Of a stretch of DNA of 64,000 nt, positions 1 through 64,000 are shown piece by piece. The position numbers and the translations under genes were made by a program. This stretch comes from Neisseria polysaccharea ATCC 43768 (GTDB lineage: Bacteria > Pseudomonadota > Gammaproteobacteria > Burkholderiales > Neisseriaceae). The notes under the pieces were generated by a model that made no database searches, was not told the DNA's origin, and worked only from the letters and a program-made list of their open reading frames with translations. Numbering within the stretch: the first letter of the stretch is position 1; the number at the start of each line of letters is the position of its first letter. The DNA lies in assembly GCA_000176735.1 (NCBI GenBank), contig ADBE01000060.1:1-64000 (forward strand), read 5' to 3'.

Positions 1-389
1 AGGCGGCAGAACAAGGGTTAGCCCAAGCCCAATCGGATTTGGGTCTGATGTATTACAAAGGCGAAGGAGTCCGTCAAGACAATGCACAGGCAGTGCATTG
101 GTTTCGCAAGGCAGCAGAACAAGGGTTAGCCCAAGCCCAAAGTAATTTGGGTGTGATGTATGCACAAGGGCGAGGAGTCCGTCAAGACGATGCACAGGCA
201 GCGCAGTGGTTTCGCAAGGCTGCAGAACAAGAGTATGCCGATGCCCAAAATAATTTGGGTGTGATGTATGAACAAGGGCAAGGCGTGCTCCAAGACCTCG
301 CCCTTGCCCAAGAATGGTACGGTAAGGCTTGCGACAACGGAAACCAAGACGGCTGCGACAATTACCAACGCCTGAAGGCGGGTTATTGA
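1..389 (+). CDS. Sel1-like repeat protein, 5' end outside window
   Basis: The reading frame is open from base 3 to the stop at 387-389, so the gene starts upstream of the window. The visible part has three Sel1 (SLR) repeats of 36 residues, each with the pattern A-x-x-x-L-G-x-M-Y-x-x-G-x-G-V followed by A-x-x-W-[FY]-x-K-A. It ends in a short Cys-containing tail (ACDNGNQDGCDNY). Sel1 repeats are alpha-helical solenoids that mediate protein-protein contacts. In meningococci a Sel1 gene sits at this same place just before murD and has been linked to epithelial invasion; that is family knowledge, not seen here. The repeats are also near-identical at DNA level with a 108-bp period, so repeat number may vary between strains. 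Signal peptide and true length cannot be judged. Confidence 0.85.
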   Translation, partial: AAEQGLAQAQSDLGLMYYKGEGVRQDNAQAVHWFRKAAEQGLAQAQSNLGVMYAQGRGVRQDDAQAAQWFRKAAEQEYADAQNNLGVMYEQGQGVLQDLALAQEWYGKACDNGNQDGCDNYQRLKAGY

Positions 390-399
390 ACAGCCCGCG

Positions 400-411
400 A
401 TGCCGTCTGAA
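400..411 (+). repeat. DNA uptake sequence (12-mer DUS)
   Basis: Perfect ATGCCGTCTGAA between the Sel1 gene and murD. It has no inverted partner nearby, so it is unlikely to act as a terminator. Confidence 0.9.
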
Positions 412-474
412 AGCGGCTTGAGTAGGAGCGGACATCTTCCTGCTCAATATGATTTGTTTTAGGACAAAACCAAA

Positions 475-1812
475 ATGACTTTTCAAAATAAAAAAATCCT
501 CGTTGCCGGACTTGGCGGCACGGGTATTTCCATGATTGCCTACTTGCGCAAAAACGGCGCTGAGGTGGCCGCTTATGATGCGGAGTTGAAGCCCGAGCGC
601 GTGTCGCAAATCGGCAAGATGTTTGACGGGCTGGTGTTTTACACGGGCCGTCTGAAAGATGCGCTCTCCAACGGTTTCGATATTCTGGCGCTCAGTCCCG
701 GCATCAGTGAGCGTCAGCCGGATATCGAGGCGTTCAAGCAAAACGGCGGGCGCGTATTGGGCGACATCGAATTGCTGGCGGACATTGTGAACCACCGTGG
801 CGACAAGGTGATTGCGATTACCGGCAGCAACGGCAAAACCACGGTAACGAGCCTGGTCGGCTATCTCTGCATCAAGTGCGGGCTGGATACTGTCATCGCT
901 GGCAATATCGGCACGCCGGTTTTGGAGGCGGAATGGCAGCGTGAAGGCAAAAAGGCGGACGTGTGGGTGTTGGAGCTTTCCAGCTTCCAACTGGAAAACA
1001 CCGAAAGCCTGCGCCCGACTGCGGCGACGGTGCTGAACATTTCCGAAGACCATCTCGACCGCTACGATGACTTGCTCGACTACGCGCATACCAAGGATAA
1101 GATTTTCCGTGGCGATGGCGTGCAGGTTTTGAATGCGGACGATGCGTTCTGCCGCGCGATGAAGCGTGCCGGGCGCGAGGTAAAATGGTTTTCGTTGGAA
1201 CACGAAGCCGATTTTTGGTTGGAACGCGAGACGGGTACTTTGAAACAAGGCGATGAAGACTTGATTGCCACGCAAGACATTCCGTTGCAAGGCTTGCACA
1301 ACGCCGCCAACGTGATGGCTGCCGTCGCCTTGTGCGAGGCCGTCGGTTTGCCGCGTGAAGCATTGCTCGAACACGTTAAAACCTTCCAAGGCCTGCCGCA
1401 CCGCGTGGAAAAAATCGGCGAGAAAAACGGCGTGGTGTTCATCGACGACAGCAAAGGCACGAACGTCGGCGCGACCGCCGCCGCGATTGCCGGTTTGCAA
1501 AATCCGCTCTTCGTGATTTTGGGCGGCATGGGCAAAGGGCAGGACTTCACGCCCCTGCGCGATGCGCTTGCCGGCAAGGCAAAAGGTGTGTTCTTGATCG
1601 GTGTCGATGCGCCGCAAATCCGCCGCGATTTGGACGGCTGCGGTCTGAATATGACCGACTGCGCCACTTTGGAAGAAGCCGTTCAGACGGCATACGCCCA
1701 AGCTGAAGCGGGTGATATCGTGCTGCTCAGCCCCGCCTGCGCGAGCTTTGATATGTTCAAAGGCTATGCGCACCGTTCGGAAGTGTTTATCGAAGCGTTT
1801 AAGGCTTTGTGA
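475..1812 (+). CDS. murD: UDP-N-acetylmuramoylalanine--D-glutamate ligase MurD
   Basis: 445 residues, the usual MurD length. MurD adds D-glutamate to UDP-MurNAc-L-Ala in the cytoplasm, with ATP, during peptidoglycan precursor synthesis. An N-terminal Rossmann-like UDP-binding domain starts with [10 protein letters not shown] (residues 10-19). The Mur ligase ATP loop GSNGKTT lies at 117-123, followed by the central-domain motif SSFQLE and the SEDHLDRY segment. The C-terminal domain carries FIDDSKGTN and [11 protein letters not shown], typical of MurD. The ATG at 475 gives a complete N-terminus. It lies in the dcw cluster directly before ftsW, as in other neisseriae. Nothing unusual is seen. 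Confidence 0.97.
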
Positions 1813-1948
1813 TACCGTCTGAAACGCAAACGCCGTCATTGTTGGGCGGCAAGTAAAGATTTAGAATATTGATTGGGGATGTATCGTATGTTCGGACGGC
1901 ATTATCTGCCGTCTGAAATTTTTGCCCTTTGCGGCAGGTGCAAACAGA

Positions 1949-3262
1949 ATGACAGGTGGTTTTTTGAAGATTTCGGAAGTATTGGTAAAAGTGGGCGACG
2001 GTGTCCACACTCTGCTGCTCGACAGGCCGATTGTGCGCGATGGCAGGAAATTCGACGCTCCGCTTTTGTGGATGGTGGTGCTGATGACGGCGTTCAGCCT
2101 GCTGATGATTTATTCAGCTTCTGTGTATTTGGCATCGAAGGAAGGCGGCGATCAGTTTTTCTATTTGACCAGACAGGCGGGGTTCGTCGTTGCCGGCCTT
2201 ATAGCGAGCGGTTTTTTATGGTTTCTTTGCAGGATGAGGACATGGCGGCGGCTTGTACCGTGGATTTTTGCCTTATCCGGCCTGTTGCTGGTAGTCGTAT
2301 TGATTGCCGGGCGCGAAATCAATGGCGCGACCCGTTGGATACCTTTGGGTCCGTTGAATTTCCAGCCGACCGAGCTGTTCAAGCTGGCGGTCATCCTTTA
2401 TTTGGCAAGCCTGTTCACGCGCCGTGAAGAAGTGTTGCGCAGCATGGAAAGTTTGGGTTGGCAGTCGATTTGGCGGGGGACGGCCAACCTGATTATGTCC
2501 GCCACCAATCCGCAGGCACGTCGTGAAACATTAGAAATGTACGGCCGTTTCCGGGCGATCATCCTGCCGATTATGCTGGTGGCGTTCGGTTTGGTGCTGA
2601 TAATGGTACAGCCGGATTTCGGTTCGTTTGTCGTCATTACCGTCATTACCGTTGGAATGCTGTTTCTGGCAGGATTGCCGTGGAAATATTTTTTCGTCCT
2701 GGTAGGCAGCGTCTTGGGTGGGATGGTGCTGATGATTACCGCCGCTCCCTACCGTGTGCAGCGGGTAGTGGCATTTTTGGACCCGTGGAAAGACCCGCAG
2801 GGTGCCGGCTACCAGCTTACCCACTCTCTGATGGCAATCGGGCGCGGAGAGTGGTTCGGTATGGGTTTGGGTGCGAGTTTGAGCAAACGCGGCTTTCTGC
2901 CGGAAGCGCATACCGATTTTATTTTTGCCATCATCGCCGAAGAATTCGGCTTCTTCGGCATGTGCGTGCTGATATTCTGTTACGGCTGGCTGGTGGTGCG
3001 GGCGTTTTCCATCGGCAAGCAGTCGCGCGATTTGGGTTTGACTTTCAACGCCTATATCGCTTCGGGTATCGGCATTTGGATCGGTATCCAAAGTTTCTTC
3101 AATATCGGTGTGAACATCGGTGCTTTGCCGACCAAAGGTCTGACGCTGCCGTTGATGTCCTATGGCGGTTCGTCAGTCTTTTTCATGCTGATCAGCATGA
3201 TGCTGCTGTTGCGTATAGATTATGAAAACCGCCAGAAAATGCGCGGTTACCGGGTGGAGTAA
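1949..3262 (+). CDS. ftsW: FtsW, lipid II polymerase / division SEDS protein
   Basis: 437 residues from the ATG at 1949, chosen because AGGTG lies about nine bases upstream; an in-frame TTG at 1922 would add nine residues with no better ribosome site. FtsW is the septal SEDS glycosyltransferase that polymerises lipid II with its partner PBP at the division site. About ten hydrophobic segments are visible. The SEDS signature is present near the C-terminus (GALPTKGLTLPLMSYGGSS), and the loop segment SLSKRGFLPEAHTDFIFAI matches the conserved periplasmic region. The gene ends three bases before murG, whose ribosome site GGAG lies inside the ftsW end, so the two are probably translationally coupled. 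A roughly 100-base gap after murD holds DUS-like sequence. Confidence 0.96.
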   Translation: MTGGFLKISEVLVKVGDGVHTLLLDRPIVRDGRKFDAPLLWMVVLMTAFSLLMIYSASVYLASKEGGDQFFYLTRQAGFVVAGLIASGFLWFLCRMRTWRRLVPWIFALSGLLLVVVLIAGREINGATRWIPLGPLNFQPTELFKLAVILYLASLFTRREEVLRSMESLGWQSIWRGTANLIMSATNPQARRETLEMYGRFRAIILPIMLVAFGLVLIMVQPDFGSFVVITVITVGMLFLAGLPWKYFFVLVGSVLGGMVLMITAAPYRVQRVVAFLDPWKDPQGAGYQLTHSLMAIGRGEWFGMGLGASLSKRGFLPEAHTDFIFAIIAEEFGFFGMCVLIFCYGWLVVRAFSIGKQSRDLGLTFNAYIASGIGIWIGIQSFFNIGVNIGALPTKGLTLPLMSYGGSSVFFMLISMMLLLRIDYENRQKMRGYRVE

Positions 3263-3265
3263 ATC

Positions 3266-4333
3266 ATGGGCAGTAAAACCTTTATGCTGATGGCGGGCGG
3301 AACGGGCGGACATATTTTCCCCGCGCTGGCGGTGGCGGATTCATTGCGCACGCGCGGCCATCATGTAATTTGGCTGGGCAGCAAGGATTCGATGGAAGAG
3401 CGCATCGTGCCGCAATATGACATCCTGCTCGAAATGCTGGCGATTAAAGGCGTGCGCGGCAACGGCATCAAACGCAAGCTGATGCTGCCGTTTACTTTGT
3501 ATCAAACCGTCCGCGAAGCGCAGCGGATTATCCGCAAACACCGTGTCGAGTGCGTTATCGGGTTCGGCGGTTTCGTTACCTTCCCCGGCGGTTTGGCGGC
3601 GAAGTTATTGGGCGTGCCGATTGTGATCCACGAGCAAAACGCCGTGGCAGGATTGTCCAACCGCCACCTGTCGCGCTGGGCGAAACGTGTGCTGTACGCT
3701 TTTCCGAAAGCGTTCAGCCACGAAGGCGGTTTGGTCGGCAACCCCGTCCGCGCCGATATTAGCAACCTGCCCGCGCCTTCCGAACGCTTCCAAGGGCGTG
3801 AAGGTCGTCTGAAAATTTTGGTGGTCGGCGGCAGTTTGGGCGCGGACGTTTTGAACAAAACCGTACCGCAGGCATTGGCTTTGCTGCCCGACAATGCGCG
3901 TCCGCAGATGTACCACCAATCGGGGCGCAACAAGCTGGGCAGCTTGCAGGCGGATTACGACGCGCTGGGCGTGAAAGCCGAATGCGTGGAATTTATTACC
4001 GATATGGTGTCCGCCTACCGCGATGCCGATTTGGTGATTTGCCGTGCTGGCGCGCTGACGATTGCCGAGTTGACGGCGGCGGGATTGGGTGCGTTGTTAG
4101 TGCCGTATCCTCACGCCGTTGATGACCATCAAACCGCCAACGCGCGTTTTATGGTGCAGGCGGAGGCGGGATTGCTGTTGCCGCAAACCCAGTTGACGGC
4201 GGAAAAACTCGCCGAGATTCTCGGCGGCTTAAACCGCGAAAAATGCCTCAAATGGGCAGAAAACGCCCGTACGTTGGCGCTGCCGCACAGTGCGGACGAC
4301 GTGGCGGAAGCCGCTATCGAGTGTACGGCATGA
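3266..4333 (+). CDS. murG: MurG, lipid II-forming N-acetylglucosaminyltransferase
   Basis: 355 residues, standard for MurG (GT28 family, GT-B fold). It transfers GlcNAc from UDP-GlcNAc to lipid I on the inner face of the cytoplasmic membrane, giving lipid II. The first glycine-rich loop GGTGGHIFPALAVA starts at residue 11, the second (VVGGSLGADVLN) is about residues 186-197, and the donor-binding segment CRAGALTIAEL is near residue 260. It starts three bases after ftsW. A DUS-pair hairpin follows the stop, so ftsW-murG probably ends a transcript here, with murC downstream having its own start. A variant uptake sequence AGGTCGTCTGAA lies inside the gene at 3802-3813. Confidence 0.97.
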   Translation: MGSKTFMLMAGGTGGHIFPALAVADSLRTRGHHVIWLGSKDSMEERIVPQYDILLEMLAIKGVRGNGIKRKLMLPFTLYQTVREAQRIIRKHRVECVIGFGGFVTFPGGLAAKLLGVPIVIHEQNAVAGLSNRHLSRWAKRVLYAFPKAFSHEGGLVGNPVRADISNLPAPSERFQGREGRLKILVVGGSLGADVLNKTVPQALALLPDNARPQMYHQSGRNKLGSLQADYDALGVKAECVEFITDMVSAYRDADLVICRAGALTIAELTAAGLGALLVPYPHAVDDHQTANARFMVQAEAGLLLPQTQLTAEKLAEILGGLNREKCLKWAENARTLALPHSADDVAEAAIECTA

Positions 4334-4358
4334 TGACATGATGCGATAAACGAAACAG

Positions 4359-4413
4359 ATGCCGTCTGAAAACCACGAAACCGGTTTCAGACGGCCTTAT
4401 ATTTTGTTTTTTC
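4359..4413 (+). terminator. DUS inverted-pair terminator after murG
   Basis: ATGCCGTCTGAAA (4359-4371) pairs with TTTCAGACGGC (4385-4395) over an 11-bp stem and is followed by a T-rich stretch up to 4413. This is the common neisserial use of paired DUS as a Rho-independent terminator. The rest of the gap up to murC (4414-4621) shows no gene. Confidence 0.75.
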
Positions 4414-4621
4414 TGGTGTTTCGGTATATGAAATCGAGTTTGAAAATGGGCAGGAAAGCAGGGTTTGCCGCTGGGTGCAGCCTTATTTTTAACTATATTG
4501 CCATCGATATGAAATCCTGTATGCCGAAACATCTGTAATTTACAAGAAAACTATGGCGTAGAAGCGGATAGCCCTTTAAAATAACGCCTTTACGCATCGA
4601 AATCCACCGGAACGCAACATT

Positions 4622-6031
4622 ATGATGAAAAATCGAGTGACCAACATCCATTTTGTCGGTATCGGCGGCGTCGGCATGAGCGGTATCGCCGAAGTCTTGC
4701 ACAATTTGGGCTTTAAAGTTTCCGGTTCGGATCAGGCGCGAAATGCCGCTACCGAGCATTTGAGCAGCCTAGGCATTCAAGTTTATCCCGGCCATACCGC
4801 AGAACACGTTAACGGTGCGGATGTTGTCGTTACCTCTACCGCCGTCAAAAAAGAAAATCCCGAAGTTGTCGCTGCGCTGGAGCAGCAAATCCCCGTCATT
4901 CCGCGCGCCTTGATGCTGGCGGAACTGATGCGCTTCCGTGACGGCATCGCCATCGCTGGTACGCACGGCAAAACTACGACCACCAGCCTGACCGCTTCTA
5001 TCCTCGGCGCGGCAGGACTCGACCCCACTTTCGTTATCGGCGGTAAACTCAATGCCGCAGGTACCAACGCCCGTTTGGGCAAAGGCGAATACATCGTCGC
5101 CGAAGCCGACGAATCCGATGCCTCTTTCCTACATCTAACCCCGATTATGTCCGTCGTCACCAATATCGACGAAGACCATATGGATACCTACGGACACAGC
5201 GTTGAAAAACTGCATCAGGCGTTTGTTGATTTTATCCACCGTATGCCGTTCTACGGCAAAGCGTTTTTGTGTATCGACAGCGAACACGTCCGCGCGATTT
5301 TGCCCAAAGTGAGCAAACCCTACGCCACCTACGGTTTGGACGATACCGCCGACATCTACGCCACCGACATCGAAAACGTCGGCGCGCAAATGAAATTCAC
5401 CGTCCATGTTCAAATGAAAGGACATGAGCAGGAGTCGTTTGAAGTTGTTTTGAATATGCCCGGCAGACACAACGTGCTGAACGCATTGGCAGCCATCGGC
5501 GTGGCGCTGGAAGTCGGCGCATCGGTTGAAGCGATCCAAAAAGGCTTGCTCGGCTTTGAAGGTGTCGGCCGCCGCTTCCAAAAATACGGCGACATCAAGT
5601 TGCCAAACGGCGGAACCGCGCTCTTGGTGGACGACTACGGACACCACCCCGTCGAAATGGCGGCAACCCTCGCCGCCGCACGCGGCGCGTATCCCGACAA
5701 ACGCCTGGTGCTCGCCTTCCAACCGCACCGTTATACCCGCACGCGCGATTTGTTTGAAGACTTTACCAAAGTACTCAATACCGTTGACGCGCTGGTGCTG
5801 ACCGAAGTTTATGCCGCCGGCGAAGAGCCGATTGCCGCCGCCGACTCCCGCGCCCTTGCACGCGCCATCCGCGTATTGGGCAAACTTGAGCCGATTTACT
5901 GCGAAAATGTTGCCGACCTGCCGCAAATGCTGCTGAATGTTTTGCAGGACGGCGATGTTGTGTTGAATATGGGCGCGGGAAGCATCAACCGCGTCCCCGC
6001 CGCGCTACTGGAATTGTCGAAACAGATTTGA
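4622..6031 (+). CDS. murC: UDP-N-acetylmuramate--L-alanine ligase MurC
   Basis: 469 residues, usual for MurC. It joins L-alanine to UDP-MurNAc with ATP, the first peptide step of the precursor. Visible motifs are the N-terminal [17 protein letters not shown], the ATP loop GTHGKTT (113-119), the central-domain [12 protein letters not shown], the segment [11 protein letters not shown], and the C-terminal [10 protein letters not shown] and [12 protein letters not shown] blocks. The ATG at 4622 is followed at once by a second ATG, and either could be used. It is the first gene of the murC-ddl-ftsQ-ftsA-ftsZ run, after a roughly 290-bp gap that contains a terminator. Confidence 0.97.
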
Positions 6032-6065
6032 GGCACACCCGCCTGACAGACGGAACATCATATAA

Positions 6066-6103
6066 AGGTCGTCTGAAACCGCAAATCAGGTTTCAGACGA
6101 CCT
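6066..6103. repeat. inverted pair of variant uptake sequence (AG-mucDUS type)
   Basis: AGGTCGTCTGAA at 6066-6077 faces its reverse complement ending at 6103, giving a hairpin of about 15 bp (AGGTCGTCTGAAACC / GGTTTCAGACGACCT). The core reads GTCGTCTGAA, not the usual GCCGTCTGAA; this form is known as the N. mucosa-type DUS dialect. It lies between murC and ddl with no T-run after it. Confidence 0.8.
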
Positions 6104-6144
6104 CTGGCAACAAGCATAAAGCAATCAGGAAAGAACAAAAAACA

Positions 6145-7059
6145 ATGCAGAATTTTGGCAAAGTGGCCGTATTGATGGGCGGTTTTTCCAGCGAACGAGA
6201 AATCTCGCTGGACAGCGGCACCGCCATTTTGAACGCCTTAAAAAGCAAAGGCATAGACGCACACGCCTTCGATCCTAAAGAAACGCCGTTATCCGAACTG
6301 AAGGAGCGGGGCTTTCAGACAGCATTCAACATCCTTCACGGTACTTACGGCGAAGACGGAGCTGTTCAGGGTGCATTGGAGCTGTTGGGCATTCCCTATA
6401 CCGGCAGCGGTGTCGCCGCATCCGCCATCGGCATGGACAAATACCGCTGCAAACTGATTTGGCAGGCATTGGGACTGCCCGTTCCCGAGTTCGCCGTCCT
6501 GCACGAAGACTCCGATTTTGATGCTGTCGAGCAGCAGCTCGGTTTGCCCATGTTCGTTAAACCGGCAGCCGAAGGCAGCAGCGTCGGCGTGGTGAAAGTC
6601 AAAGAAAAAGGCCGTCTGAAAAGCGTGTACGAAGAATTGAAACACCTTCAGGGCGAAATCATTGCCGAACGTTTTATCGGCGGCGGCGAATATTCCTGCC
6701 CCGTCCTGAACGGCAAAGGGCTGCCCGGCATACACATCATTCCCGCAACCGAGTTTTACGACTACGAAGCCAAGTACAACCGAGACGACACCATTTATCA
6801 ATGTCCTTCGGAAGATCTGACCGAAGCCGAAGAAAGCCTGATGCGCGAACTGGCGGTTCGCGGCGCGCAGGCAATCGGTGCGGAAGGCTGTGTGCGCGTC
6901 GATTTCCTCAAAGATACCGACGGCAAACTCTATCTGTTGGAAATCAACACCCTGCCCGGTATGACGAGCCATAGTTTAGTACCGAAATCCGCTGCCGTTA
7001 CGGGCGTGGGTTTTGCCGATTTATGTATTGAAATTTTGAAGACCGCACATGTGGGATAA
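6145..7059 (+). CDS. ddl: D-alanine--D-alanine ligase
   Basis: 304 residues from the ATG at 6145, which has CAGGAAAG upstream and starts the conserved KVAVLMGGFSSEREISL segment. An in-frame ATG at 6028 would add 39 residues that run through a DUS hairpin and is rejected. Ddl is an ATP-grasp enzyme that makes the D-Ala-D-Ala dipeptide for MurF. Conserved blocks include HGTYGEDGAVQGALELLG, PVFVKPA-type sequence (MFVKPAAEGSSVGVVKV) and the metal-binding LEINTLPGMTSHSLVP near the C-terminus. Its last eleven bases overlap the start of ftsQ, consistent with one transcript. Confidence 0.96.
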   Translation: MQNFGKVAVLMGGFSSEREISLDSGTAILNALKSKGIDAHAFDPKETPLSELKERGFQTAFNILHGTYGEDGAVQGALELLGIPYTGSGVAASAIGMDKYRCKLIWQALGLPVPEFAVLHEDSDFDAVEQQLGLPMFVKPAAEGSSVGVVKVKEKGRLKSVYEELKHLQGEIIAERFIGGGEYSCPVLNGKGLPGIHIIPATEFYDYEAKYNRDDTIYQCPSEDLTEAEESLMRELAVRGAQAIGAEGCVRVDFLKDTDGKLYLLEINTLPGMTSHSLVPKSAAVTGVGFADLCIEILKTAHVG

Positions 7060-7777
7060 TGCCGAAGCGATGGAACGGCTGACGCGCTGGCTGCTTGTCA
7101 TGATGGCGATGCTGCTTGCTGCGTCCGGGCTGGTTTGGTTTTACAATTCGAATCATCTGCCCGTCAAGCAGGTGTCGCTGAAGGGCAACCTGGTTTATTC
7201 CGATAAGAAGGCATTGGGCAGTTTGGCGAAAGAATACATCCATGGGAATATTTTGAGGACGGACATCAATGGCGCACAGGAGGCCTACCGCCGGTATCCA
7301 TGGATTGCGTCGGTCATGGTGCGCCGCCGTTTTCCCGATACGGTTGAGGTCGTCCTGACCGAGCGCAAGCCGATTGCACGTTGGGGCGATCATGCCTTGG
7401 TGGATGGCGAGGGAAATGTCTTTAAGGCACATTTAAACAGGCCAAGCCTGCCGGTATTCAGGGGCGCGGAAGGAACGTCTGCCGAAATGCTCCGCCGTTA
7501 TGACGAATTTTCGACTGTTTTGGCAAAACAGGGTCTGGGCATCAAAGAGATGACCTATACGGCACGTTCGGCGTGGAATGTCGTTTTGGACAACGGCATC
7601 ACCGTCAGGCTCGGTCGGGAAAACGATATAAAACGTCTCCGGCTTTTTACCGAGGCGTGGCAACATCTGTTGCGTAAAAATAAAAATCGGTTATCCTATG
7701 TGGATATGAGGTATAAGGACGGATTTTCAGTCCGCTATGCTTCTGACGGTTTACCCGAAAAAGAATCCGAAGAATAG
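7049..7777 (+). CDS. ftsQ: Cell division protein FtsQ
   Basis: 242 residues. FtsQ is a bitopic inner-membrane protein of the FtsQLB divisome subcomplex. There is a short cytoplasmic N-terminus, one transmembrane helix at about residues 13-31 (WLLVMMAMLLAASGLVWFY), then a POTRA domain starting VKQVSLKGNLVYSDKKAL, and the FtsQ/DivIB beta domain with the PDTVEVVLTERKPIARW segment. The ATG at 7049 overlaps the end of ddl. The gene is followed by an 85-base gap with one DUS before ftsA. The family role is well known; nothing odd is seen. Confidence 0.95.
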   Translation: MWDNAEAMERLTRWLLVMMAMLLAASGLVWFYNSNHLPVKQVSLKGNLVYSDKKALGSLAKEYIHGNILRTDINGAQEAYRRYPWIASVMVRRRFPDTVEVVLTERKPIARWGDHALVDGEGNVFKAHLNRPSLPVFRGAEGTSAEMLRRYDEFSTVLAKQGLGIKEMTYTARSAWNVVLDNGITVRLGRENDIKRLRLFTEAWQHLLRKNKNRLSYVDMRYKDGFSVRYASDGLPEKESEE

Positions 7778-7862
7778 TGGGAACAGGTATCGGACAGATT
7801 ACGGCCGTGCCGTCTGAAATGGTGCGACGCAAATTTCAATCAGTTTTAAGAGCAGACGAACA

Positions 7863-9107
7863 ATGGAACAGCAGAAAAGATACATCAACGTACTGGATAT
7901 CGGTACGTCTAAAGTCCTCGCACTGATCGGGGAAGTTCAAGATGACGACAAAATCAACATCGTCGGTTTGGGGCAGGCTCCTTCACGGGGCTTGCGCGCG
8001 GGCATGGTAACCAATATCGATGCCACCGTCCAAGCCATCAGGCAGGCGGTCAATGATGCCGAGCTGATGGCGGATACCAAAATTACCCACGTTACCACAG
8101 GTATCGCAGGCAACCACATCCGCAGTCTTAATTCGCAAGGTGTGGTTAAAATTAAAGACGGGGAAGTCACGCAGGCAGACATCGATCGCGCCATTGAAAC
8201 GGCAAAGGCAATCAATATCCCGCCCGATCAAAAAATTCTCGATGCCGTGGTTCAAGACTACATTATTGACACCCAACTTGGCGTGAGGGAGCCCATCGGT
8301 ATGAGCGGTGTGCGTTTGGATACGCGGGTGCACATCATTACCGGTGCAAGTACGGCAGTGCAGAATGTCCAAAAATGTATCGAGCAGTGCGGCTTGAAAA
8401 GCGATCAGATCATGCTTCAGCCGTTGGCAAGCGGGCAGGCGGTGCTGACTGAAGATGAAAAAGACCTCGGCGTATGCGTCATCGACATTGGTGGCGGAAC
8501 GACCGATATTGCCGTTTATATGAACGGCGCCATCCGCCATACGTCCGTCATTCCGGCCGGTGGTAATCTGATTACCAAAGATTTGTCCAAATCGTTGAGA
8601 ACACCTCTCGATGCCGCCGAGTACATTAAAATCCATTATGGCGTGGCATCATGCGATACGGAAGGCTTGGGTGAGATGATTGAAGTTCCGGGCGTGGGTG
8701 ATCGGACATCGCGTCAGGTTTCCAGTAAGGTTTTGGCAGCAATCATCAGCGCACGTATTCAGGAGATTTTTGGCGTAGTGCTGGGTGAGCTGCAAAAATC
8801 GGGTTTCCCCAAAGAAGTGCTGAATGCGGGTATCGTTCTGACCGGCGGTGTGTCCATGATGACCGGGATTGTGGAATTTGCCGAAAAAATCTTCGATCTG
8901 CCTGTACGCACCGGTGCACCCCAAGAAATGGGCGGTTTGTCCGACCGCGTCCGCACACCGCGCTTTTCTACCGCTATCGGGCTGCTTCATGCAGCATGCA
9001 AGTTGGAAGGAAACTTGCCGCAGCCGGAAAACGGTACAGTGCAAGAGAGGGAAGAGGGCGGCGGTTTGTTGGCAAGATTGAAGCGGTGGATTGAAAACAA
9101 CCTTTGA
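7863..9107 (+). CDS. ftsA: Cell division protein FtsA (actin-like membrane tether of FtsZ)
   Basis: 414 residues, usual length. FtsA is an actin-family ATPase that anchors FtsZ filaments to the membrane and recruits later divisome proteins. The N-terminal NVLDIGTSKVLALIGEV is the first phosphate-binding loop, CVIDIGGGTTDIAVY the second, and GIVLTGGVSMMTGI the adenosine motif. The C-terminus (LLARLKRWIENNL) is an amphipathic helix, the membrane-targeting sequence expected of FtsA. It is followed by 118 bases holding a hairpin and a promoter before ftsZ. Confidence 0.97.
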   Translation: MEQQKRYINVLDIGTSKVLALIGEVQDDDKINIVGLGQAPSRGLRAGMVTNIDATVQAIRQAVNDAELMADTKITHVTTGIAGNHIRSLNSQGVVKIKDGEVTQADIDRAIETAKAINIPPDQKILDAVVQDYIIDTQLGVREPIGMSGVRLDTRVHIITGASTAVQNVQKCIEQCGLKSDQIMLQPLASGQAVLTEDEKDLGVCVIDIGGGTTDIAVYMNGAIRHTSVIPAGGNLITKDLSKSLRTPLDAAEYIKIHYGVASCDTEGLGEMIEVPGVGDRTSRQVSSKVLAAIISARIQEIFGVVLGELQKSGFPKEVLNAGIVLTGGVSMMTGIVEFAEKIFDLPVRTGAPQEMGGLSDRVRTPRFSTAIGLLHAACKLEGNLPQPENGTVQEREEGGGLLARLKRWIENNL

Positions 9108-9133
9108 ACAGGTGGATTACCGTTTGACAGGTG

Positions 9134-9172
9134 AGAAGTATTTTGCCAGCAGCAAGATACTTCTTATATAAT
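9134..9172 (+). promoter_or_regulatory. Hairpin overlapping a sigma70-like promoter for ftsZ
   Basis: TTGCCA (9143-9148), an 18-base spacer and TATAAT (9167-9172) make a good sigma70 promoter about 50 bases before the ftsZ ATG. The same stretch is a 13-bp inverted repeat: AGAAGTATTTTGC (9134-9146) pairs with GCAAGATACTTCT (9152-9164) around a 5-base loop. Only an AT-rich segment follows, without a T-run. It could act as a weak terminator of ftsA transcripts, an operator, or a transcript hairpin. Several ftsZ promoters have been mapped in gonococci, so a promoter here is expected. Confidence 0.6.
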
Positions 9173-9225
9173 AAATAATAATTTATTTAAACCGTCCTCT
9201 GAAAGGGGCGAGCAGGAGTTTTTGA

Positions 9226-10404
9226 ATGGAATTTGTTTACGACGTGGCAGAATCGGCAGTCAGCCCTGCGGTAATTAAAGTAATCGGCTTGGGCGGCGGC
9301 GGTTGCAATGCAATCAATAATATGGTTGCCAACAATGTGCGCGGTGTGGAGTTTATCAGTGCCAATACGGATGCGCAGTCTCTGGCAAAAAACCATGCGG
9401 CGAAGAGAATCCAGTTGGGTACGAATCTGACACGCGGTTTGGGCGCGGGCGCGAATCCTGATATCGGTCGTGCAGCAGCCCAGGAAGACCGGGAAGCCAT
9501 TGAAGAAGCCATCCGCGGTGCGAATATGCTGTTTATCACGACAGGTATGGGCGGCGGTACCGGTACCGGTTCGGCGCCGGTTGTTGCTGAGATTGCCAAG
9601 TCTTTGGGCATTCTGACCGTTGCCGTGGTTACCCGCCCGTTCGCATATGAAGGCAAACGCGTCCATGTGGCACAGGCAGGGTTGGAACAGTTGAAAGAAC
9701 ACGTCGATTCGCTGATCATCATCCCGAACGACAAACTGATGACCGCCTTGGGTGAAGACGTAACGATGCGCGAAGCCTTCCGCGCTGCCGACAATGTATT
9801 GCGCGATGCGGTCGCAGGCATTTCCGAAGTGGTAACTTGCCCGAGCGAAATCATCAATCTCGACTTTGCCGACGTGAAAACCGTGATGAGCAACCGCGGT
9901 ATCGCTATGATGGGTTCGGGTTATGCACAAGGTATCGACCGTGCGCGTATGGCAACCGATCAGGCCATTTCCAGCCCTCTGTTGGATGATGTAACCTTGG
10001 ACGGAGCACGCGGTGTGCTGGTCAATATTACGACTGCTCCGGGTTGCCTGAAAATGTCCGAGTTGTCTGAAGTCATGAAAATCGTCAACCAAAGCGCGCA
10101 TCCCGATTTGGAATGCAAATTCGGTGCTGCTGAAGACGAGACCATGAGCGAAGATGCCATCCGGATTACCATTATCGCTACCGGTCTGAAAGAAAAAGGC
10201 GCGGTCGATCCTACTCCGGCAAGGGAGGTAGAAGCGGTTGCCCCGTCCAAACAGGAGCAAAGCCACAATGTCGAAGGTATGATCCGCACCAATCGCGGTA
10301 TCCGCACCATGAATCTGACAGCTGCGGATTTCGACAATCAGTCCGTACTTGACGACTTTGAAATCCCTGCGATTTTGCGTCGTCAACACAATTCAGACAA
10401 ATAA
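9226..10404 (+). CDS. ftsZ: Cell division protein FtsZ (tubulin-like GTPase)
   Basis: 392 residues. FtsZ polymerises with GTP into the Z-ring at mid-cell. The GTP-binding signature GGGTGTGSAP is at residues 109-118 and the N-terminal loop GLGGGGCNAINNM at 21-33. The T7 catalytic segment with NLDFADVKTVM is present. A variable linker of about 60 residues is followed by the C-terminal peptide DDFEIPAILRR, which binds FtsA and ZipA-type partners. The gene has its own promoter and is followed by a hairpin with a T-run, so it probably closes the dcw cluster. Confidence 0.98.
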   Translation: MEFVYDVAESAVSPAVIKVIGLGGGGCNAINNMVANNVRGVEFISANTDAQSLAKNHAAKRIQLGTNLTRGLGAGANPDIGRAAAQEDREAIEEAIRGANMLFITTGMGGGTGTGSAPVVAEIAKSLGILTVAVVTRPFAYEGKRVHVAQAGLEQLKEHVDSLIIIPNDKLMTALGEDVTMREAFRAADNVLRDAVAGISEVVTCPSEIINLDFADVKTVMSNRGIAMMGSGYAQGIDRARMATDQAISSPLLDDVTLDGARGVLVNITTAPGCLKMSELSEVMKIVNQSAHPDLECKFGAAEDETMSEDAIRITIIATGLKEKGAVDPTPAREVEAVAPSKQEQSHNVEGMIRTNRGIRTMNLTAADFDNQSVLDDFEIPAILRRQHNSDK

Positions 10405-10429
10405 TGTGCTGTTTGCCGTAAACCTGCTG

Positions 10430-10469
10430 CCTCCCGAATCGGTTTGTCCGGTTTGGGAGGTATGTTTTT
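10430..10469 (+). terminator. Rho-independent terminator after ftsZ
   Basis: CCTCCCGAA (10430-10438) pairs with TTTGGGAGG (10452-10460), with one G-U pair, and is followed by a T-rich tract. It is not DUS-based. Confidence 0.75.
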
Positions 10470-10541
10470 CAAGATGTTGCAATTCCGTACGGTTTGCGGT
10501 CGGCGGATTCAGATTTTTCCACTTGATACAGACTTTCAGAT

Positions 10542-11852
10542 ATGGACACTTCAAAACAAACACTGTTGGACAGGATTTTCAATCTTCGGGCAAACGGTAC
10601 GACGGTCCGCACCGAATTGATGGCGGGTTTGACGACTTTTTTGACGATGTGCTACATCGTTATCGTCAACCCGTTGATTTTGGGTGAAACCGGCATGGAT
10701 ATGGGGGCGGTATTCGTTGCCACCTGTATCGCATCCGCCATCGGCTGTTTTGTTATGGGTTTTGTCGGCAACTATCCGATTGCACTCGCACCGGGGATGG
10801 GACTGAATGCCTATTTCACCTTTGCCGTCGTTAAGGGTATGGGCGTGCCTTGGCAGGTTGCGTTGGGTGCGGTGTTCATCTCTGGTCTGATTTTCATCCT
10901 GTTCAGCTTTTTTAAAGTCAGGGAAATGCTGGTCAACGCACTGCCTATGGGTTTGAAAATGTCGATTGCTGCCGGTATAGGTCTGTTCTTGGCACTGATT
11001 TCCCTGAAAGGCGCAGGCATTATCGTTGCCAATCCGGCAACCTTGGTCGGTTTGGGCGATATTCATCAACCGTCTGCGTTGTTGGCACTGTTCGGTTTTG
11101 CCATGGTGGTTGTTTTGGGATACTTCCGCATTCAAGGTGCAATCATCATTACCATCTTGACCATTACCGTCATTGCCAGCCTGATGGGTTTGAACGAGTT
11201 TTACGGCATCATCGGCGAAGTGCCGAGCATTGCGCCGACTTTTATGCAGATGGATTTTAAAGGGTTGTTTACCGTCAGCATGGTCAGCGTGATTTTCGTC
11301 TTTTTCCTGGTCGATCTGTTCGACAGTACCGGAACACTGGTCGGTGTCTCGCATCGTGCCGGGCTTCTGGTGGACGGTAAGCTGCCCCGCCTGAAACGCG
11401 CACTGCTTGCAGACTCTACCGCCATTGTGGCAGGTGCGGCTTTGGGTACTTCTTCGACGACGCCCTATGTGGAAAGTGCGGCGGGCGTATCGGCAGGCGG
11501 GCGGACAGGTCTGACGGCGGTTACCGTCGGCGTATTGATGCTGGCGTGTCTGATGTTCTCCCCATTGGCGAAAAGTGTTCCCGCTTTTGCTACTGCACCT
11601 GCCCTGCTTTATGTCGGCACACAAATGCTCCGCAGTGCCCGGGATATTGATTGGGACGATATGACGGAAGCCGCGCCCGCATTCCTGACCATTGTCTTCA
11701 TGCCGCTTACCTATTCGATTGCAGACGGCATCGCCTTCGGCTTCATCAGCTATGCCGTAGTCAAACTTTTGTGTCGCCGAACCGAGGATGTTCCGCCTAT
11801 GGTATGGATTGTTGCCGTATTGTGGGCACTAAAATTCTGGTATTTGGGTTGA
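10542..11852 (+). CDS. AzgA-type purine (adenine/guanine/hypoxanthine) permease
   Basis: 436 residues of almost continuous membrane segments. The sequence belongs to the AzgA/COG2252 branch of the NCS2 nucleobase transporters, which take up purine bases with protons. Diagnostic pieces are the N-terminal TELMAGLTTFLTMCYIVIVN, the NYPIALAPGMGLNAYFTF motif, the DLFDSTGTLVGV segment, and GTSSTTPYVESAAGVSAGG. Bacterial members are adenine or guanine/hypoxanthine specific; substrate cannot be told from the motifs. It follows the ftsZ terminator with its own start and ends at a DUS-pair hairpin, so it is probably a single-gene unit. Confidence 0.88.
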   Translation: MDTSKQTLLDRIFNLRANGTTVRTELMAGLTTFLTMCYIVIVNPLILGETGMDMGAVFVATCIASAIGCFVMGFVGNYPIALAPGMGLNAYFTFAVVKGMGVPWQVALGAVFISGLIFILFSFFKVREMLVNALPMGLKMSIAAGIGLFLALISLKGAGIIVANPATLVGLGDIHQPSALLALFGFAMVVVLGYFRIQGAIIITILTITVIASLMGLNEFYGIIGEVPSIAPTFMQMDFKGLFTVSMVSVIFVFFLVDLFDSTGTLVGVSHRAGLLVDGKLPRLKRALLADSTAIVAGAALGTSSTTPYVESAAGVSAGGRTGLTAVTVGVLMLACLMFSPLAKSVPAFATAPALLYVGTQMLRSARDIDWDDMTEAAPAFLTIVFMPLTYSIADGIAFGFISYAVVKLLCRRTEDVPPMVWIVAVLWALKFWYLG

Positions 11853-11868
11853 TGGTTGGAAGCATCAA

Positions 11869-11899
11869 ATGCCGTCTGAAATTTTCAGACGGCATTTTG
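11869..11899 (+). terminator. DUS inverted-pair terminator
   Basis: ATGCCGTCTGAA (11869-11880) and TTCAGACGGCAT (11884-11895) with a 3-base loop, then TTTT. It ends the permease transcript. Confidence 0.8.
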
Positions 11900-11950
11900 T
11901 TTGGATTTTGGGCGTACAATACGGAAAACATGACGATAAGGACACAAACT

Positions 11951-12571
11951 ATGGCACAGTTTTTCGCCGTTCATCCCGACAATCCCCAAGAACGCCTCAT
12001 CAAGCAGGCGGTTGAAATCGTCAATAAAGGCGGCGTGGTCGTCTATCCGACCGATTCGTGTTACGCCTTGGGTTGCAAACTCGGCGATAAGGCGGCGATG
12101 GAACGCATACTCTCCATCCGCAAAATCGATCAGAAACACCATCTGACACTGGTCTGTGCCGATTTGAGCGAGTTGGGCACATACGCCAAAATCGACAACG
12201 TACAGTTTCGTCAGCTTAAGGCCGCCACGCCCGGACCTTATACCTTTATCTTGCAGGCGACGAAGGAAGTGCCGGCGCGCACGCTGCACCCGAAACGCAA
12301 AACCATCGGGCTGCGTATTCCCGATAATGCCATTGCACAAGCCCTGCTGGGGGAATTGGGCGAACCGCTTTTAAGCTGCACCCTGATGCTGCCCGAAGAC
12401 GGCGAACCGCTGACCGACCCTTATGAAATCCGCGACCGGCTGGAACACGCCGTCGATTTGGTGATTGACGGCGGCTGGTGCGGAACCGATCCGACTACCG
12501 TCATCGACATGACCGACGGTACGGAATTGGTGCGCCAAGGTTGCGGCGATACGGCGGTGTTCGGTTTGTAG
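11951..12571 (+). CDS. YciO/YrdC/Sua5 family protein
   Basis: 206 residues from the ATG at 11951, chosen because AAGGA lies nine bases upstream; an in-frame ATG at 11930 is possible but has no ribosome site. The family core binds double-stranded RNA or makes threonylcarbamoyl-AMP for tRNA t6A modification. Typical pieces are the KGGVVVYPTDSCYALGC start, SIRKIDQKHHLTLVC, TPGPYTFILQATKEVP and RKTIGLRIPDNAIA. The sequence resembles the YciO branch more than TsaC, so a role in t6A is uncertain and the precise function is not known. It is convergent with purH, separated by a DUS-pair hairpin. Confidence 0.85.
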   Translation: MAQFFAVHPDNPQERLIKQAVEIVNKGGVVVYPTDSCYALGCKLGDKAAMERILSIRKIDQKHHLTLVCADLSELGTYAKIDNVQFRQLKAATPGPYTFILQATKEVPARTLHPKRKTIGLRIPDNAIAQALLGELGEPLLSCTLMLPEDGEPLTDPYEIRDRLEHAVDLVIDGGWCGTDPTTVIDMTDGTELVRQGCGDTAVFGL

Positions 12572-12696
12572 GGAAACCGATGCCGTCTGAAGCATCAGCC
12601 GTCCGAACGTATCGGGTGTTTTGCCGTTTACGGAAGTTCGAAATGCCGCCGCACATTTTGTTTCAGGCGGATTGTCTGTTCGGAACATCAAACAAA

Positions 12697-12725
12697 ATGC
12701 CGTCTGAAAGCCCTTCAGACGGCAT
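12697..12725. terminator. DUS inverted-pair bidirectional terminator
   Basis: ATGCCGTCTGAA (12697-12708) and TTCAGACGGCAT (12714-12725) lie between the convergent yciO-like gene and purH. Confidence 0.75.
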
Positions 12726-12742
12726 TGCCTTGTTTATCTGCG

Positions 12743-14323
12743 TTAATGCCTGAAATGGCGCACGCCCGTTACGACCATTGCGATGCCGTGTTCGTCTGCC
12801 GCGTCAAAGACTTCTTGATCGCGCATCGAACCTGCCGGATGGATGATGGCTTTAATGCCCTGTTCGGCAATCACGTCCACGCCGTCGCGGAATGGGAAGA
12901 AGGCATCGGAAGCGGCACATGCGCCGTTTAAGTCCAAACCTGCGTCCTGCGCTTTGCGGGCGGCGATGCGGGTGCTGTCCACGCGGCTCATTTGGCCTGC
13001 GCCGATGCCGTAGGTTTGACCGCCTTTGCCGAAGACGATGGCGTTGGATTTGACGTATTTTGCGACGTTCCAGACGAACAGCAAATCGTTCCATTCCTGC
13101 TCGGTCGGTTGGCGTTTGGAGACGACTTTCAAATCGGCGCGGCTGAGGCGGTGAATATCAGGGGTTTGTACCAACAGTCCGCCGCCGACGCGTTTGAGTT
13201 CGAAGCGGTTTGCGGCTGCCTCAAGCGGCACTTCCAATACGCGCACGTTTTTCTTGGCGGCGGCGATTTCGAGGGCTTCGGCGGTGAACTTCGGCGCCAT
13301 CAGGACTTCCATAAATTGGTTGTCGGTAATTTGTTTGACGGTTTCGCCGTCCACTTCGCGGTTGAAAGCGATGATGCCGCCGAACGCGCTGGTGGTGTCG
13401 GTGGCGTAGGCGAGTTTGTAGGCGGTCAAGGTATCGGCTGCAACGGCTACGCCGCATGGATTGGCGTGTTTCACGATCACGCAGGCCGGCTCATCAAAGG
13501 ATTTGACGGCTTCCCAAGCGGCATCGGCATCGGCGATGTTGTTGTAAGACAATTCTTTGCCTTGAAGCTGTTTATAAGCGGAAAGGCTGCCTGCGGCGGG
13601 GTCAATATCGCGGTAGAACGCGGCGCGTTGGTGCGGGTTTTCGCCGTAGCGCATGTCTTGCACTTTGATCCAGCTTTGGTTGAACTGGCTGGGGAACTCG
13701 CCGATTTCAGGCGTGCCGCTCAAGACGTCGTCTGAAAGCGAGGTTAAGTAGTTGGAAATCATGCCGTCGTATTGGGCGGTGTGGCTGAACGCTTTGCGCG
13801 ACAGGTTGAAGCGGGTTTTGTCGCTCAACGCACCGCCGTTGGCTTCCATTTCGGCGGCGATGACGGGGAAGTCGGCGGTATCGGTAACGATGGCGACGTG
13901 TTTCCAGTTTTTCGCGGCAGAGCGCACCATGGTTGGGCCGCCGATGTCGATGTTTTCAATCGCGTCTTCCAGTGTGCAGTTTGGTTTGGCGATGGTGGCG
14001 GCGAAGGGGTAAAGATTGACACACACAAGGTCGATGTTGCCGATGTCGTGTTCTTCCATCTTGGCGACGTGTTCGTCCAAATCGCGCCGGCCCAAAATAC
14101 CGCCGTGGATTTTCGGATGCAGGGTTTTCACGCGGCCGTCGAGCATTTCGGGAAAACCGGTGTAGTCGGCGACTTCAATCACGGGAACGCCCGCATCGGC
14201 AAGCAGTTTCGCCGTGCCGCCGGTAGAGAGGATTTCGACACCGAGCTTGGTCAAGGTTTGGGCAAATTCGACTGCGCCTGTCTTGTCGGACAGGCTGATC
14301 AGGGCGCGTTTGATGACGGACAT
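12743..14323 (-). CDS. purH: Bifunctional AICAR transformylase / IMP cyclohydrolase PurH
   Basis: 526 residues, the usual PurH length. It catalyses the last two steps of de novo purine synthesis: formyl transfer to AICAR, then ring closure to IMP. The N-terminal IMP cyclohydrolase domain starts [13 protein letters not shown] and contains STGGTAKLL and [15 protein letters not shown]. The C-terminal transformylase domain contains the catalytic Lys-His in [12 protein letters not shown], plus [17 protein letters not shown] and the end motif RHFRH. A good ribosome site (GGAAG) lies before the ATG at 14323. No neighbouring pur gene is present, so it appears to be a single-gene unit. Confidence 0.97.
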
Positions 14324-14444
14324 TGGGGCTTCCTTTTCTGACAGTTGGATGGGGAAAGGGGAACTTTTTCGGGGCGGTATTATCCGCTATTTTCAGTTTT
14401 TTGGCAGTAGGTCTTTGCAGATATTGTTGACAATTTACAAAGAA

Positions 14445-14473
14445 ATGCCGTCTGAAAACCTTTCAGATGGCAT
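14445..14473. terminator. Imperfect DUS pair downstream of the ClC gene
   Basis: ATGCCGTCTGAA (14445-14456) faces TTCAGATGGCAT (14462-14473), with one mismatch. It lies just after the stop of the minus-strand ClC gene and upstream of purH. Confidence 0.65.
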
Positions 14474-14483
14474 TTGTCGGCAT

Positions 14484-15707
14484 TCATTTGAACCCCATTT
14501 TTCCCGATGTTCCCAATGCCCCCACCATGCCGATGCACAAAGGCAGCAGCAGGGACAGCGGCGCGTAGGTCAGTTCCAATACGAACACAATGGCGGTCAG
14601 CGGCATTTTGAGCGATACGCCGAGAAACACCGCCGCTCCGACGATTGCCGCGCTTTCAGACGGCATTTCTGGGAAAACGCTGTTCCACGCGGCTGCGGCG
14701 GCAAAGGCGATGGTGCTGCCGAGCATCATGGACGGTGTAATCAGGCCGCCGTATGCGCCTGCCGCCAACGCCATCAAGACGACCAGCCATTTGACGGCGG
14801 TCAACTCAAGGCTGTGTTGCCAGTCGGTCAAACCGCCAAAAGTCAGTTGGTTGCCTGCTTTGCCGTTGCCCAAAACTTCGGGAAACCAAACAGCAATCGC
14901 GCCGATGAGCGCAAACATGCAGACTGCCAAGGGAATGATTTTGATGTTGTCGCGCTTGATGAAGGGGAATTTTTGGGCGGTACGCTGGAAAAAGACGGCG
15001 GCTGCGCCCAATATCGGGCCGATGACGGCGGAAAACCAAAGCAATGAAGTATTTACGGCAAGGTTGGCGGGATGATACTGCTGTACGTCGCCTAAGCCGA
15101 TACGCGCCACGGCGGTGGCAATGACGGAAGTCAGCAACGCGGCGGCAACCGCCTGCTGCGTCCACACGCCCAGCATGGCTTCGAGGATGAAAAGTGTGGA
15201 GGCGAGCGGCACATTATACACGGCTGCCAAACCCGCGCCGGACGCACAGGCAATCAAGAGGCGCATTTCGCCTTCGTCCAAACCCAACCGCCTGCCGCCT
15301 GCCGAAGCAAACGCGGCAGTCATTTCGCGCGGCGCTACTTCCCGTCCGAGCGGTGAACCGAGTCCGACCGTTATGATTTGCAGCAGAACATGGAAAACCG
15401 TCGTCAGAAACGGCAGCCCCTGCAATGGCTGCTTCAAGGCGGCTTTGATTTCGATTTGCGGCTTGCCGAAACGTTTGAGCAGCCACCAGCCGCCGCCTGC
15501 GATCGCGCCGCATAGCGTCAGCACGGCAACGCGCCGCATACCGGAAGCCTGTGCCACGCCTTCGCGGAACGAAGTGTACACGCCGTCCGCGCCATAACCG
15601 TATGCTGTGTGTTGTATGAAGTGCATCAGTTCCGTCAGCACAATGCCGACCAAACCGCCGATAACGCCTGCTGCTGCCAGAGCAAACCAAAGTTTTCTGC
15701 GTCCCAC
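14484..15707 (-). CDS. Divergent ClC-family chloride channel/antiporter-like protein
   Basis: 407 residues with about ten membrane segments. The start is a GTG at 15707 with AGGA six bases upstream. ClC features are the segment GSPLGREVAPRE (117-128), which keeps the gating glutamate of GREGP, plus AAVFLGVSLKMPLTAIVFV and EL near the end. The usual selectivity motif GSGIP is replaced by GKPQI before EIKAALK (about 81-91), and GxFxP-like and GFGAAFNAP-like positions are altered (GAGLAAVYNVPLAS). It is therefore a distant ClC member; ion and mode of transport are not predictable. A DUS is embedded in the coding sequence at 14655-14666, read as MPSE. It lies between purH and serB with terminators on both sides. 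Confidence 0.8.
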   Translation of the reverse strand: MGRRKLWFALAAAGVIGGLVGIVLTELMHFIQHTAYGYGADGVYTSFREGVAQASGMRRVAVLTLCGAIAGGGWWLLKRFGKPQIEIKAALKQPLQGLPFLTTVFHVLLQIITVGLGSPLGREVAPREMTAAFASAGGRRLGLDEGEMRLLIACASGAGLAAVYNVPLASTLFILEAMLGVWTQQAVAAALLTSVIATAVARIGLGDVQQYHPANLAVNTSLLWFSAVIGPILGAAAVFFQRTAQKFPFIKRDNIKIIPLAVCMFALIGAIAVWFPEVLGNGKAGNQLTFGGLTDWQHSLELTAVKWLVVLMALAAGAYGGLITPSMMLGSTIAFAAAAAWNSVFPEMPSESAAIVGAAVFLGVSLKMPLTAIVFVLELTYAPLSLLLPLCIGMVGALGTSGKMGFK

Positions 15708-15726
15708 TGTCGTTCCTGCCGTTCAA

Positions 15727-15757
15727 ATGCCGTCTGAACACGTTTTTCAGACGGCAT
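15727..15757. terminator. DUS inverted-pair terminator after serB
   Basis: ATGCCGTCTGAA (15727-15738) with TTCAGACGGCAT (15746-15757), just past the stop of minus-strand serB. Confidence 0.75.
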
Positions 15758-15772
15758 CCGTTTCCTATCCGC

Positions 15773-16606
15773 CTATCCGAACAGGCCGCGTACACGCTCC
15801 AAACCGCCGAAGTTGATACAGGCATCGGCGGCTGCCTGCGCTTTCGGTTTGGCGCGGTAAGCCACGCCTATGCCCGCTTCTTTGAGCATCGGAATATCGT
15901 TCGCACCGTCGCCCACCGCCAACACTTGATGCGGCTGCAATCCGAGGCGGCTGCGGTATTCGAGCAACAAATCTGCCTTTGCCTGCGCGTCGATGATTCT
16001 GCCTTTCAAACGTCCGGTCAGCCTGCCGTTTTCAATTTCCAAAACATTGGCGTGCTGGTATTCGAAGCCGAGGCGTTGTTGCAGACGTTCGGTAAAAAAC
16101 GTGAAGCCGCCCGACACCAGCAAGAATTTCACATCATGCCTTTTGCATTCGTCCAACAAAAATTCCGCACCGGGCGAGAGCTTCAAAACGTTTTCATAAA
16201 CGTCCGCCAAAATCTGTTCGTCCAATCCCGCCAACAGCGCAACGCGGCTGCGTAAAGACTGTTCGAAATCGAGTTCGCCGCGCATCGAACGCCCGGTAAT
16301 TTCCGCTACCTTGTCTTTTAAACCCACGCCTGCCGCAATTTCATCGACGCATTCGATGGTAATCAGCGTCGAATCCATATCGCTGACAATCAAACCGAGT
16401 TCGCCGAAATCCATATCCGGCAACACGGCGTGGTCGATTTGACGGCTGCCAAGCAACGCCGCGTCTTTTTCGCTTAAAGAAAACCCTTCTTCAACAAGAA
16501 AACGCATACGCTTTTCATCGGCGCAATCAGGTTCGGGCAGGCGGGAGGGGAAGTCGGAAGGCAGGGCTTCGGCGGAGAGAAATTGGAGGACGAGGGCGTG
16601 CGGCAT
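15773..16606 (-). CDS. serB: Phosphoserine phosphatase SerB
   Basis: 277 residues. SerB hydrolyses O-phosphoserine to serine, the last step of serine synthesis. It is a HAD-family enzyme: the nucleophile motif DMDST is at residues 76-80 (Asp76, Asp78), followed by TIECVDEIA. The second motif LLVSGGFTFF and the third VGDGANDIPML are in order. The N-terminal 70 residues form the extra domain found in proteobacterial SerB. The ATG at 16606 is the first start giving the full fold. It is divergent from pntA across a 289-base gap. Confidence 0.96.
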   Translation of the reverse strand: MPHALVLQFLSAEALPSDFPSRLPEPDCADEKRMRFLVEEGFSLSEKDAALLGSRQIDHAVLPDMDFGELGLIVSDMDSTLITIECVDEIAAGVGLKDKVAEITGRSMRGELDFEQSLRSRVALLAGLDEQILADVYENVLKLSPGAEFLLDECKRHDVKFLLVSGGFTFFTERLQQRLGFEYQHANVLEIENGRLTGRLKGRIIDAQAKADLLLEYRSRLGLQPHQVLAVGDGANDIPMLKEAGIGVAYRAKPKAQAAADACINFGGLERVRGLFG

Positions 16607-16797
16607 AACGGCGGCTCAAAAAATGCGGATTATATAGTGAAACGGCAAAGAATGTTACGGCGGGCGGGACTGCAATCGGAAAATGACTTCAAACGCAAAC
16701 GGCAGTATGTGTCGGATAACACGGGAAAATGCCGCAACTATTGCCAGCCTGATGAAAATTCGTTATAAGGGGATTATCTAAAATATATTAACATTTG

Positions 16798-16865
16798 AAG
16801 TGAATCGGTTTTAAACCGGTACGGCGTTGCTCCGCCCTGCCACGATTTAAATTTAACCCACGATA
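16798..16865. repeat. Worn, internally deleted Correia element
   Basis: AAGTGAATCGGTT (16798-16810) is identical to the middle of the full Correia element elsewhere in this window. The segment 16823-16843 resembles its GGCTTCGTCGCCTTGTCCTG arm. The end ATTTAAATTTAACCCACGATA (16845-16865) matches a Correia terminal repeat (TTTAAATTTAATCCACTATA form) with two changes. The left half is missing. It ends 30 bases before pntA. The rest of the 16607-16895 gap shows no gene. Confidence 0.55.
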
Positions 16866-16895
16866 CATATAAACAACCCGAAAAAGGATTCAGAG

Positions 16896-18437
16896 ATGAA
16901 AATCGGTATCCCACGCGAGTCATTATCCGGCGAAACCCGCGTCGCCTGCACGCCCGCCACCGTCGCCCTGCTGGGCAAACTGGGCTTTGAAACCGTTGTC
17001 GAAAGCGGTGCAGGTTGGGCGGCAAGTTTGGACGATGCCGCTTACCAAACAGCAGGCGCGACCGTTGCCGACAAAGCAACGGTTTGGGCCTGCCCTTTAA
17101 TTTATAAGGTCAACGCTCCGTCCGAAGACGAGCTACCACTGCTCAAAGAAGGACAGACCATCGTCAGCTTCCTGTGGCCGCGCCAAAACGAGGCTTTGGT
17201 CGAAGCCTTGCGCGCCAAGAAAGTGAACGCGCTGGCGATGGACATGGTGCCCCGCATTTCGCGCGCGCAGGCTTTGGACGCTTTGTCTTCGATGGCAAAC
17301 ATCAGCGGCTACCGCGCCGTGATTGAAGCCGCCAACGCCTTCGGGCGTTTCTTCACCGGTCAAATTACTGCCGCAGGCAAAGTGCCGCCCGCGCAGGTTT
17401 TGGTGATTGGTGCAGGTGTGGCAGGTTTGGCGGCGATCGGTACGGCAAACTCGCTCGGCGCAGTGGTGCGCGCGTTCGATACCCGCTTGGAAGTGGCGGA
17501 ACAAATCGAATCTATGGGCGGTAAGTTCCTGAAACTCGACTTCCCGCAAGAATCGGGCGGCAGCGGCGACGGCTACGCCAAAGTGATGAGCGACGAATTT
17601 ATCGCCGCCGAGATGAAACTCTTTGCCGAGCAGGCGAAAGAAGTGGACATTATCATTACTACCGCCGCCATTCCGGGCAAACCCGCGCCCAAGCTGATTA
17701 CCAAAGAAATGGTGGAAAGCATGAAATCCGGCTCCGTCATCGTCGATTTGGCGGCGGCGACGGGCGGCAACTGCGAACTCACCCGCCCGGGCGAATTGTC
17801 CGTAACCGACAACGGCGTGAAAATCATCGGCTACACCGACATGGCAAACCGCCTTGCCGGACAGTCTTCCCAGCTTTACGCCACCAACTTGGTGAACCTG
17901 ACCAAGCTGTTAAGCCCGAACAAAGACGGCGAAATCACGCTGGACTTCGAAGACGTGATTATCCGCAACATGACCGTTACCCGCGACGGCGAAATCACCT
18001 TCCCGCCTCCGCCGATTCAAGTTTCCGCCCAGCCGCAGCAAACGCCGTCTGAAAAAGCCGCGCCTGCCGCCAAGCCCGAGCCGAAACCCGTTCCCCTATG
18101 GAAAAAACTCGCGCCCGCCGTCATCGCCGCCGTGTTGGTACTGTGGGTCGGTGCGGTCGCACCCGCAGCATTCCTGAACCACTTTATCGTGTTCGTCCTC
18201 GCCTGCGTCATCGGCTACTATGTCGTTTGGAACGTCAGCCACTCGCTGCACACACCGCTGATGTCCGTGACCAACGCCATCTCCGGCATCATCGTCGTCG
18301 GCGCGCTACTGCAAATCGGTCAGGGCAACGGCTTTGTTTCGCTGCTGTCGTTTGTTGCCATCCTGATTGCCGGCATCAACATCTTCGGCGGCTTCTTCGT
18401 AACGCGCCGCATGTTGAATATGTTTAGGAAAGGATAA
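16896..18437 (+). CDS. pntA: NAD(P) transhydrogenase subunit alpha (proton-translocating)
   Basis: 513 residues. With PntB it forms the inner-membrane enzyme that uses the proton gradient to reduce NADP+ with NADH. Residues 1 to about 370 are the NAD-binding domain I, with start [20 protein letters not shown] and Rossmann loop [14 protein letters not shown] Pro/Ala-rich linker (about 375-400) includes TPSEK, a DUS read in frame. Four transmembrane helices follow at the C-terminus. This is the long E. coli-like form, with the membrane part fused to domain I. The upstream gap carries a worn Correia element. The gene is separated from pntB by a broken MAPEG gene. Confidence 0.96.
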
Positions 18438-18440
18438 AGC

Positions 18441-18825
18441 ATGACTTTCGCCTATTGGTGCATTCTGATTGCCTGCCTATTGCCGCTTTTTGTGCGGCGT
18501 ATGCCAAAAAAGCGGGCGGATTCCGGTTTAAAGACAACCACAATCCGCGCGATTTTCTGGCGCGCACGCAAGGCACAGCCGGCCCGTGGCCCACGCCGCG
18601 CAGCAAAACGGTTTTGAAGCCTTTGCACCGTTTGCCGCCGCCGTTTTGACGGCACATGCAACCGGCAATGCCGGACAAGCAACCGTCAACACGCTTGCCG
18701 GTCTGTTCATCCTGTTCCGCCTCGCCTTTATCTGGTGCTACATCGCAGACAAAGCAGCATTGCGCTCGCTGATGTGGGCGGGCGGATTTGTCTGCACCGT
18801 CGGACTGTTTGTCGCGGCTGCTTGA
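18441..18825 (+). pseudogene. MAPEG-family membrane protein, two frameshifts
   Basis: The translation begins MTFAYWCILIACLLPLF in one frame, continues CAAYAKKAGGFRFKDNHNP in a second frame after CCGCTTTTTGTG (18483-18494; a sixth T would restore the frame), and ends AHAAQQNGFEAFAPFAAAV onwards in a third frame after about 18580 (GGCCCGTGGCCC). Joined, the three pieces give one protein of about 128 residues with four hydrophobic helices and the NGFEAF/RLAFIWCYIAD motifs of bacterial MAPEG proteins (membrane proteins related to glutathione S-transferases). Start and stop are otherwise intact. As written the gene is broken; sequencing error at the T-run is possible for the first shift, less so for the second. 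It sits between pntA and pntB. Confidence 0.75.
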
Positions 18826-18830
18826 AACAG

Positions 18831-18871
18831 ATGCCGTCTGAAAACACGAACGTCAATTTTTCAGACGGCAT
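18831..18871. repeat. DUS inverted pair upstream of pntB
   Basis: ATGCCGTCTGAA (18831-18842) and TTCAGACGGCAT (18860-18871) form a hairpin between the MAPEG pseudogene and pntB. It may lower read-through from pntA into pntB. Confidence 0.7.
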
Positions 18872-18904
18872 TGAAAACAAATCATCGAAAATCGGAGAAT
18901 TTCT

Positions 18905-20290
18905 ATGTCTTCAGGACTCGTAACAGCGGCGTATATCGTTGCCGCAATTTTATTCATCTTCTCACTGGCGGGGCTGTCCAAACAGGAAACCGCCAAACAG
19001 GGCTGCTATTCCGGTATCGCCGGCATGGCGGTCGCCCTTTTTGTAACTGTTTTTTCCGACAATACCCACGGACTGGGCTGGATCATCATCGCCATGCTCA
19101 TCGGCGCGGCAATCGGCATCTACAAAGCCAAAAAAGTAGAAATGACCGAAATGCCCGAACTGATTGCGCTCTTGCACAGCTTCGTCGGCTTGGCGGCGGT
19201 TTTGGTCGGCTTCAACAGCTATATCGAGCCGGGCAACGTTTCACACGATATGCACACCATCCATCTGGTCGAAGTCTATTTGGGCATTTTCATCGGCGCG
19301 GTAACCTTTACCGGCTCGCTGGTCGCATTCGGCAAGCTCAACGGCAAAATCAGCAGCAGGCCACTGCAACTGCCCGCCAAACACAAGCTCAACGCACTGG
19401 CGCTCGCCGTATCGTTTGTGTTGCTGCTCGTATTTGTCGGCATTAACGGCAGCGGCTTCATCCTGCTGATTATGACTCTGATCGCCCTCGCATTCGGCTG
19501 GCACTTGGTTGCCTCCATCGGCGGCGCAGATATGCCCGTGGTTGTATCTATGCTCAACTCCTACTCCGGCTGGGCGGCCGCGGCGGCAGGCTTTATGCTC
19601 TCCAACGACCTGCTCATTGTTACTGGTGCGCTGGTCGGCTCAAGCGGCGCGATTCTGTCCTACATTATGTGCAAGGCCATGAACCGCTCGTTTGTCTCGG
19701 TAATTGCCGGCGGCTTCGGCAGCGACAGCAGCGCGGCATCTTCCGGCAGCCAAGAGATAGGGGAATACCGAGAAGTCAAAGCTGCCGATGTTGCCGAAAT
19801 GCTGAAAGGCGCAAACAGCGTCATTATCACCCCGGGCTACGGTATGGCAGTCGCACAGGCGCAATACCCCGTTGCCGAAATCACCGAGCTTTTACGTAAA
19901 AACGGCACCGAAGTACGCTTCGGCATCCACCCCGTCGCCGGCCGCCTGCCCGGTCATATGAACGTACTGCTTGCCGAAGCCAAAGTCCCCTACGACATCG
20001 TGTTGGAAATGGACGAAATCAACGACGACTTCCCCGAAACCGATGTGGTCTTGGTGATTGGTGCGAACGATACCGTCAATCCTGCCGCCCAAACCGACCC
20101 GAACAGCCCGATTGCGGGTATGCCCGTGTTGGAAGTGTGGAAGGCAAAAGAAGTCGTCGTCTTCAAACGCTCGATGAATACCGGCTACGCAGGTGTACAA
20201 AACCCACTGTTCTTCAACGAAAACAGCGTGATGTGTTTCGGAGATGCGAAGAAAACCGTGGATGACATTTTGTCCGAACTGAAAAAATAA
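18905..20290 (+). CDS. pntB: NAD(P) transhydrogenase subunit beta
   Basis: 461 residues. It is the partner of PntA: the N-terminal part has about nine transmembrane helices forming the proton channel, and the C-terminal part (from about residue 285) is the NADP(H)-binding domain III. The latter shows [54 protein letters not shown] and [17 protein letters not shown], all hallmark PntB segments. The ATG at 18905 is preceded by CGGAGAA. It ends before a DUS and a strong hairpin terminator. The order pntA-(small membrane gene)-pntB suggests one operon. Confidence 0.97.
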
Positions 20291-20303
20291 TCCGCATGGC
20301 GCA

Positions 20304-20315
20304 ATGCCGTCTGAA
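20304..20315 (+). repeat. DNA uptake sequence (12-mer)
   Basis: Perfect ATGCCGTCTGAA just after pntB, unpaired. Confidence 0.85.
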
Positions 20316-20327
20316 ACCCGATGTTTG

Positions 20328-20382
20328 AACTGCACCCTGCAAGTCGGACACTATTTCCGACTTGTAGGGTGCAGTTTTTTAT
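20328..20382 (+). terminator. Long hairpin terminator after pntB
   Basis: AACTGCACCCTGCAAGTCGGA (20328-20348) pairs with TCCGACTTGTAGGGTGCAGTT (20356-20376) with one mismatch, followed by TTTT. A stem of about 20 bp is long for a simple terminator. It lies just upstream of an IS remnant and may have come with it. Confidence 0.75.
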
Positions 20383-20483
20383 GGTAAACATTCAAACAAA
20401 TCCACATCCGCCGATGCTTTTTGACATTCGCCCACACTTTTTCAACAAGGTTGGGTGTGGAGGAAGCAGTACTTTTGCCGGAT

Positions 20484-20592
20484 GGGCGGCATTGCACGAA
20501 TATATCCGCTATGACAACCACAAGAGGAACAGCTTGAAATTGAAAGGGCTGATTCTGTCCCGGACAGGAAACAGCCCTTGAAAGCCGTTTGA
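20484..20592 (+). mobile_element. IS3-family transposase 3' remnant
   Basis: Frame starting near 20484 reads ALHEYIRYDNHKRNSLKLKGL, the C-terminal signature of IS3/IS150-group transposases (usual form EYIxYYNxKRIxxKLKGLSP). After one frame change the end reads LKAV-stop at 20581-20592, like the usual transposase end. The catalytic Tyr-Tyr is Tyr-Asp here and the upstream domain is absent. This is a dead 3' fragment. The rest of the 20291-20653 gap has no other recognisable gene. Confidence 0.6.
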
Positions 20593-20653
20593 TCGAACTG
20601 CTCAAAGTTTTTAGGTCAGTCCGATTCAGACGGCATTTTTTGCGCTGTGCCGT

Positions 20654-22450
20654 TTAACGCGCCAGCGGTTCGGTGCGTTTGATCAGCCACGCTTTTGCCG
20701 CGCCTTCGGTCAGCGGCTCGAGGCGGCGGCGGACTTCGGCGTGGTAGCGGTTGACCCAGTCGATTTCGCCGTCGGTCATGAGGGCGGTGTCCATCAGGCG
20801 GGTGTCGATGGGGCAGAGGGTCAGGGTTTCAAAACAGAGGAAGCTGCCGAACTCGGTTTCCTGCGGGTTGGCGACGGCTTGGTTGGCGGCGAGGTTTTCA
20901 ATGCGGATGCCCCATTTTCCCGGGCGGTAGAGTCCGGGTTCGATGGAGGTAACCATGCCTTTTTTCATCGCGGTTTCGGGCGTGGCGGGGGCGGCGAAGG
21001 CGATGCGCTGCGGGCCTTCGTGGACGTTGAGGAAATAGCCCACGCCGTGGCCGGTGCCGTGCCCGTAGTCGCATTGCGCCTGCCACAGGGGTTTGCGGCA
21101 AATCGCGTCTATCAGCGGTGAGGGGATGTTTTCGGGGAACACGGCTTCGGCAAGTGCGATATGGGCTTTGAGGACGAGCGTGTTGTCGCGTTTTTGTTCT
21201 GCTGTGGGCGTGCCGACGGGAACGACGCGGGTGATGTCGGTCGTGCCGCCTTTGTATTGCGCGCCGGAGTCGATGAGCAGCAGACCGTTGCCGCTGATGG
21301 TACTGTGGCTTTCGGGCGTTGCGCTGTAATGCGGCAGTGCGCCGTTGGCGTTGAAGCCCGCGATGGTGTCGAAACTCAATGACACAAAACCCGGGCGCGC
21401 GCTGCGGTGGCGGTAAAGCATGGTGTCCACGTCGATTTCGGTCGGGCTGCCACCGTTGTCGATGATGTCTTCAAACTCGGCGAAGAAACCGCACAACGCC
21501 GCGCCGTCGTGTTCCATCGCTTCGCGGATGCGGGCGATGTCGGCTTCGGATTTGCAGGATTTGAACAGCGTGGACGGGTTGATGCCTTCAATCAGGCGCA
21601 TGCTTTCGGGCAGGCGCACAAGCGTGCTGACGGCGGTTTTGTTCGGTTCGATAAGCAGCGCGCCGCCGATTTGCGCGAGTTTGTCGGCAACTTGGGCGTA
21701 AGGTTTGACCGTGATGCCGGCGGTTTGCAGTGCGGCGGCGGCTTCGGCGTTCAGACGGCATTGTTCGGTAAACAGGACGGCGTTGTCTTTGCCAATCAGC
21801 AGGAAGGACACGAAAACAGGGTTGAAAGGCACGTCGCTGCCGCGCAGGTTGGTCAGCCAAGCGATGTCGTCAAGCGAGGAAACCAAGTGGTAATCCGCGC
21901 CTTTTTCCGCCATCACGGCGCGCACGCGGGCGAGTTTTTCGGCGGCGGTTTCAGAAACATAGTCGGGGTCGTGGATGAACACGGTTTCGGCAGGAATGGC
22001 CGGGCGGCTTGTCCACACTTGGTCAAGCAGGCCGTCGGGGTGTTCGATGCGGATGTTTTTGGCGGTCAGGGATTGCGCCAAAGTGCGTTTGCCGGTGAGC
22101 GACACCATATCGGAAGGGATGCCGACGGCGGCGTTTTCGGGCAGGCTTGCCGCGAGCCATTCGTTGTACGGCGGCACTTGACCGCTTTTTTGCAGCTCGA
22201 TGCCGCTGCCGGAAAGCTGTTTGGCGGCTTGTTCCCAATAGCGGCTGTCCACCCATACGCCCGCTTCATCGGCGGTAACGACGAATGTGCCGACCGAGCC
22301 GGTAAAGCCCGACAATTCGCGCCGCGCCTGCCAATGCTCGGGCAGGTATTCGGACAGGTGGGGGTCGGCGGAAGGGATGACGAGTGCGTCCAAGCCTTGC
22401 GCCTTCATGGCTTCGCGCAATGCGGACAGGTAATTCGATACGGTATTCAT
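20654..22450 (-). CDS. Aminopeptidase P family protein (Xaa-Pro aminopeptidase, M24B)
   Basis: 598 residues, the long three-domain form resembling eukaryotic aminopeptidase P1 rather than the roughly 440-residue E. coli PepP. It removes N-terminal residues in front of proline, in the cytoplasm, using two metal ions. The two N-terminal creatinase-like domains start MNTVSNYLSALREAMKAQGL and VWTSRPAIP. The metal ligands of the pita-bread domain are visible: Asp394 (LIDSGAQY), Asp405 (GGTTDITR), the His in GHGTGHGVG (463-471), Glu504 (TSIEPGLY) and Glu518 (IRIENL). No signal peptide. It is convergent with pntB and divergent from the NRAMP-like gene. Confidence 0.93.
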   Translation of the reverse strand: MNTVSNYLSALREAMKAQGLDALVIPSADPHLSEYLPEHWQARRELSGFTGSVGTFVVTADEAGVWVDSRYWEQAAKQLSGSGIELQKSGQVPPYNEWLAASLPENAAVGIPSDMVSLTGKRTLAQSLTAKNIRIEHPDGLLDQVWTSRPAIPAETVFIHDPDYVSETAAEKLARVRAVMAEKGADYHLVSSLDDIAWLTNLRGSDVPFNPVFVSFLLIGKDNAVLFTEQCRLNAEAAAALQTAGITVKPYAQVADKLAQIGGALLIEPNKTAVSTLVRLPESMRLIEGINPSTLFKSCKSEADIARIREAMEHDGAALCGFFAEFEDIIDNGGSPTEIDVDTMLYRHRSARPGFVSLSFDTIAGFNANGALPHYSATPESHSTISGNGLLLIDSGAQYKGGTTDITRVVPVGTPTAEQKRDNTLVLKAHIALAEAVFPENIPSPLIDAICRKPLWQAQCDYGHGTGHGVGYFLNVHEGPQRIAFAAPATPETAMKKGMVTSIEPGLYRPGKWGIRIENLAANQAVANPQETEFGSFLCFETLTLCPIDTRLMDTALMTDGEIDWVNRYHAEVRRRLEPLTEGAAKAWLIKRTEPLAR

Positions 22451-22479
22451 GAACGGATTCTCCAGAGAAAGTGTAAGGT

Positions 22480-22491
22480 TTCAGACGGCAT
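22480..22491 (-). repeat. DNA uptake sequence (12-mer)
   Basis: TTCAGACGGCAT on the plus strand, unpaired, in the roughly 316-base gap between the divergent aminopeptidase P gene and the NRAMP-like gene. Apart from this DUS and the promoter at 22707, the AT-rich gap shows no convincing gene. Confidence 0.85.
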
Positions 22492-22706
22492 AGCGGCGTA
22501 CCGGCTGGGGAAACGTAACCATCTTATCAAATCGTTTGCCGACTGCAAAACGCGTTCAGGGGTTTGAAAGTATATTTTGTACGGTAAAAAGCGATGCAAG
22601 GCTATTTGTTGTAAACTTTCAGGCATAAAATGCCATATTGCATGTTTTTCTGAAAATAATTGGGAAAAATCAGGAATATTAGGGTGTAAAGTTTCAATAA
22701 GCCGGT

Positions 22707-22734
22707 TTGGCGTGTATTTAGATTACGTTAAAAT
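22707..22734 (+). promoter_or_regulatory. Putative sigma70 promoter of the NRAMP-like gene
   Basis: TTGGCG (22707-22712), a 16-base spacer and TAAAAT (22729-22734), about 33 bases before the ATG, in an AT-rich stretch. Confidence 0.45.
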
Positions 22735-22766
22735 ACGCATTTTTATATCAGCAATACGGAAAAATC

Positions 22767-24020
22767 ATGTCCGAACAACATATTTCGACTTGGAAAAGTA
22801 AAATCAATGCATTGGGGCCGGGTATTATGATGGCATCGGCGGCAGTCGGCGGTTCGCACCTGATTGCCTCCACACAGGCAGGTGCGCTTTACGGCTGGCA
22901 GCTCGCATTGATTATCGTCCTGACCAACCTCTTCAAATACCCGTTTTTCCGCTTCAGCGCGCATTACACGCTGGATACAGGTAAAAGCCTGATTGAAGGT
23001 TATGCGGAGAAAAGCCGCATCTACCTGTGGGTCTTTTTGATTTTGTGTATTGCTGCCGCGACGATTAACGCGGGTGCGGTTGCCATCGTAACCGCCGCCA
23101 TCGTTAAAATGGCGATTCCCTCGCTGACACTGGGTATCGGCGCAATCTCCGCGCTGATTATGGCTTCCTGCCTGATTATCCTGGTGAGCGGACGCTACAA
23201 GGCTTTGGACAATGTTTCCAAAATCATCATCGTCAGCCTGACGGTTGCCACGGTTGCCGCCGCCGGTATCGCCATGTCGCGCGGTATGCAGATGAAACCC
23301 GATTTTATCGAGCCGACACCGTGGACGCTTGCCGGTTTGGGCTTCCTGATCGCGCTGATGGGCTGGATGCCTGCGCCGATTGAAATTTCCGCCATCAATT
23401 CTTTGTGGGTTACGGAGAAACAGCGTCTCCAACCTTCCTCTTATCATGACGGGATTTTTGATTTCAACGTCGGTTACATCACCAGTGCCGTGCTTGCCGT
23501 CGTCTTCCTTGCCCTGGGTGCGTACGTGCAATACGGCAACGGTGAAGAAGTGCAGATGGCCGGCGGCAAATATATCGGACAACTGATCAATATGTATGCG
23601 GTAACCATCGGCGACTGGTCGCGTCCGCTGGTGGCGTTTATCGCTTTTGCCTGCATGTACGGTACGACGATTACCGTTGTTGACGGTTATGCACGCGCCA
23701 TTGCAGAACCTGTGCGCCTGCTGCGCGGCAGTGAGAAAACCGGCAACGCCGAACTCTTTGCCTGGAATATTTGGGTTGCAGGCAGCGGTTTGGCGGTGAT
23801 TTTCTGGTTCAACAGCGCGATGGCCGAGCTGCTCAAATTTGCCATGATTGCCGCCTTTGTGTCCGCTCCTGTGTTCGCATGGCTCAACTACCGCCTGGTC
23901 AAAGGAGACAAACGGCACAGGCTTACCGCAGGTATGAACGCCCTTGCCATTGTCGGCTTGCTCTACCTGACCGGATTTGCCGTTTTGTTCCTGTTGAACC
24001 TTAGCGGACTTTTGGCATAG
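22767..24020 (+). CDS. NRAMP-related membrane transporter with altered metal-site motifs
   Basis: 417 residues with about eleven membrane helices. The N-terminal helix (ALGPGIMMASAAVGGSHLIA) and the following TQAGALYGWQ match the NRAMP (divalent metal-proton symporter) pattern. But the metal-binding DPGN of helix 1 is VGGS here (about residues 27-30), and the MPH of helix 6 reads MPA in GWMPAPIEIS. Loss of both motifs means Mn/Fe transport cannot be assumed. Such divergent NRAMP-like proteins are usually annotated Nramp family in neisseriae; the substrate is unknown to me. It has its own promoter and a DUS-type terminator, so it is a single-gene unit. Confidence 0.75.
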   Translation: MSEQHISTWKSKINALGPGIMMASAAVGGSHLIASTQAGALYGWQLALIIVLTNLFKYPFFRFSAHYTLDTGKSLIEGYAEKSRIYLWVFLILCIAAATINAGAVAIVTAAIVKMAIPSLTLGIGAISALIMASCLIILVSGRYKALDNVSKIIIVSLTVATVAAAGIAMSRGMQMKPDFIEPTPWTLAGLGFLIALMGWMPAPIEISAINSLWVTEKQRLQPSSYHDGIFDFNVGYITSAVLAVVFLALGAYVQYGNGEEVQMAGGKYIGQLINMYAVTIGDWSRPLVAFIAFACMYGTTITVVDGYARAIAEPVRLLRGSEKTGNAELFAWNIWVAGSGLAVIFWFNSAMAELLKFAMIAAFVSAPVFAWLNYRLVKGDKRHRLTAGMNALAIVGLLYLTGFAVLFLLNLSGLLA

Positions 24021-24034
24021 GTTTCAAAATCTGA

Positions 24035-24063
24035 ATGCCGTCTGTAATATTTTCAGACGGCAT
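24035..24063 (+). terminator. DUS-pair terminator with one mismatch
   Basis: ATGCCGTCTGTA (24035-24046) with TTCAGACGGCAT (24052-24063). Confidence 0.65.
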
Positions 24064-24125
24064 TGCCCTTTCCTAGAAAAAACACCGACATCGCGTAAAA
24101 TATGCGCAAATTTTGTGATTCAATC

Positions 24126-24137
24126 AGGTCGTCTGAA
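24126..24137 (+). repeat. Variant DUS (AGGTCGTCTGAA)
   Basis: AG-mucDUS-type 12-mer just upstream of lysS, unpaired. Confidence 0.8.
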
Positions 24138-24173
24138 ACAGATTGCGCCTGATTTATTTTTCCGGAAAACACC

Positions 24174-25685
24174 ATGAGCGAACAAAACCATCCGCAAATC
24201 GAGCCGCAGTTGGACGAAAACCAAATCATCGCCCTGCGCCGCGAAAAACTGCACAACATCCGCCAACAGCGCAACGCCTACCCTAACGATTTCAAACGCG
24301 ACAGCTTTGCCGCCGACCTGCACACCCAATACGGTGAAATCGGCAAAGAAGAACTCGATCCGCAAGACATTCCCGTCAAAATTGCCGGCCGTATGATGCT
24401 CAAACGGCAAATGGGCAAGGCGAGCTTTGCCACTATTCAAGACGTGTCCGGTCAAATCCAGCTTTATCTGAACAACAAAGGCGTGAGCCAAGAAATTTTG
24501 GATGACTTCAACCATTGGGATTTGGGCGACATCGTCGGCGCGGAAGGCACTTTGTTCAAAACCAACCACGGCGAACTGACCGTGCGCGTGTCCGGCATCC
24601 GCCTGCTGTCCAAATCCCTGCGTCCGCTGCCCGACAAACACAAAGGCTTGAGCGATCAGGAAACCAAATACCGCCAACGTTACGTCGATTTGATTGCCAA
24701 CGAAGAATCGCGCAATACCTTCATCAAACGCAGCCAAATCATCCAATCCGTGCGTAATTTTATGGTGGGCGAGCATTATCTCGAAGTCGAAACCCCGATG
24801 ATGCACCCGATTCCGGGCGGCGCGACAGCAAAACCCTTCGTTACCCACCACAATGCCTTGGACATTCCGCTCTACCTGCGCATCGCCCCCGAGCTGTATC
24901 TGAAACGCTTGGTGGTCGGCGGTTTGGAACGCGTGTTTGAAATCAACCGCAGCTTCCGTAACGAGGGCATGTCCGTGCGCCACAACCCCGAATTTACGAT
25001 GATTGAATTTTACGAAGCCTTCTCCGACTACGAACGTATGATGCAGATGGCGGAAGACATCATCCGCAACGCATCGCGCACGGTAAACGGCACGGCGAAC
25101 ATCACTTACAACGGCAAAGAAGTCGATTTGGAAAGCCCGTTCGAGCGTCTGACCATTCTCGAAGCCATCAAAAAATACAATCCGCACTACACCGACGAGC
25201 AGTTGAACGATGCGGAATGGCTGAAAAAAGAAATCGTCAAACACGGCGAAAGCCTGCCGCCGTCCCCGGGCATCGGCAGCCTGCAACTCGCCCTGTTTGA
25301 AGGTTGCGCCGAGGGCAAGCTGTGGAACCCGACCTTCATCGTCGATTATCCGGTCGAAGTTTCCCCGTTGGCACGCGCTTCGGATACGAAACAAGGTTTG
25401 ACCGAGCGGTTCGAATTGTTCGTTGTCGGCCGCGAGCTAGCAAACGGCTATTCCGAGTTGAACGACCCCGAAGACCAAGCCGAACGCTTCAAGACGCAAG
25501 TGGCACAAAAAGACGCCGGCGACGACGAAGCCATGCATTACGATGCCGACTACATCCGCGCCATGGAATTCGGCCTGCCACCGACAGGCGGCTGCGGCAT
25601 CGGTATCGACCGTTTGGTAATGCTGCTGACCGATTCGCAAACCATCCGCGACGTGATTCTGTTTCCGCAGATGCGTCCCGAATAA
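24174..25685 (+). CDS. lysS: Lysyl-tRNA synthetase (class II)
   Basis: 503 residues, the standard class II LysRS length. It charges tRNA-Lys in the cytoplasm. The N-terminal OB-fold anticodon-binding domain spans about residues 60-160 ([20 protein letters not shown]). Class II motif 1 includes [18 protein letters not shown], motif 2 [20 protein letters not shown], and motif 3 [20 protein letters not shown] at the end. ATG at 24174 gives the expected N-terminus. It is flanked by DUS-pair hairpins, so it is probably monocistronic. Confidence 0.98.
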
Positions 25686-25708
25686 TCATCAAAACAGTTG
25701 AAATGGCA

Positions 25709-25742
25709 ATGCCGTCTGAACCCGTTTGGATTCAGACGGCAT
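25709..25742. terminator. DUS inverted-pair bidirectional terminator
   Basis: ATGCCGTCTGAA (25709-25720) and TTCAGACGGCAT (25731-25742) lie between convergent lysS and the FAD oxidoreductase gene. Confidence 0.75.
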
Positions 25743-25757
25743 TTTGTATGGCAGGAT

Positions 25758-26996
25758 TTATTCGCTTTCCAACTGACCGACCCATTCGGACAAGGCAGTC
25801 AGGCGTTGTTCGGATTTCGCCACGAACGGGTTTTCGGTATCCCACGCGTAGCCTGCCAAAATCGAAGAAAGCATACGGCTGATTTCCGGGCTGCGGTCGG
25901 GCGCGTACACGACGTTTTGGAAGCGGAAATCATACCAGCCGTCCACATAGGTGCGGAACGCGTCCACGCCGATCATCAAGGGTTCGGCAAATTCGGTTTG
26001 CCAATCGGCGGCTTCGCCTTTGAGTTGTTTTGCCAGCAGATCGGCGGCAAGTTTGGCGGAGTGCAGCGCGATGGTTACGCCCGACGAGAACACGGGATCG
26101 AGGAACTCGGCGGCATTGCCCAACAGCGCGAAATGCCTGCCGTGCAGCGATTTGACGTTGGCGGAATAGCCTTGGATGGAGCGGAACGGAAAATCGTTTT
26201 CCCAAACGGCTTTATCCAGAATTTCGTTCAGCATCGGGCATTCGTAAACAAATTTTTTCAACACCGTTTCCGATTCGCCGACAAGTTTGTCGGGCGTGCC
26301 GACCATGCCGATGGAACAGCGGTTGTCGCCGAAGGGAATCAGCCAAATCCACACGTCGCGGTGTTGTGGATGGGTGGTAATCAGGATTTTGTTGCGGTCG
26401 AATTTCGGGTTGGTGATGTTGTCGTCGATGTGCGTGAAATGCGCTTGGCGCGGCGGCAGGTGCGAGGGCGTTTCCAAATCCAGCAGGCGCGGCAGCACGC
26501 GTCCGTAACCGCTTGCGTCCAAGACGAATTTCGCGGTCAGTTCATAGCTCTTGCCGGTGTCGGTTTCGATGTTCAAGCGGGCAAAATCGCCGCTGTTGTC
26601 GAACGCGGTTACGCCGTGCCCGAAACGTACTTCAACGCCTTGTTTGGCGGCTTCGCCAATCAGGATTTTATCGAACACGGCGCGGCGCACTTGATAAGTC
26701 GTGCCGGGGCCGTCTGAAAATTTATCGGTAAAATCAAATTCGGTATAACGGCTGCCCCACGAAAACGCCGCGCCGTTTTTCAACTGAAAGCCGGGCTCGG
26801 CGCGCACGGCATCGGTAAATCCGGCTTCTTCCAGCATTTCCATACAGTGCGGCAGCAGGCTTTCGCCGATGACGAAGCGCGGAAAGTGCTGTTTTTCCAA
26901 CACGCAGACTTGATAACCTTTTTTGCGGAGCAGGGCGGATGCGACCGAGCCTGCCGGACCTGCGCCGATTACGGCGACATCGAATTGGGTGGACAT
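25758..26996 (-). CDS. FAD-dependent oxidoreductase (halogenase/geranylgeranyl reductase-like family)
   Basis: 412 residues from the ATG at 26996, chosen because AGGA lies a few bases upstream and the protein then starts with the FAD-binding strand. The GxGxxG loop is at residues 11-16 (VIGAGPAGS). The segment PRFVIGESLLPHCMEMLEEAG is typical of the flavin-dependent tryptophan halogenase and geranylgeranyl-reductase superfamily. The second FAD motif appears as LLGNAAEFLDPVFSSGVTIA. Substrate is unknown; there is no neighbouring biosynthetic cluster to suggest one. The tryptophan-halogenase lysine motif and WxWxIP motif were not clearly found (a WIWLIPFGD segment is present), so halogenation should not be assumed. 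Confidence 0.8.
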   Translation of the reverse strand: MSTQFDVAVIGAGPAGSVASALLRKKGYQVCVLEKQHFPRFVIGESLLPHCMEMLEEAGFTDAVRAEPGFQLKNGAAFSWGSRYTEFDFTDKFSDGPGTTYQVRRAVFDKILIGEAAKQGVEVRFGHGVTAFDNSGDFARLNIETDTGKSYELTAKFVLDASGYGRVLPRLLDLETPSHLPPRQAHFTHIDDNITNPKFDRNKILITTHPQHRDVWIWLIPFGDNRCSIGMVGTPDKLVGESETVLKKFVYECPMLNEILDKAVWENDFPFRSIQGYSANVKSLHGRHFALLGNAAEFLDPVFSSGVTIALHSAKLAADLLAKQLKGEAADWQTEFAEPLMIGVDAFRTYVDGWYDFRFQNVVYAPDRSPEISRMLSSILAGYAWDTENPFVAKSEQRLTALSEWVGQLESE

Positions 26997-27050
26997 TGGG
27001 AAATCCTGATGGTTTGAGTGGAAAAGGAAATGATATTGTACAGGCAGCAA

Positions 27051-27062
27051 ATGCCGTCTGAA
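27051..27062 (+). repeat. DNA uptake sequence (12-mer)
   Basis: Perfect ATGCCGTCTGAA upstream of the FAD oxidoreductase gene. Confidence 0.85.
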
Positions 27063-27128
27063 ACTGTTTGCGGAAGAAATTTATCCGGTATGGGCGGTTG
27101 CGCCCAATGCGTCAGTCCGGTTTGAAAA

Positions 27129-27162
27129 ATGCCGTCTGAAACGGGAAATGTTCAGACGGCAT
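27129..27162. terminator. DUS inverted-pair terminator after the helicase gene
   Basis: ATGCCGTCTGAA (27129-27140) and TTCAGACGGCAT (27151-27162), directly past the stop of the minus-strand helicase gene. Confidence 0.75.
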
Positions 27163-27175
27163 TTGATTTTCAGGG

Positions 27176-28549
27176 CTATTTTACGCCGTAACGCGGTTGG
27201 AGCAGGGCGCACGGCTGGTGTTCCCGGCGGCTTCGGCGGCTGCGTCCGGCAATTTTTCCGCAAGCCGCGCCCGCATCGTTTGCCGTGGTTTCCGGTCGGG
27301 TATTTTTTTCGCGCTGCGCCTTGGCGGATTCGTAGCGGTTGCGTTGTCTCGGTTCGCTGGTTTCGGTTTTTTCCGGTTTTGAGCCTTCCTGTTCCCACCA
27401 TCGGGGCTCGAAGCCTTCGATGCGTTCGATGAGCAGCTTGTTGCCGGTCAGTTCTTTGATGGCCTCGAACATTTTCTGTTCGGATTCGTCCATCAGGGAA
27501 ATCGCCACGCCATCCGCACCGGCGCGCCCCGTACGCCCGATACGGTGGACGTAGTCTTCGGGCTGGGTGGGCATTTCGTAATTGATGACGAAGGGCAGTT
27601 CGGCAATATCCAGACCGCGTGCGGCGATATCGGTTGCGACAAGTACGCGCAGGCTGCCGTCTTTGAAGGCGTTGAGTGTTTCGAGCCGGCTTTGTTGAGA
27701 ACGGTCGCCGTGTATCGCCTGTGCGGACAGGTTGCGGCGGATTAAATCACGCGTTACCTGGTCGACGCTTTGTTTGGTTTTACAAAAGACGATAACCTGG
27801 GGTATGTGCAGATCGACAATCAGGCGTTCGAGCAGGTTGCGCTTCTGAATGGTATCGACCGCGATGATGTGCTGCTCGACATTTGCGTTGGTGGTGTTTT
27901 GGGCGGCAACCTCGACGGTTTCGGGCGCATTCATGAAGTCTTGCGCCAGTTTGCGTATCGGTGCGGAGAAGGTGGCGGAAAAGAGCAGGGTTTGGCGTTG
28001 TTTGGGCAGCATCTGCATGATTTTGCGGATGTCGTCGATGAACCCCATATCCAACATGCGGTCTGCTTCATCCAGAACGACGATTTCGACTTTGTTTAAA
28101 CTGATGTTTTTCTGTTTCACATGGTCTAGGAGCCGTCCGACTGTGGCGACGACGATTTCGCAGCCGGCACGCAGGTCGGCGGTTTGTTTGTCCATGTTGA
28201 CACCGCCGAAGAGGACGGTATGCCGCAGCGGCAGGTTTTTAATGTAGCCCTGCACGTTTTGGTCGATTTGGTCGGCGAGTTCGCGCGTCGGGGTCAACAC
28301 GAGCATACGCACGGGGTGCATCGCAGGCGAGGTACTGGCGGTGGCGTAGCGTTTGAGGCGTTCCAGACTGGGCAGCATAAAGGCAGCGGTTTTGCCTGTG
28401 CCGGTTTGGGCGGCGGCTAGTAAATCATGACCGGCGAGTGCTTTGGGAATGGCGGCGGCTTGGATGGGCGTCGGGTTTTCGTAACCTTGCGCGGTCAGTG
28501 CGGAAACGAGTTCCGTACCCAAACCTAAAGAGGAAAATGGATTACTCAT
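27176..28549 (-). CDS. RhlE-type DEAD-box RNA helicase
   Basis: 457 residues. It is an ATP-dependent RNA-unwinding enzyme, likely in ribosome or mRNA remodelling. Motifs run in order: Q motif PTPIQ (about 27-31), AQTGTGKT (47-54), PTRELA, VATVGRLLD (in place of the common TPGRL), DEAD (160-163), SATFS, and the C-terminal domain block HRIGRTGRAG. A basic, low-complexity tail of about 80 residues follows, as in RhlE. The last 45 residues (from about NDAGAACGK) read Arg-rich in this frame, while another frame over the same bases gives an Ala-rich tail ending SNRVTA. A frame change near the 3' end is therefore possible and would not touch the helicase core. Confidence 0.9.
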   Translation of the reverse strand: MSNPFSSLGLGTELVSALTAQGYENPTPIQAAAIPKALAGHDLLAAAQTGTGKTAAFMLPSLERLKRYATASTSPAMHPVRMLVLTPTRELADQIDQNVQGYIKNLPLRHTVLFGGVNMDKQTADLRAGCEIVVATVGRLLDHVKQKNISLNKVEIVVLDEADRMLDMGFIDDIRKIMQMLPKQRQTLLFSATFSAPIRKLAQDFMNAPETVEVAAQNTTNANVEQHIIAVDTIQKRNLLERLIVDLHIPQVIVFCKTKQSVDQVTRDLIRRNLSAQAIHGDRSQQSRLETLNAFKDGSLRVLVATDIAARGLDIAELPFVINYEMPTQPEDYVHRIGRTGRAGADGVAISLMDESEQKMFEAIKELTGNKLLIERIEGFEPRWWEQEGSKPEKTETSEPRQRNRYESAKAQREKNTRPETTANDAGAACGKIAGRSRRSRREHQPCALLQPRYGVK

Positions 28550-28574
28550 GATTGTAGTCTTTCTTTCAGACCTT

Positions 28575-28586
28575 ATGCCGTCTGAA
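28575..28586 (+). repeat. DNA uptake sequence (12-mer)
   Basis: Perfect ATGCCGTCTGAA just upstream of the helicase gene, next to the Correia element. Confidence 0.85.
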
Positions 28587-28612
28587 ACGGGAAACTGATA
28601 GGATGGGGAAAG

Positions 28613-28767
28613 TATAGTGGATTAACAAAAATCAGGACAAGGCGACGAAGCCGCAGACAGTACAGATAGTACGGAACCGATTCACTTGGTGCTTGAGCAC
28701 CTTAGAGAATCGTTCTCTTTGAGCTAAGGCGAGGCAACGCCGTACTGGTTTTTGTTAATCCACTATA
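28613..28767. mobile_element. Full-length Correia repeat enclosed element (CREE)
   Basis: 155 bp bounded by inverted terminal repeats TATAGTGGATTAACAAAAA (28613-28631) and its complement ending ACTATA at 28767. Internal blocks GGCGACGAAGCCGCAGACAG, GATTCACTTGGTGCTTGAGC and GAGGCAACGCCGTACTGG identify it. Full-length copies of this type are known to carry an IHF site and, in transcripts, RNase III sites. It lies between the divergent helicase gene and dusB. Besides the element and a DUS, the 28550-28916 gap shows nothing else. Confidence 0.95.
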
Positions 28768-28916
28768 AACTGCCCTCCTGTGAGTGGCGGGGCAGGGAAT
28801 CTGTGTGCGGATTATGCCATAAAACGGTGCCTGCCCCAATCGCGGGCGCGTCCGGAGATTGGAAATCCTGCTTAAAAAATGTACAATGGCGTACTTTTTT
28901 GAAACGCGGGCCCATT

Positions 28917-29927
28917 ATGCACATCGGCGGCTATTTTATCGACAACCCCATCGCACTTGCGCCGATGGCGGGTATTACCGACAAACCCTTCCGCCGCTTC
29001 TGCCGCGATTTCGGCGCGGGTTGGGCGGTGTGCGAAATGCTGACCAGCGACCCGACGCTTAGAAATACCAAAAAGACCCTGCACCGCAGTGATTTTACCG
29101 ATGAAGGCGGCATCGTTGCCGTGCAGATTGCCGGCAGCGATCCGCAGCAGATGGCGGATGCCGCGCGTTACAACGTCAGCCTTGGGGCGCAGGTCATTGA
29201 CATCAACATGGGCTGTCCCGCCAAGAAAGTGTGCAACGTCCAAGCCGGTAGCGCGCTGATGCAGGACGAGCCGCTGGTTGCCGCCATTTTGGAAGCCGTC
29301 GTCCGTGCGGCAGGCGTACCCGTTACCCTCAAAACCCGTTTGGGCTGGCACGACGACCACAAAAACCTGCCTGCCGTCGCCCGCATCGCCGAAGATTGTG
29401 GCATTGCCGCCCTTGCCGTCCACGGACGCACGCGCACGCAAATGTACAAAGGCGAGGCGCGTTACGAACTCATCGCCGAAACCAAATGCCGTCTGAACAT
29501 CCCGGTCTGGGTCAATGGCGACATTACTTCGCCGCAAAAAGCCCAAGCCGTCCTCAAACAAACCGCCGCAGACGGCATCATGATAGGGCGCGGTGCGCAA
29601 GGCAGGCCGTGGTTCTTCCGTGATTTGAAACATTACGCCGAACACGGTGTTTTGCCGCCTGCTTTGAGTTTGGCAGAATGCAGTGCCGCCATTTTGAACC
29701 ACGTCCGCGCCATGCACGCGTTTTACGGCAACACCGCCGGCGTACGCATCGCCCGCAAACACATAGGCTGGTACATCGGCGAAATGCCCGATGGAGAACA
29801 GGCACGGCGTGAAATCAACCGCTTGGACAGTGCGGCGGCGCAATACGACACACTTGCCGGCTATCTTGAAAGGCTTGCCGGAAAAACCGACCGTTGGGCG
29901 TGCGCCTACCGCCCAAATGCCTTCTGA
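28917..29927 (+). CDS. dusB: tRNA-dihydrouridine synthase DusB
   Basis: 336 residues from the ATG at 28917, which starts at the first strand (HIGGYFIDNPIALAPMAGIT). Reading could extend upstream to 28752, but that would run through the Correia terminal repeat. DusB reduces uridine to dihydrouridine in tRNA, using FMN and NADPH. The FMN-binding NMGCPAKKVCNVQAGSALM with the catalytic cysteine, the KTRLGWHDDHKN block, HGRTRTQMYKG and GDITSPQKA are all present. It is followed by fis, the same dusB-fis order as in enterobacteria, which supports DusB over DusA or DusC. Confidence 0.93.
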   Translation: MHIGGYFIDNPIALAPMAGITDKPFRRFCRDFGAGWAVCEMLTSDPTLRNTKKTLHRSDFTDEGGIVAVQIAGSDPQQMADAARYNVSLGAQVIDINMGCPAKKVCNVQAGSALMQDEPLVAAILEAVVRAAGVPVTLKTRLGWHDDHKNLPAVARIAEDCGIAALAVHGRTRTQMYKGEARYELIAETKCRLNIPVWVNGDITSPQKAQAVLKQTAADGIMIGRGAQGRPWFFRDLKHYAEHGVLPPALSLAECSAAILNHVRAMHAFYGNTAGVRIARKHIGWYIGEMPDGEQARREINRLDSAAAQYDTLAGYLERLAGKTDRWACAYRPNAF

Positions 29928-29956
29928 ACACTTGATTATCCTTTGAAAGTGCAATC

Positions 29957-30196
29957 ATGCCCCATACCCTTCCCGATATTTCTCAATGCATCAGACAAAA
30001 TTTAGAACAATATTTCAAAGACCTGAACGGTACCGAACCTTGCGGCGTGTACGATATGGTATTGCATCAGGTGGAAAAACCGCTGCTGGTGTGCGTGATG
30101 GAGCAATGCGGCGGCAACCAGTCCAAAGCCTCCGTGATGCTGGGGCTGAACCGCAATACCTTGCGTAAAAAACTGATTCAACACGGTTTGCTGTGA
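29957..30196 (+). CDS. fis: Fis-family nucleoid-associated / HTH protein
   Basis: 79 residues. The C-terminal half, [21 protein letters not shown], is the Fis helix-turn-helix that also closes NtrC-type activators; the N-terminal half replaces the roughly 20-residue arm of E. coli Fis with shorter helices. Fis bends DNA and modulates rRNA and other promoters; in neisseriae the role is little known. It starts 29 bases after dusB and its stop overlaps a possible GTG start of ruvC, so the three are likely one operon. Confidence 0.85.
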
Positions 30197-30198
30197 AT

Positions 30199-30735
30199 AT
30201 GGCTGCAAGCGTCCGTATCTTGGGCATTGACCCGGGCAGCCGCGTAACGGGTTTCGGCATCATCGATGTCAGGGGGCGCGATCATTTTTACGTTGCCTCC
30301 GGCTGCATCAAAACGCCTACCGATGCGCCTCTGGCAGACAGGATTGCCGTGATTGTGCGGCACATCGGCGAAGTCGTTGCCGTTTACAAACCTCAACAGG
30401 CGGCAGTGGAACAGGTGTTCGTCAACGTCAATCCGGCATCGACGCTGATGCTCGGTCAGGCTAGGGGCGCGGCATTGGCGGCATTGGTCAGCCATAAGCT
30501 GCCCGTTTCGGAATACACCGCCTTGCAGGTCAAACAGGCGGTGGTCGGCAAGGGCAAGGCGGCAAAAGAACAGGTGCAGCATATGGTGGTGCAGATGCTG
30601 GGGCTTTCGGGAACACCGCAGGCGGATGCGGCGGACGGTCTTGCCGTCGCGCTGACCCACGCCTTACGCAACCACGGGCTTGCCGCCAAACTCAATCCTT
30701 CGGGGATGCAGGTCAAGCGCGGCAGGTTTCAATAG
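30199..30735 (+). CDS. ruvC: Holliday junction resolvase RuvC
   Basis: 178 residues from the ATG at 30199; a GTG at 30193 overlapping the fis stop would add two residues. RuvC is the endonuclease that cuts Holliday junctions after RuvAB migration. The first acidic motif is [15 protein letters not shown] with Asp11; [20 protein letters not shown] carries the second acidic residue, and [13 protein letters not shown] holds the C-terminal catalytic Asp pair. Length is typical. It lies downstream of dusB-fis and ends at a DUS. Confidence 0.96.
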
Positions 30736-30736
30736 T

Positions 30737-30748
30737 TTCAGACGGCAT
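30737..30748 (-). repeat. DNA uptake sequence (12-mer) with worn partner
   Basis: TTCAGACGGCAT on the plus strand just after ruvC. A worn partner GCCGCCTGAA follows at about 30758-30767. Confidence 0.7.
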
Positions 30749-30773
30749 TTGTATTTTGCCGCCTGAAAAGAAA

Positions 30774-31676
30774 ATGTGTATCGAGATGAAATTTATATTT
30801 TTTGTACTGTATGTTTTGCAGTTTCTGCCGTTTGCGCTGCTGCACAAACTTGCCGACCTGACGGGTTTGCTTGCCTACCTTTTGGTCAAACCCCGCCGCC
30901 GTATCGGCGAAATCAATTTGGCAAAATGCTTTCCCGAGTGGGACGGAAAAAAGCGCGAAACCGTATTGAAGCAGCATTTCAAACATATGGCGAAACTGAT
31001 GCTTGAATACGGCTTATATTGGTATGCGCCTGCTAAACGCCTGAAATCGCTGGTGCGTTACCGCAATAAGCATTATTTGGACGACGCACTGGCGGCGGGG
31101 GAAAAAGTCATCATCCTGTATCCGCACTTTACCGCGTTCGAGATGGCGGTGTACGCGCTCAATCAGGATGTTCCGCTAATTAGTATGTATTCCCACCAAA
31201 AAAACAAGATATTGGACGAACAGATTTTGAAAGGCCGCAACCGTTATCACAACGTCTTCCTCATCGGGCGCACCGAAGGGCTGCGCGCCCTCGTCAAACA
31301 GTTCCGCAAAAGCAGCGCGCCGTTTCTGTATCTGCCCGATCAGGATTTCGGACGCAACGATTCGGTTTTTGTCGATTTCTTCGGTATTCGGACGGCAACG
31401 ATTACCGGCTTGAGCCGCATTGCCGCGCTTGCAAATGCCAAAGTGATTCCCGCCATCCCCGTCAGGGAGGCGGACAATACGGTTACACTGCAATTCTACC
31501 CGGCTTGGAAATCCTTTCCGGGTGAAGACGCGCAAGCCGACGCGCAACGTATGAACCGCTTTATTGAGGAACGCGTGCGCGAACATCCCGAGCAGTATTT
31601 TTGGCTGCACAAGCGTTTTAAAACCCGTCCGGAAGGCAGCCCCGATTTTTATGGATTACACGAAGTAACAAAATAA
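30774..31676 (+). CDS. lpxL1: Lipid A late acyltransferase LpxL1
   Basis: About 300 residues (ATG at 30774; the ATG at 30786 starting MKFIFFVLYVLQFLPF is an alternative). It is a member of the HtrB/LpxL/MsbB family, inner-membrane enzymes that add a secondary acyl chain to Kdo-lipid IVA-type precursors; neisserial LpxL1 adds laurate, giving hexa-acyl lipid A. Visible features are one N-terminal membrane helix, the HFTAFE active-site motif (His-x4-acidic), YLPDQDFGRNDSVFVDFFG, and the end block REHPEQYFWLHKRFKTRP. It looks intact. Inactive lpxL1 in some isolates gives weakly endotoxic penta-acyl lipid A. The next 230 bases lack a terminator-like DUS pair and turn AT-rich. Confidence 0.9.
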   Translation: MCIEMKFIFFVLYVLQFLPFALLHKLADLTGLLAYLLVKPRRRIGEINLAKCFPEWDGKKRETVLKQHFKHMAKLMLEYGLYWYAPAKRLKSLVRYRNKHYLDDALAAGEKVIILYPHFTAFEMAVYALNQDVPLISMYSHQKNKILDEQILKGRNRYHNVFLIGRTEGLRALVKQFRKSSAPFLYLPDQDFGRNDSVFVDFFGIRTATITGLSRIAALANAKVIPAIPVREADNTVTLQFYPAWKSFPGEDAQADAQRMNRFIEERVREHPEQYFWLHKRFKTRPEGSPDFYGLHEVTK

Positions 31677-31913
31677 ATCAGGCGTTTCAGAGCGAATCCG
31701 CCGATTGTTTTTGGAAATTTGAAATTCTGGTTTTGCAAACAGGATGTTCCGGGCGGCGTTAACGCTTCAGCCGTTTGTAAAAACAATGCTTTTTTAAATT
31801 GACAAAAACAAAATCCGGTTTAAAGACTGATGCGTACCCGGTCATACAAAATGTAGTAAATAATGCTTTAATGAAATCATTTTAAATCGAGCTAGAAATG
31901 AACCTGGAAGATT

Positions 31914-32243
31914 ATGAAGACATTTTTAATAAAATTACTTTTTCATCACAACAACTTAGTCAATGAATATTCTTATTTTATTGGGAATAAAAACTTATTT
32001 AAAATAGTATCCCGAACTAAAACGAGTAAGGGCTTTTTTTTCACTATAGAAAAACCATTAAATTTTTTAAGCAAAAAAACTTATTTTGAGTTTAATTTTA
32101 AATATTTACACTTGGGGAAAGAATGCTTTGGTTCGTTTATGTGCTGGATAAATACTAATTTGATAGAATTTGAGGGAGTTTTTTTTAACGATCCGCTTCC
32201 TGATATTATGATAATAAATAACTTTTTTGAAATAAATGATTAA
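31914..32243 (+). CDS. AT-rich orphan hypothetical protein
   Basis: 109 residues, not recognised. Composition is unlike the neighbours: Phe, Asn, Ile and Lys rich, with AT-rich codons. No signal peptide or clear membrane helix. It holds two runs of eight T (32034-32041 and near 32179-32186) that could slip. A second frame starting at ATG 31898 gives MNLEDYEDIFNKITFSSQQL, which looks more like a natural N-terminus; a single frame change near 31960 would join it to NEYSYFIGNKNLFKIV of this reading. The true gene may thus start at 31898 and be frameshifted. Small AT-rich orphan genes of this kind in neisseriae are often immunity-type remnants of toxin cassettes; that is a guess. Confidence 0.5.
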   Translation: MKTFLIKLLFHHNNLVNEYSYFIGNKNLFKIVSRTKTSKGFFFTIEKPLNFLSKKTYFEFNFKYLHLGKECFGSFMCWINTNLIEFEGVFFNDPLPDIMIINNFFEIND

Positions 32244-32849
32244 CGATACGCCAATAAAAAGAGGCTTATTCTGCGGACAAAGGGGAGGATGCGGAAAATC
32301 CGGTTAATATATTAAAATTCAATCAAAATTAAATTTGTTTAAAAACATAATGTTGCAAACAAGCATCTCATATAAGCCTTTTTCATTAAAAAGGTATTCA
32401 GATATTTTATGCTAAAAATCCACATAATATTTAAATTAATATCAAATCATACAAAAATATAAAATTTAATTCTGTTTGTTTATCATTTTAAGCAATAATA
32501 TAAATCAGGCGTTTTGATTCCCCTATTTTGAAAAATGCTTGGCAAGGTGCGAAAAAAGGCGTACATTCCGCTACACAGAATTACAGACGCAGCGAAACAA
32601 TGCCGTCTGAAAGGATGTTCCGGCCGGTCTTCGGGCTGTCCGGTGTCTTGCCGGAAACGGCGGGACGAAAGTTTGCCGGCGCAGGGTTGAGCTGCGCAGG
32701 TAAAGCCGCAGGCGAAAGCCTGTATTGTTTGTGAAGCGTAAATCTCTGATTTGAGGTATTGGGGCAATCCTGTGGGGGGTTGCCTCTTTTTTTACCTGCC
32801 TTTTAATGACACAATAGCCATCCGTCCTTTTTGAATACAAGGTGCAGCG
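32244..32849. other. Gap: AT-rich tract then GC-rich hairpin-rich tract
   Basis: 32244-32527 is strongly AT-rich with no convincing gene. 32528-32797 turns GC-rich, contains one DUS near 32600, several short inverted repeats (for example GCGCAGGGTTGAGCTGCGC and GCCGCAGGCGAAAGCCTG-type) and ends in a terminator. A 68-codon frame (32528-32734) exists but looks non-coding. A structured RNA is possible but not shown. Confidence 0.4.
32763..32793 (+). terminator. Rho-independent terminator
   Basis: GGCAATCC (32763-32770) pairs with GGGTTGCC (32777-32784), with one G-U pair, followed by CTC? spacing and a run of seven T (32787-32793). No protein gene ends just before it. Confidence 0.6.
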
Positions 32850-33644
32850 ATGAATACGATTTTGGCTTTCGATATTGAAACCGTGCCCGATGTGCAAGGG
32901 ATACGGACTTTATATCATCTCCCGTCCGATTTGCCCGACGATGAAGTGGTGCTGTTTGCCCAGCAAAAACGCCGCGCCCAGACGGGCGGGGATTTTATGC
33001 AGCATCATCTCCATCAGGTTGTGGCGGTTTCGTGCTGTATGCGCTGGGGGCAGGACAAAATCCATATCGGCACAATCGGCGAGGCGGACGACGGCGAAGA
33101 AGTGGTTATCGCCAAATTTTTCGAGTTGGTGGAAAAACATACGCCGCAACTGGTCAGTTGGAACGGCGGCGGGTTCGACCTGCCCGTACTGCATTACCGC
33201 TCCCTGATATACGGCATCAATGCCGCGCGTTATTGGGATATGGGCGAAGGGGAATTTGGCGACAGCCGCGATTTCAAGTGGAACAACTACATCAGCCGCT
33301 ATCACCAACGCCACTGCGATTTGATGGATTTGCTCGCGCTTTACCAGCCGAGGGCAAACGTGCCGCTGGACGATATGGCGAAACTGTGCGGTTTTCCGGG
33401 CAAGCTGGGTATGGACGGCAGCAAGGTGTGGGAGGCGTTTCACGCGGGCAGGCTGAAGGAAATCCGCAATTATTGCGAAACCGACGCGGCAAACACTTAT
33501 CTGATGTACCTGCGTTTCTGCCTCGTCAGCGGCAGGCTGGATGCGGACGAATACGAAATGGAAATCAAACGGATGCGGAATTACCTGTCCGCACAAGCCG
33601 GGGAAAAGCCGCATTGGGAAGAGTTTGTCCGCGCGTGGGAATAA
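32850..33644 (+). CDS. PolB-like 3'-5' exonuclease, DEDDy-type
   Basis: 264 residues. It matches the family of predicted 3'-5' exonucleases related to the DNA polymerase B proofreading domain. Exo I motif is LAFDIETVP (Asp8, Glu10), Exo II is SWNGGGFDLPVLHYRS, and Exo III is IRNYCETDAANTYLMY, with the Tyr-x3-Asp spacing of DEDDy enzymes. Together these bind two metal ions for phosphodiester cleavage. Substrate and process are unknown for the family. There is no polymerase domain, so it is a stand-alone enzyme. It is followed by two hairpins and then pepN. Confidence 0.87.
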   Translation: MNTILAFDIETVPDVQGIRTLYHLPSDLPDDEVVLFAQQKRRAQTGGDFMQHHLHQVVAVSCCMRWGQDKIHIGTIGEADDGEEVVIAKFFELVEKHTPQLVSWNGGGFDLPVLHYRSLIYGINAARYWDMGEGEFGDSRDFKWNNYISRYHQRHCDLMDLLALYQPRANVPLDDMAKLCGFPGKLGMDGSKVWEAFHAGRLKEIRNYCETDAANTYLMYLRFCLVSGRLDADEYEMEIKRMRNYLSAQAGEKPHWEEFVRAWE

Positions 33645-33670
33645 AGATTGAAATTCAAACCGGTTGTCCG

Positions 33671-33737
33671 GGCGGCACGCCCGTGCCGCCGCTGCGGCTT
33701 CAGACGGCATACGCGGGATGCTCCCGTGCCGTCTGAA
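33671..33737. terminator. Two hairpins after the exonuclease gene
   Basis: GGCGGCACG/CGTGCCGCC (about 33671-33690) is followed by a DUS pair, GGCTTCAGACGGCA and TGCCGTCTGAAGCC (about 33697-33739). The latter is in the outward order (TTCAGACGGCAT first). Confidence 0.65.
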
Positions 33738-33775
33738 GCCTTTTCCAGTCAAACAAAATAACATTGAAAGAAAAA

Positions 33776-36379
33776 ATGAGCAAAACCGTGCATTATCTCA
33801 AAGACTATCAAACGCCCGCCTACCATATTCTCAAAACCGATTTACATTTTGATATTAACGAACCGCAAACCATTGTGAAGTCGCGTTTGACGGTCGAGCC
33901 GCAGAGGGTAGGGGAGCCGCTGGTGTTGGACGGTTCGGCGAAACTCTTGTCCGTCAAAATCAACGGGGCGGCGGAGGATTATGTGTTGGAAGGCGAAACG
34001 CTGACGATTGCAGACGTGCCGTCCGAACGCTTCACCGTCGAAGTGGAAACCGAAATCCTGCCGGCGGAAAACAAATCGCTGATGGGGCTGTATGCTTCCG
34101 GAGGCAATCTGTTTACCCAGTGCGAGCCGGAGGGCTTCCGCAAAATCACGTTTTACATCGACCGTCCTGATGTGATGTCCAAATTCACGACCACCATCGT
34201 TGCGGACAAAAAACGCTATCCCGTTTTGCTCTCCAACGGCAATAAAATCGACGGCGGCGAGTTTTCAGACGACCGCCATTGGGTGAAATGGGAAGACCCG
34301 TTTGCCAAACCGAGCTATCTGTTTGCTTTGGTCGCGGGCGATTTGGCGGTAACGGAAGACCGTTTCACCACCATGAGCGGCAGAAACGTCAAAATCGAGT
34401 TTTACACCACCGAGGCGGACAAGCCCAAGGTCGGCTTTGCCGTGGAATCCTTGAAAAACGCGATGAAGTGGGACGAAACGCGCTTCGGTTTGGAATACGA
34501 CTTGGATATTTTCATGGTCGTCGCCGTGGGCGATTTCAATATGGGCGCGATGGAAAACAAGGGGCTGAACATTTTTAATACCAAGTTCGTCCTTGCCGAC
34601 AGCCGCACCGCCACCGATACCGATTTCGAAGGCATCGAATCCGTGGTCGGACACGAATATTTCCACAACTGGACGGGCAACCGCGTAACCTGCCGCGACT
34701 GGTTCCAGCTTTCGCTGAAAGAAGGGCTGACCGTGTTCCGCGACCAAGAATTTTCCGGCGACCGCGCCAGCCGCGCCGTGCGCCGCATCGAAAACATCCG
34801 CCTTTTGCGCCAGCACCAGTTCCCCGAAGACGCAGGCCCGACCGCGCATCCGGTGCGCCCCGCCAGCTATGAGGAGATGAACAATTTCTACACCATGACC
34901 GTTTATGAAAAAGGCGCGGAAGTGGTGCGGATGTATCACACCCTGCTCGGCGAAGAGGGCTTCCAGAAAGGCATGAAGCTCTATTTCCAACGCCACGACG
35001 GGCAGGCAGTGACCTGCGACGATTTCCGCGCGGCGATGGCGGACGCGAACGGCATCAATCTCGACCAGTTCGCCTTGTGGTACAGCCAGGCGGGCACGCC
35101 CGTTTTGGAAGCGGAAGGTCGTCTGAAAAATAATATTTTCGAGTTAACCATCAAACAAACCGTGCCGCCCACGCCTGATATGGCGGACAAGCAGCCGATG
35201 ATGATTCCCGTCAAAGTCGGGCTGCTGAACCGCAACGGCGAAGCGGTGGCATTCGATTATCAGGGCAAACGCGCAACCGAAGCCGTATTGCTGCTGACCG
35301 AAGCCGAACAGACCTTCCCGCTCGAAGGCGTAACCGAAGCCGTCGTTCCCTCACTGCTGCGCGGGTTCAGCGCGCCGGTACATCTGAACTATCCGTACAG
35401 CGACGACGACCTGCTGCTCCTGCTCGCCCACGACAGCGACGCCTTCACGCGCTGGGAAGCCGCCCAAACGCTCTACCGCCGCGCCGTCGCCACCAACCTT
35501 GCCGCGCTTTCAGACGGCATCGGGTTGCCGAAACACGAAAAACTGCTTGCCGCCGTCGAAAAAGTCATTTCAGACGACCTCTTGGACAACGCCTTCAAAG
35601 CCCTGCTTTTGGGCGTTCCGTCTGAAGCCGAACTGTGGGACGGCACGGAAAACATCGACCCGTTGCGCTACCATCAGGCGCGCGAAGCCTTGTTGGATAC
35701 ACTTGCCGTCCACTTCCTGCAGAAATGGCACGAATTGAACCGTCAGGCGGCGAAGCAGGAAAACCAAAGCTACGGATACAGCCCCGAAGCCGCCGGTTGG
35801 CGCACGCTGCGCAATGTCTGCCGCACCTTCGTTCTGCGCGCCGACCCCGCGCACATCGAAACCGTTGCCGAAAAATACGGCGAAATGGCGCAAAACATGA
35901 CCCACGAATGGGGCATCCTGTCCGCCGTCAACGGCAACGAAAGCGATACGCGCAACCGCCTGCTGGCGCAGTTTGCCGACAAGTTTTCAGACGACGCGCT
36001 GGTGATGGACAAATATTTCACCCTCGTCGGCTCAAGCCGCCGCAGCGACGCCCTGCAACAGGTTCAAACCGCCTTGCAGCATCCGAAATTCAGTCTTGAA
36101 AACCCCAACAAAGCCCGCTCGCTTATCGGCAGCTTCAGCCGCAACGTCCCGCATTTCCACGCAGAAGACGGCAGCGGCTACCGTTTCATCGCCGACAAAG
36201 TCATCGAAATCGACCGCTTTAACCCGCAGGTCGCCGCTCGCCTGGTGCAGGCGTTCAACCTCTGCAACAAGCTCGAACCGCACCGCAAAAACTTGGTGAA
36301 ACAAGAATTGCAGCGCATTCGGGCGCAGGAAGGATTGTCGAAAGACGTGGGCGAAATCGTCGGCAAGATTTTGGATTGA
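33776..36379 (+). CDS. pepN: Aminopeptidase N (M1 family)
   Basis: 867 residues from the ATG at 33776; an in-frame TTG at 33764 is less likely. It is a zinc aminopeptidase with broad N-terminal specificity, cytoplasmic, matching the E. coli PepN length. The exopeptidase motif GAMEN is at about 257-261. The zinc motif is HEYFH at 293-297 with the third ligand Glu316 in [14 protein letters not shown]. The C-terminal helical domain (about 540-867) is complete. A variant DUS AGGTCGTCTGAA lies in frame at 35116-35127, and usual DUS cores occur near 35507 and 35617. It ends at a DUS-pair terminator. Confidence 0.97.
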
Positions 36380-36399
36380 GGCCGTCAAACAGAAAAACA

Positions 36400-36440
36400 A
36401 TGCCGTCTGAAAGCTCTTGCGCTTTTCAGACGGCATTTTT
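36400..36440 (+). terminator. DUS inverted-pair terminator after pepN
   Basis: ATGCCGTCTGAA (36400-36411) and TTCAGACGGCAT (36425-36436), followed by TTTT. Confidence 0.8.
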
Positions 36441-36470
36441 GTATTTTGAAATATTGGGCAATTGATTCTT

Positions 36471-36809
36471 TTATTGAGAAGTCTGTTTCAGTGTCTGAAT
36501 CATGAGGGATTTGAACGACTGCTGCAAAGGCTTGGGGAGTTGCATGAAGATAAGTTCGATGGGCATATCTTCCATATTTGTTGCGGTATTGTTTTGCTGT
36601 CTTTCTAAACTTTCTGCCAATAGAAAAATAGATGAAACGGGACAGTCCAAGGCTTCTGACAGATATTTTAGGATAGATTCGCTATATCCTTGGTTGCCGT
36701 TTTCAAGATTGGAAATATTACTTTTTGAGGTATTGGCAAAATCAGCAAGCTGCTGCTGAGTCCATCCCTTTTGTTTCCTTAAGAATCTGATTGCGTGGCT
36801 AATGTTCAT
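36471..36809 (-). CDS. XRE-family HTH transcriptional regulator
   Basis: 112 residues. The N-terminal 65 residues are a lambda-Cro/XRE helix-turn-helix domain: FLRKQKGWTQQQLADFANTS then KSNISNLENGNQGYSESILK. The C-terminal 45 residues are Gln/Met-rich and may mediate dimerisation. It is divergent from a lipoprotein and DUF805 gene pair; the 136-base gap between them contains a perfect 15-bp palindrome that could be its operator. Base composition is AT-richer than pepN or relA, suggesting acquired DNA. No phage or toxin gene is adjacent. Confidence 0.85.
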   Translation of the reverse strand: MNISHAIRFLRKQKGWTQQQLADFANTSKSNISNLENGNQGYSESILKYLSEALDCPVSSIFLLAESLERQQNNTATNMEDMPIELIFMQLPKPLQQSFKSLMIQTLKQTSQ

Positions 36810-36862
36810 GAAATGAATCTTAGAGACAGGCAGACTCTTTTTAAATTGTATTAATGTATTTA

Positions 36863-36909
36863 TTGACTAAAAAATATTTTAATGCAATACTTAATACAGT
36901 TTTACTGTA
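36863..36909 (+). promoter_or_regulatory. Putative promoter and palindromic operator, xre/lipoprotein gap
   Basis: TTGACT (36863-36868) with a 17-base spacer to AATACT (36886-36891) makes a weak promoter toward the lipoprotein gene. TACAGT-TTT-ACTGTA (36895-36909) is a perfect palindrome at the expected transcription start, a natural place for a repressor site. Confidence 0.5.
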
Positions 36910-36945
36910 CTTTATTTTTAAACCTCACTTATTTTTGGATAGGAA

Positions 36946-37257
36946 ATGAAAATCAGAAATGGTATTTTTGCCGGAGTTCTCCCGGCAATGTTATTGACGG
37001 GTTGTATGGATGGTTTGCCTTCATGTGATTCCAGCGAGGCGGAAGGTTTGGTGAAGAAGATTGTTAATCAGAAATCGTTCTTTATCGGTCAGTTTGTTTC
37101 ATTAGATGATGTAGAGGAAACTGCCGCTAATAATGAAGCAGGAATCAGGGTGTGTTCTGCTACGCTGACCACGACGAGAATCAGTAAGGACATTACTTAT
37201 TCCATCAGGTGGCAGAACAAAGAAAACAAAGAATACATCGTGGAAGTAAATAACTAA
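36946..37257 (+). CDS. Small putative lipoprotein
   Basis: 103 residues. The N-terminus (MKIRNGIFAGVLPAMLLTGC) is a type II signal peptide with the lipobox LLTGC and Cys20 as the lipidation site. The mature part of about 83 residues has two further cysteines (at SCDSS and VCSAT) and a short beta-rich look (ATLTTTRISKDITYSIRW). No family recognised. It starts opposite the XRE gene and is followed 14 bases later by the DUF805 gene, with AAAGGA as that gene's ribosome site, so the two are probably cotranscribed. Position +2 after the lipid Cys is Met-Asp, giving no clear sorting hint. Confidence 0.75.
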   Translation: MKIRNGIFAGVLPAMLLTGCMDGLPSCDSSEAEGLVKKIVNQKSFFIGQFVSLDDVEETAANNEAGIRVCSATLTTTRISKDITYSIRWQNKENKEYIVEVNN

Positions 37258-37271
37258 AGGAATTCAAAGCG

Positions 37272-37904
37272 ATGAAAGGTCAAATTTTAGATTTTTCGAT
37301 TCAAGCTGGCGGTTTGATTAGCAGTGAGGATGGTAAACGCTATCCATTTAAAAACGAAGAATGGAAAGAACAGGGCGTACCAACACGAGGGATGAAAGTC
37401 GATTTTGATGTTGATGAAGATGGGCAGGCGGTAGCTGTTTATAAAGCTTTGGGCGCAAGTTCGACCGGAGGGGTTGCAACCGTTCTGCAAAATGCCTCCC
37501 AAACTCGCAATGAAAATGGACAGCTTTCTCTCTTTGCTTTGTTCTTGGAAACATTGACCAAACGGTATGCCCAATTTTCAGGTCGTGCTTCTAAAAGAGA
37601 ATTTTGGGGGTTTGCACTGTTTAGTGCAGTTGTAGAGGTAGCTATTTTATTTGTCGCTGGGATAATGTTTGAAATCAATGAAAGCCTTGGTAGTATTTTC
37701 GGTCTTTTATATTGGCTTTTTGTTATTGCTTTAGTTATCCCGCACCTATCAGTCGGTGTACGCCGACTCCATGATATCGGTAAATCAGGATGGTGGTTCT
37801 TGATTGTACTTGTTCCGCTTATTGGTCCGATTTGGTTGATTGTTTTGTGTTGTCAAGCTTCTGTAAACGAAGATAACCAATGGGGTGGACTGCCTGAGAA
37901 CTAA
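37272..37904 (+). CDS. Cold-shock-like domain fused to DUF805 membrane protein
   Basis: 210 residues. Residues 1-60 (KGQILDFSIQAGGLISSEDG, then PTRGMKVDFDVDEDGQAVAV) look like an OB-fold related to cold-shock domains. After a polar linker, residues about 88-208 are a DUF805 membrane domain: YAQFSGRASKREFWGFALFS, four hydrophobic segments, and the family signature VGVRRLHDIGKSGWWFLIVL. DUF805 proteins are of unknown function. The fusion of a nucleic-acid-type OB domain to DUF805 occurs in several proteobacteria. It is probably in an operon with the preceding lipoprotein gene and ends at a DUS-pair hairpin. No catalytic residues are evident. Confidence 0.8.
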   Translation: MKGQILDFSIQAGGLISSEDGKRYPFKNEEWKEQGVPTRGMKVDFDVDEDGQAVAVYKALGASSTGGVATVLQNASQTRNENGQLSLFALFLETLTKRYAQFSGRASKREFWGFALFSAVVEVAILFVAGIMFEINESLGSIFGLLYWLFVIALVIPHLSVGVRRLHDIGKSGWWFLIVLVPLIGPIWLIVLCCQASVNEDNQWGGLPEN

Positions 37905-37917
37905 ATCTTTCATCAAA

Positions 37918-37954
37918 ATGCCGTCTGAAGCGTTATCCGGCTTTCAGACGGCAT
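37918..37954. terminator. DUS inverted-pair bidirectional terminator
   Basis: ATGCCGTCTGAA (37918-37929) and TTCAGACGGCAT (37943-37954) lie between the convergent DUF805 gene and relA. Confidence 0.78.
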
Positions 37955-37962
37955 TTTTGTAT

Positions 37963-40176
37963 TTAAAGCCGAGTAACGCTCAATACACCTTTGACGTCGC
38001 CGAGGCTGGCGAGGACGCGCGGGAGGTCGTTGACTTGTTTGACTTCGAGCGTGAACCTCATGCTGGCTTCCAAGTCGCGGGACTGGGTTTGCACGGCGGT
38101 AACGTTGAGTTTGTGGCGGGCGAGTGCGTCGGATACGTCGCGCAAAAGCCCTGAGCGGTCTTGGGCGCGAATTTCGACATCGACGGCGAACACTTGTCCT
38201 TCCTGCAACGCCGCCCAGCTTGCGTCCAGCACTTTTTCGGGCGAGTGTTCGGCGAGATGTCGGAAAGAGGGGCAGGTTTTGCGGTGGACGGAAATGCCGC
38301 GCTCGCGGGTAACGAAGCCGACAATATCGTCGGGCGGCGCGGGTTTGCAGCATTTGGCAAGGGTAGTCATCAGTCCGTCTTCGCCGTCGATGAGCACGCC
38401 GGTTTTGCCGCCTTTTTTGATTTTAGACTGTTTGACAATGGTGGTTTCGCTGACGGGCACGGGCGGCGGTTCGTTCAGCGTACCGCAGGCTTTTTGGATG
38501 GCGCGATTGGAAATTTCGCCCTGTCCGACGGCGGTGTAGAGGTCGTCGAGTTTTTTGTAGCCGAGGTTTTCGGCAAGCTCTTGCAGGTTGGGTTTGGGCG
38601 TGAGTTTGGCAAGCTGTTTGTCGAGTTGGACGCGGCCTTCTTCGCGCACGGTGTCGGCGTTTTGCTGGCGGATGTAGGCGCGGATTTTGCCGATTGCCTT
38701 GCTGGATTTGACCCAGCCTTCGTAGAGCCAGTTGACAGAAGGGTGCCCTTCTTTGGCGGTAATGATTTCGACGCGCTGTCCGTTTTCAAGCTGGGTGGAC
38801 AGCGGCACGATTTGCCCTTCGACTTTCGCGCCGCGGCAACGGTCGCCGATGCTGCTGTGTAAGGCGTAGGCGAAGTCGATGGGGGTCGCGCCCGTGGGCA
38901 GGGAGAGGACTTTGCCGTGCGGGGTCAGGACGTAAATCGTGTCGTTGAAAAGCTCGGTTTTGAAGGCGGCGGCGAGGTCTTCCTTGCCGCTTTCCGCCAT
39001 GTTTTCACGCCAATCCAGGAGTTGGCGCAACCAGGCGATTTTTTGTTCGTAGGCTGAATCGCCTTTGCCGCCCTCTTTATAACGCCAGTGGGCGGCGACA
39101 CCGAATTCGTTGAATTGGTGCATATCGAAGGTGCGGATTTGTACTTCCACGCCTTTGTCTTCCGGGCCGACAATGACGGTGTGCAAACTTTTATAGCCGT
39201 TGCCTTTGGGGTTGGCGATATAGTCGTCGAACTCGCCGGGGATGGGCTGCCAGAGGCTGTGGACGATACCCAGTGTGGTGTAACACTCGGGGACGGTATC
39301 AACCAGAATCCGCACGGCGCGGATGTCGAACAACCCGTCGAAGCTGAGTTTTTTCTTCACCATTTTTTTGTAAATGGAGTAGATGTGTTTCGGACGGCCG
39401 GCGACTTCGAAGTGGATATTGTATTTTTTCAGTTCCGTACGCAGGATATTGAGGAAGTTTTCGATGTATTCGAGGCGTTCGGTGCGTTTTTCGTCCAAAA
39501 GCAGCGCGATTTCGCGGTATTTTTCGGGTTCTTGATGGCGGAAGCCGAGGTCTTCGAGCTGCCATTTGAGCTGCCACACGCCCAAGCGGTTGGCGAGCGG
39601 GGCGAAGATGTCGAGGGTTTCTTTGGCGACGGCGCGTTTTTCGGGACTGTCGGGAACGTTGCTTAAAAATTGCAGGGTGCGCGTACGCATCGCCAGTTTG
39701 ATCAACACGACGCGGATGTCGGTAACCATCGCCAGCAGCATTTTCCGCATAATTTCGGCTTGCCGGGTGCGTTCTTCCGGCGTGGCGAGGCTGTCCACCC
39801 GGGCGAAGTGGGTGAGCTTCTGCACTTCGTCCACACCTTTGACCAGCTCGGCGACGGTGCTGTTGCAGCGTTCGGAAACCAATAGATTCCAGTCGGGGAC
39901 GTAGCGTCCGATGTCAGCAAGCAGGGTGGCGGCGACGGCATCGGGGAGCAGGTCGAGTTCGTTAACCATCTGCGCCGCGCCGAGGAAGTGGTCGGGCAGC
40001 GGCTCGCCGTACGGTGTGGCGGCATCGGCGGGGTAATGTGCTTCCGCCAGCGAACGGGCGGCTAAGACAAGTTTTTTATCGTTGTCCGGCAGCGCGGCGC
40101 AGTAGCTGTCGAACCATTCGTGCAATTCTTGCGGGGTCGCGCTTTGCGTGTCTTGAATCGGGCTGATGGCGGTCAT
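37963..40176 (-). CDS. relA: (p)ppGpp synthetase RelA
   Basis: 737 residues, the RelA/SpoT multidomain form. The N-terminal hydrolase-like domain has lost its HD metal site (VAATLLADIGRYV where SpoT has LLHDVVED), so it should only synthesise (p)ppGpp, as RelA does. The synthetase domain contains FDIRAVRILVDTVPECYTTL and FDDYIANPKGNGYKSLHT. A TGS domain (YVLTPHGKVLSLPTGATPID) follows, then a cysteine-rich segment (AKCCKPAPPDDIVGFVT) and a C-terminal ACT domain. This makes it the ribosome-linked stringent-response enzyme. Convergent with the DUF805 gene; divergent from grxB. Confidence 0.95.
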   Translation of the reverse strand: MTAISPIQDTQSATPQELHEWFDSYCAALPDNDKKLVLAARSLAEAHYPADAATPYGEPLPDHFLGAAQMVNELDLLPDAVAATLLADIGRYVPDWNLLVSERCNSTVAELVKGVDEVQKLTHFARVDSLATPEERTRQAEIMRKMLLAMVTDIRVVLIKLAMRTRTLQFLSNVPDSPEKRAVAKETLDIFAPLANRLGVWQLKWQLEDLGFRHQEPEKYREIALLLDEKRTERLEYIENFLNILRTELKKYNIHFEVAGRPKHIYSIYKKMVKKKLSFDGLFDIRAVRILVDTVPECYTTLGIVHSLWQPIPGEFDDYIANPKGNGYKSLHTVIVGPEDKGVEVQIRTFDMHQFNEFGVAAHWRYKEGGKGDSAYEQKIAWLRQLLDWRENMAESGKEDLAAAFKTELFNDTIYVLTPHGKVLSLPTGATPIDFAYALHSSIGDRCRGAKVEGQIVPLSTQLENGQRVEIITAKEGHPSVNWLYEGWVKSSKAIGKIRAYIRQQNADTVREEGRVQLDKQLAKLTPKPNLQELAENLGYKKLDDLYTAVGQGEISNRAIQKACGTLNEPPPVPVSETTIVKQSKIKKGGKTGVLIDGEDGLMTTLAKCCKPAPPDDIVGFVTRERGISVHRKTCPSFRHLAEHSPEKVLDASWAALQEGQVFAVDVEIRAQDRSGLLRDVSDALARHKLNVTAVQTQSRDLEASMRFTLEVKQVNDLPRVLASLGDVKGVLSVTRL

Positions 40177-40318
40177 GATGGGGTCTTCCGTTCCGATAAA
40201 AACGAGTTTATTGTAACAGCTTATTTATTTACGGTGCATAGGCGGGAAGATAAACTTGTTTCGGGCGGCGCGGGGTGTTAAGGTAGCCGGTACCGACAGG
40301 TTGACGAGGAATATTTTG

Positions 40319-40960
40319 ATGAAACTGTATATTTACGACCATTGCCCGTTTTGCGTGCGTGCGCGGATGGCTGCCGGGCTGTTTGGCGCGGACGTTGAAG
40401 AAGCCGTGCTGGCAAACGACGACGAGGCAACGCCGATCGGTATGATTGGCGCGAAACAAGTGCCCATCCTGCAAAAAGAGGACGGTTCGTTTATGGGCGA
40501 GAGTTTGGACATTGTGCGGCATTTCGACCGCGAAGGCCGTCTGAAAGACGAAGTCCGCCCCGAGATACAGGCATGGCTGGACAAAGTCGGCAGTTACAAC
40601 AATAAACTGGTTCAGCCGCGTACTGTTAAAATCGGTCTGCCCGAGTTCGCTACTGCCGAAGCGGTTAAATATTTTACAGACAAAAAAGAGAAAAGCATCG
40701 GCAGCTTTTCCGCCAATTTGAATAAAACCGCCCAATACCTCGAACGGATAAACGCAGATTTGCAAGAGTTGGAGAATTTGATGGACGGTACTTCAGACGG
40801 CATCAACGGCGGAATCGGCATGGAGGATATTTTGGTTTTCCCCGTTTTGAGGAATCTGACCGTGGTGCGCGGCATCGAATGGCCCCAAAAGGTGATGGGT
40901 TATTTGATGACGATGAGTGAAAAATCAGGCGTGCCGCTTTATTTTGACAGGGCGTTGTAA
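40319..40960 (+). CDS. grxB: Glutaredoxin 2
   Basis: 213 residues from the ATG at 40319 (GAGGA upstream); reading can extend to 40256 but lacks support. It is the GrxB type: an N-terminal glutaredoxin domain with active site CPFC (Cys9-Cys12) in MKLYIYDHCPFCVRARMAAG, the TVP-loop equivalent KQVPILQKEDGSFMGESLDI, and a C-terminal all-alpha GST-like domain from about residue 75. It reduces protein disulphides using glutathione. A DUS core is embedded near 40545. It ends at a strong non-DUS hairpin terminator. Confidence 0.93.
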   Translation: MKLYIYDHCPFCVRARMAAGLFGADVEEAVLANDDEATPIGMIGAKQVPILQKEDGSFMGESLDIVRHFDREGRLKDEVRPEIQAWLDKVGSYNNKLVQPRTVKIGLPEFATAEAVKYFTDKKEKSIGSFSANLNKTAQYLERINADLQELENLMDGTSDGINGGIGMEDILVFPVLRNLTVVRGIEWPQKVMGYLMTMSEKSGVPLYFDRAL

Positions 40961-40970
40961 AACAGGAAAA

Positions 40971-41003
40971 CGCGGCAGGGCAATATGTCCTGCCGCGTTT
41001 TTT
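40971..41003 (+). terminator. Rho-independent terminator after grxB
   Basis: CGCGGCAGG (40971-40979) pairs perfectly with CCTGCCGCG (40989-40997), followed by six T. Confidence 0.9.
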
Positions 41004-41012
41004 GGAACGTTT

Positions 41013-41024
41013 ATGCCGTCTGAA
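41013..41024 (+). repeat. DNA uptake sequence (12-mer)
   Basis: Perfect ATGCCGTCTGAA followed by a short TCAGACG partner at 41031-41037, between grxB and the convergent S2P-like gene. Confidence 0.8.
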
Positions 41025-41030
41025 AACCAG

Positions 41031-41669
41031 TCAGACGAACATCTGCACAAACGCAATCACCAGCCGCACAATCTGTGCAATAAACGCACCCAATACGCCC
41101 GTCAGCATCAGCAGCAGGATAATCCACGTCCCATAGGGTTCGATTTTGCGGAACGCTTGCGAATATTTCGCCGGCAGGAAGGTATCGATAAAAATGCCGC
41201 CGTCCGAAGGCAGGATGGGGATGATATTGAGCGCGAACAGAATCGCATTGATCAGAATACCGTAGTTTGCCATTTGAGCCAGCGGCATCTGATACGCCCC
41301 GCCGACATACGGAGTCAGCACCAAAACCACGCCCCACAGAACCGCCATCGCCAGATTCGACAGCAGGCCGGACGCGGCAACGCAACGCCAGGCAAGGCGC
41401 GGATTGCGGAAGTTGCGCGAATCGATGGGAATCGGACGCGCCCAACCAAATAGAAACGGTGTGAACATCAAAGTAAGCAGCGGCACGATGATTGTGCCGA
41501 CCGGATCGATATGGGGCAGGGGGTTCAGTGTCAGCCTGCCGTATTGTTCGGCAGTGTTGTCTCCCCAGTAGCGCGCCGTATAGCCGCGTACCACCTCCCT
41601 GACAGTAATGGCAAGCAGTACGGGCAGGACGGCAAGCAGGAACACGCCCAAGTCAAAGTTCCGAAACAT
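41031..41669 (-). CDS. Site-2 protease-like membrane protein lacking the zinc motif
   Basis: 212 residues with about five membrane helices, clearly of the M50/S2P FtsH-independent rhomboid-free type often annotated site-2 protease family. The region that normally holds HExxH reads REVVR (residues 24-28 in ITVREVVRGYTARYWGD), so both zinc histidines are arginine. The second motif, usually NxxPxxPLDGG, reads NIIPILPSDGG (148-158), keeping the Asp that is the third ligand. NPLPHIDPVGTI and SGLLSN match the family. Glu25 remains, but without the histidines a zinc protease is unlikely. The frame is intact and well coded, so a non-catalytic role is inferred. It is convergent with grxB. Confidence 0.82.
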   Translation of the reverse strand: MFRNFDLGVFLLAVLPVLLAITVREVVRGYTARYWGDNTAEQYGRLTLNPLPHIDPVGTIIVPLLTLMFTPFLFGWARPIPIDSRNFRNPRLAWRCVAASGLLSNLAMAVLWGVVLVLTPYVGGAYQMPLAQMANYGILINAILFALNIIPILPSDGGIFIDTFLPAKYSQAFRKIEPYGTWIILLLMLTGVLGAFIAQIVRLVIAFVQMFV

Positions 41670-41877
41670 AATTTTCCTTTATAAAGGTTGATACACAGCC
41701 GCAACCGGCTGCCGGATAAAGGCGGCAATATATCATTTAACCCGATTTTGTTGGAACGGGAAAACAGGCAGAGCCGCTCCATTTGTCCGCAGGCATCTGA
41801 GAATTTATCATAATATATTGTTTCAATATGGATTTTGTGAATATAAAACCTGTAATAAAATAGATTAGAGATACATT

Positions 41878-42126
41878 ATGAATCCAAAAATATGTCCGCG
41901 CTGCAACCAAGGAATATTGTATATTTTTAAATCAAAATACATTTTGAAAGAAATTATTCTATGTGACGAATGTGATGCCATGTGGTTAAAAGGAATGAAA
42001 ATTACATATGGAGATTATGATAAAGATTTTTATAATTATGAAATATTTATGAATCAAAATGGCGTATCTTCTCCTTGGGAAGAGGAGAATATTTTTTTAA
42101 CACCTTACTATGAAAATGAACTTTAA
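41878..42126 (+). CDS. Small AT-rich orphan protein with two CxxC pairs
   Basis: 82 residues, not recognised. Two CxxC motifs, CPRC (about 5-8) and CDEC (about 35-38), could bind one zinc ion as a zinc ribbon; between them is ILYIFKSKYILKEIILCDEC. The rest is Tyr, Asn and Glu rich and AT-rich in codons. No signal peptide. An AT-rich leader with TAATAAAATA-type sequence precedes the ATG. It lies directly upstream of a decayed gene fragment and tonB. The composition suggests acquired DNA. Immunity-type or zinc-ribbon regulator roles are both possible; neither is supported strongly. Confidence 0.55.
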   Translation: MNPKICPRCNQGILYIFKSKYILKEIILCDECDAMWLKGMKITYGDYDKDFYNYEIFMNQNGVSSPWEEENIFLTPYYENEL

Positions 42127-42305
42127 CGCAGATAATTTTTGGCGCCACCCTGCTGCCCGTCGAAGCCGGTTTCGGCTTTAAATCCGCCGGCAAAGAGCAA
42201 AACCAAAACTACAGTATTCATATAAAGGCGAATGATAAAAATAGGTTGCAAATAGGAATTGTTGCTATTATTATGCCCGAATTATGGATAAAGAACGAAT
42301 TTTAA
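42120..42305 (+). pseudogene. 3' fragment of an unrecognised gene before tonB
   Basis: An open frame of 61 codons with no start reads IFGATLLPVEAGFGFKSAGK, then EQNQNYSIHIKANDKN, ending NEF-stop at 42303-42305 inside the start of tonB. The first half is GC-rich with neisserial codon use, unlike the AT-rich gene just before it, so two unrelated fragments appear joined near 42130. No family recognised. Confidence 0.35.
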
Positions 42306-43135
42306 CCCCCGCAGTCGTGTTTTCCGTCGCACTGCTGCATTTGGCAATGGTGGCATCGCTCTGGCAGGCGCACAAGCTGCCCGTGATAGAGTCAGGAAAT
42401 GTCATTGAATTTGTCGATTTGGGCGACTTTGGCGGAGGGGACGGCGCACCCGAAGGCGCAGGCGCGCCTGCCGCGCCCGAACCGCAACCCGAGCCTGAGC
42501 AGCCCAAACCTGTCGAGCCGCCCAAACCGGTTTTGAAGCCGGTGGTTACAAAAAAGGCGGATGCAGATATTCAGCAGCCCAAGGAAAAGCCGAAACCCGA
42601 AGAAAAACCGAAACCAGAGCCTAAGCCGGAAGTGAAGCCGACTCCCAAACCGGTTGAGAAAACGGTAGAGAAGCCGTCTGAAAAACCTGCCGAACATCTC
42701 GGCAATACTTCCGCCAAAGCCGGCAGCGAGAACGGCGGGGGAGAAGGTAAGGGAACCGGTACCAAAGGTGACGGAACGGGGCGCGGAGAAGGCAGCGGTA
42801 AAGGCAGCGGCGGAGCCAAAGGCGAGCATGGGGAAGGAACCGGCGGCAGCGGCGGCGGAACAGGTGCCGGCAGCAGCAAAGGCAATCCCCTGCGTGCCAA
42901 CGGCAGTATTCCGCGACCGCCTTATCCTACGCTTTCTATGGAAAACGATGAACAGGGTACGGTTGTCCTGAGTGTGATGGTGTCTCCGGGCGGTCATGTC
43001 GAGTCCGTCAAAGTGGTGAAAAGCAGCGGTTTTTCCCGTTTGGACAATGCGGCACGCAAGGCGGCGCAAAACGGGCATTTCCATGCGGATGTCTGGACGG
43101 AGTTTAAAGTCCCCGTTAAATTTGAATTGAATTAG
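42284..43135 (+). CDS. tonB: TonB energy-transducing protein
   Basis: 283 residues. TonB spans the periplasm and passes proton-motive energy from ExbB-ExbD to outer-membrane receptors. The N-terminal anchor helix is about residues 9-27 (PAVVFSVALLHLAMVASLW), keeping the His of the S-x3-H motif (SVALLH). A Pro/Glu/Lys-rich rod covers about 60-125 and is followed by a Gly/Ser-rich stretch (about 150-205). The C-terminal receptor-binding domain begins about 210 (PRPPYPTLSMENDEQGTVVL) and contains the TonB motif with SVMVSPGGHVESVKVVKSSG. First gene of tonB-exbB-exbD. No clear ribosome site was seen before the ATG. AT-rich sequence upstream may hold a Fur site; none is convincing. Confidence 0.95.
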   Translation: MDKERILTPAVVFSVALLHLAMVASLWQAHKLPVIESGNVIEFVDLGDFGGGDGAPEGAGAPAAPEPQPEPEQPKPVEPPKPVLKPVVTKKADADIQQPKEKPKPEEKPKPEPKPEVKPTPKPVEKTVEKPSEKPAEHLGNTSAKAGSENGGGEGKGTGTKGDGTGRGEGSGKGSGGAKGEHGEGTGGSGGGTGAGSSKGNPLRANGSIPRPPYPTLSMENDEQGTVVLSVMVSPGGHVESVKVVKSSGFSRLDNAARKAAQNGHFHADVWTEFKVPVKFELN

Positions 43136-43201
43136 GCTGTTGTCGCGGCAGTTTGCGGCAGCTTGGATTTTTGATTTGTTTTTATCAGTTTTGGAATCAT
43201 T

Positions 43202-43864
43202 ATGGATTTGAAATTAGTGTTTGAATCAGGCGATGTCGTCCTGATCGGTGTGTTTGTGTTGATGTTGCTGATGAGTATCGTAACGTGGTGTCTGATTGTC
43301 TTGCGCTGCATCAAGCTGTATCAGGCGCGTAAAGGAAACGCCGCCGTCAAACGGCATATGAGCGATACTCTGCCTTTGGGCGACGCGGTCGAAAAAGTGC
43401 GCGCCGTCGATGCGCCTTTGTCCAAGCTGGTGCAAGAGGCGTTGCAGTCTTACCGCAACTACCGCCGGAGCGAAGCGTCCGAACTGGCGCAGGCTTTGCC
43501 GTTGAACGAGTATTTGGTTATTCAAATCCGCAACAGTATGGCTCAAATTATGCGCCGGTTCGATTACGGGATGACCGCGCTTGCCTCTATCGGCGCGACC
43601 GCGCCGTTTATCGGGCTGTTCGGCACGGTTTGGGGGATTTACCACGCCCTGATCAATATCGGACAAAGCGGGCAGATGAGCATTGCGGCAGTTGCCGGCC
43701 CGATCGGCGAGGCACTGGTGGCGACGGCGGCGGGTTTGTTTGTGGCGATTCCGGCGGTGTTGGCATACAACTTCCTCAATCGCGGCACGAAAACACTGGC
43801 TCAGGATTTGGATGCGATGGCGCACGATTTGCATGTCCGCCTGCTTAATCAAAAGGATAGCTGA
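43202..43864 (+). CDS. exbB: ExbB, TonB-system proton channel subunit
   Basis: 220 residues with three membrane helices (about 12-35, 120-145 and 165-190). ExbB forms a pentamer around ExbD that couples proton flow to TonB. The conserved MotA/TolQ/ExbB block is visible: [31 protein letters not shown] and [20 protein letters not shown]. It starts 66 bases after tonB and ends two bases before exbD. All three genes run on + and are likely one iron-responsive operon. Confidence 0.96.
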
Positions 43865-43866
43865 TT

Positions 43867-44301
43867 ATGGCATTTGGTTCGATGAATTCCGGCGACGATT
43901 CGCCGATGTCCGACATCAACGTTACGCCGTTGGTGGACGTGATGCTGGTGTTGCTGATTGTGTTTATGATTACTATGCCGGTGCTGACGCATTCCATCCC
44001 TTTGGAACTGCCGACCGCGTCCGAGCAGGCAAACAAGCAGGATAAACAGCCTAAAGATCCTTTGCGCCTGACGATTGATGCAAACGGTGGTTATTATGTC
44101 GGCGGAGATTCTACAAGCAAAGTGGAAATCGGGGAAGTGGAAAGCCGTCTGAAAGCTGCCAAGGATCAGAATGAAAACGTGATTGTGGCAATTGCGGCAG
44201 ATAAGGCGGTAGAATATGATTATGTGAACAAGGCGTTGGAGGCCGCCCGTCAGGCAGGGATTACCAAAATCGGTTTTGTAACGGAAACTAAGGCCCAATA
44301 A
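43867..44301 (+). CDS. exbD: ExbD, TonB-system subunit
   Basis: 144 residues. One N-terminal membrane helix (about 22-42) contains the essential aspartate in NVTPLVDVMLVLLIVFM (Asp24), which carries protons. The periplasmic ExbD/TolR domain follows (DPLRLTIDANGGYYVGGDST to GITKIGFVTETKAQ). It starts two bases after exbB. A DUS-pair terminator closes the operon. Confidence 0.96.
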   Translation: MAFGSMNSGDDSPMSDINVTPLVDVMLVLLIVFMITMPVLTHSIPLELPTASEQANKQDKQPKDPLRLTIDANGGYYVGGDSTSKVEIGEVESRLKAAKDQNENVIVAIAADKAVEYDYVNKALEAARQAGITKIGFVTETKAQ

Positions 44302-44319
44302 AGTTTGACGTTTGAACGA

Positions 44320-44352
44320 ATGCCGTCTGAAATCTGTTCAGACGGCATTTTT
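44320..44352. terminator. DUS inverted-pair terminator after exbD
   Basis: ATGCCGTCTGAA (44320-44331) and TTCAGACGGCAT (44337-44348), then TTTT; between convergent genes. Confidence 0.8.
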
Positions 44353-44365
44353 GTATCGGTCGGTT

Positions 44366-44800
44366 TTATGGTTTGACCGCTGCATCTTCCAAACGGGTTC
44401 TGAAGTTTTCCAGATTCACACCTGCCGCTTCTGCGCGGCGGATGATTTCGTCAACCGGCATACCTTCTGCCGCTCTGCGGAAGCCCCACAGGAGGGAGCA
44501 GCGCGTACCGGTTCGGCAATAGGCAAGGACGGGATATTCGGCTTGTCCGATGAGTTGTCGGAAGGTTTCGACATCGTGTTTTTGGATGTCGCGGGCGGTA
44601 ACGGGTTGGTGATGAAATCCGGTAACGCCTGCTTGTTCCAGCCACTGTTTGATTTGGGCGAAGTCGGGTTGCGATTCTTCTTCGCGGTCGGGGCGGTTGC
44701 AGATGACGGTTTTGATGCCAAGTTGCGCGATTTGTTCCGCATCGGCTTCCGTCAGTTGTGGGGAAATGTAGAGATGTTCGTCAAGTTTTAGAATCGCCAT
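44366..44800 (-). CDS. DUF442 / TIGR01244-type phosphatase-like protein
   Basis: 144 residues from the ATG at 44800, preceded by AAAGGAAAT. An upstream in-frame ATG at 44839 is part of a DUS (MPSE) and is rejected. The fold is that of dual-specificity phosphatases: KTVICNRPDREEESQP, then the loop CRTGTR at Cys95-Arg100 in YPVLAYCRTGTRCSLLWGF. The spacing is Cys-x4-Arg, as in this family and rhodaneses, one short of the classic Cys-x5-Arg. Related domains are fused to persulfide dioxygenase-like hydrolases in other bacteria (Blh), so a role in sulfide/persulfide metabolism or phosphate hydrolysis are both possible. Confidence 0.8.
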   Translation of the reverse strand: MAILKLDEHLYISPQLTEADAEQIAQLGIKTVICNRPDREEESQPDFAQIKQWLEQAGVTGFHHQPVTARDIQKHDVETFRQLIGQAEYPVLAYCRTGTRCSLLWGFRRAAEGMPVDEIIRRAEAAGVNLENFRTRLEDAAVKP

Positions 44801-44827
44801 TTTATTTCCTTTGCTTTGCGGTTGGTT

Positions 44828-44861
44828 TTCAGACGGCATTTTGTGTGCAATGCCGTCTGAA
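44828..44861. repeat. Outward-facing DUS pair
   Basis: TTCAGACGGCAT (44828-44839) then ATGCCGTCTGAA (44850-44861), between the M61 peptidase gene and the DUF442 gene. It can still form a hairpin and may end the M61 transcript. Confidence 0.75.
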
Positions 44862-44864
44862 AGT

Positions 44865-46613
44865 TTAACCGAACAACCAGTTTTCCAACAGGTTCCGGTC
44901 TGTGATATGTAAAAGTGCAGTATCAGCCTCCGTTGCCTGAACCGTCAAGACGGTTTGACGCAATATGCCGAAACGGAAGAAGTGGATATTGATTTTTGCC
45001 CCGACGGGGTATCGGGTCCATTGTGCGGCAAAGTCGGTGCAGGCATAACCGTCTAAAGCAATGATTTTGTCTTGCGGACACAGTGCCGCAGATTCCGCGC
45101 TGCTGCCGTTAAGGATATGCGTCAGGACGATGTGGTCGGTGTTTTGTTTGAAACGTGCGCCGAAATCGCCTACCGGCGGAAAAGGGCAAATGTGTTCCGC
45201 ATATCCACCGCCGTGTTGTCGGGGAAGTTGTAGGAAGGTCAGTCCCACGCCTGCGGTTGCCAGGCATTCGGCAAGCGGCAAATCTTCGGTACTGTATAAC
45301 GCTTTTTGGAAAAAATCTTCCAAATCCAAGCCGGTTATTTCCTGACAGCGGATTTGCCAGTGTTTTTCCGGAATGCCCGCGCGCGTATCCGCCCACTCCC
45401 GATAGAGTTTGTCCATTACCGTATCGAGAGAATGTCTGCCGCCGCTTTTGTTCCGTATCAGCAAATCAAGGCACAATGCGGCAAGCGCGCCTTTTTGGTA
45501 GTAGCTGACGATGGCGTTGGGGCTGTTTTCATCCGGTTTGTAAAATTTGTTCCACACGGTAAAACTCGATTCCGCCAAGGTCTGCCTCAAACGGCCGCGG
45601 GTTTGTTGTACGCGCGTAATACCTTGTGCCAGCAGGTTTAAATAAGATTCGGGCGAGATGGTGCGGCTGCGTGCCAAAAACAAATCGTCGTAATAGGATG
45701 TAATGCCTTCGAATGCCCATAGTTGTTCGGTATAGTTTTCTTTGTCGAGGTCATAAGGGGCGAACGCGGCAGGTTTGATGGATTTGACGTTCCACGCGTG
45801 AAAATATTCGTGGGAGAAAAGTCCGAGCAATGTGGTGTAGGCATCGTCGGCATCGGTCATCCTGTACGGCGGAAGGCTGTGGCGGTCGGCGAGCAGGGCG
45901 GTGCTGTCGGCGTGTTCCAAACCGCCGTAAATATGGTCGCCGACGTGGAGCAGGAACAAATATTTCTCAAATGGGGCAGGGGAGGAAAACATCGCCAGTT
46001 CTGTTTCGCAGATTTCTTTGATGTCCGAAACCAGCTTGTTGCGGTCGAAATCGGGATATATGCCGCTTAAGGCAATCGTGTGCGGAATGCCTGCCGCCTC
46101 AAAATCTAAAAATTCAATCAAGCCCATCTCCACAGGTCGGTCAATCAATTCGGCATAAGATGCCGTCTGAAAGACAAACCTTCCTGTTTCCGGCAGCGTT
46201 GTGGCAATACGCCATTCGGGTGGAATGCCTGTCAATTCCAAGCGGTGCGGCAGCGTTTCCGTTCCTTCGACTTTCAAAAACAGGCACGATCCGTCAAAAA
46301 AACCGCGTTCTGTCGTCAGGAAAGAACCTCGAACCGACAAATCGAATGCATATACGGTGTAGCAGATTTGCCACTCGCCGCGTATGGAGGCGGCACGCCA
46401 ACAGTTTTTTGCAATTTGGTCGAGTCGGACGGGTATACCGTTGCAGGATGCATCGATAGATGTAATGTGGCGGGAAAAATCCCGAATCAGATAGCTGCCC
46501 GGAACCCAGTTTGGCAGGCTTATTTCTATAGGAAAATCATTATCTTGTGTGAATGTCAGCAGGATGTGCCACTCATGGTCTAGAGGGGAGGGGGCAATTT
46601 CATAATTAATCAT
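44865..46613 (-). CDS. M61 family metallopeptidase with PDZ-like C-terminus
   Basis: 582 residues. M61 enzymes are glycyl aminopeptidase-like zinc peptidases. The N-terminal beta domain starts INYEIAPSPLDHEWHILLTF with PNWVPGSYLIRDFSRHI. The zinc motif is HEYFH at 268-272 in SHEYFHAWNVKSIKP, with the third ligand in QLWAFEGITSYYDDL. A C-terminal PDZ-like domain (about 455-560, GVGLTFLQ to VLTVQATE) completes the usual architecture. No signal peptide, so it is probably cytoplasmic. It is divergent from ccoN over a long AT-rich gap. A DUS is embedded near 46160 and read in frame on the minus strand. Confidence 0.9.
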   Translation of the reverse strand: MINYEIAPSPLDHEWHILLTFTQDNDFPIEISLPNWVPGSYLIRDFSRHITSIDASCNGIPVRLDQIAKNCWRAASIRGEWQICYTVYAFDLSVRGSFLTTERGFFDGSCLFLKVEGTETLPHRLELTGIPPEWRIATTLPETGRFVFQTASYAELIDRPVEMGLIEFLDFEAAGIPHTIALSGIYPDFDRNKLVSDIKEICETELAMFSSPAPFEKYLFLLHVGDHIYGGLEHADSTALLADRHSLPPYRMTDADDAYTTLLGLFSHEYFHAWNVKSIKPAAFAPYDLDKENYTEQLWAFEGITSYYDDLFLARSRTISPESYLNLLAQGITRVQQTRGRLRQTLAESSFTVWNKFYKPDENSPNAIVSYYQKGALAALCLDLLIRNKSGGRHSLDTVMDKLYREWADTRAGIPEKHWQIRCQEITGLDLEDFFQKALYSTEDLPLAECLATAGVGLTFLQLPRQHGGGYAEHICPFPPVGDFGARFKQNTDHIVLTHILNGSSAESAALCPQDKIIALDGYACTDFAAQWTRYPVGAKINIHFFRFGILRQTVLTVQATEADTALLHITDRNLLENWLFG

Positions 46614-46666
46614 GTCTATTAAATATATCGTTAAATATTATTGATAAAATGTCTTTAAAATGCAGC

Positions 46667-46680
46667 TTAATCTACATCAA
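46667..46680 (+). promoter_or_regulatory. FNR-like site upstream of ccoN
   Basis: TTAATCTACATCAA differs at one base from the FNR consensus TTGAT-N4-ATCAA. It lies about 260 bases before the ccoN ATG in a 326-base AT-rich gap that shows no gene. It also contains TATAAT at 46761-46766. The distance to a matching -10 is not clear. FNR control of a high-affinity oxidase would make sense, but in neisseriae ccoNOP is often described as largely constitutive. Confidence 0.45.
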
Positions 46681-46939
46681 TAAAGTGTTACAAAAAAGGA
46701 GGCTTGAAAAACAAAGCAATGTCAAACTGGTTGCAATTTATTATAACAATATGATTTATATATAATAAAAAACAAATTAAGAAATAGGCACTCCGGCGGT
46801 GGGAATGTAATTCCGCTTGGCGTAATAAGGCAGATATGTTAAATTTAGAAAAAATTACGCTTGCCCAAGTTGTACCTTAAGAGGTCGCAAAGGTGGGTAG
46901 GATAAAAAATTTTTATTCCCATAATTCATGGAGACTCTC

Positions 46940-48373
46940 ATGGACACACAAACTTACAACTACAAAGTGGTGCGCCAGTTCGCCATCATGACTGTAGTTT
47001 GGGGTATCGTGGGTATGTTGGTCGGCGTTATCGTAGCTGCCCAACTGTTTGCTCCCGCCCTTGATTTATCGGACATCGGTCCTTGGTTTCACTTCGGTCG
47101 TCTGCGTCCGCTGCACACCAATGCGGTTATTTTCGCATTCGGAGGCTGCGGCCTGATCGGCACATCATACTACGTTGTCCAACGTACTTGTAATACCCGC
47201 CTGTTTGGCGGCTGGCTGCCTGCATTTACCTTTTGGGGCTGGCAGGCGGTAATCGTTGCCGCCGCTGTCAGCTTCCCTATGGGTTGGACTCAAGGTAAAG
47301 AATATGCCGAGCTCGAATGGCCGATCGATATCCTGATTACTTTGGTTTGGGTGGCATACGCCATCGTATTCTTCGGTACGATTGCCAAACGTAAAATCAA
47401 ACATATCTATGTTGCCAACTGGTTCTATGGCGGCTTTATTTTGGCGGTCGCACTTTTGCATATCGTCAATAACATCAGCATCCCGGCAGGTTTGATGAAG
47501 TCGTATCCCGTCTATTCCGGTGCGATTGATGCTATGGTTCAATGGTGGTACGGGCATAACGCCGTGGGCTTCTTCCTGACTGCCGGCTTCTTGGGTATGA
47601 TGTACTATTTCGTACCCAAACAAGCAGGCCGCCCTGTTTATTCCTACCGCTTGTCTGTCGTTCACTTCTGGGCGTTGATTTTCACCTATATGTGGGCGGG
47701 TCCTCACCATCTTCACTACACTGCGCTGCCTGACTGGACGCAATCTTTGGGTATGGTTCTGTCCTTGATTCTGTTCGCACCCTCTTGGGGCGGTATGATT
47801 AACGGCATTATGACCTTGTCCGGCGCGTGGGACAAACTGCGTACTGACCCGATTCTGAAATTCCTGATTGTTTCCCTGTCCTTCTACGGTATGTCTACCT
47901 TTGAAGGTCCGATGATGTCAATTAAAACGGTCAACGCATTGAGCCACTATACAGACTGGACCGTTGCGCACGTTCATGCGGGTGCGTTGGGCTGGGTAGG
48001 CTTCGTAACCATCGGTTCTGTCTATTACATGATTCCCCGCCTCTTCGGCAAAGAACAGATGCACAGCACCAAGCTGGTAGAAGCGCATTTTTGGATTGCG
48101 ACCATCGGCGTGGTACTGTATATCGCCGCGATGTGGATTGCCGGTGTGATGCAGGGTTTGATGTGGGGTTCTTTGAACGATGACGGTACGCTGACCTACT
48201 CGTTTGTCGAATCCGTAAAACGCACTATGCCTTACTATATGATCCGTTTTGCAGGTGGTTTATTGTATCTGAGTGGTATGTGCATTATGGCGTACAACGT
48301 GTACCGCACAGCCATCGGTGGTAAAGCAGTCGATGCTGAAATCCCTGCGGTTCCCCAAACACAGCACCACTAA
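46940..48373 (+). CDS. ccoN: cbb3-type cytochrome c oxidase subunit I
   Basis: 477 residues from the ATG at 46940, chosen because GGAG sits six bases upstream; the ATG at 46928 is part of that ribosome site. CcoN is the heme-copper catalytic subunit with twelve helices that reduces oxygen to water. Expected ligands are seen: [11 protein letters not shown] (heme b His), [15 protein letters not shown] (CuB His and the cbb3 Tyr region), [13 protein letters not shown] (two CuB His) and [18 protein letters not shown] (heme b3 and b His). First gene of ccoNOQP. This is the sole terminal oxidase type known in pathogenic neisseriae. Confidence 0.97.
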
Positions 48374-48399
48374 AATACTAAGGAAGATAGGCTACCAAA

Positions 48400-49011
48400 A
48401 TGAAATTACAACAATTGGCCGAAGAAAAAATCGGCATCCTGATTGTGTTTATCCTGCTTGTAGTCAGTGTCGGTCTGTTGATTGAAGTTGTGCCCTTAGC
48501 CTTTACTAAGGTGGCAACACAGCCGGCGCCGGGCGTGAAGCCTTACAATGCCTTGCAGGTTGCCGGACGCGATATTTACATCCGTGAGGGCTGTTACAAC
48601 TGCCACTCGCAAATGATTCGTCCGTTCCGTGCGGAAACCGAGCGTTACGGTCATTACTCTGTTGCCGGAGAGTCGGTTTACGACCATCCTTTCCAATGGG
48701 GTTCCAAACGTACCGGTCCTGATTTGGCACGTGTGGGTGGTCGCTATTCCGACGAATGGCACCGTATCCACCTGCTGAATCCCCGTGATGTCGTGCCTGA
48801 GTCCAATATGCCGGCATTCCCATGGCTTGCACGCAATAAAGTCGATGTCGATGCAACCGTTGCCAACATGAAGGCTTTGCGTAAAGTAGGTACTCCTTAC
48901 AGTGATGAGGAAATTGCGAAAGCACCTGAGGCTTTGGCAAACAAATCCGAGCTGGATGCTGTAGTCGCCTATCTGCAAGGATTGGGTCTGGCTTTGAAAA
49001 ACGTAAGGTAA
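48400..49011 (+). CDS. ccoO: cbb3-type oxidase subunit II (monoheme cytochrome c)
   Basis: 203 residues. An N-terminal membrane anchor (about residues 12-32, [20 protein letters not shown]) is followed by a periplasmic cytochrome c domain with GCYNCHSQM as the heme c site and a downstream Met ligand in ESNMPAFPW. CcoO passes electrons from CcoP to CcoN. It starts 26 bases after ccoN and ends four bases before ccoQ. Confidence 0.97.
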
Positions 49012-49015
49012 CATC

Positions 49016-49186
49016 ATGGATATTAACGGTATTCGCGCTCTTTTCACGGTATGGATCTTTATCTGTTTCCTGTTGGTACTCTATATCGTCTTCAACAGGC
49101 GGAATAAGAAAAATTACGATGATGCCGCAAACAGCATTTTTGATGAAAACCAAGATGCGCAAGATAAGAAAAGCGAAAACCGTTAA
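49016..49186 (+). CDS. ccoQ: cbb3-type oxidase small subunit CcoQ
   Basis: 56 residues: MDINGIRALFTVWIFICFLL with one membrane helix (about residues 8-26), then a charged tail (NRRNKKNYDDAANS and acidic end). CcoQ is a small accessory subunit that helps assemble or stabilise the complex. Its place between ccoO and ccoP and its helix-plus-charged-tail form fit. It starts five bases after the ccoO stop. Confidence 0.92.
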   Translation: MDINGIRALFTVWIFICFLLVLYIVFNRRNKKNYDDAANSIFDENQDAQDKKSENR

Positions 49187-49209
49187 TATTGTGATAACGG
49201 AGCAAAACA

Positions 49210-50541
49210 ATGAACACAACATCCCAATTTACCAGTAACTTCTGGAATATATATATTGCAGTTATTGTCTTACTGAGCTTTATCGCTTTGGCTTGGCTGC
49301 TGCTGTCTCAAAATGTTGTCAAACGTCCGAAGAAGGGCGAAGAAGTACAAACTACGGGTCACGAGTGGGACGGCATTGCCGAATACGACAACCCGCTGCC
49401 GCGCTGGTGGTTTTGGCTGTATGTTTTGACATGGCTGTTTGGTATCGGTTATCTGGTTATGTATCCGGGTGTCGGCGACTACAAAGGCCTGCTGAAATGG
49501 ACTAGCCACAACCAATATGAAAAAGAGGTCAAAAAAGCCGATGAGCAATACGGTAAACTGTATGCCAAGTTTGCGGATATGCCGATTGAAAAAGTGGCAA
49601 AAGATCCACAGGCCAAGCAAATCGCCCAAAACCTGTTCAATACCTACTGTATCCAGTGTCACGGCTCTGATGCCAAAGGTTCTAAAGGTTTTCCGAATCT
49701 GACCGACAGCGATTGGTTGTGGGGCGGCGATCCCGATAAAATCCACGAGACCATTGAAAAAGGCCGTGTTGCTACCATGCCTGCATGGGGTCCTGCTTTG
49801 GGTGAGGAAGGCGTAAAAGACGTTGCGCATTATGTGATGTCTCTTTCAAAACCCAAAGGCCAGTATGATGAGGAACGTGCCGCACGCGGACAAGCCTTGT
49901 TCAGCGGTCCGCCTGCCAACTGTTTCACTTGCCACGGCGATAAGGGACAAGGTATCCAAGGTTTGGGTCCGAACCTGACTGATGACGTGTGGTTGTGGGG
50001 CGGTACGCAAAAATCCATTATTGAAACCATTACCAACGGCCGCAGCAGCCAAATGCCTGCGTGGGGACATTTCTTGGATAAAGACAAACTGCATATCATG
50101 ACTGCTTATGTATGGGGTCTTTCCAATAAAGACGGTAAAGCTCCGGTGAAAAAAGCCGAGCCTGCACCGACTCCTGCACCGGCGGCAGAACCCGCAGCAT
50201 CTGCTCCTGCAGAAGCAGTACAAGCCGCTTCTGAAGCCAAACCTGCCGCAGCAGAACCTAAAGCCGAGGAAAAAGCCGCACCTGCTGCCAAAGTGGACGG
50301 CAAACAGGTTTATGAAACCGTTTGTGCCGCCTGCCATGGCAATGCGATTCCGGGGATTCCCCACGTCGGCACGAAAGCCGATTGGGCCGACCGCATCAAA
50401 AAAGGTAAAGACACATTGCACAAACACGCGATCGAAGGTTTCAATACGATGCCCGCAAAAGGCGGTCGCGGCGATTTGAGCGATGATGAGGTCAAAGCTG
50501 CGGTTGACTATATGGTCAACCAGTCTGGCGGTAAGTTCTAA
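49210..50541 (+). CDS. ccoP: cbb3-type oxidase subunit III, tri-heme CcoP
   Basis: 443 residues, longer than the usual diheme CcoP (about 300). Two N-terminal helices (about 12-33 and 64-85) anchor it. Three heme c sites are present: CIQCH at 147-151, CFTCH at 238-242 and CAACH at 372-376. The third domain is linked by an Ala/Pro/Glu-rich stretch (about 312-362). CcoP feeds electrons to the oxidase; in gonococci the third domain also supplies the nitrite reductase AniA. In N. meningitidis the third domain is known to be lost, so its presence is a species marker. It ends at a strong terminator. Confidence 0.97.
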   Translation: MNTTSQFTSNFWNIYIAVIVLLSFIALAWLLLSQNVVKRPKKGEEVQTTGHEWDGIAEYDNPLPRWWFWLYVLTWLFGIGYLVMYPGVGDYKGLLKWTSHNQYEKEVKKADEQYGKLYAKFADMPIEKVAKDPQAKQIAQNLFNTYCIQCHGSDAKGSKGFPNLTDSDWLWGGDPDKIHETIEKGRVATMPAWGPALGEEGVKDVAHYVMSLSKPKGQYDEERAARGQALFSGPPANCFTCHGDKGQGIQGLGPNLTDDVWLWGGTQKSIIETITNGRSSQMPAWGHFLDKDKLHIMTAYVWGLSNKDGKAPVKKAEPAPTPAPAAEPAASAPAEAVQAASEAKPAAAEPKAEEKAAPAAKVDGKQVYETVCAACHGNAIPGIPHVGTKADWADRIKKGKDTLHKHAIEGFNTMPAKGGRGDLSDDEVKAAVDYMVNQSGGKF

Positions 50542-50571
50542 TCTCTGTTTCCCGACTTTGTCAGATCTAGA

Positions 50572-50603
50572 AATCCGGATTCATATCGAATCCGGATTTT
50601 TTA
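50572..50603 (+). terminator. Rho-independent terminator after ccoP
   Basis: AATCCGGATTC (50572-50582) pairs perfectly with GAATCCGGATT (50588-50598), followed by a T-run. A DUS pair (50632-50643 and the imperfect 50662-50673) follows. Confidence 0.9.
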
Positions 50604-50736
50604 TTTTGAATGGAAATCCTGTTTTTGATTTATGCCGTCTGAAAGTGGGGATTTTGATGCTTTCAGACGGTATATGGATTTGTTTCTTCAAAATTGAATC
50701 TTTTTTCATATGTTGCAAAAAATATTGATTTTAGTC

Positions 50737-50765
50737 ATAAAGAATTAGTCTTTATTGTTTATAAT
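50737..50765 (+). promoter_or_regulatory. Promoter -10 with palindrome before the PepSY gene
   Basis: ATAAAGA-ATTAG-TCTTTAT (50737-50755) is a perfect 7-bp inverted repeat that ends five bases before TATAAT (50760-50765). No good -35 hexamer lies 16-18 bases upstream. A repressor or activator site overlapping the -35 region is inferred; iron control is likely for this gene family but the repeat is not a classic Fur box. Confidence 0.5.
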
Positions 50766-50806
50766 CGCGCATCATCACGATAGCCCTAATTTCAAAAGGA
50801 CGATTA

Positions 50807-52216
50807 ATGGATACACAAATCAAAACTGAAGCCGGTCAGCAGAATAACCGGCGTTATCTGACCGTTTGGAGGTGGCATTTTTATGCCGGTTTGCTGGTTA
50901 TGCCCTTTCTTACCCTGCTTGCCGTTACGGGTTTGGGTATGCTGTTGTTTGCCAATATTACCGGCAAGGAGGGTGAGCGGATTCATGTTGTGTCGCAGGC
51001 AACGGTACAACCTCTGTCTGTTCAGGCGGAAGCGGCACGCAGTGCCGTTAATCCGGAGACTTCGTCCGTCGTCCAATATATTGCACCGCGTGCCGATGAT
51101 ATGGTTGCCGTGTTCCGTGTCAACAATGAGGGCAAGGCAACGATGGTTGCGGTCGATCCTTATACGGCACAAGTAGTCAACACCATGCCGCGCAATCAGG
51201 GTTGGTATCACACGATGGATGAAATCCACAGCGATATGATGCTCGGCGCGGCAGGCGATTATCTTTTGGAAACGGCGGCTTCACTGACCATTATTATGGT
51301 TGTCAGCGGCTTGTACCTTTGGTGGGTGAAACGGCGCGGCATCAAGGCGATGCTGCTGCCGCCAAAAGGCAGGGCGCGTTCTTGGTGGCGGAATCTGCAC
51401 GGCGCGTTTGGAACTTGGGTGTCGTTGATTTTACTGTTGTTCTGCCTGTCGGGTATTGCTTGGGCAGGTATTTGGGGCGGCAAGTTCGTGCAGGCTTGGA
51501 GTCAGTTCCCGGCAGGCAAATGGGGTGTCGAACCGAACCCTGTTTCAGTCGTGCCGACCCATGGCGAGGTATTGAACGACGGCAAGGTTAAGGAAGTGCC
51601 GTGGATTTTGGAGCTTACGCCTATGCCTGTTTCAGGGACGACTGTGGGCAAAGACGGCATTAACCCCGACGAGCCGATGACATTGGAAACCGTCGACCGT
51701 TTCGCGCGGGAAATCGGTTTCAAAGGGCGTTATCAGCTGAATTTGCCCAAAGGCGAGGACGGCGTATGGACTTTGTCGCAAGACTCTATGAGTTACGATA
51801 TGATTAGTCCGTTTGCCGACCGTACGGTGCATATCGACCAGTACAGCGGCAAGATTCTTGCCGACATCCGTTTCGACGATTACAACCCGTTCGGTAAATT
51901 CATGGCGGCAAGCATTGCGCTGCATATGGGTACTCTGGGCTGGTGGAGCGTGTTGGCAAACGTCTTGTTCTGCCTTGCCGTGATTTTTATCGGCATCAGC
52001 GGCTGCGTGATGTGGTGGAAACGCCGTCCGTCCGGCGCGGTGGGCATTGTTCCTCCGGCGCAAAAAATCAAACTGCCTGTCTGGTGGGCAATGGCGGTGC
52101 CGCTGCTGCTGATTGCATTGCTTTTCCCGACCGCGTTGCTTGCCATTGCCGTGATTTGGCTGCTGGATACCTTGCTGCTGTCGCGGATTCCTGTTTTGAG
52201 GAGATGGTTTAAATGA
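50807..52216 (+). CDS. PepSY-associated transmembrane protein
   Basis: 469 residues with four main helices (about 20-40, 160-180, 205-225 and 370-390) plus a C-terminal pair. It belongs to the PepSY_TM (PiuB-like) family, often iron-regulated and next to siderophore-uptake genes. Typical segments are RRYLTVWRWHFYAGLLVMPF, TMDEIHSDMMLGAAGDYLLE, WWVKRRGIKAMLLPP, RSWWRNLHGAFGTWVSLIL and ASIALHMGTLGWWSVLANVL, containing several conserved His that could bind heme or metal. Family members have been proposed as ferric-siderophore reductases in the inner membrane. It has its own promoter and a DUS-pair terminator. Confidence 0.85.
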   Translation: MDTQIKTEAGQQNNRRYLTVWRWHFYAGLLVMPFLTLLAVTGLGMLLFANITGKEGERIHVVSQATVQPLSVQAEAARSAVNPETSSVVQYIAPRADDMVAVFRVNNEGKATMVAVDPYTAQVVNTMPRNQGWYHTMDEIHSDMMLGAAGDYLLETAASLTIIMVVSGLYLWWVKRRGIKAMLLPPKGRARSWWRNLHGAFGTWVSLILLLFCLSGIAWAGIWGGKFVQAWSQFPAGKWGVEPNPVSVVPTHGEVLNDGKVKEVPWILELTPMPVSGTTVGKDGINPDEPMTLETVDRFAREIGFKGRYQLNLPKGEDGVWTLSQDSMSYDMISPFADRTVHIDQYSGKILADIRFDDYNPFGKFMAASIALHMGTLGWWSVLANVLFCLAVIFIGISGCVMWWKRRPSGAVGIVPPAQKIKLPVWWAMAVPLLLIALLFPTALLAIAVIWLLDTLLLSRIPVLRRWFK

Positions 52217-52220
52217 CCCG

Positions 52221-52251
52221 ATGCCGTCTGAAGCGTTCAGACGGCATTTTG
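52221..52251 (+). terminator. DUS inverted-pair terminator
   Basis: ATGCCGTCTGAA (52221-52232) and TTCAGACGGCAT (52236-52247), loop of three, then TTTG. Confidence 0.78.
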
Positions 52252-52252
52252 T

Positions 52253-52282
52253 TTGAAGGCGGACGGGGAAAGGCTATATAAT
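52253..52282 (+). promoter_or_regulatory. Putative recC promoter
   Basis: TTGAAG (52253-52258), an 18-base spacer and TATAAT (52277-52282), 35 bases before the recC ATG. Confidence 0.55.
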
Positions 52283-52316
52283 CCCGAATACTTGACCACA
52301 GCTTCTGTTTGAAATC

Positions 52317-55300
52317 ATGTTTTATCTGTATCAATCCAACCGTCTTGAAACGCTGGCGGCACTGTTTGCCCACATTCAAAAATTCAAACCGCTGAAATCG
52401 GTTTTACAGCCCGAACAGATTATTGTGCAGAGTCAGGGGATGCGCCGCTACCTCAACACCTGCCTCGCCCGCGATTTGGGCGTGGCGGCGAATTTGGCGT
52501 TCAGCCTGCCCGCCGGCCTGACGTGGAAGCTGATGAAAAAACTGATTCCCGGTATTCCGGAACTCAGCCCGTTTGCCCCCGAAGTCATGCGCTGGCGGCT
52601 GTTGGATTTGTTCCGCAGCGCAGAGTTTCAAAACGGAGCGGAGTTTGAAGACGTAAGGCGTGTGCTGCAAAACTATTTGGGCAGCGGCGAATCGGCAGAT
52701 TATCAGCTTGCGGGACAGCTTGCGGACATATTCGACCAATACCTTGTCTATCGTCCGCAGTGGATAGACGCTTGGCAGCAGGGCAGGATACTCGGTTTGG
52801 GCGACGACGAAATCTGGCAGTCTAAACTGTGGCGCTATCTCGATGACGGCAGGCAGAGCGCGCCGCACCGTGTCGCGTTGTGGGAAAAACTGCTTGCCGC
52901 GTTGGACAAGGATAAGCTGCCCGAGCGTTATTTCGTGTTCGGCATTTCCACGATGGCGCCGATGTATTTGCAACTTTTGCACAAGCTGTCCGAACATTGC
53001 GACGTGTTCGTGTTCGCACTCAATCCGAGCGGGATGCATTGGGGCAATGTCATCGAGGCGGCGCAAATCCTCAAAGGTGGCGGCGATCCCGATTTAACTC
53101 AGACAGGGCATCCGCTGCTCGCCTCATTGGGCAAGCAGGGGCGGGACTTTTTCGACTTTTTGAACGAAATGGAAATAGAAGAAGAAACGCCGGTATTTGA
53201 AGAAGGCGGGCGCGATACGCTTTTGCACGCCCTGCAAACCGATATTCAAAACCTGAAAATGCCGTCTGAAACGGCGGGAAGCGTCAACACGGGCGACGGC
53301 TCGATACGCATCGTATCGGCACACAGCCCTTTGCGCGAATTGCAGATACTCAAAGACAAACTGTTGAAAATTCTGCATGAACATCCCGATTGGCAGCCGC
53401 ACTACATCGCCGTATTAACCCCGAATATCGAATCCTATACGCCTTTTATCGAAGCCGTGTTCGGACAGGCGCAGCCCGGTGCGCAGGCATTGCCGTATTC
53501 CGTGTCAGACGTGAAAATCAGCCGCCGACAACCGCTGTTTCATGCTTTGTCATGCCTGTTCGACTTGTTGGAAAGCCGATTTGAAGTCGACAAAGTGCTT
53601 GTGCTTTTAGAAACCGCGCCCGTGTTGCGCCGTTTCGGACTGACTGAGGACGATTTACCGCTTTTGCACGACATGGTTGCCGATTTGAACGTTCACTGGG
53701 GTTTGGACGGAGAAATGCGCGGCGGCACGGATCAGCTGTTCACCTGGAAGCAGGCGGTAGAACGCATGATATTGGGCTGGATGCTGCCCGAAGGCGGCAA
53801 TCCGATGTGGCAGGATGTCAGTGCGTGGTATGCCGACGTGAATCAAACCGTCATGTTTGGACGTTTTGCCGCCTTTATCGAGTCCCTGACGGATATTGTA
53901 CGGATATGGCGGCAACCTGCGACGGTCGGCGAATGGGTGGCGCGTTGCCGGGATTTGCTTGAAATATTGTTCCAAACCGGGGCCGATGACCAAAAGGCAG
54001 TCCAAAACCTCGAAAACGAATGGGTCAAATGGCAGGAAGAGAGTACTCTGGCTGGGTTCATCGGACAGTTGCCGCAACAAACCGTCATCCGCCACATCCG
54101 CCGCTTCCTCGACAGCGAAAGTGAGGCAGGCTTTTTACGCGGCGGCATCACTTTTTGCAGTATGGTGCCGATGCGCAGCCTGCCGTTCAAAGTCATCTGC
54201 CTGTTGGGTTTGAACGACGGAGATTTTCCCCGCAATACCAAAGCCGCCGTATTCGACCTGATTGCCAAACATCCCGCCAAAGGCGACCGAGCCCGTCGCG
54301 ATGACGACCGCTACCTGTTCCTTGAAGCTCTCATCAGCGCGCGCGAAATCCTGTATTTGTCCTACATCGGGCGCGACATCCGCAAAGACGAAGAGCTTGC
54401 CCCGTCTTCGCTGTTGGGCGAACTCATCGATACCGTTGCCGCCATGACCGGCACAAACAGCCGCCAACTTGCACAAAATTGGATAGAACAGCATCCGCTG
54501 CAAGCCTTCTCGCGCCGATATTTCCAAGAAGGCGGACGTTCAGACGGCATATTCGGCACGCGTACCGACTACGCCGCCGCGCTCGGACAAACGCCCGAAC
54601 CGCCACAACCCTTTTTCGACCAATCCGTAGAAAACGCCGAACCTGTTGCCGAAATCGGACAGGACGAATTTATCCGCTTCTGGCGCAACCCCGTCAAAGT
54701 ATGGCTTCAGCAGCAGCTTGCGTGGAGTGAACCCCATATCGGCGAAGCCTGGGAGCCTGCCGAACCCTTCGAGCCGCAACACGCCGATCAAATCGCCGAA
54801 ACCTACATCGAAGCACGGCGCGAAGGACGGGATTTTGCCCAAACCGCCGCCCGCATCGTTGCGGAAAGCCTGCTGCCGTCGGGAGAGTTGGGCAGACTTT
54901 GGCAGCAGGACTTCCAAACCGCCGCCAAACAAATCGACACGGCGGTTTTAAACAGCCCAAAACTGCCACCGCTTTCATACGCCATACCGTCGGACGGGCA
55001 AATCCTGAAAGGCAGTTTGAGCAATTTATACCAATGCGGACAAGTGTTTTACGCCTATGGCAAACCCAATGCGCCGCAACGTGTGGCTTTTCTTCTGGAA
55101 CACCTGATATTTTGCGCCGTTATGCCGTCTGAAGCCGAAACGCGGCAAACCTTTATCGTCCAATCCGGAGAAACCGAAATATTGGCGGAAATCGCGCAAG
55201 ACAGGGCATTGCAGCTATTGTCGGAATGGATGGCGTTTTTCAATATCGGGCAAAACCGCCCGCTGCCGTTTTTTGCCAAAACCTCGCTTGCCGCCGCCGA

Positions 55301-55526
55301 AGCGTTTGCCCAAAAACAAGATTGGGAAGCCGCCCTGAAAAAAGCCCAAACCGCCTACCACGGCAACAAAGTCAGCAAAGGGCAGAAAGACTACACCGAA
55401 GTCGCCCTCGTGTTCGGCAACGCAAGCCAAAACCCGCTCGAACAGCCCCTGTTTGAAAATCTCGTCCGCCTGCTTGCCGACACGCTTGCCGCAGCGGAAA
55501 AAAAGGAAGAGACCGGAGAAGCATAA
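52317..55526 (+). CDS. recC: Exodeoxyribonuclease V gamma subunit RecC
   Basis: 1069 residues, a little shorter than E. coli RecC (1122). RecC is the Chi-recognising, inactive-helicase-like subunit of RecBCD, which processes double-strand ends for recombination and transformation. The start FYLYQSNRLETLAALFAHIQ and QSQGMRRYLNTCLA segment match RecC; later blocks GGITFCSMVPMRSLPFKVIC, LLGLNDGDFPR and DDRYLFLEALISAREILYLS are hallmark RecC sequences. recB and recD are not adjacent, as is usual in neisseriae. Two DUS are read in frame as MPSE (53259-53270 and 55132-55143). It is convergent with mtrR across a DUS-pair terminator. Confidence 0.93.
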   Translation: MFYLYQSNRLETLAALFAHIQKFKPLKSVLQPEQIIVQSQGMRRYLNTCLARDLGVAANLAFSLPAGLTWKLMKKLIPGIPELSPFAPEVMRWRLLDLFRSAEFQNGAEFEDVRRVLQNYLGSGESADYQLAGQLADIFDQYLVYRPQWIDAWQQGRILGLGDDEIWQSKLWRYLDDGRQSAPHRVALWEKLLAALDKDKLPERYFVFGISTMAPMYLQLLHKLSEHCDVFVFALNPSGMHWGNVIEAAQILKGGGDPDLTQTGHPLLASLGKQGRDFFDFLNEMEIEEETPVFEEGGRDTLLHALQTDIQNLKMPSETAGSVNTGDGSIRIVSAHSPLRELQILKDKLLKILHEHPDWQPHYIAVLTPNIESYTPFIEAVFGQAQPGAQALPYSVSDVKISRRQPLFHALSCLFDLLESRFEVDKVLVLLETAPVLRRFGLTEDDLPLLHDMVADLNVHWGLDGEMRGGTDQLFTWKQAVERMILGWMLPEGGNPMWQDVSAWYADVNQTVMFGRFAAFIESLTDIVRIWRQPATVGEWVARCRDLLEILFQTGADDQKAVQNLENEWVKWQEESTLAGFIGQLPQQTVIRHIRRFLDSESEAGFLRGGITFCSMVPMRSLPFKVICLLGLNDGDFPRNTKAAVFDLIAKHPAKGDRARRDDDRYLFLEALISAREILYLSYIGRDIRKDEELAPSSLLGELIDTVAAMTGTNSRQLAQNWIEQHPLQAFSRRYFQEGGRSDGIFGTRTDYAAALGQTPEPPQPFFDQSVENAEPVAEIGQDEFIRFWRNPVKVWLQQQLAWSEPHIGEAWEPAEPFEPQHADQIAETYIEARREGRDFAQTAARIVAESLLPSGELGRLWQQDFQTAAKQIDTAVLNSPKLPPLSYAIPSDGQILKGSLSNLYQCGQVFYAYGKPNAPQRVAFLLEHLIFCAVMPSEAETRQTFIVQSGETEILAEIAQDRALQLLSEWMAFFNIGQNRPLPFFAKTSLAAAEAFAQKQDWEAALKKAQTAYHGNKVSKGQKDYTEVALVFGNASQNPLEQPLFENLVRLLADTLAAAEKKEETGEA

Positions 55527-55542
55527 TAGGATAGAAAGACAA

Positions 55543-55585
55543 ATGCCGTCTGAAAACAGCAAAAAGGTTTTCAGACGGCATTTTT
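55543..55585. terminator. DUS-pair bidirectional terminator recC/mtrR
   Basis: ATGCCGTCTGAAAAC (55543 on) pairs with GTTTTCAGACGGCAT (to 55581), then TTTTT. Confidence 0.82.
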
Positions 55586-55597
55586 ACCAAGGCTTGA

Positions 55598-57716
<2,119 letters not shown>

Positions 57717-57727
57717 GGAAGGCATCG

Positions 57728-60700
57728 ATGGCTAAATTTTTTATCGACCGCCCCATTTTTGCGTGGGTTATTTCGATTTTCATCATTGCGGCGGGTATTT
57801 TCGGCATTAAAAGCCTGCCTGTTTCGCAATATCCGTCTGTTGCCGCACCGAATATTACCCTGAGGGCTACTTATCCGGGTGCGTCCGCGCAGGTAATGGA
57901 AGACAGCGTGCTTTCCGTGATCGAACGCAATATGAACGGCGTGGAAGGTTTGGACTATATGACTACTTCCGCCGATTCGAGCGGCAGCGGCAGCGTGAGC
58001 CTGACCTTTACGCCTGAAACCGACGAAGATTTGGCTCAGGTGGAGGTGCAAAACAAGCTTTCCGAAGTATTGAGCATGTTGCCAGCAACCGTTCAACAGT
58101 ACGGCGTTACCGTATCCAAAGCGCGTTCCAATTTCTTGATGATTGTGATGCTGTCGTCAGACGTACAGTCAACCGAGGAGATGAACGACTACGCACAGCG
58201 TAATATCGTTCCCGAACTGCAACGTATCGAAGGCGTGGGGCAGGTACGCCTGTTCGGCGCGCAACGCGCGATGCGGATTTGGGTCGATCCTAAGAAACTG
58301 CAGAACTACAATTTGTCGTTTGCCGATATCGGCAGCGCGCTGTCGGCGCAGAATATCCAGATTTCCGCAGGTTCCATCGGTTCGCTTCCCGCCGTTCGCG
58401 GACAGACGGTTACGGCTACCGTAACGGCGCAAGGGCAGTTGAGTACGGCCGAAGAATTCGGCAACGTCATCCTCCGCGCCAATACTGATGGTTCTAATGT
58501 TTACCTGAAGGATGTGGCGAAAGTCGGATTGGGTATGGAAGACTATTCTTCCTCAACCCGTCTGAACGGTGTAAATACCACCGGTATGGCGGTGATGCTG
58601 TCCAACAGCGGTAATGCGATGGCGACGGCAAAGGCGGTTAAAGAACGCATGGCGACGTTGGAAAAATACTTTCCTCAAGGTATGAGCTGGAAAACCCCTT
58701 ACGATACTTCCAAATTCGTCGAAATTTCGATTGAAAAAGTGATTCACACTTTAATCGAAGCGATGGTGCTGGTGTTTGTCGTAATGTACCTCTTCCTGCA
58801 AAACATCCGTTATACGCTGATTCCGACCATCGTCGTACCGATTTCCCTGTTGGGCGGTTTCGCCTTCATCTCTTATATGGGGATGTCGATTAACGTACTG
58901 ACCATGTTTGCGATGGTTTTGGTCATCGGCATCGTGGTCGATGATGCGATTGTGGTGGTTGAAAACGTCGAGCGCATTATGGCGGGTGAAGGCCTGCCGC
59001 CTAAGGCTGCAACCAAAAAAGCAATGGGTCAGATTTCCGGTGCGGTAATCGGTATTACTGCTGTTTTGATGTCTGTATTCGTTCCTCTGGCTATGTTCAG
59101 CGGGGCGACGGGCAATATTTATAAACAGTTCGCCCTGACGATGGCGGCATCGATAGCCTTCTCCGCCTTCCTTGCGCTGACACTCACACCTGCTTTGTGT
59201 GCCACGATGTTGAAGACCATCCCGAAAGGGCATCACGAAGAGAAAAAAGGTTTCTTCGGTTGGTTTAACAAAAAATTCGACAACTGGACACACGGCTACG
59301 AAGGCTGGGTTGCCAAAGTATTGCGCAAGACTTTGCGCATGATGGTTGTTTACGTTGGTTTGGCGGTTGTCGGCGTATTCCTGTTTACGCGCCTGCCGAC
59401 TTCTTTCTTGCCGACCGAAGACCAAGGCTTCGTCATGGTCAGCGTGCAACTGCCTGCGGGTGCGACCAAAGAGCGCACCGATGCGACTTTGGCGCAAGTA
59501 ACACAGTTGGCAAAAAGCATTCCTGAAATAGAAAACATCATTACCGTTTCCGGCTTCAGCTTTTCGGGCAGCGGTCAGAACATGGCGATGGGTTTTGCCA
59601 TGCTCAAAGACTGGAACGAACGTACCGCCCCCGGCAGCGATGCTGTTGCGATTGCCGGCAAGCTGACGGGTATGATGATGGGGACGCTTAAAGACGGTTT
59701 CGGCATCGCCATTGTCCCGCCTCCGATTATGGAGTTGGGCAACGGTTCCGGTTTGAGCATCAATCTGCAAGACCGCAACAATACCGGTCATGCCGCATTG
59801 CTGGCCAAACGCAACGAGTTGATTCAGAAAATGCGTACCAGCGGTTTGTTTAACCCCAGCACCGTCCGTGCCGGCGGTTTGGAAGATGCGCCGCAGTTGA
59901 AAATCGACATTAACCGTTCGGCGGCTTCGGCACAAGGTATTTCTTTTGCCAGCATCCGTACCGCACTGGCAAATGCGCTGGGTTCGTCTTACGTCAATGA
60001 CTTCCCGAACCAAGGCCGTTTGCAACGCGTGATGGTTCAGGCGGATGCTTCGGCACGTATGCAGCCTGCCGACATCTTGAATCTGACTGTGCCGAACAGC
60101 TCGGGCATTGCCGTTCCGCTTTCTTCGATTGCCACCGTTTCGTGGCAGATGGGTACGGAACAGAGCGTCCGTTTCAACGGCTATCCCGCTATGGAACTGT
60201 CCGGTTCGCCCGCAACAGGTGTTTCCACCGGTCAGGCCATGGAGGCAGTTCAAAAAATGGTTGACGAATTGGGCGGCGGTTACAGTCTGGAGTGGGGCGG
60301 ACAGTCGCGCGAAGAGGCAAAAGGCGGTTCGCAAACCATTGCTCTTTACGCGCTTGCCGCCGTTGCAGTCTTCTTGGTGCTTGCCGCACTTTATGAAAGC
60401 TGGTCTATCCCGCTGGCCGTTCTGCTTGTGATGCCTTTAGGTTTGGCAGGGGCGGCGGCAGGTGTAACCGGGCGCAACCTGACCGAGCTGATGTTGGGCG
60501 GTATTCCTGCATTTGCCAACGACATTTACTTTCAAGTCGGTTTCGTTACCGTGATGGGTTTGAGTGCGAAAAACGCGATTTTGATTATCGAATTTGCCAA
60601 AGATCTTCAAGCGCAAGGGAAAAGCGCGGTTGAAGCCGCTTTGGAAGCGGCCCGCCTGCGTTTCCGTCCGATTATCATGACCTCGTTTGCCTTTATTTTG

Positions 60701-60931
60701 GGCGTGGTTCCCCTGTATATTGCCGGCGGTGCAAGTTCTGCCAGCCAGCGCGCCATCGGTACGACCGTATTCTGGGGGATGTTGGTCGGCACGCTTTTAT
60801 CCGTATTCTTGGTTCCGCTTTTCTATGTAGTGGTGCGCAAATTCTTCAAAGAAACTGCACACGAGCATGAAATGGCGGTCAGACATGCATCAGAAGCGGG
60901 TATAACCGGTTCGGACGATAAACAATATTAA
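57728..60931 (+). CDS. mtrD: MtrD, RND efflux transporter
   Basis: 1067 residues with twelve transmembrane helices and two large periplasmic loops. It is the HAE-1/AcrB-type proton-driven pump that exports hydrophobic agents such as detergents, dyes, macrolides, beta-lactams and host antimicrobial peptides. The N-terminal AKFFIDRPIFAWVISIFIIA is typical. The proton-relay aspartates of helix 4 are in VIGIVVDDAIVVVENVERIM. The second-half motif GFVTVMGLSAKNAILIIEFA is also present. Length and frame are intact. It starts eleven bases after mtrC. A strong DUS hairpin separates it from mtrE. Confidence 0.98.
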   Translation: MAKFFIDRPIFAWVISIFIIAAGIFGIKSLPVSQYPSVAAPNITLRATYPGASAQVMEDSVLSVIERNMNGVEGLDYMTTSADSSGSGSVSLTFTPETDEDLAQVEVQNKLSEVLSMLPATVQQYGVTVSKARSNFLMIVMLSSDVQSTEEMNDYAQRNIVPELQRIEGVGQVRLFGAQRAMRIWVDPKKLQNYNLSFADIGSALSAQNIQISAGSIGSLPAVRGQTVTATVTAQGQLSTAEEFGNVILRANTDGSNVYLKDVAKVGLGMEDYSSSTRLNGVNTTGMAVMLSNSGNAMATAKAVKERMATLEKYFPQGMSWKTPYDTSKFVEISIEKVIHTLIEAMVLVFVVMYLFLQNIRYTLIPTIVVPISLLGGFAFISYMGMSINVLTMFAMVLVIGIVVDDAIVVVENVERIMAGEGLPPKAATKKAMGQISGAVIGITAVLMSVFVPLAMFSGATGNIYKQFALTMAASIAFSAFLALTLTPALCATMLKTIPKGHHEEKKGFFGWFNKKFDNWTHGYEGWVAKVLRKTLRMMVVYVGLAVVGVFLFTRLPTSFLPTEDQGFVMVSVQLPAGATKERTDATLAQVTQLAKSIPEIENIITVSGFSFSGSGQNMAMGFAMLKDWNERTAPGSDAVAIAGKLTGMMMGTLKDGFGIAIVPPPIMELGNGSGLSINLQDRNNTGHAALLAKRNELIQKMRTSGLFNPSTVRAGGLEDAPQLKIDINRSAASAQGISFASIRTALANALGSSYVNDFPNQGRLQRVMVQADASARMQPADILNLTVPNSSGIAVPLSSIATVSWQMGTEQSVRFNGYPAMELSGSPATGVSTGQAMEAVQKMVDELGGGYSLEWGGQSREEAKGGSQTIALYALAAVAVFLVLAALYESWSIPLAVLLVMPLGLAGAAAGVTGRNLTELMLGGIPAFANDIYFQVGFVTVMGLSAKNAILIIEFAKDLQAQGKSAVEAALEAARLRFRPIIMTSFAFILGVVPLYIAGGASSASQRAIGTTVFWGMLVGTLLSVFLVPLFYVVVRKFFKETAHEHEMAVRHASEAGITGSDDKQY

Positions 60932-60936
60932 GCAAA

Positions 60937-60971
60937 ATGCCGTCTGAAAACCGCCGGTTTTCAGACGGCAT
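60937..60971 (+). terminator. Very stable DUS hairpin between mtrD and mtrE
   Basis: ATGCCGTCTGAAAACCG and CGGTTTTCAGACGGCAT give a perfect 17-bp stem with almost no loop (60937-60971). No T-run follows at once; six or more T come about seven bases later, just before the mtrE ATG. It may partly terminate transcription, protect mRNA ends, or simply be a DUS pair. Confidence 0.65.
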
Positions 60972-60983
60972 CGGGACTTTTTT

Positions 60984-62387
60984 ATGAATACTACATTGAA
61001 AACTACCTTGACTTCTGTTGCAGCAGCCTTTGCATTGTCTGCCTGCACCATGATTCCCCAATACGAGCAGCCCAAAGTCGAAGTTGCGGAAACGTTTAAA
61101 AACGATACTGCCGACAGTGGCATCCGTGCGGTCGATTTAGGTTGGCATGACTATTTTGCCGACCCGCGCCTGCAAAAGCTGATCGACATCGCACTCGAAC
61201 GCAATACCAGTTTGCGTACAGCCGTATTGAACAGCGAAATCTACCGCAAACAATACATGATTGAACGCAACAACCTTCTGCCCACGCTTGCCGCCAATGC
61301 GAACGGCTCGCGTCAAGGCAGCTTGGACGGTGGAAATGTTAGCAGTAGCTACAATGTCGGACTGGGTGCGGCATCCTACGAACTCGACCTGTTCGGACGC
61401 GTCCGCAGCAGCAGCGAAGCAGCACTGCAAGGCTATTTTGCAAGTGTCGCCAACCGTGATGCGGCACATTTGAGCCTGATTGCCACCGTTGCCAAAGCCT
61501 ATTTCAACGAGCGTTATGCCGAAGAAGCGATGTCCTTGGCGCAGCGCGTCTTGAAAACGCGCGAGGAAACCTACAAGCTGTCCGAATTGCGTTACAAGGC
61601 AGGCGTGATTTCCGCCGTCGCCCTGCGCCAGCAGGAAGCCCTAATCGAATCCGCCAAAGCCGATTATGCCCATGCCGCGCGTAGCCGCGAACAGGCGCGC
61701 AATGCCTTGGCAACCTTGATTAACCAACCGATACCTGACGACCTGCCCGCCGGTTTGCCGTTGGACAAGCAGTTTTTTGTTGAGAAGCTGCCGGCCGGTT
61801 TGAGTTCCGAAGTATTGCTCGACCGTCCCGACATCCGTGCCGCCGAACACGCGCTCAAACAGGCGAACGCCAATATCGGTGCGGCACGCGCCGCCTTTTT
61901 CCCATCCATCCGCCTGACCGGAAGCGTTGGTACGGGTTCTGCCGAATTGGGTGGGTTGTTCAAAAGCGGCACGGGCGTTTGGTCGTTCGCGCCGTCTATT
62001 ACCCTGCCGATTTTTACCTGGGGTACGAACAAAGCCAACCTTGATATAGCCAAGCTGCGCCAACAGGCACAAATCGTTGCCTATGAAGCCGCCGTCCAAT
62101 CCGCATTTCAAGATGTGGCAAACGCATTGACCGCGCGCGAGCAGCTGGATAAAGCCTATGCCGCTTTAAGCAAACAAAGCCGTGCCTATAAGGAAGCGTT
62201 GCGTCTGGTCGGCCTGCGTTACAAACACGGCGTATCCGGCGCGCTCGACTTGCTCGATGCGGAACGCAGCAGCTATTCGGCGGAGGGTGCGGCTTTGTCG
62301 GCACAACTGACCCGCGCCGAAAACCTTGCCGATTTGTACAAGGCACTCGGCGGCGGATTGAAACGGGATACCCAAACCGGTAAATAA
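60984..62387 (+). CDS. mtrE: MtrE, outer-membrane efflux channel
   Basis: 467 residues. It is a TolC/OprM-family trimer channel. The signal peptide ends in a lipobox (ALSACTMIP), so the mature protein is lipidated at about Cys21. Two OEP repeats are visible, the first with SLRTAVLNSEIYRKQYMIER, the second with DRPDIRAAEHALKQANANIG and AARAAFFPSIRLTGSVGTGS. The segment SYELDLFGRVRSSSEAALQG is the family's conserved strand-helix. The ATG at 60984 has GGGA seven bases upstream. Last gene of mtrCDE; convergent with a TonB-dependent receptor across a DUS-pair terminator. Confidence 0.97.
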   Translation: MNTTLKTTLTSVAAAFALSACTMIPQYEQPKVEVAETFKNDTADSGIRAVDLGWHDYFADPRLQKLIDIALERNTSLRTAVLNSEIYRKQYMIERNNLLPTLAANANGSRQGSLDGGNVSSSYNVGLGAASYELDLFGRVRSSSEAALQGYFASVANRDAAHLSLIATVAKAYFNERYAEEAMSLAQRVLKTREETYKLSELRYKAGVISAVALRQQEALIESAKADYAHAARSREQARNALATLINQPIPDDLPAGLPLDKQFFVEKLPAGLSSEVLLDRPDIRAAEHALKQANANIGAARAAFFPSIRLTGSVGTGSAELGGLFKSGTGVWSFAPSITLPIFTWGTNKANLDIAKLRQQAQIVAYEAAVQSAFQDVANALTAREQLDKAYAALSKQSRAYKEALRLVGLRYKHGVSGALDLLDAERSSYSAEGAALSAQLTRAENLADLYKALGGGLKRDTQTGK

Positions 62388-62403
62388 CCGCCCGGACAAT
62401 CAA

Positions 62404-62447
62404 ATGCCGTCTGAAACGATAAGGTTTCAGACGGCATTTCTTTCTTT
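62404..62447. terminator. DUS-pair bidirectional terminator after mtrE
   Basis: ATGCCGTCTGAAAC (62404 on) with GTTTCAGACGGCAT (to 62437), then a T-rich tract. Confidence 0.8.
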
Positions 62448-62498
62448 AAAACGGTTTCCGGTGCCAGCCTGCCTTTCGAGAAGGCAGGGCGTATCCGT

Positions 62499-64000
62499 TT
62501 AGAAGGTATGTTTGACGGTTGCGGTCAGGCTGCGCGGCGTGCCGTAAACGTGAATGTCGGGCATCGTGCGGTAGCGTTTGTTGAACACGTTTTCAAAGTC
62601 CAAACCGATGCGGGTGGATTTGCCGATTTTGTAATGCGCGGTCAAGTCCAGCGTGGCGTATGGGCGTTGGGTTAATGCGGCCGCAGCGGCAGGGTTGATA
62701 TTTTCCGGGTATTCGTCCAGCGTGTGGCTGCGGCTTTGCCAGTTGACGTTTGCGCCCAGATTCAAACGGTCGGTAACGTCATACGCGGTAAAGAGTTTGA
62801 ACAAATGAACCGGATAAGACGGATGCAGTTGGACACCTTCGCTGTCTTTAATTTTGGAACGTGCATAAGACGCATTCAGCAGCCATTTGTCGCTCAGGCG
62901 GCCGCCGATAGAGAGTTCCACGCCTTTTGTTGTAGTGTTGTCGGCTGCACGGTAGTATTTGTCCTTACCATTCGCGAATTTGCCTGCAACCACGCCCAAA
63001 TGGTCGCGTTTGTTCATAAAGGCGGATGCGGAAGCGTTCAAACGGCCTTCAAACCACGAGGCTTTTAAGCCGAGTTCATATGTTTTGCCGCGTTGCGGTT
63101 CGAGCGCCACGCCGTCTTTGGTCAGGTAACGCACTTGCGGACGGAAGATGGTGGTGTAGGACGCATAGGCAGTCAGGTTGTCGTCTAGATCATAAGTTAC
63201 ACCCAAATAAGGAATGAAAACGTTTTGTTTGTGGCTGCTGTAAGCGAATTTGTTGCGCTCAGTGCTGTAACGGTATCGCCAACTCACAAAACGGCTGCCG
63301 CCTATCAATGCCAGCCTGTCGGTCAGTTTGAAACGGGTCGAACCGTAAACAGAGAGGTTTTTCATATCGGTAAAACCGTCGGGATAATACTGCATATCGG
63401 GTTTGGCAATGTTGCCGTCAAATTGGCGCAAATCAGGAATATTCGATTCGCCGTCCTGATAGGACAGGTTTTCTCGGTTGCCCTGATAGCTGATGCCTGC
63501 ATTAAATTCATGCGAACGGCCCAACGCCGGATAATCGCCGTCCAAAGTCAGGGAGAAATCTTGGTCGCGGTATTTGCTGCGGTCGCGGTCTGAAGTGAAA
63601 AGCGCGGAGTAGTCGGTATTGATTTCGAATGTACCGGCGATGCCTGAAACGATGTCGCTTTTACCTGTTAGATAGCTGTAATTGCCTGTCAGTTTCCAGC
63701 CGTTGTCAAACTCATGGCTGAGGGAAGTGAACACTTCGGCACTGGTGTCTTTGCCGTAAGCCCATTTTGCCGAGGAATTGCTGCGCGGCGAAGCCTCAAA
63801 CGGTATGAAACCGTCTGTCTTATTGCCTGCTGCCGTCAGGTAGCTGAAACGCGAGCTGCCCTTATTGCGGAAACGGTGTATTTCCGTACCGATATTCCAC
63901 TGAGTCTGAGGGGCAATGTCGTAGGAGAGAATGCCGTAGAACGTATGATTGTGGCGCGAAGTGTTCGGCAGGTAATCGCCGCCGTGGTCGCTGACCAAAA
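62499..64000 (-). CDS. TonB-dependent siderophore receptor, N-terminus outside window
   Basis: The C-terminal 500 residues are visible; the gene continues past the right edge. It ends in an aromatic residue (SLTATVKHTF), the mark of an outer-membrane beta barrel. The barrel has alternating strands and the C-terminal FENVFNKRYR and RPYATLDLTAHYKIGKSTR blocks of the FpvA/FhuE/FoxA siderophore-receptor group. The plug domain and TonB box are not in the window. It would take up a ferric siderophore, probably hydroxamate-like or a xenosiderophore; the ligand cannot be told. Convergent with mtrE. I do not recall such a receptor beside mtrE in the pathogenic species. Confidence 0.88.
   Translation of the reverse strand, partial: LVSDHGGDYLPNTSRHNHTFYGILSYDIAPQTQWNIGTEIHRFRNKGSSRFSYLTAAGNKTDGFIPFEASPRSNSSAKWAYGKDTSAEVFTSLSHEFDNGWKLTGNYSYLTGKSDIVSGIAGTFEINTDYSALFTSDRDRSKYRDQDFSLTLDGDYPALGRSHEFNAGISYQGNRENLSYQDGESNIPDLRQFDGNIAKPDMQYYPDGFTDMKNLSVYGSTRFKLTDRLALIGGSRFVSWRYRYSTERNKFAYSSHKQNVFIPYLGVTYDLDDNLTAYASYTTIFRPQVRYLTKDGVALEPQRGKTYELGLKASWFEGRLNASASAFMNKRDHLGVVAGKFANGKDKYYRAADNTTTKGVELSIGGRLSDKWLLNASYARSKIKDSEGVQLHPSYPVHLFKLFTAYDVTDRLNLGANVNWQSRSHTLDEYPENINPAAAAALTQRPYATLDLTAHYKIGKSTRIGLDFENVFNKRYRTMPDIHVYGTPRSLTATVKHTF

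Follow-up and report, generated by a model that had tools for sequence, protein, structure and literature searches.

Site-2 proteases (S2P) are usually studied as enzymes that cut in regulated proteolysis. Rhomboids, which have a fold unlike that of S2P, form a serine-protease superfamily. Here, the rhomboid YqgP still works as an adaptor of FtsH when it is catalytically dead, as described in the available text of PMC7231995. Within the S2P family, the plant chloroplast protein EGY3 has been called the only pseudoenzyme, and it occurs in plants only (available text of PMC9355673). The zinc ligands of the S2P SpoIVFB are H43, H47 and D137 (excerpts of PMC11486902), and mutations in the HExxH and LDG motifs lower the activity of several S2Ps (excerpts of the review PMC10202637).

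In this study, a stretch of 64,000 nucleotides from Neisseria polysaccharea was analyzed, which is called the window throughout. It contains a gene for a short S2P relative in which both zinc histidines are replaced by arginine. Judged from its sequence, this protein is very probably a pseudoprotease of the compact S2P type, fixed in its lineage and dead as a protease.

The compact S2P homologue of the window

The features of the gene are listed in Table 1. The reading frame runs uninterrupted from an ATG at 41669 to a TGA at 41031, and an AAAGGA resembling a ribosome binding site can be read from the sequence immediately upstream (41675-41680). A scan for promoters and terminators gave counts near chance.

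Table 1. Position of the gene and of its motifs in the window (residue numbers refer to the encoded protein).
Feature	Position	Strand	Basis
Degenerate compact S2P/M50 orthologue of 212 aa, predicted to lack protease activity	41031..41669	-	Clean open reading frame; family orthologues; AlphaFold2 S2P fold
REVVR, residues 24-28, where HExxH is expected	41586..41600	-	Alignment of 69 orthologues; codons
NPLPHIDPVGT, residues 49-59, conserved non-catalytic motif	41493..41525	-	N49, P50, I54, D55, G58 and T59 invariant in 69/69
FGWARPIPI, residues 74-82, conserved loop motif	41424..41450	-	G75, W76, P79 and P81 invariant in 69/69
NIIPILPSDGG, residues 148-158; D156 (third zinc ligand) kept, L155 changed to Ser	41196..41228	-	Orthologue alignment
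Ile159; HExxH orthologues have Arg (36/37) or Lys (1/37)	41193..41195	-	Orthologue alignment
EPYG, residues 177-180, conserved C-terminal motif	41130..41141	-	Y179 and G180 invariant in 69/69

The original prediction placed REVVR at the HExxH position of a clean frame. This was confirmed by the ATG-TGA frame and by the alignment of 69 orthologues, in which REVVR stands in register with HExxH. A profile match places the helix with REVVR opposite HELGH of the S2P of M. jannaschii (mjS2P). Thus, arginine occupies both zinc-histidine positions (24 and 28), and the catalytic Glu25 is retained. The prediction also holds in that the family motifs around residues 49-59 and 148-158 are both kept. The residues flanking D156 are altered, with L155 changed to Ser and R159 to Ile. 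By motif, H43, H47 and D137 of SpoIVFB correspond to R24, R28 and D156. Because both histidines are lost, zinc binding and cutting should be abolished, and such a protein would be able neither to hold the catalytic zinc nor to cut.

The assignment to the S2P family rests on several lines of evidence. The Pfam M50 model (PF02163) scores the window protein at 18.8 bits, under the cut-off of 27.2. For comparison, an orthologue of the genus with HExxH (L016) reaches 42.7 and one with the arginine-type motif (L054) 39.9; since these two are nearly equal, the Pfam score is no marker of the active or the degenerate state. An NCBIfam search with the window protein assigned no family.

An AlphaFold2 model, from an input of 94 window and locus proteins, has a mean pLDDT of 91.7 and a pTM of 0.85. 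The top PDB matches by Foldseek are mjS2P (3b4r; E 4.5e-3, probability 1.00) and SpoIVFB, and Foldseek alone yielded no PDB match at E 0.001 or below. With VIA-align, the first nine ranks (Z 8.7-11.2) are filled by RseP, mjS2P, SpoIVFB and a model with the title RASP-ECSA, followed by a flagellar stator protein at Z 7.5. A Z below about 13 can be common among helical bundles, therefore the sequence evidence weighs more than the fold match. Here, the comparison of the family profile with mjS2P gives an E of 1.8e-9, and that with SpoIVFB an E of 3e-4. Of the hallmarks of an S2P/M50 peptidase, the window protein shows the third-ligand aspartate in the DG motif and the predicted S2P fold; HExxH is missing and the Pfam cut-off is not reached.

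Motif states and number of losses in the Neisseriaceae

The gene is present in 43 of 46 genomes of the genus (41/41 of high quality) and in 69 of 83 genomes of the family (61/71 of high quality). The orthologues share 42-97% identity with the window protein, HExxH and degenerate copies alike. Each family genome with the gene has one match, except G024, in which two equal-scoring matches (C1:16038-16673 and 2198342-2198977) lie on one contig of 2.2 Mb, reflecting either a duplication or an assembly overlap. In the ten high-quality family genomes lacking the gene (G046-G050, G055, G057, G065, G066 and G082), a second search with a profile found nothing in three and weak matches (E > 0.01) within a frame of RseP length in seven; we therefore count all ten as lacking the gene. 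These absences require four changes on the RelA tree, three of them forced by well-supported branches. The absence from 10 of 71 high-quality genomes indicates that the gene is dispensable in some lineages.

A motif census covered all 69 family genomes with the gene, one row per genome. HExxH is present in 37 rows, and 32 are degenerate, all with an open frame. The degenerate rows consist of RExxR (17), RExxK (1), SExxR (2), SExxC (7), PExxC (1), TVxxS (3) and TLxxS (1). Whether REVxR is fixed in all Neisseria orthologues had been named as a check, and this turned out not to be the case: 24 of the 43 genus genomes keep HExxH and 19 are degenerate, with 13 and 13 in the remaining family. The R type, in which both zinc histidines are lost to Arg or Arg/Lys, comprises 18 genomes, one per species, and the five species nearest to the window carry REVVR or REVAR.

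A sequencing error or a lesion of a single strain is ruled out as the origin of REVVR, since the arginine-type motif is common to 16-18 species with three different Arg24 codons (AGG in 6, CGC in 8 and CGT in 4 of the R-type genomes). HExxH orthologues pointing to a recent strain-specific loss, which would have spoken against the prediction, were looked for as well; this reading fails because the degenerate motif is common to several species.

Outside the family, the picture is uniform. At the order level, the gene was found in 305 of 346 high-quality genomes. HExxH and the aspartate of the DG motif are kept in 59/59 order-level loci, which represent other families and were taken from among the best-scoring matches with weak ones (E near 1e-4) left aside, and in 80/80 loci from named genomes, which were found via peptide patterns, one of them covering the DG box. 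None of these 80 carries a recognized Neisseriaceae genus, and one is labelled Neisseriales only. Among the 139 loci, 135 proteins are distinct and four repeat another. The gene is orthologous to a compact S2P intramembrane metalloprotease found widely in the order, and the HExxH copies are presumably still active, as their motifs suggest. Arginine would have taken the place of both zinc histidines in the common ancestor of several Neisseria species.

The number of losses depends on the tree. When the motif columns are excluded, the S2P tree calls for four changes of the active/degenerate label: one for the R clade of 18 (support 98/96), one for 12 rows that form a clade in another genus (99/95), and one each for L050 and L063. 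A RelA tree covering 79 genomes, obtained by a quick search under a simple model, requires seven. The 16-species R core including the window is accepted as one clade on RelA (p-AU 0.515), and the 18-member R clade, which adds G018 (REVAK) and G032 (REAAR), is rejected (p-AU 4e-5). Due to this conflict, G018 and G032 represent separate gains, sideways transfers or recombination at relA. G018 resembles ten further R-type loci and the active-type L019 in having a downstream gene for a dihydrouridine synthase (dus); it also has an LPWDGGI box, as most of the R core does, and an upstream yciO like active-type copies. Sideways transfer, or recombination at relA, may thus be involved in its history. 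Provided that no gene moved sideways, the trees suggest about four to six losses; an independent-pairs test had only two pairs on well-supported branches.

Such repeated loss would also be expected if a scaffold or structural function, borne by FGWxKPxPI and EPYG, were older than the loss and common to the whole subfamily, with proteolysis as an extra that was dropped repeatedly. This is in line with the RelA tree, which rejects a single clade of all 32 degenerate copies (p-AU 2.6e-57), and with the fact that much of the non-catalytic motifs is kept in all lineages. The short S2P alignment alone, however, rejects neither one clade of 32 (p-AU 0.069) nor one of 30 (p-AU 0.134), and the catalytic residues kept at 139/139 loci elsewhere show that proteolysis matters there. 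We regard this explanation as rather unlikely.

Residues, neighbors and selection after the loss

In 23 columns, a single residue accounts for at least 85% of the active-type rows, and most rows of a degenerate set depart from it. Fourteen of them lie in residues 24-31 (the HExxH helix) or 140-159 (the DG region), and nine at 47-104 and 166. In the 32 degenerate rows, L155 is changed in 25, R/K159 in 20, N148 in 16, D156 in 8 and E25 in 4, versus none of the 37 HExxH rows for any of these positions. The mean column entropy of three conserved stretches, to be compared with the different depths of the sets in mind, is about as high in the degenerate sets as in the active set, or lower: 0.40 and 0.42 versus 0.39 for NP..HID..GT, 0.56 and 0.59 versus 0.66 for FGWxKPxPI, and 0.25 and 0.27 versus 0.62 for EPYG. 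In the HExxH helix, by contrast, it is higher in the degenerate sets (0.59 and 0.55 versus 0.35). The conserved stretches also shift in the R-type rows, where K78 is replaced by Arg in 16/18 and V80 by Ile or Met in 17/18, and in the eight SExxC and PExxC rows, where H53 is replaced by Tyr and F74 by Val.

All 18 rows of the R clade retain D156, and 17 of the 18 have another residue in place of R159. The arginine pair opposite the leftover D156 probably supplies the positive charge that zinc once provided, and would keep the core packed. Together with the proline at position 156 of the SExxC and PExxC rows, the pattern of the R clade fits this idea without proving it. Against a strict Arg-Asp rule, the four T..S rows keep D156 with no arginine at either position.

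The conservation of E25, H53, D55 and D156 in 18/18 R-type rows could also be read as the sign of a hydrolase that still works with another metal site or mechanism. No new conserved histidine or cysteine is found in the R type, however, and L155, N148 and R159 have been lost in parallel. Furthermore, in the eight SExxC and PExxC rows D156 is a proline and H53 a tyrosine. A remaining hydrolase is therefore very improbable.

In the window, the gene lies between grxB (Pfam Glutaredoxin2_C) and an open reading frame of 82 aa, followed by genes which we take to be tonB, exbB and exbD; the gene on the far side of the S2P gene is presumably relA. The 82-aa frame (41878-42126, plus strand), located between the S2P gene and tonB, contains CPRC and CDEC pairs. 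It matched no Pfam family at E 0.01, and tblastn gave no match in the fetched neighborhoods of the five nearest species (L004-L008).

In other genomes, different neighbors are found. Counted in flanks of 1.5 to 4 kb, with some contigs ending earlier, yciO (Pfam Sua5_yciO_yrdC) precedes the gene in the same orientation in at least 42 of 69 loci (27/37 HExxH and 15/32 degenerate), and dus (Pfam Dus) downstream in at least 11/18 R-type loci and 1/37 HExxH loci (L019). The gaps between yciO and the S2P gene range from 39 to 2370 bp over the 42 loci. The order yciO-S2P-dus is present in both L017 (REVAK) and L019 (HEAAH). The degenerate copies are orthologous to the HExxH copies, as seen from their identity, the nearly single match per genome and this common neighborhood. 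In the clade of S, T and P types (L056, L060-L062 and L066-L073), 12/12 genomes have the degenerate gene 60-69 bp 3' of a co-oriented yciO, like several active-type genomes. This constancy agrees with the older scaffold function discussed above. In the window, the former neighbors yciO and dus are located elsewhere (11951-12568 and 28917-29912). Since the old neighbors are gone in the group of the window, no partner can be guessed from the neighborhood.

Apart from this gene, the genome of the window has a single M50 match, a 454-aa protein of the RseP type. The reading as an inactive paralogue that accompanies an active compact S2P is rejected on this ground. Each match listed by a Pfam search across the family falls, by eye, in an RseP-type gene or on the gene itself; in some genomes this search does not pick up the gene, and a strongly diverged extra copy could escape it. 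Most other genomes have a single RseP frame of about 450 aa. In G020, the RseP match (C1:2043949-2045228) consists of two separate open frames of 239 and 233 aa, owing to a real break or an assembly error, and in G060 the RseP-type match is partial.

With RseP as the only relative in its own genome and the predicted fold kept, the protein might act as a dominant-negative or decoy regulator of RseP, which binds and shields the same clients. RseP-type matches are present in 81/83 family genomes, however, alongside active, degenerate and missing compact copies alike, and no direct link was seen. This role appears improbable.

Selection was estimated with codon fits (GY+F3X4, fast tree search). 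For degenerate copies, dN/dS is 0.171 in the six species nearest to the window, 0.117 in seven intermediate ones and 0.147 in all 18 of the R type, and for the S/T/P type 0.103 (11 of 12 rows). The HExxH sets gave 0.104 (18 rows) and 0.117 (15 rows). Within the six species of the window's group, pairwise NG86 values range from 0.024 to 0.277. The degenerate sets are under purifying selection near the level of the active sets (0.10-0.17 versus 0.10-0.12). Of the two outcomes for which selection was to be checked, purifying selection was found in all sets; a mild relaxation is possible in the group of the window, as 0.171 stands against 0.104.

The arginines themselves are retained, Arg24 in 18/18 and Arg/Lys28 in 18/18 R-type rows. 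Under neutrality (omega 1, fitted R tree) and with the 18 rows treated as one clade, such retention has a P of 1.9e-4 for Arg24 and 2.9e-4 for Arg/Lys28. With the omega of the gene itself in place of 1, P rises to 0.15 (position 24) and 0.17 (position 28). The low P under neutrality indicates that the arginines are not neutral, with a constraint about that of the whole protein. A decaying gene, in which frameshifts are yet to come, would fit the 10/71 high-quality genomes without the gene and the slightly higher dN/dS in the group of the window. It is at odds with a dN/dS far below 1 in each degenerate set, with 32/32 open frames and with the retained arginines, and is thus highly unlikely.

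Function and relation to known systems

The loss of both zinc histidines in 18 genomes of the genus together with purifying selection upholds the pseudoprotease reading of the original prediction. Since the protein is still kept by selection after the catalytic loss, a role without cutting is most likely. The reading that we favor, with moderate confidence, is that a compact S2P lost both zinc histidines and was kept for a job that needs the fold and no cutting. Here, the old substrate groove would most likely hold a transmembrane client or a partner protein, and by analogy with known inactive proteases the most likely role would be that of an adaptor or decoy. A chaperone or a regulator, as considered in the original prediction, would be other candidate roles.

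A wider reading can be offered tentatively, as possible rather than probable. The Neisseriaceae would have turned one and the same protease into a pseudoprotease four to six times, using an arginine pair in place of the metal in the lineage of the window, and the non-cutting function retained in each case, such as holding or presenting clients, would be the original core of the subfamily.

Related species with active, degenerate and absent versions provide a natural experiment, in small bacteria, on what an intramembrane protease fold does without cutting. Furthermore, naming such proteins zinc proteases by homology alone would be wrong in many Neisseria species.

As far as open-access listings show, no bacterial S2P pseudoprotease is in print, and EGY3 is already known. 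Titles and beginnings of abstracts revealed no such protein and nothing on the window protein, and the available passages that pair 'inactive' with S2P describe none. No match was obtained in this literature for the locus tag NMB1733, and 'Neisseria' is absent from the available text of the S2P review PMC10202637.

Among the known systems, mjS2P (3b4r) and SpoIVFB (8vjl, 8vjm) resemble the window protein in the predicted fold (Z 10.4 and 9.5, respectively) and in the third-ligand aspartate, which is kept in all three. Unlike these, the window protein has arginine at both zinc-histidine positions. Compared to its own active orthologues, it is changed in addition at the Arg after and the Leu before DGG.

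EGY3 is similar in being a conserved S2P relative that is predicted to be inactive (available text of PMC9355673). In contrast, EGY3 is a plant thylakoid protein, whereas the window protein is short and bacterial and arose in a family with several separate losses; the two are likened by protein family and predicted state. The rhomboid pseudoproteases (iRhoms and Derlins) and the catalytically dead YqgP likewise have an inactive intramembrane protease fold, which can present clients to another machine (available text of PMC7231995). Here, an adaptor function is known for YqgP, and for the window protein it would be a comparable role, suggested by this likeness.
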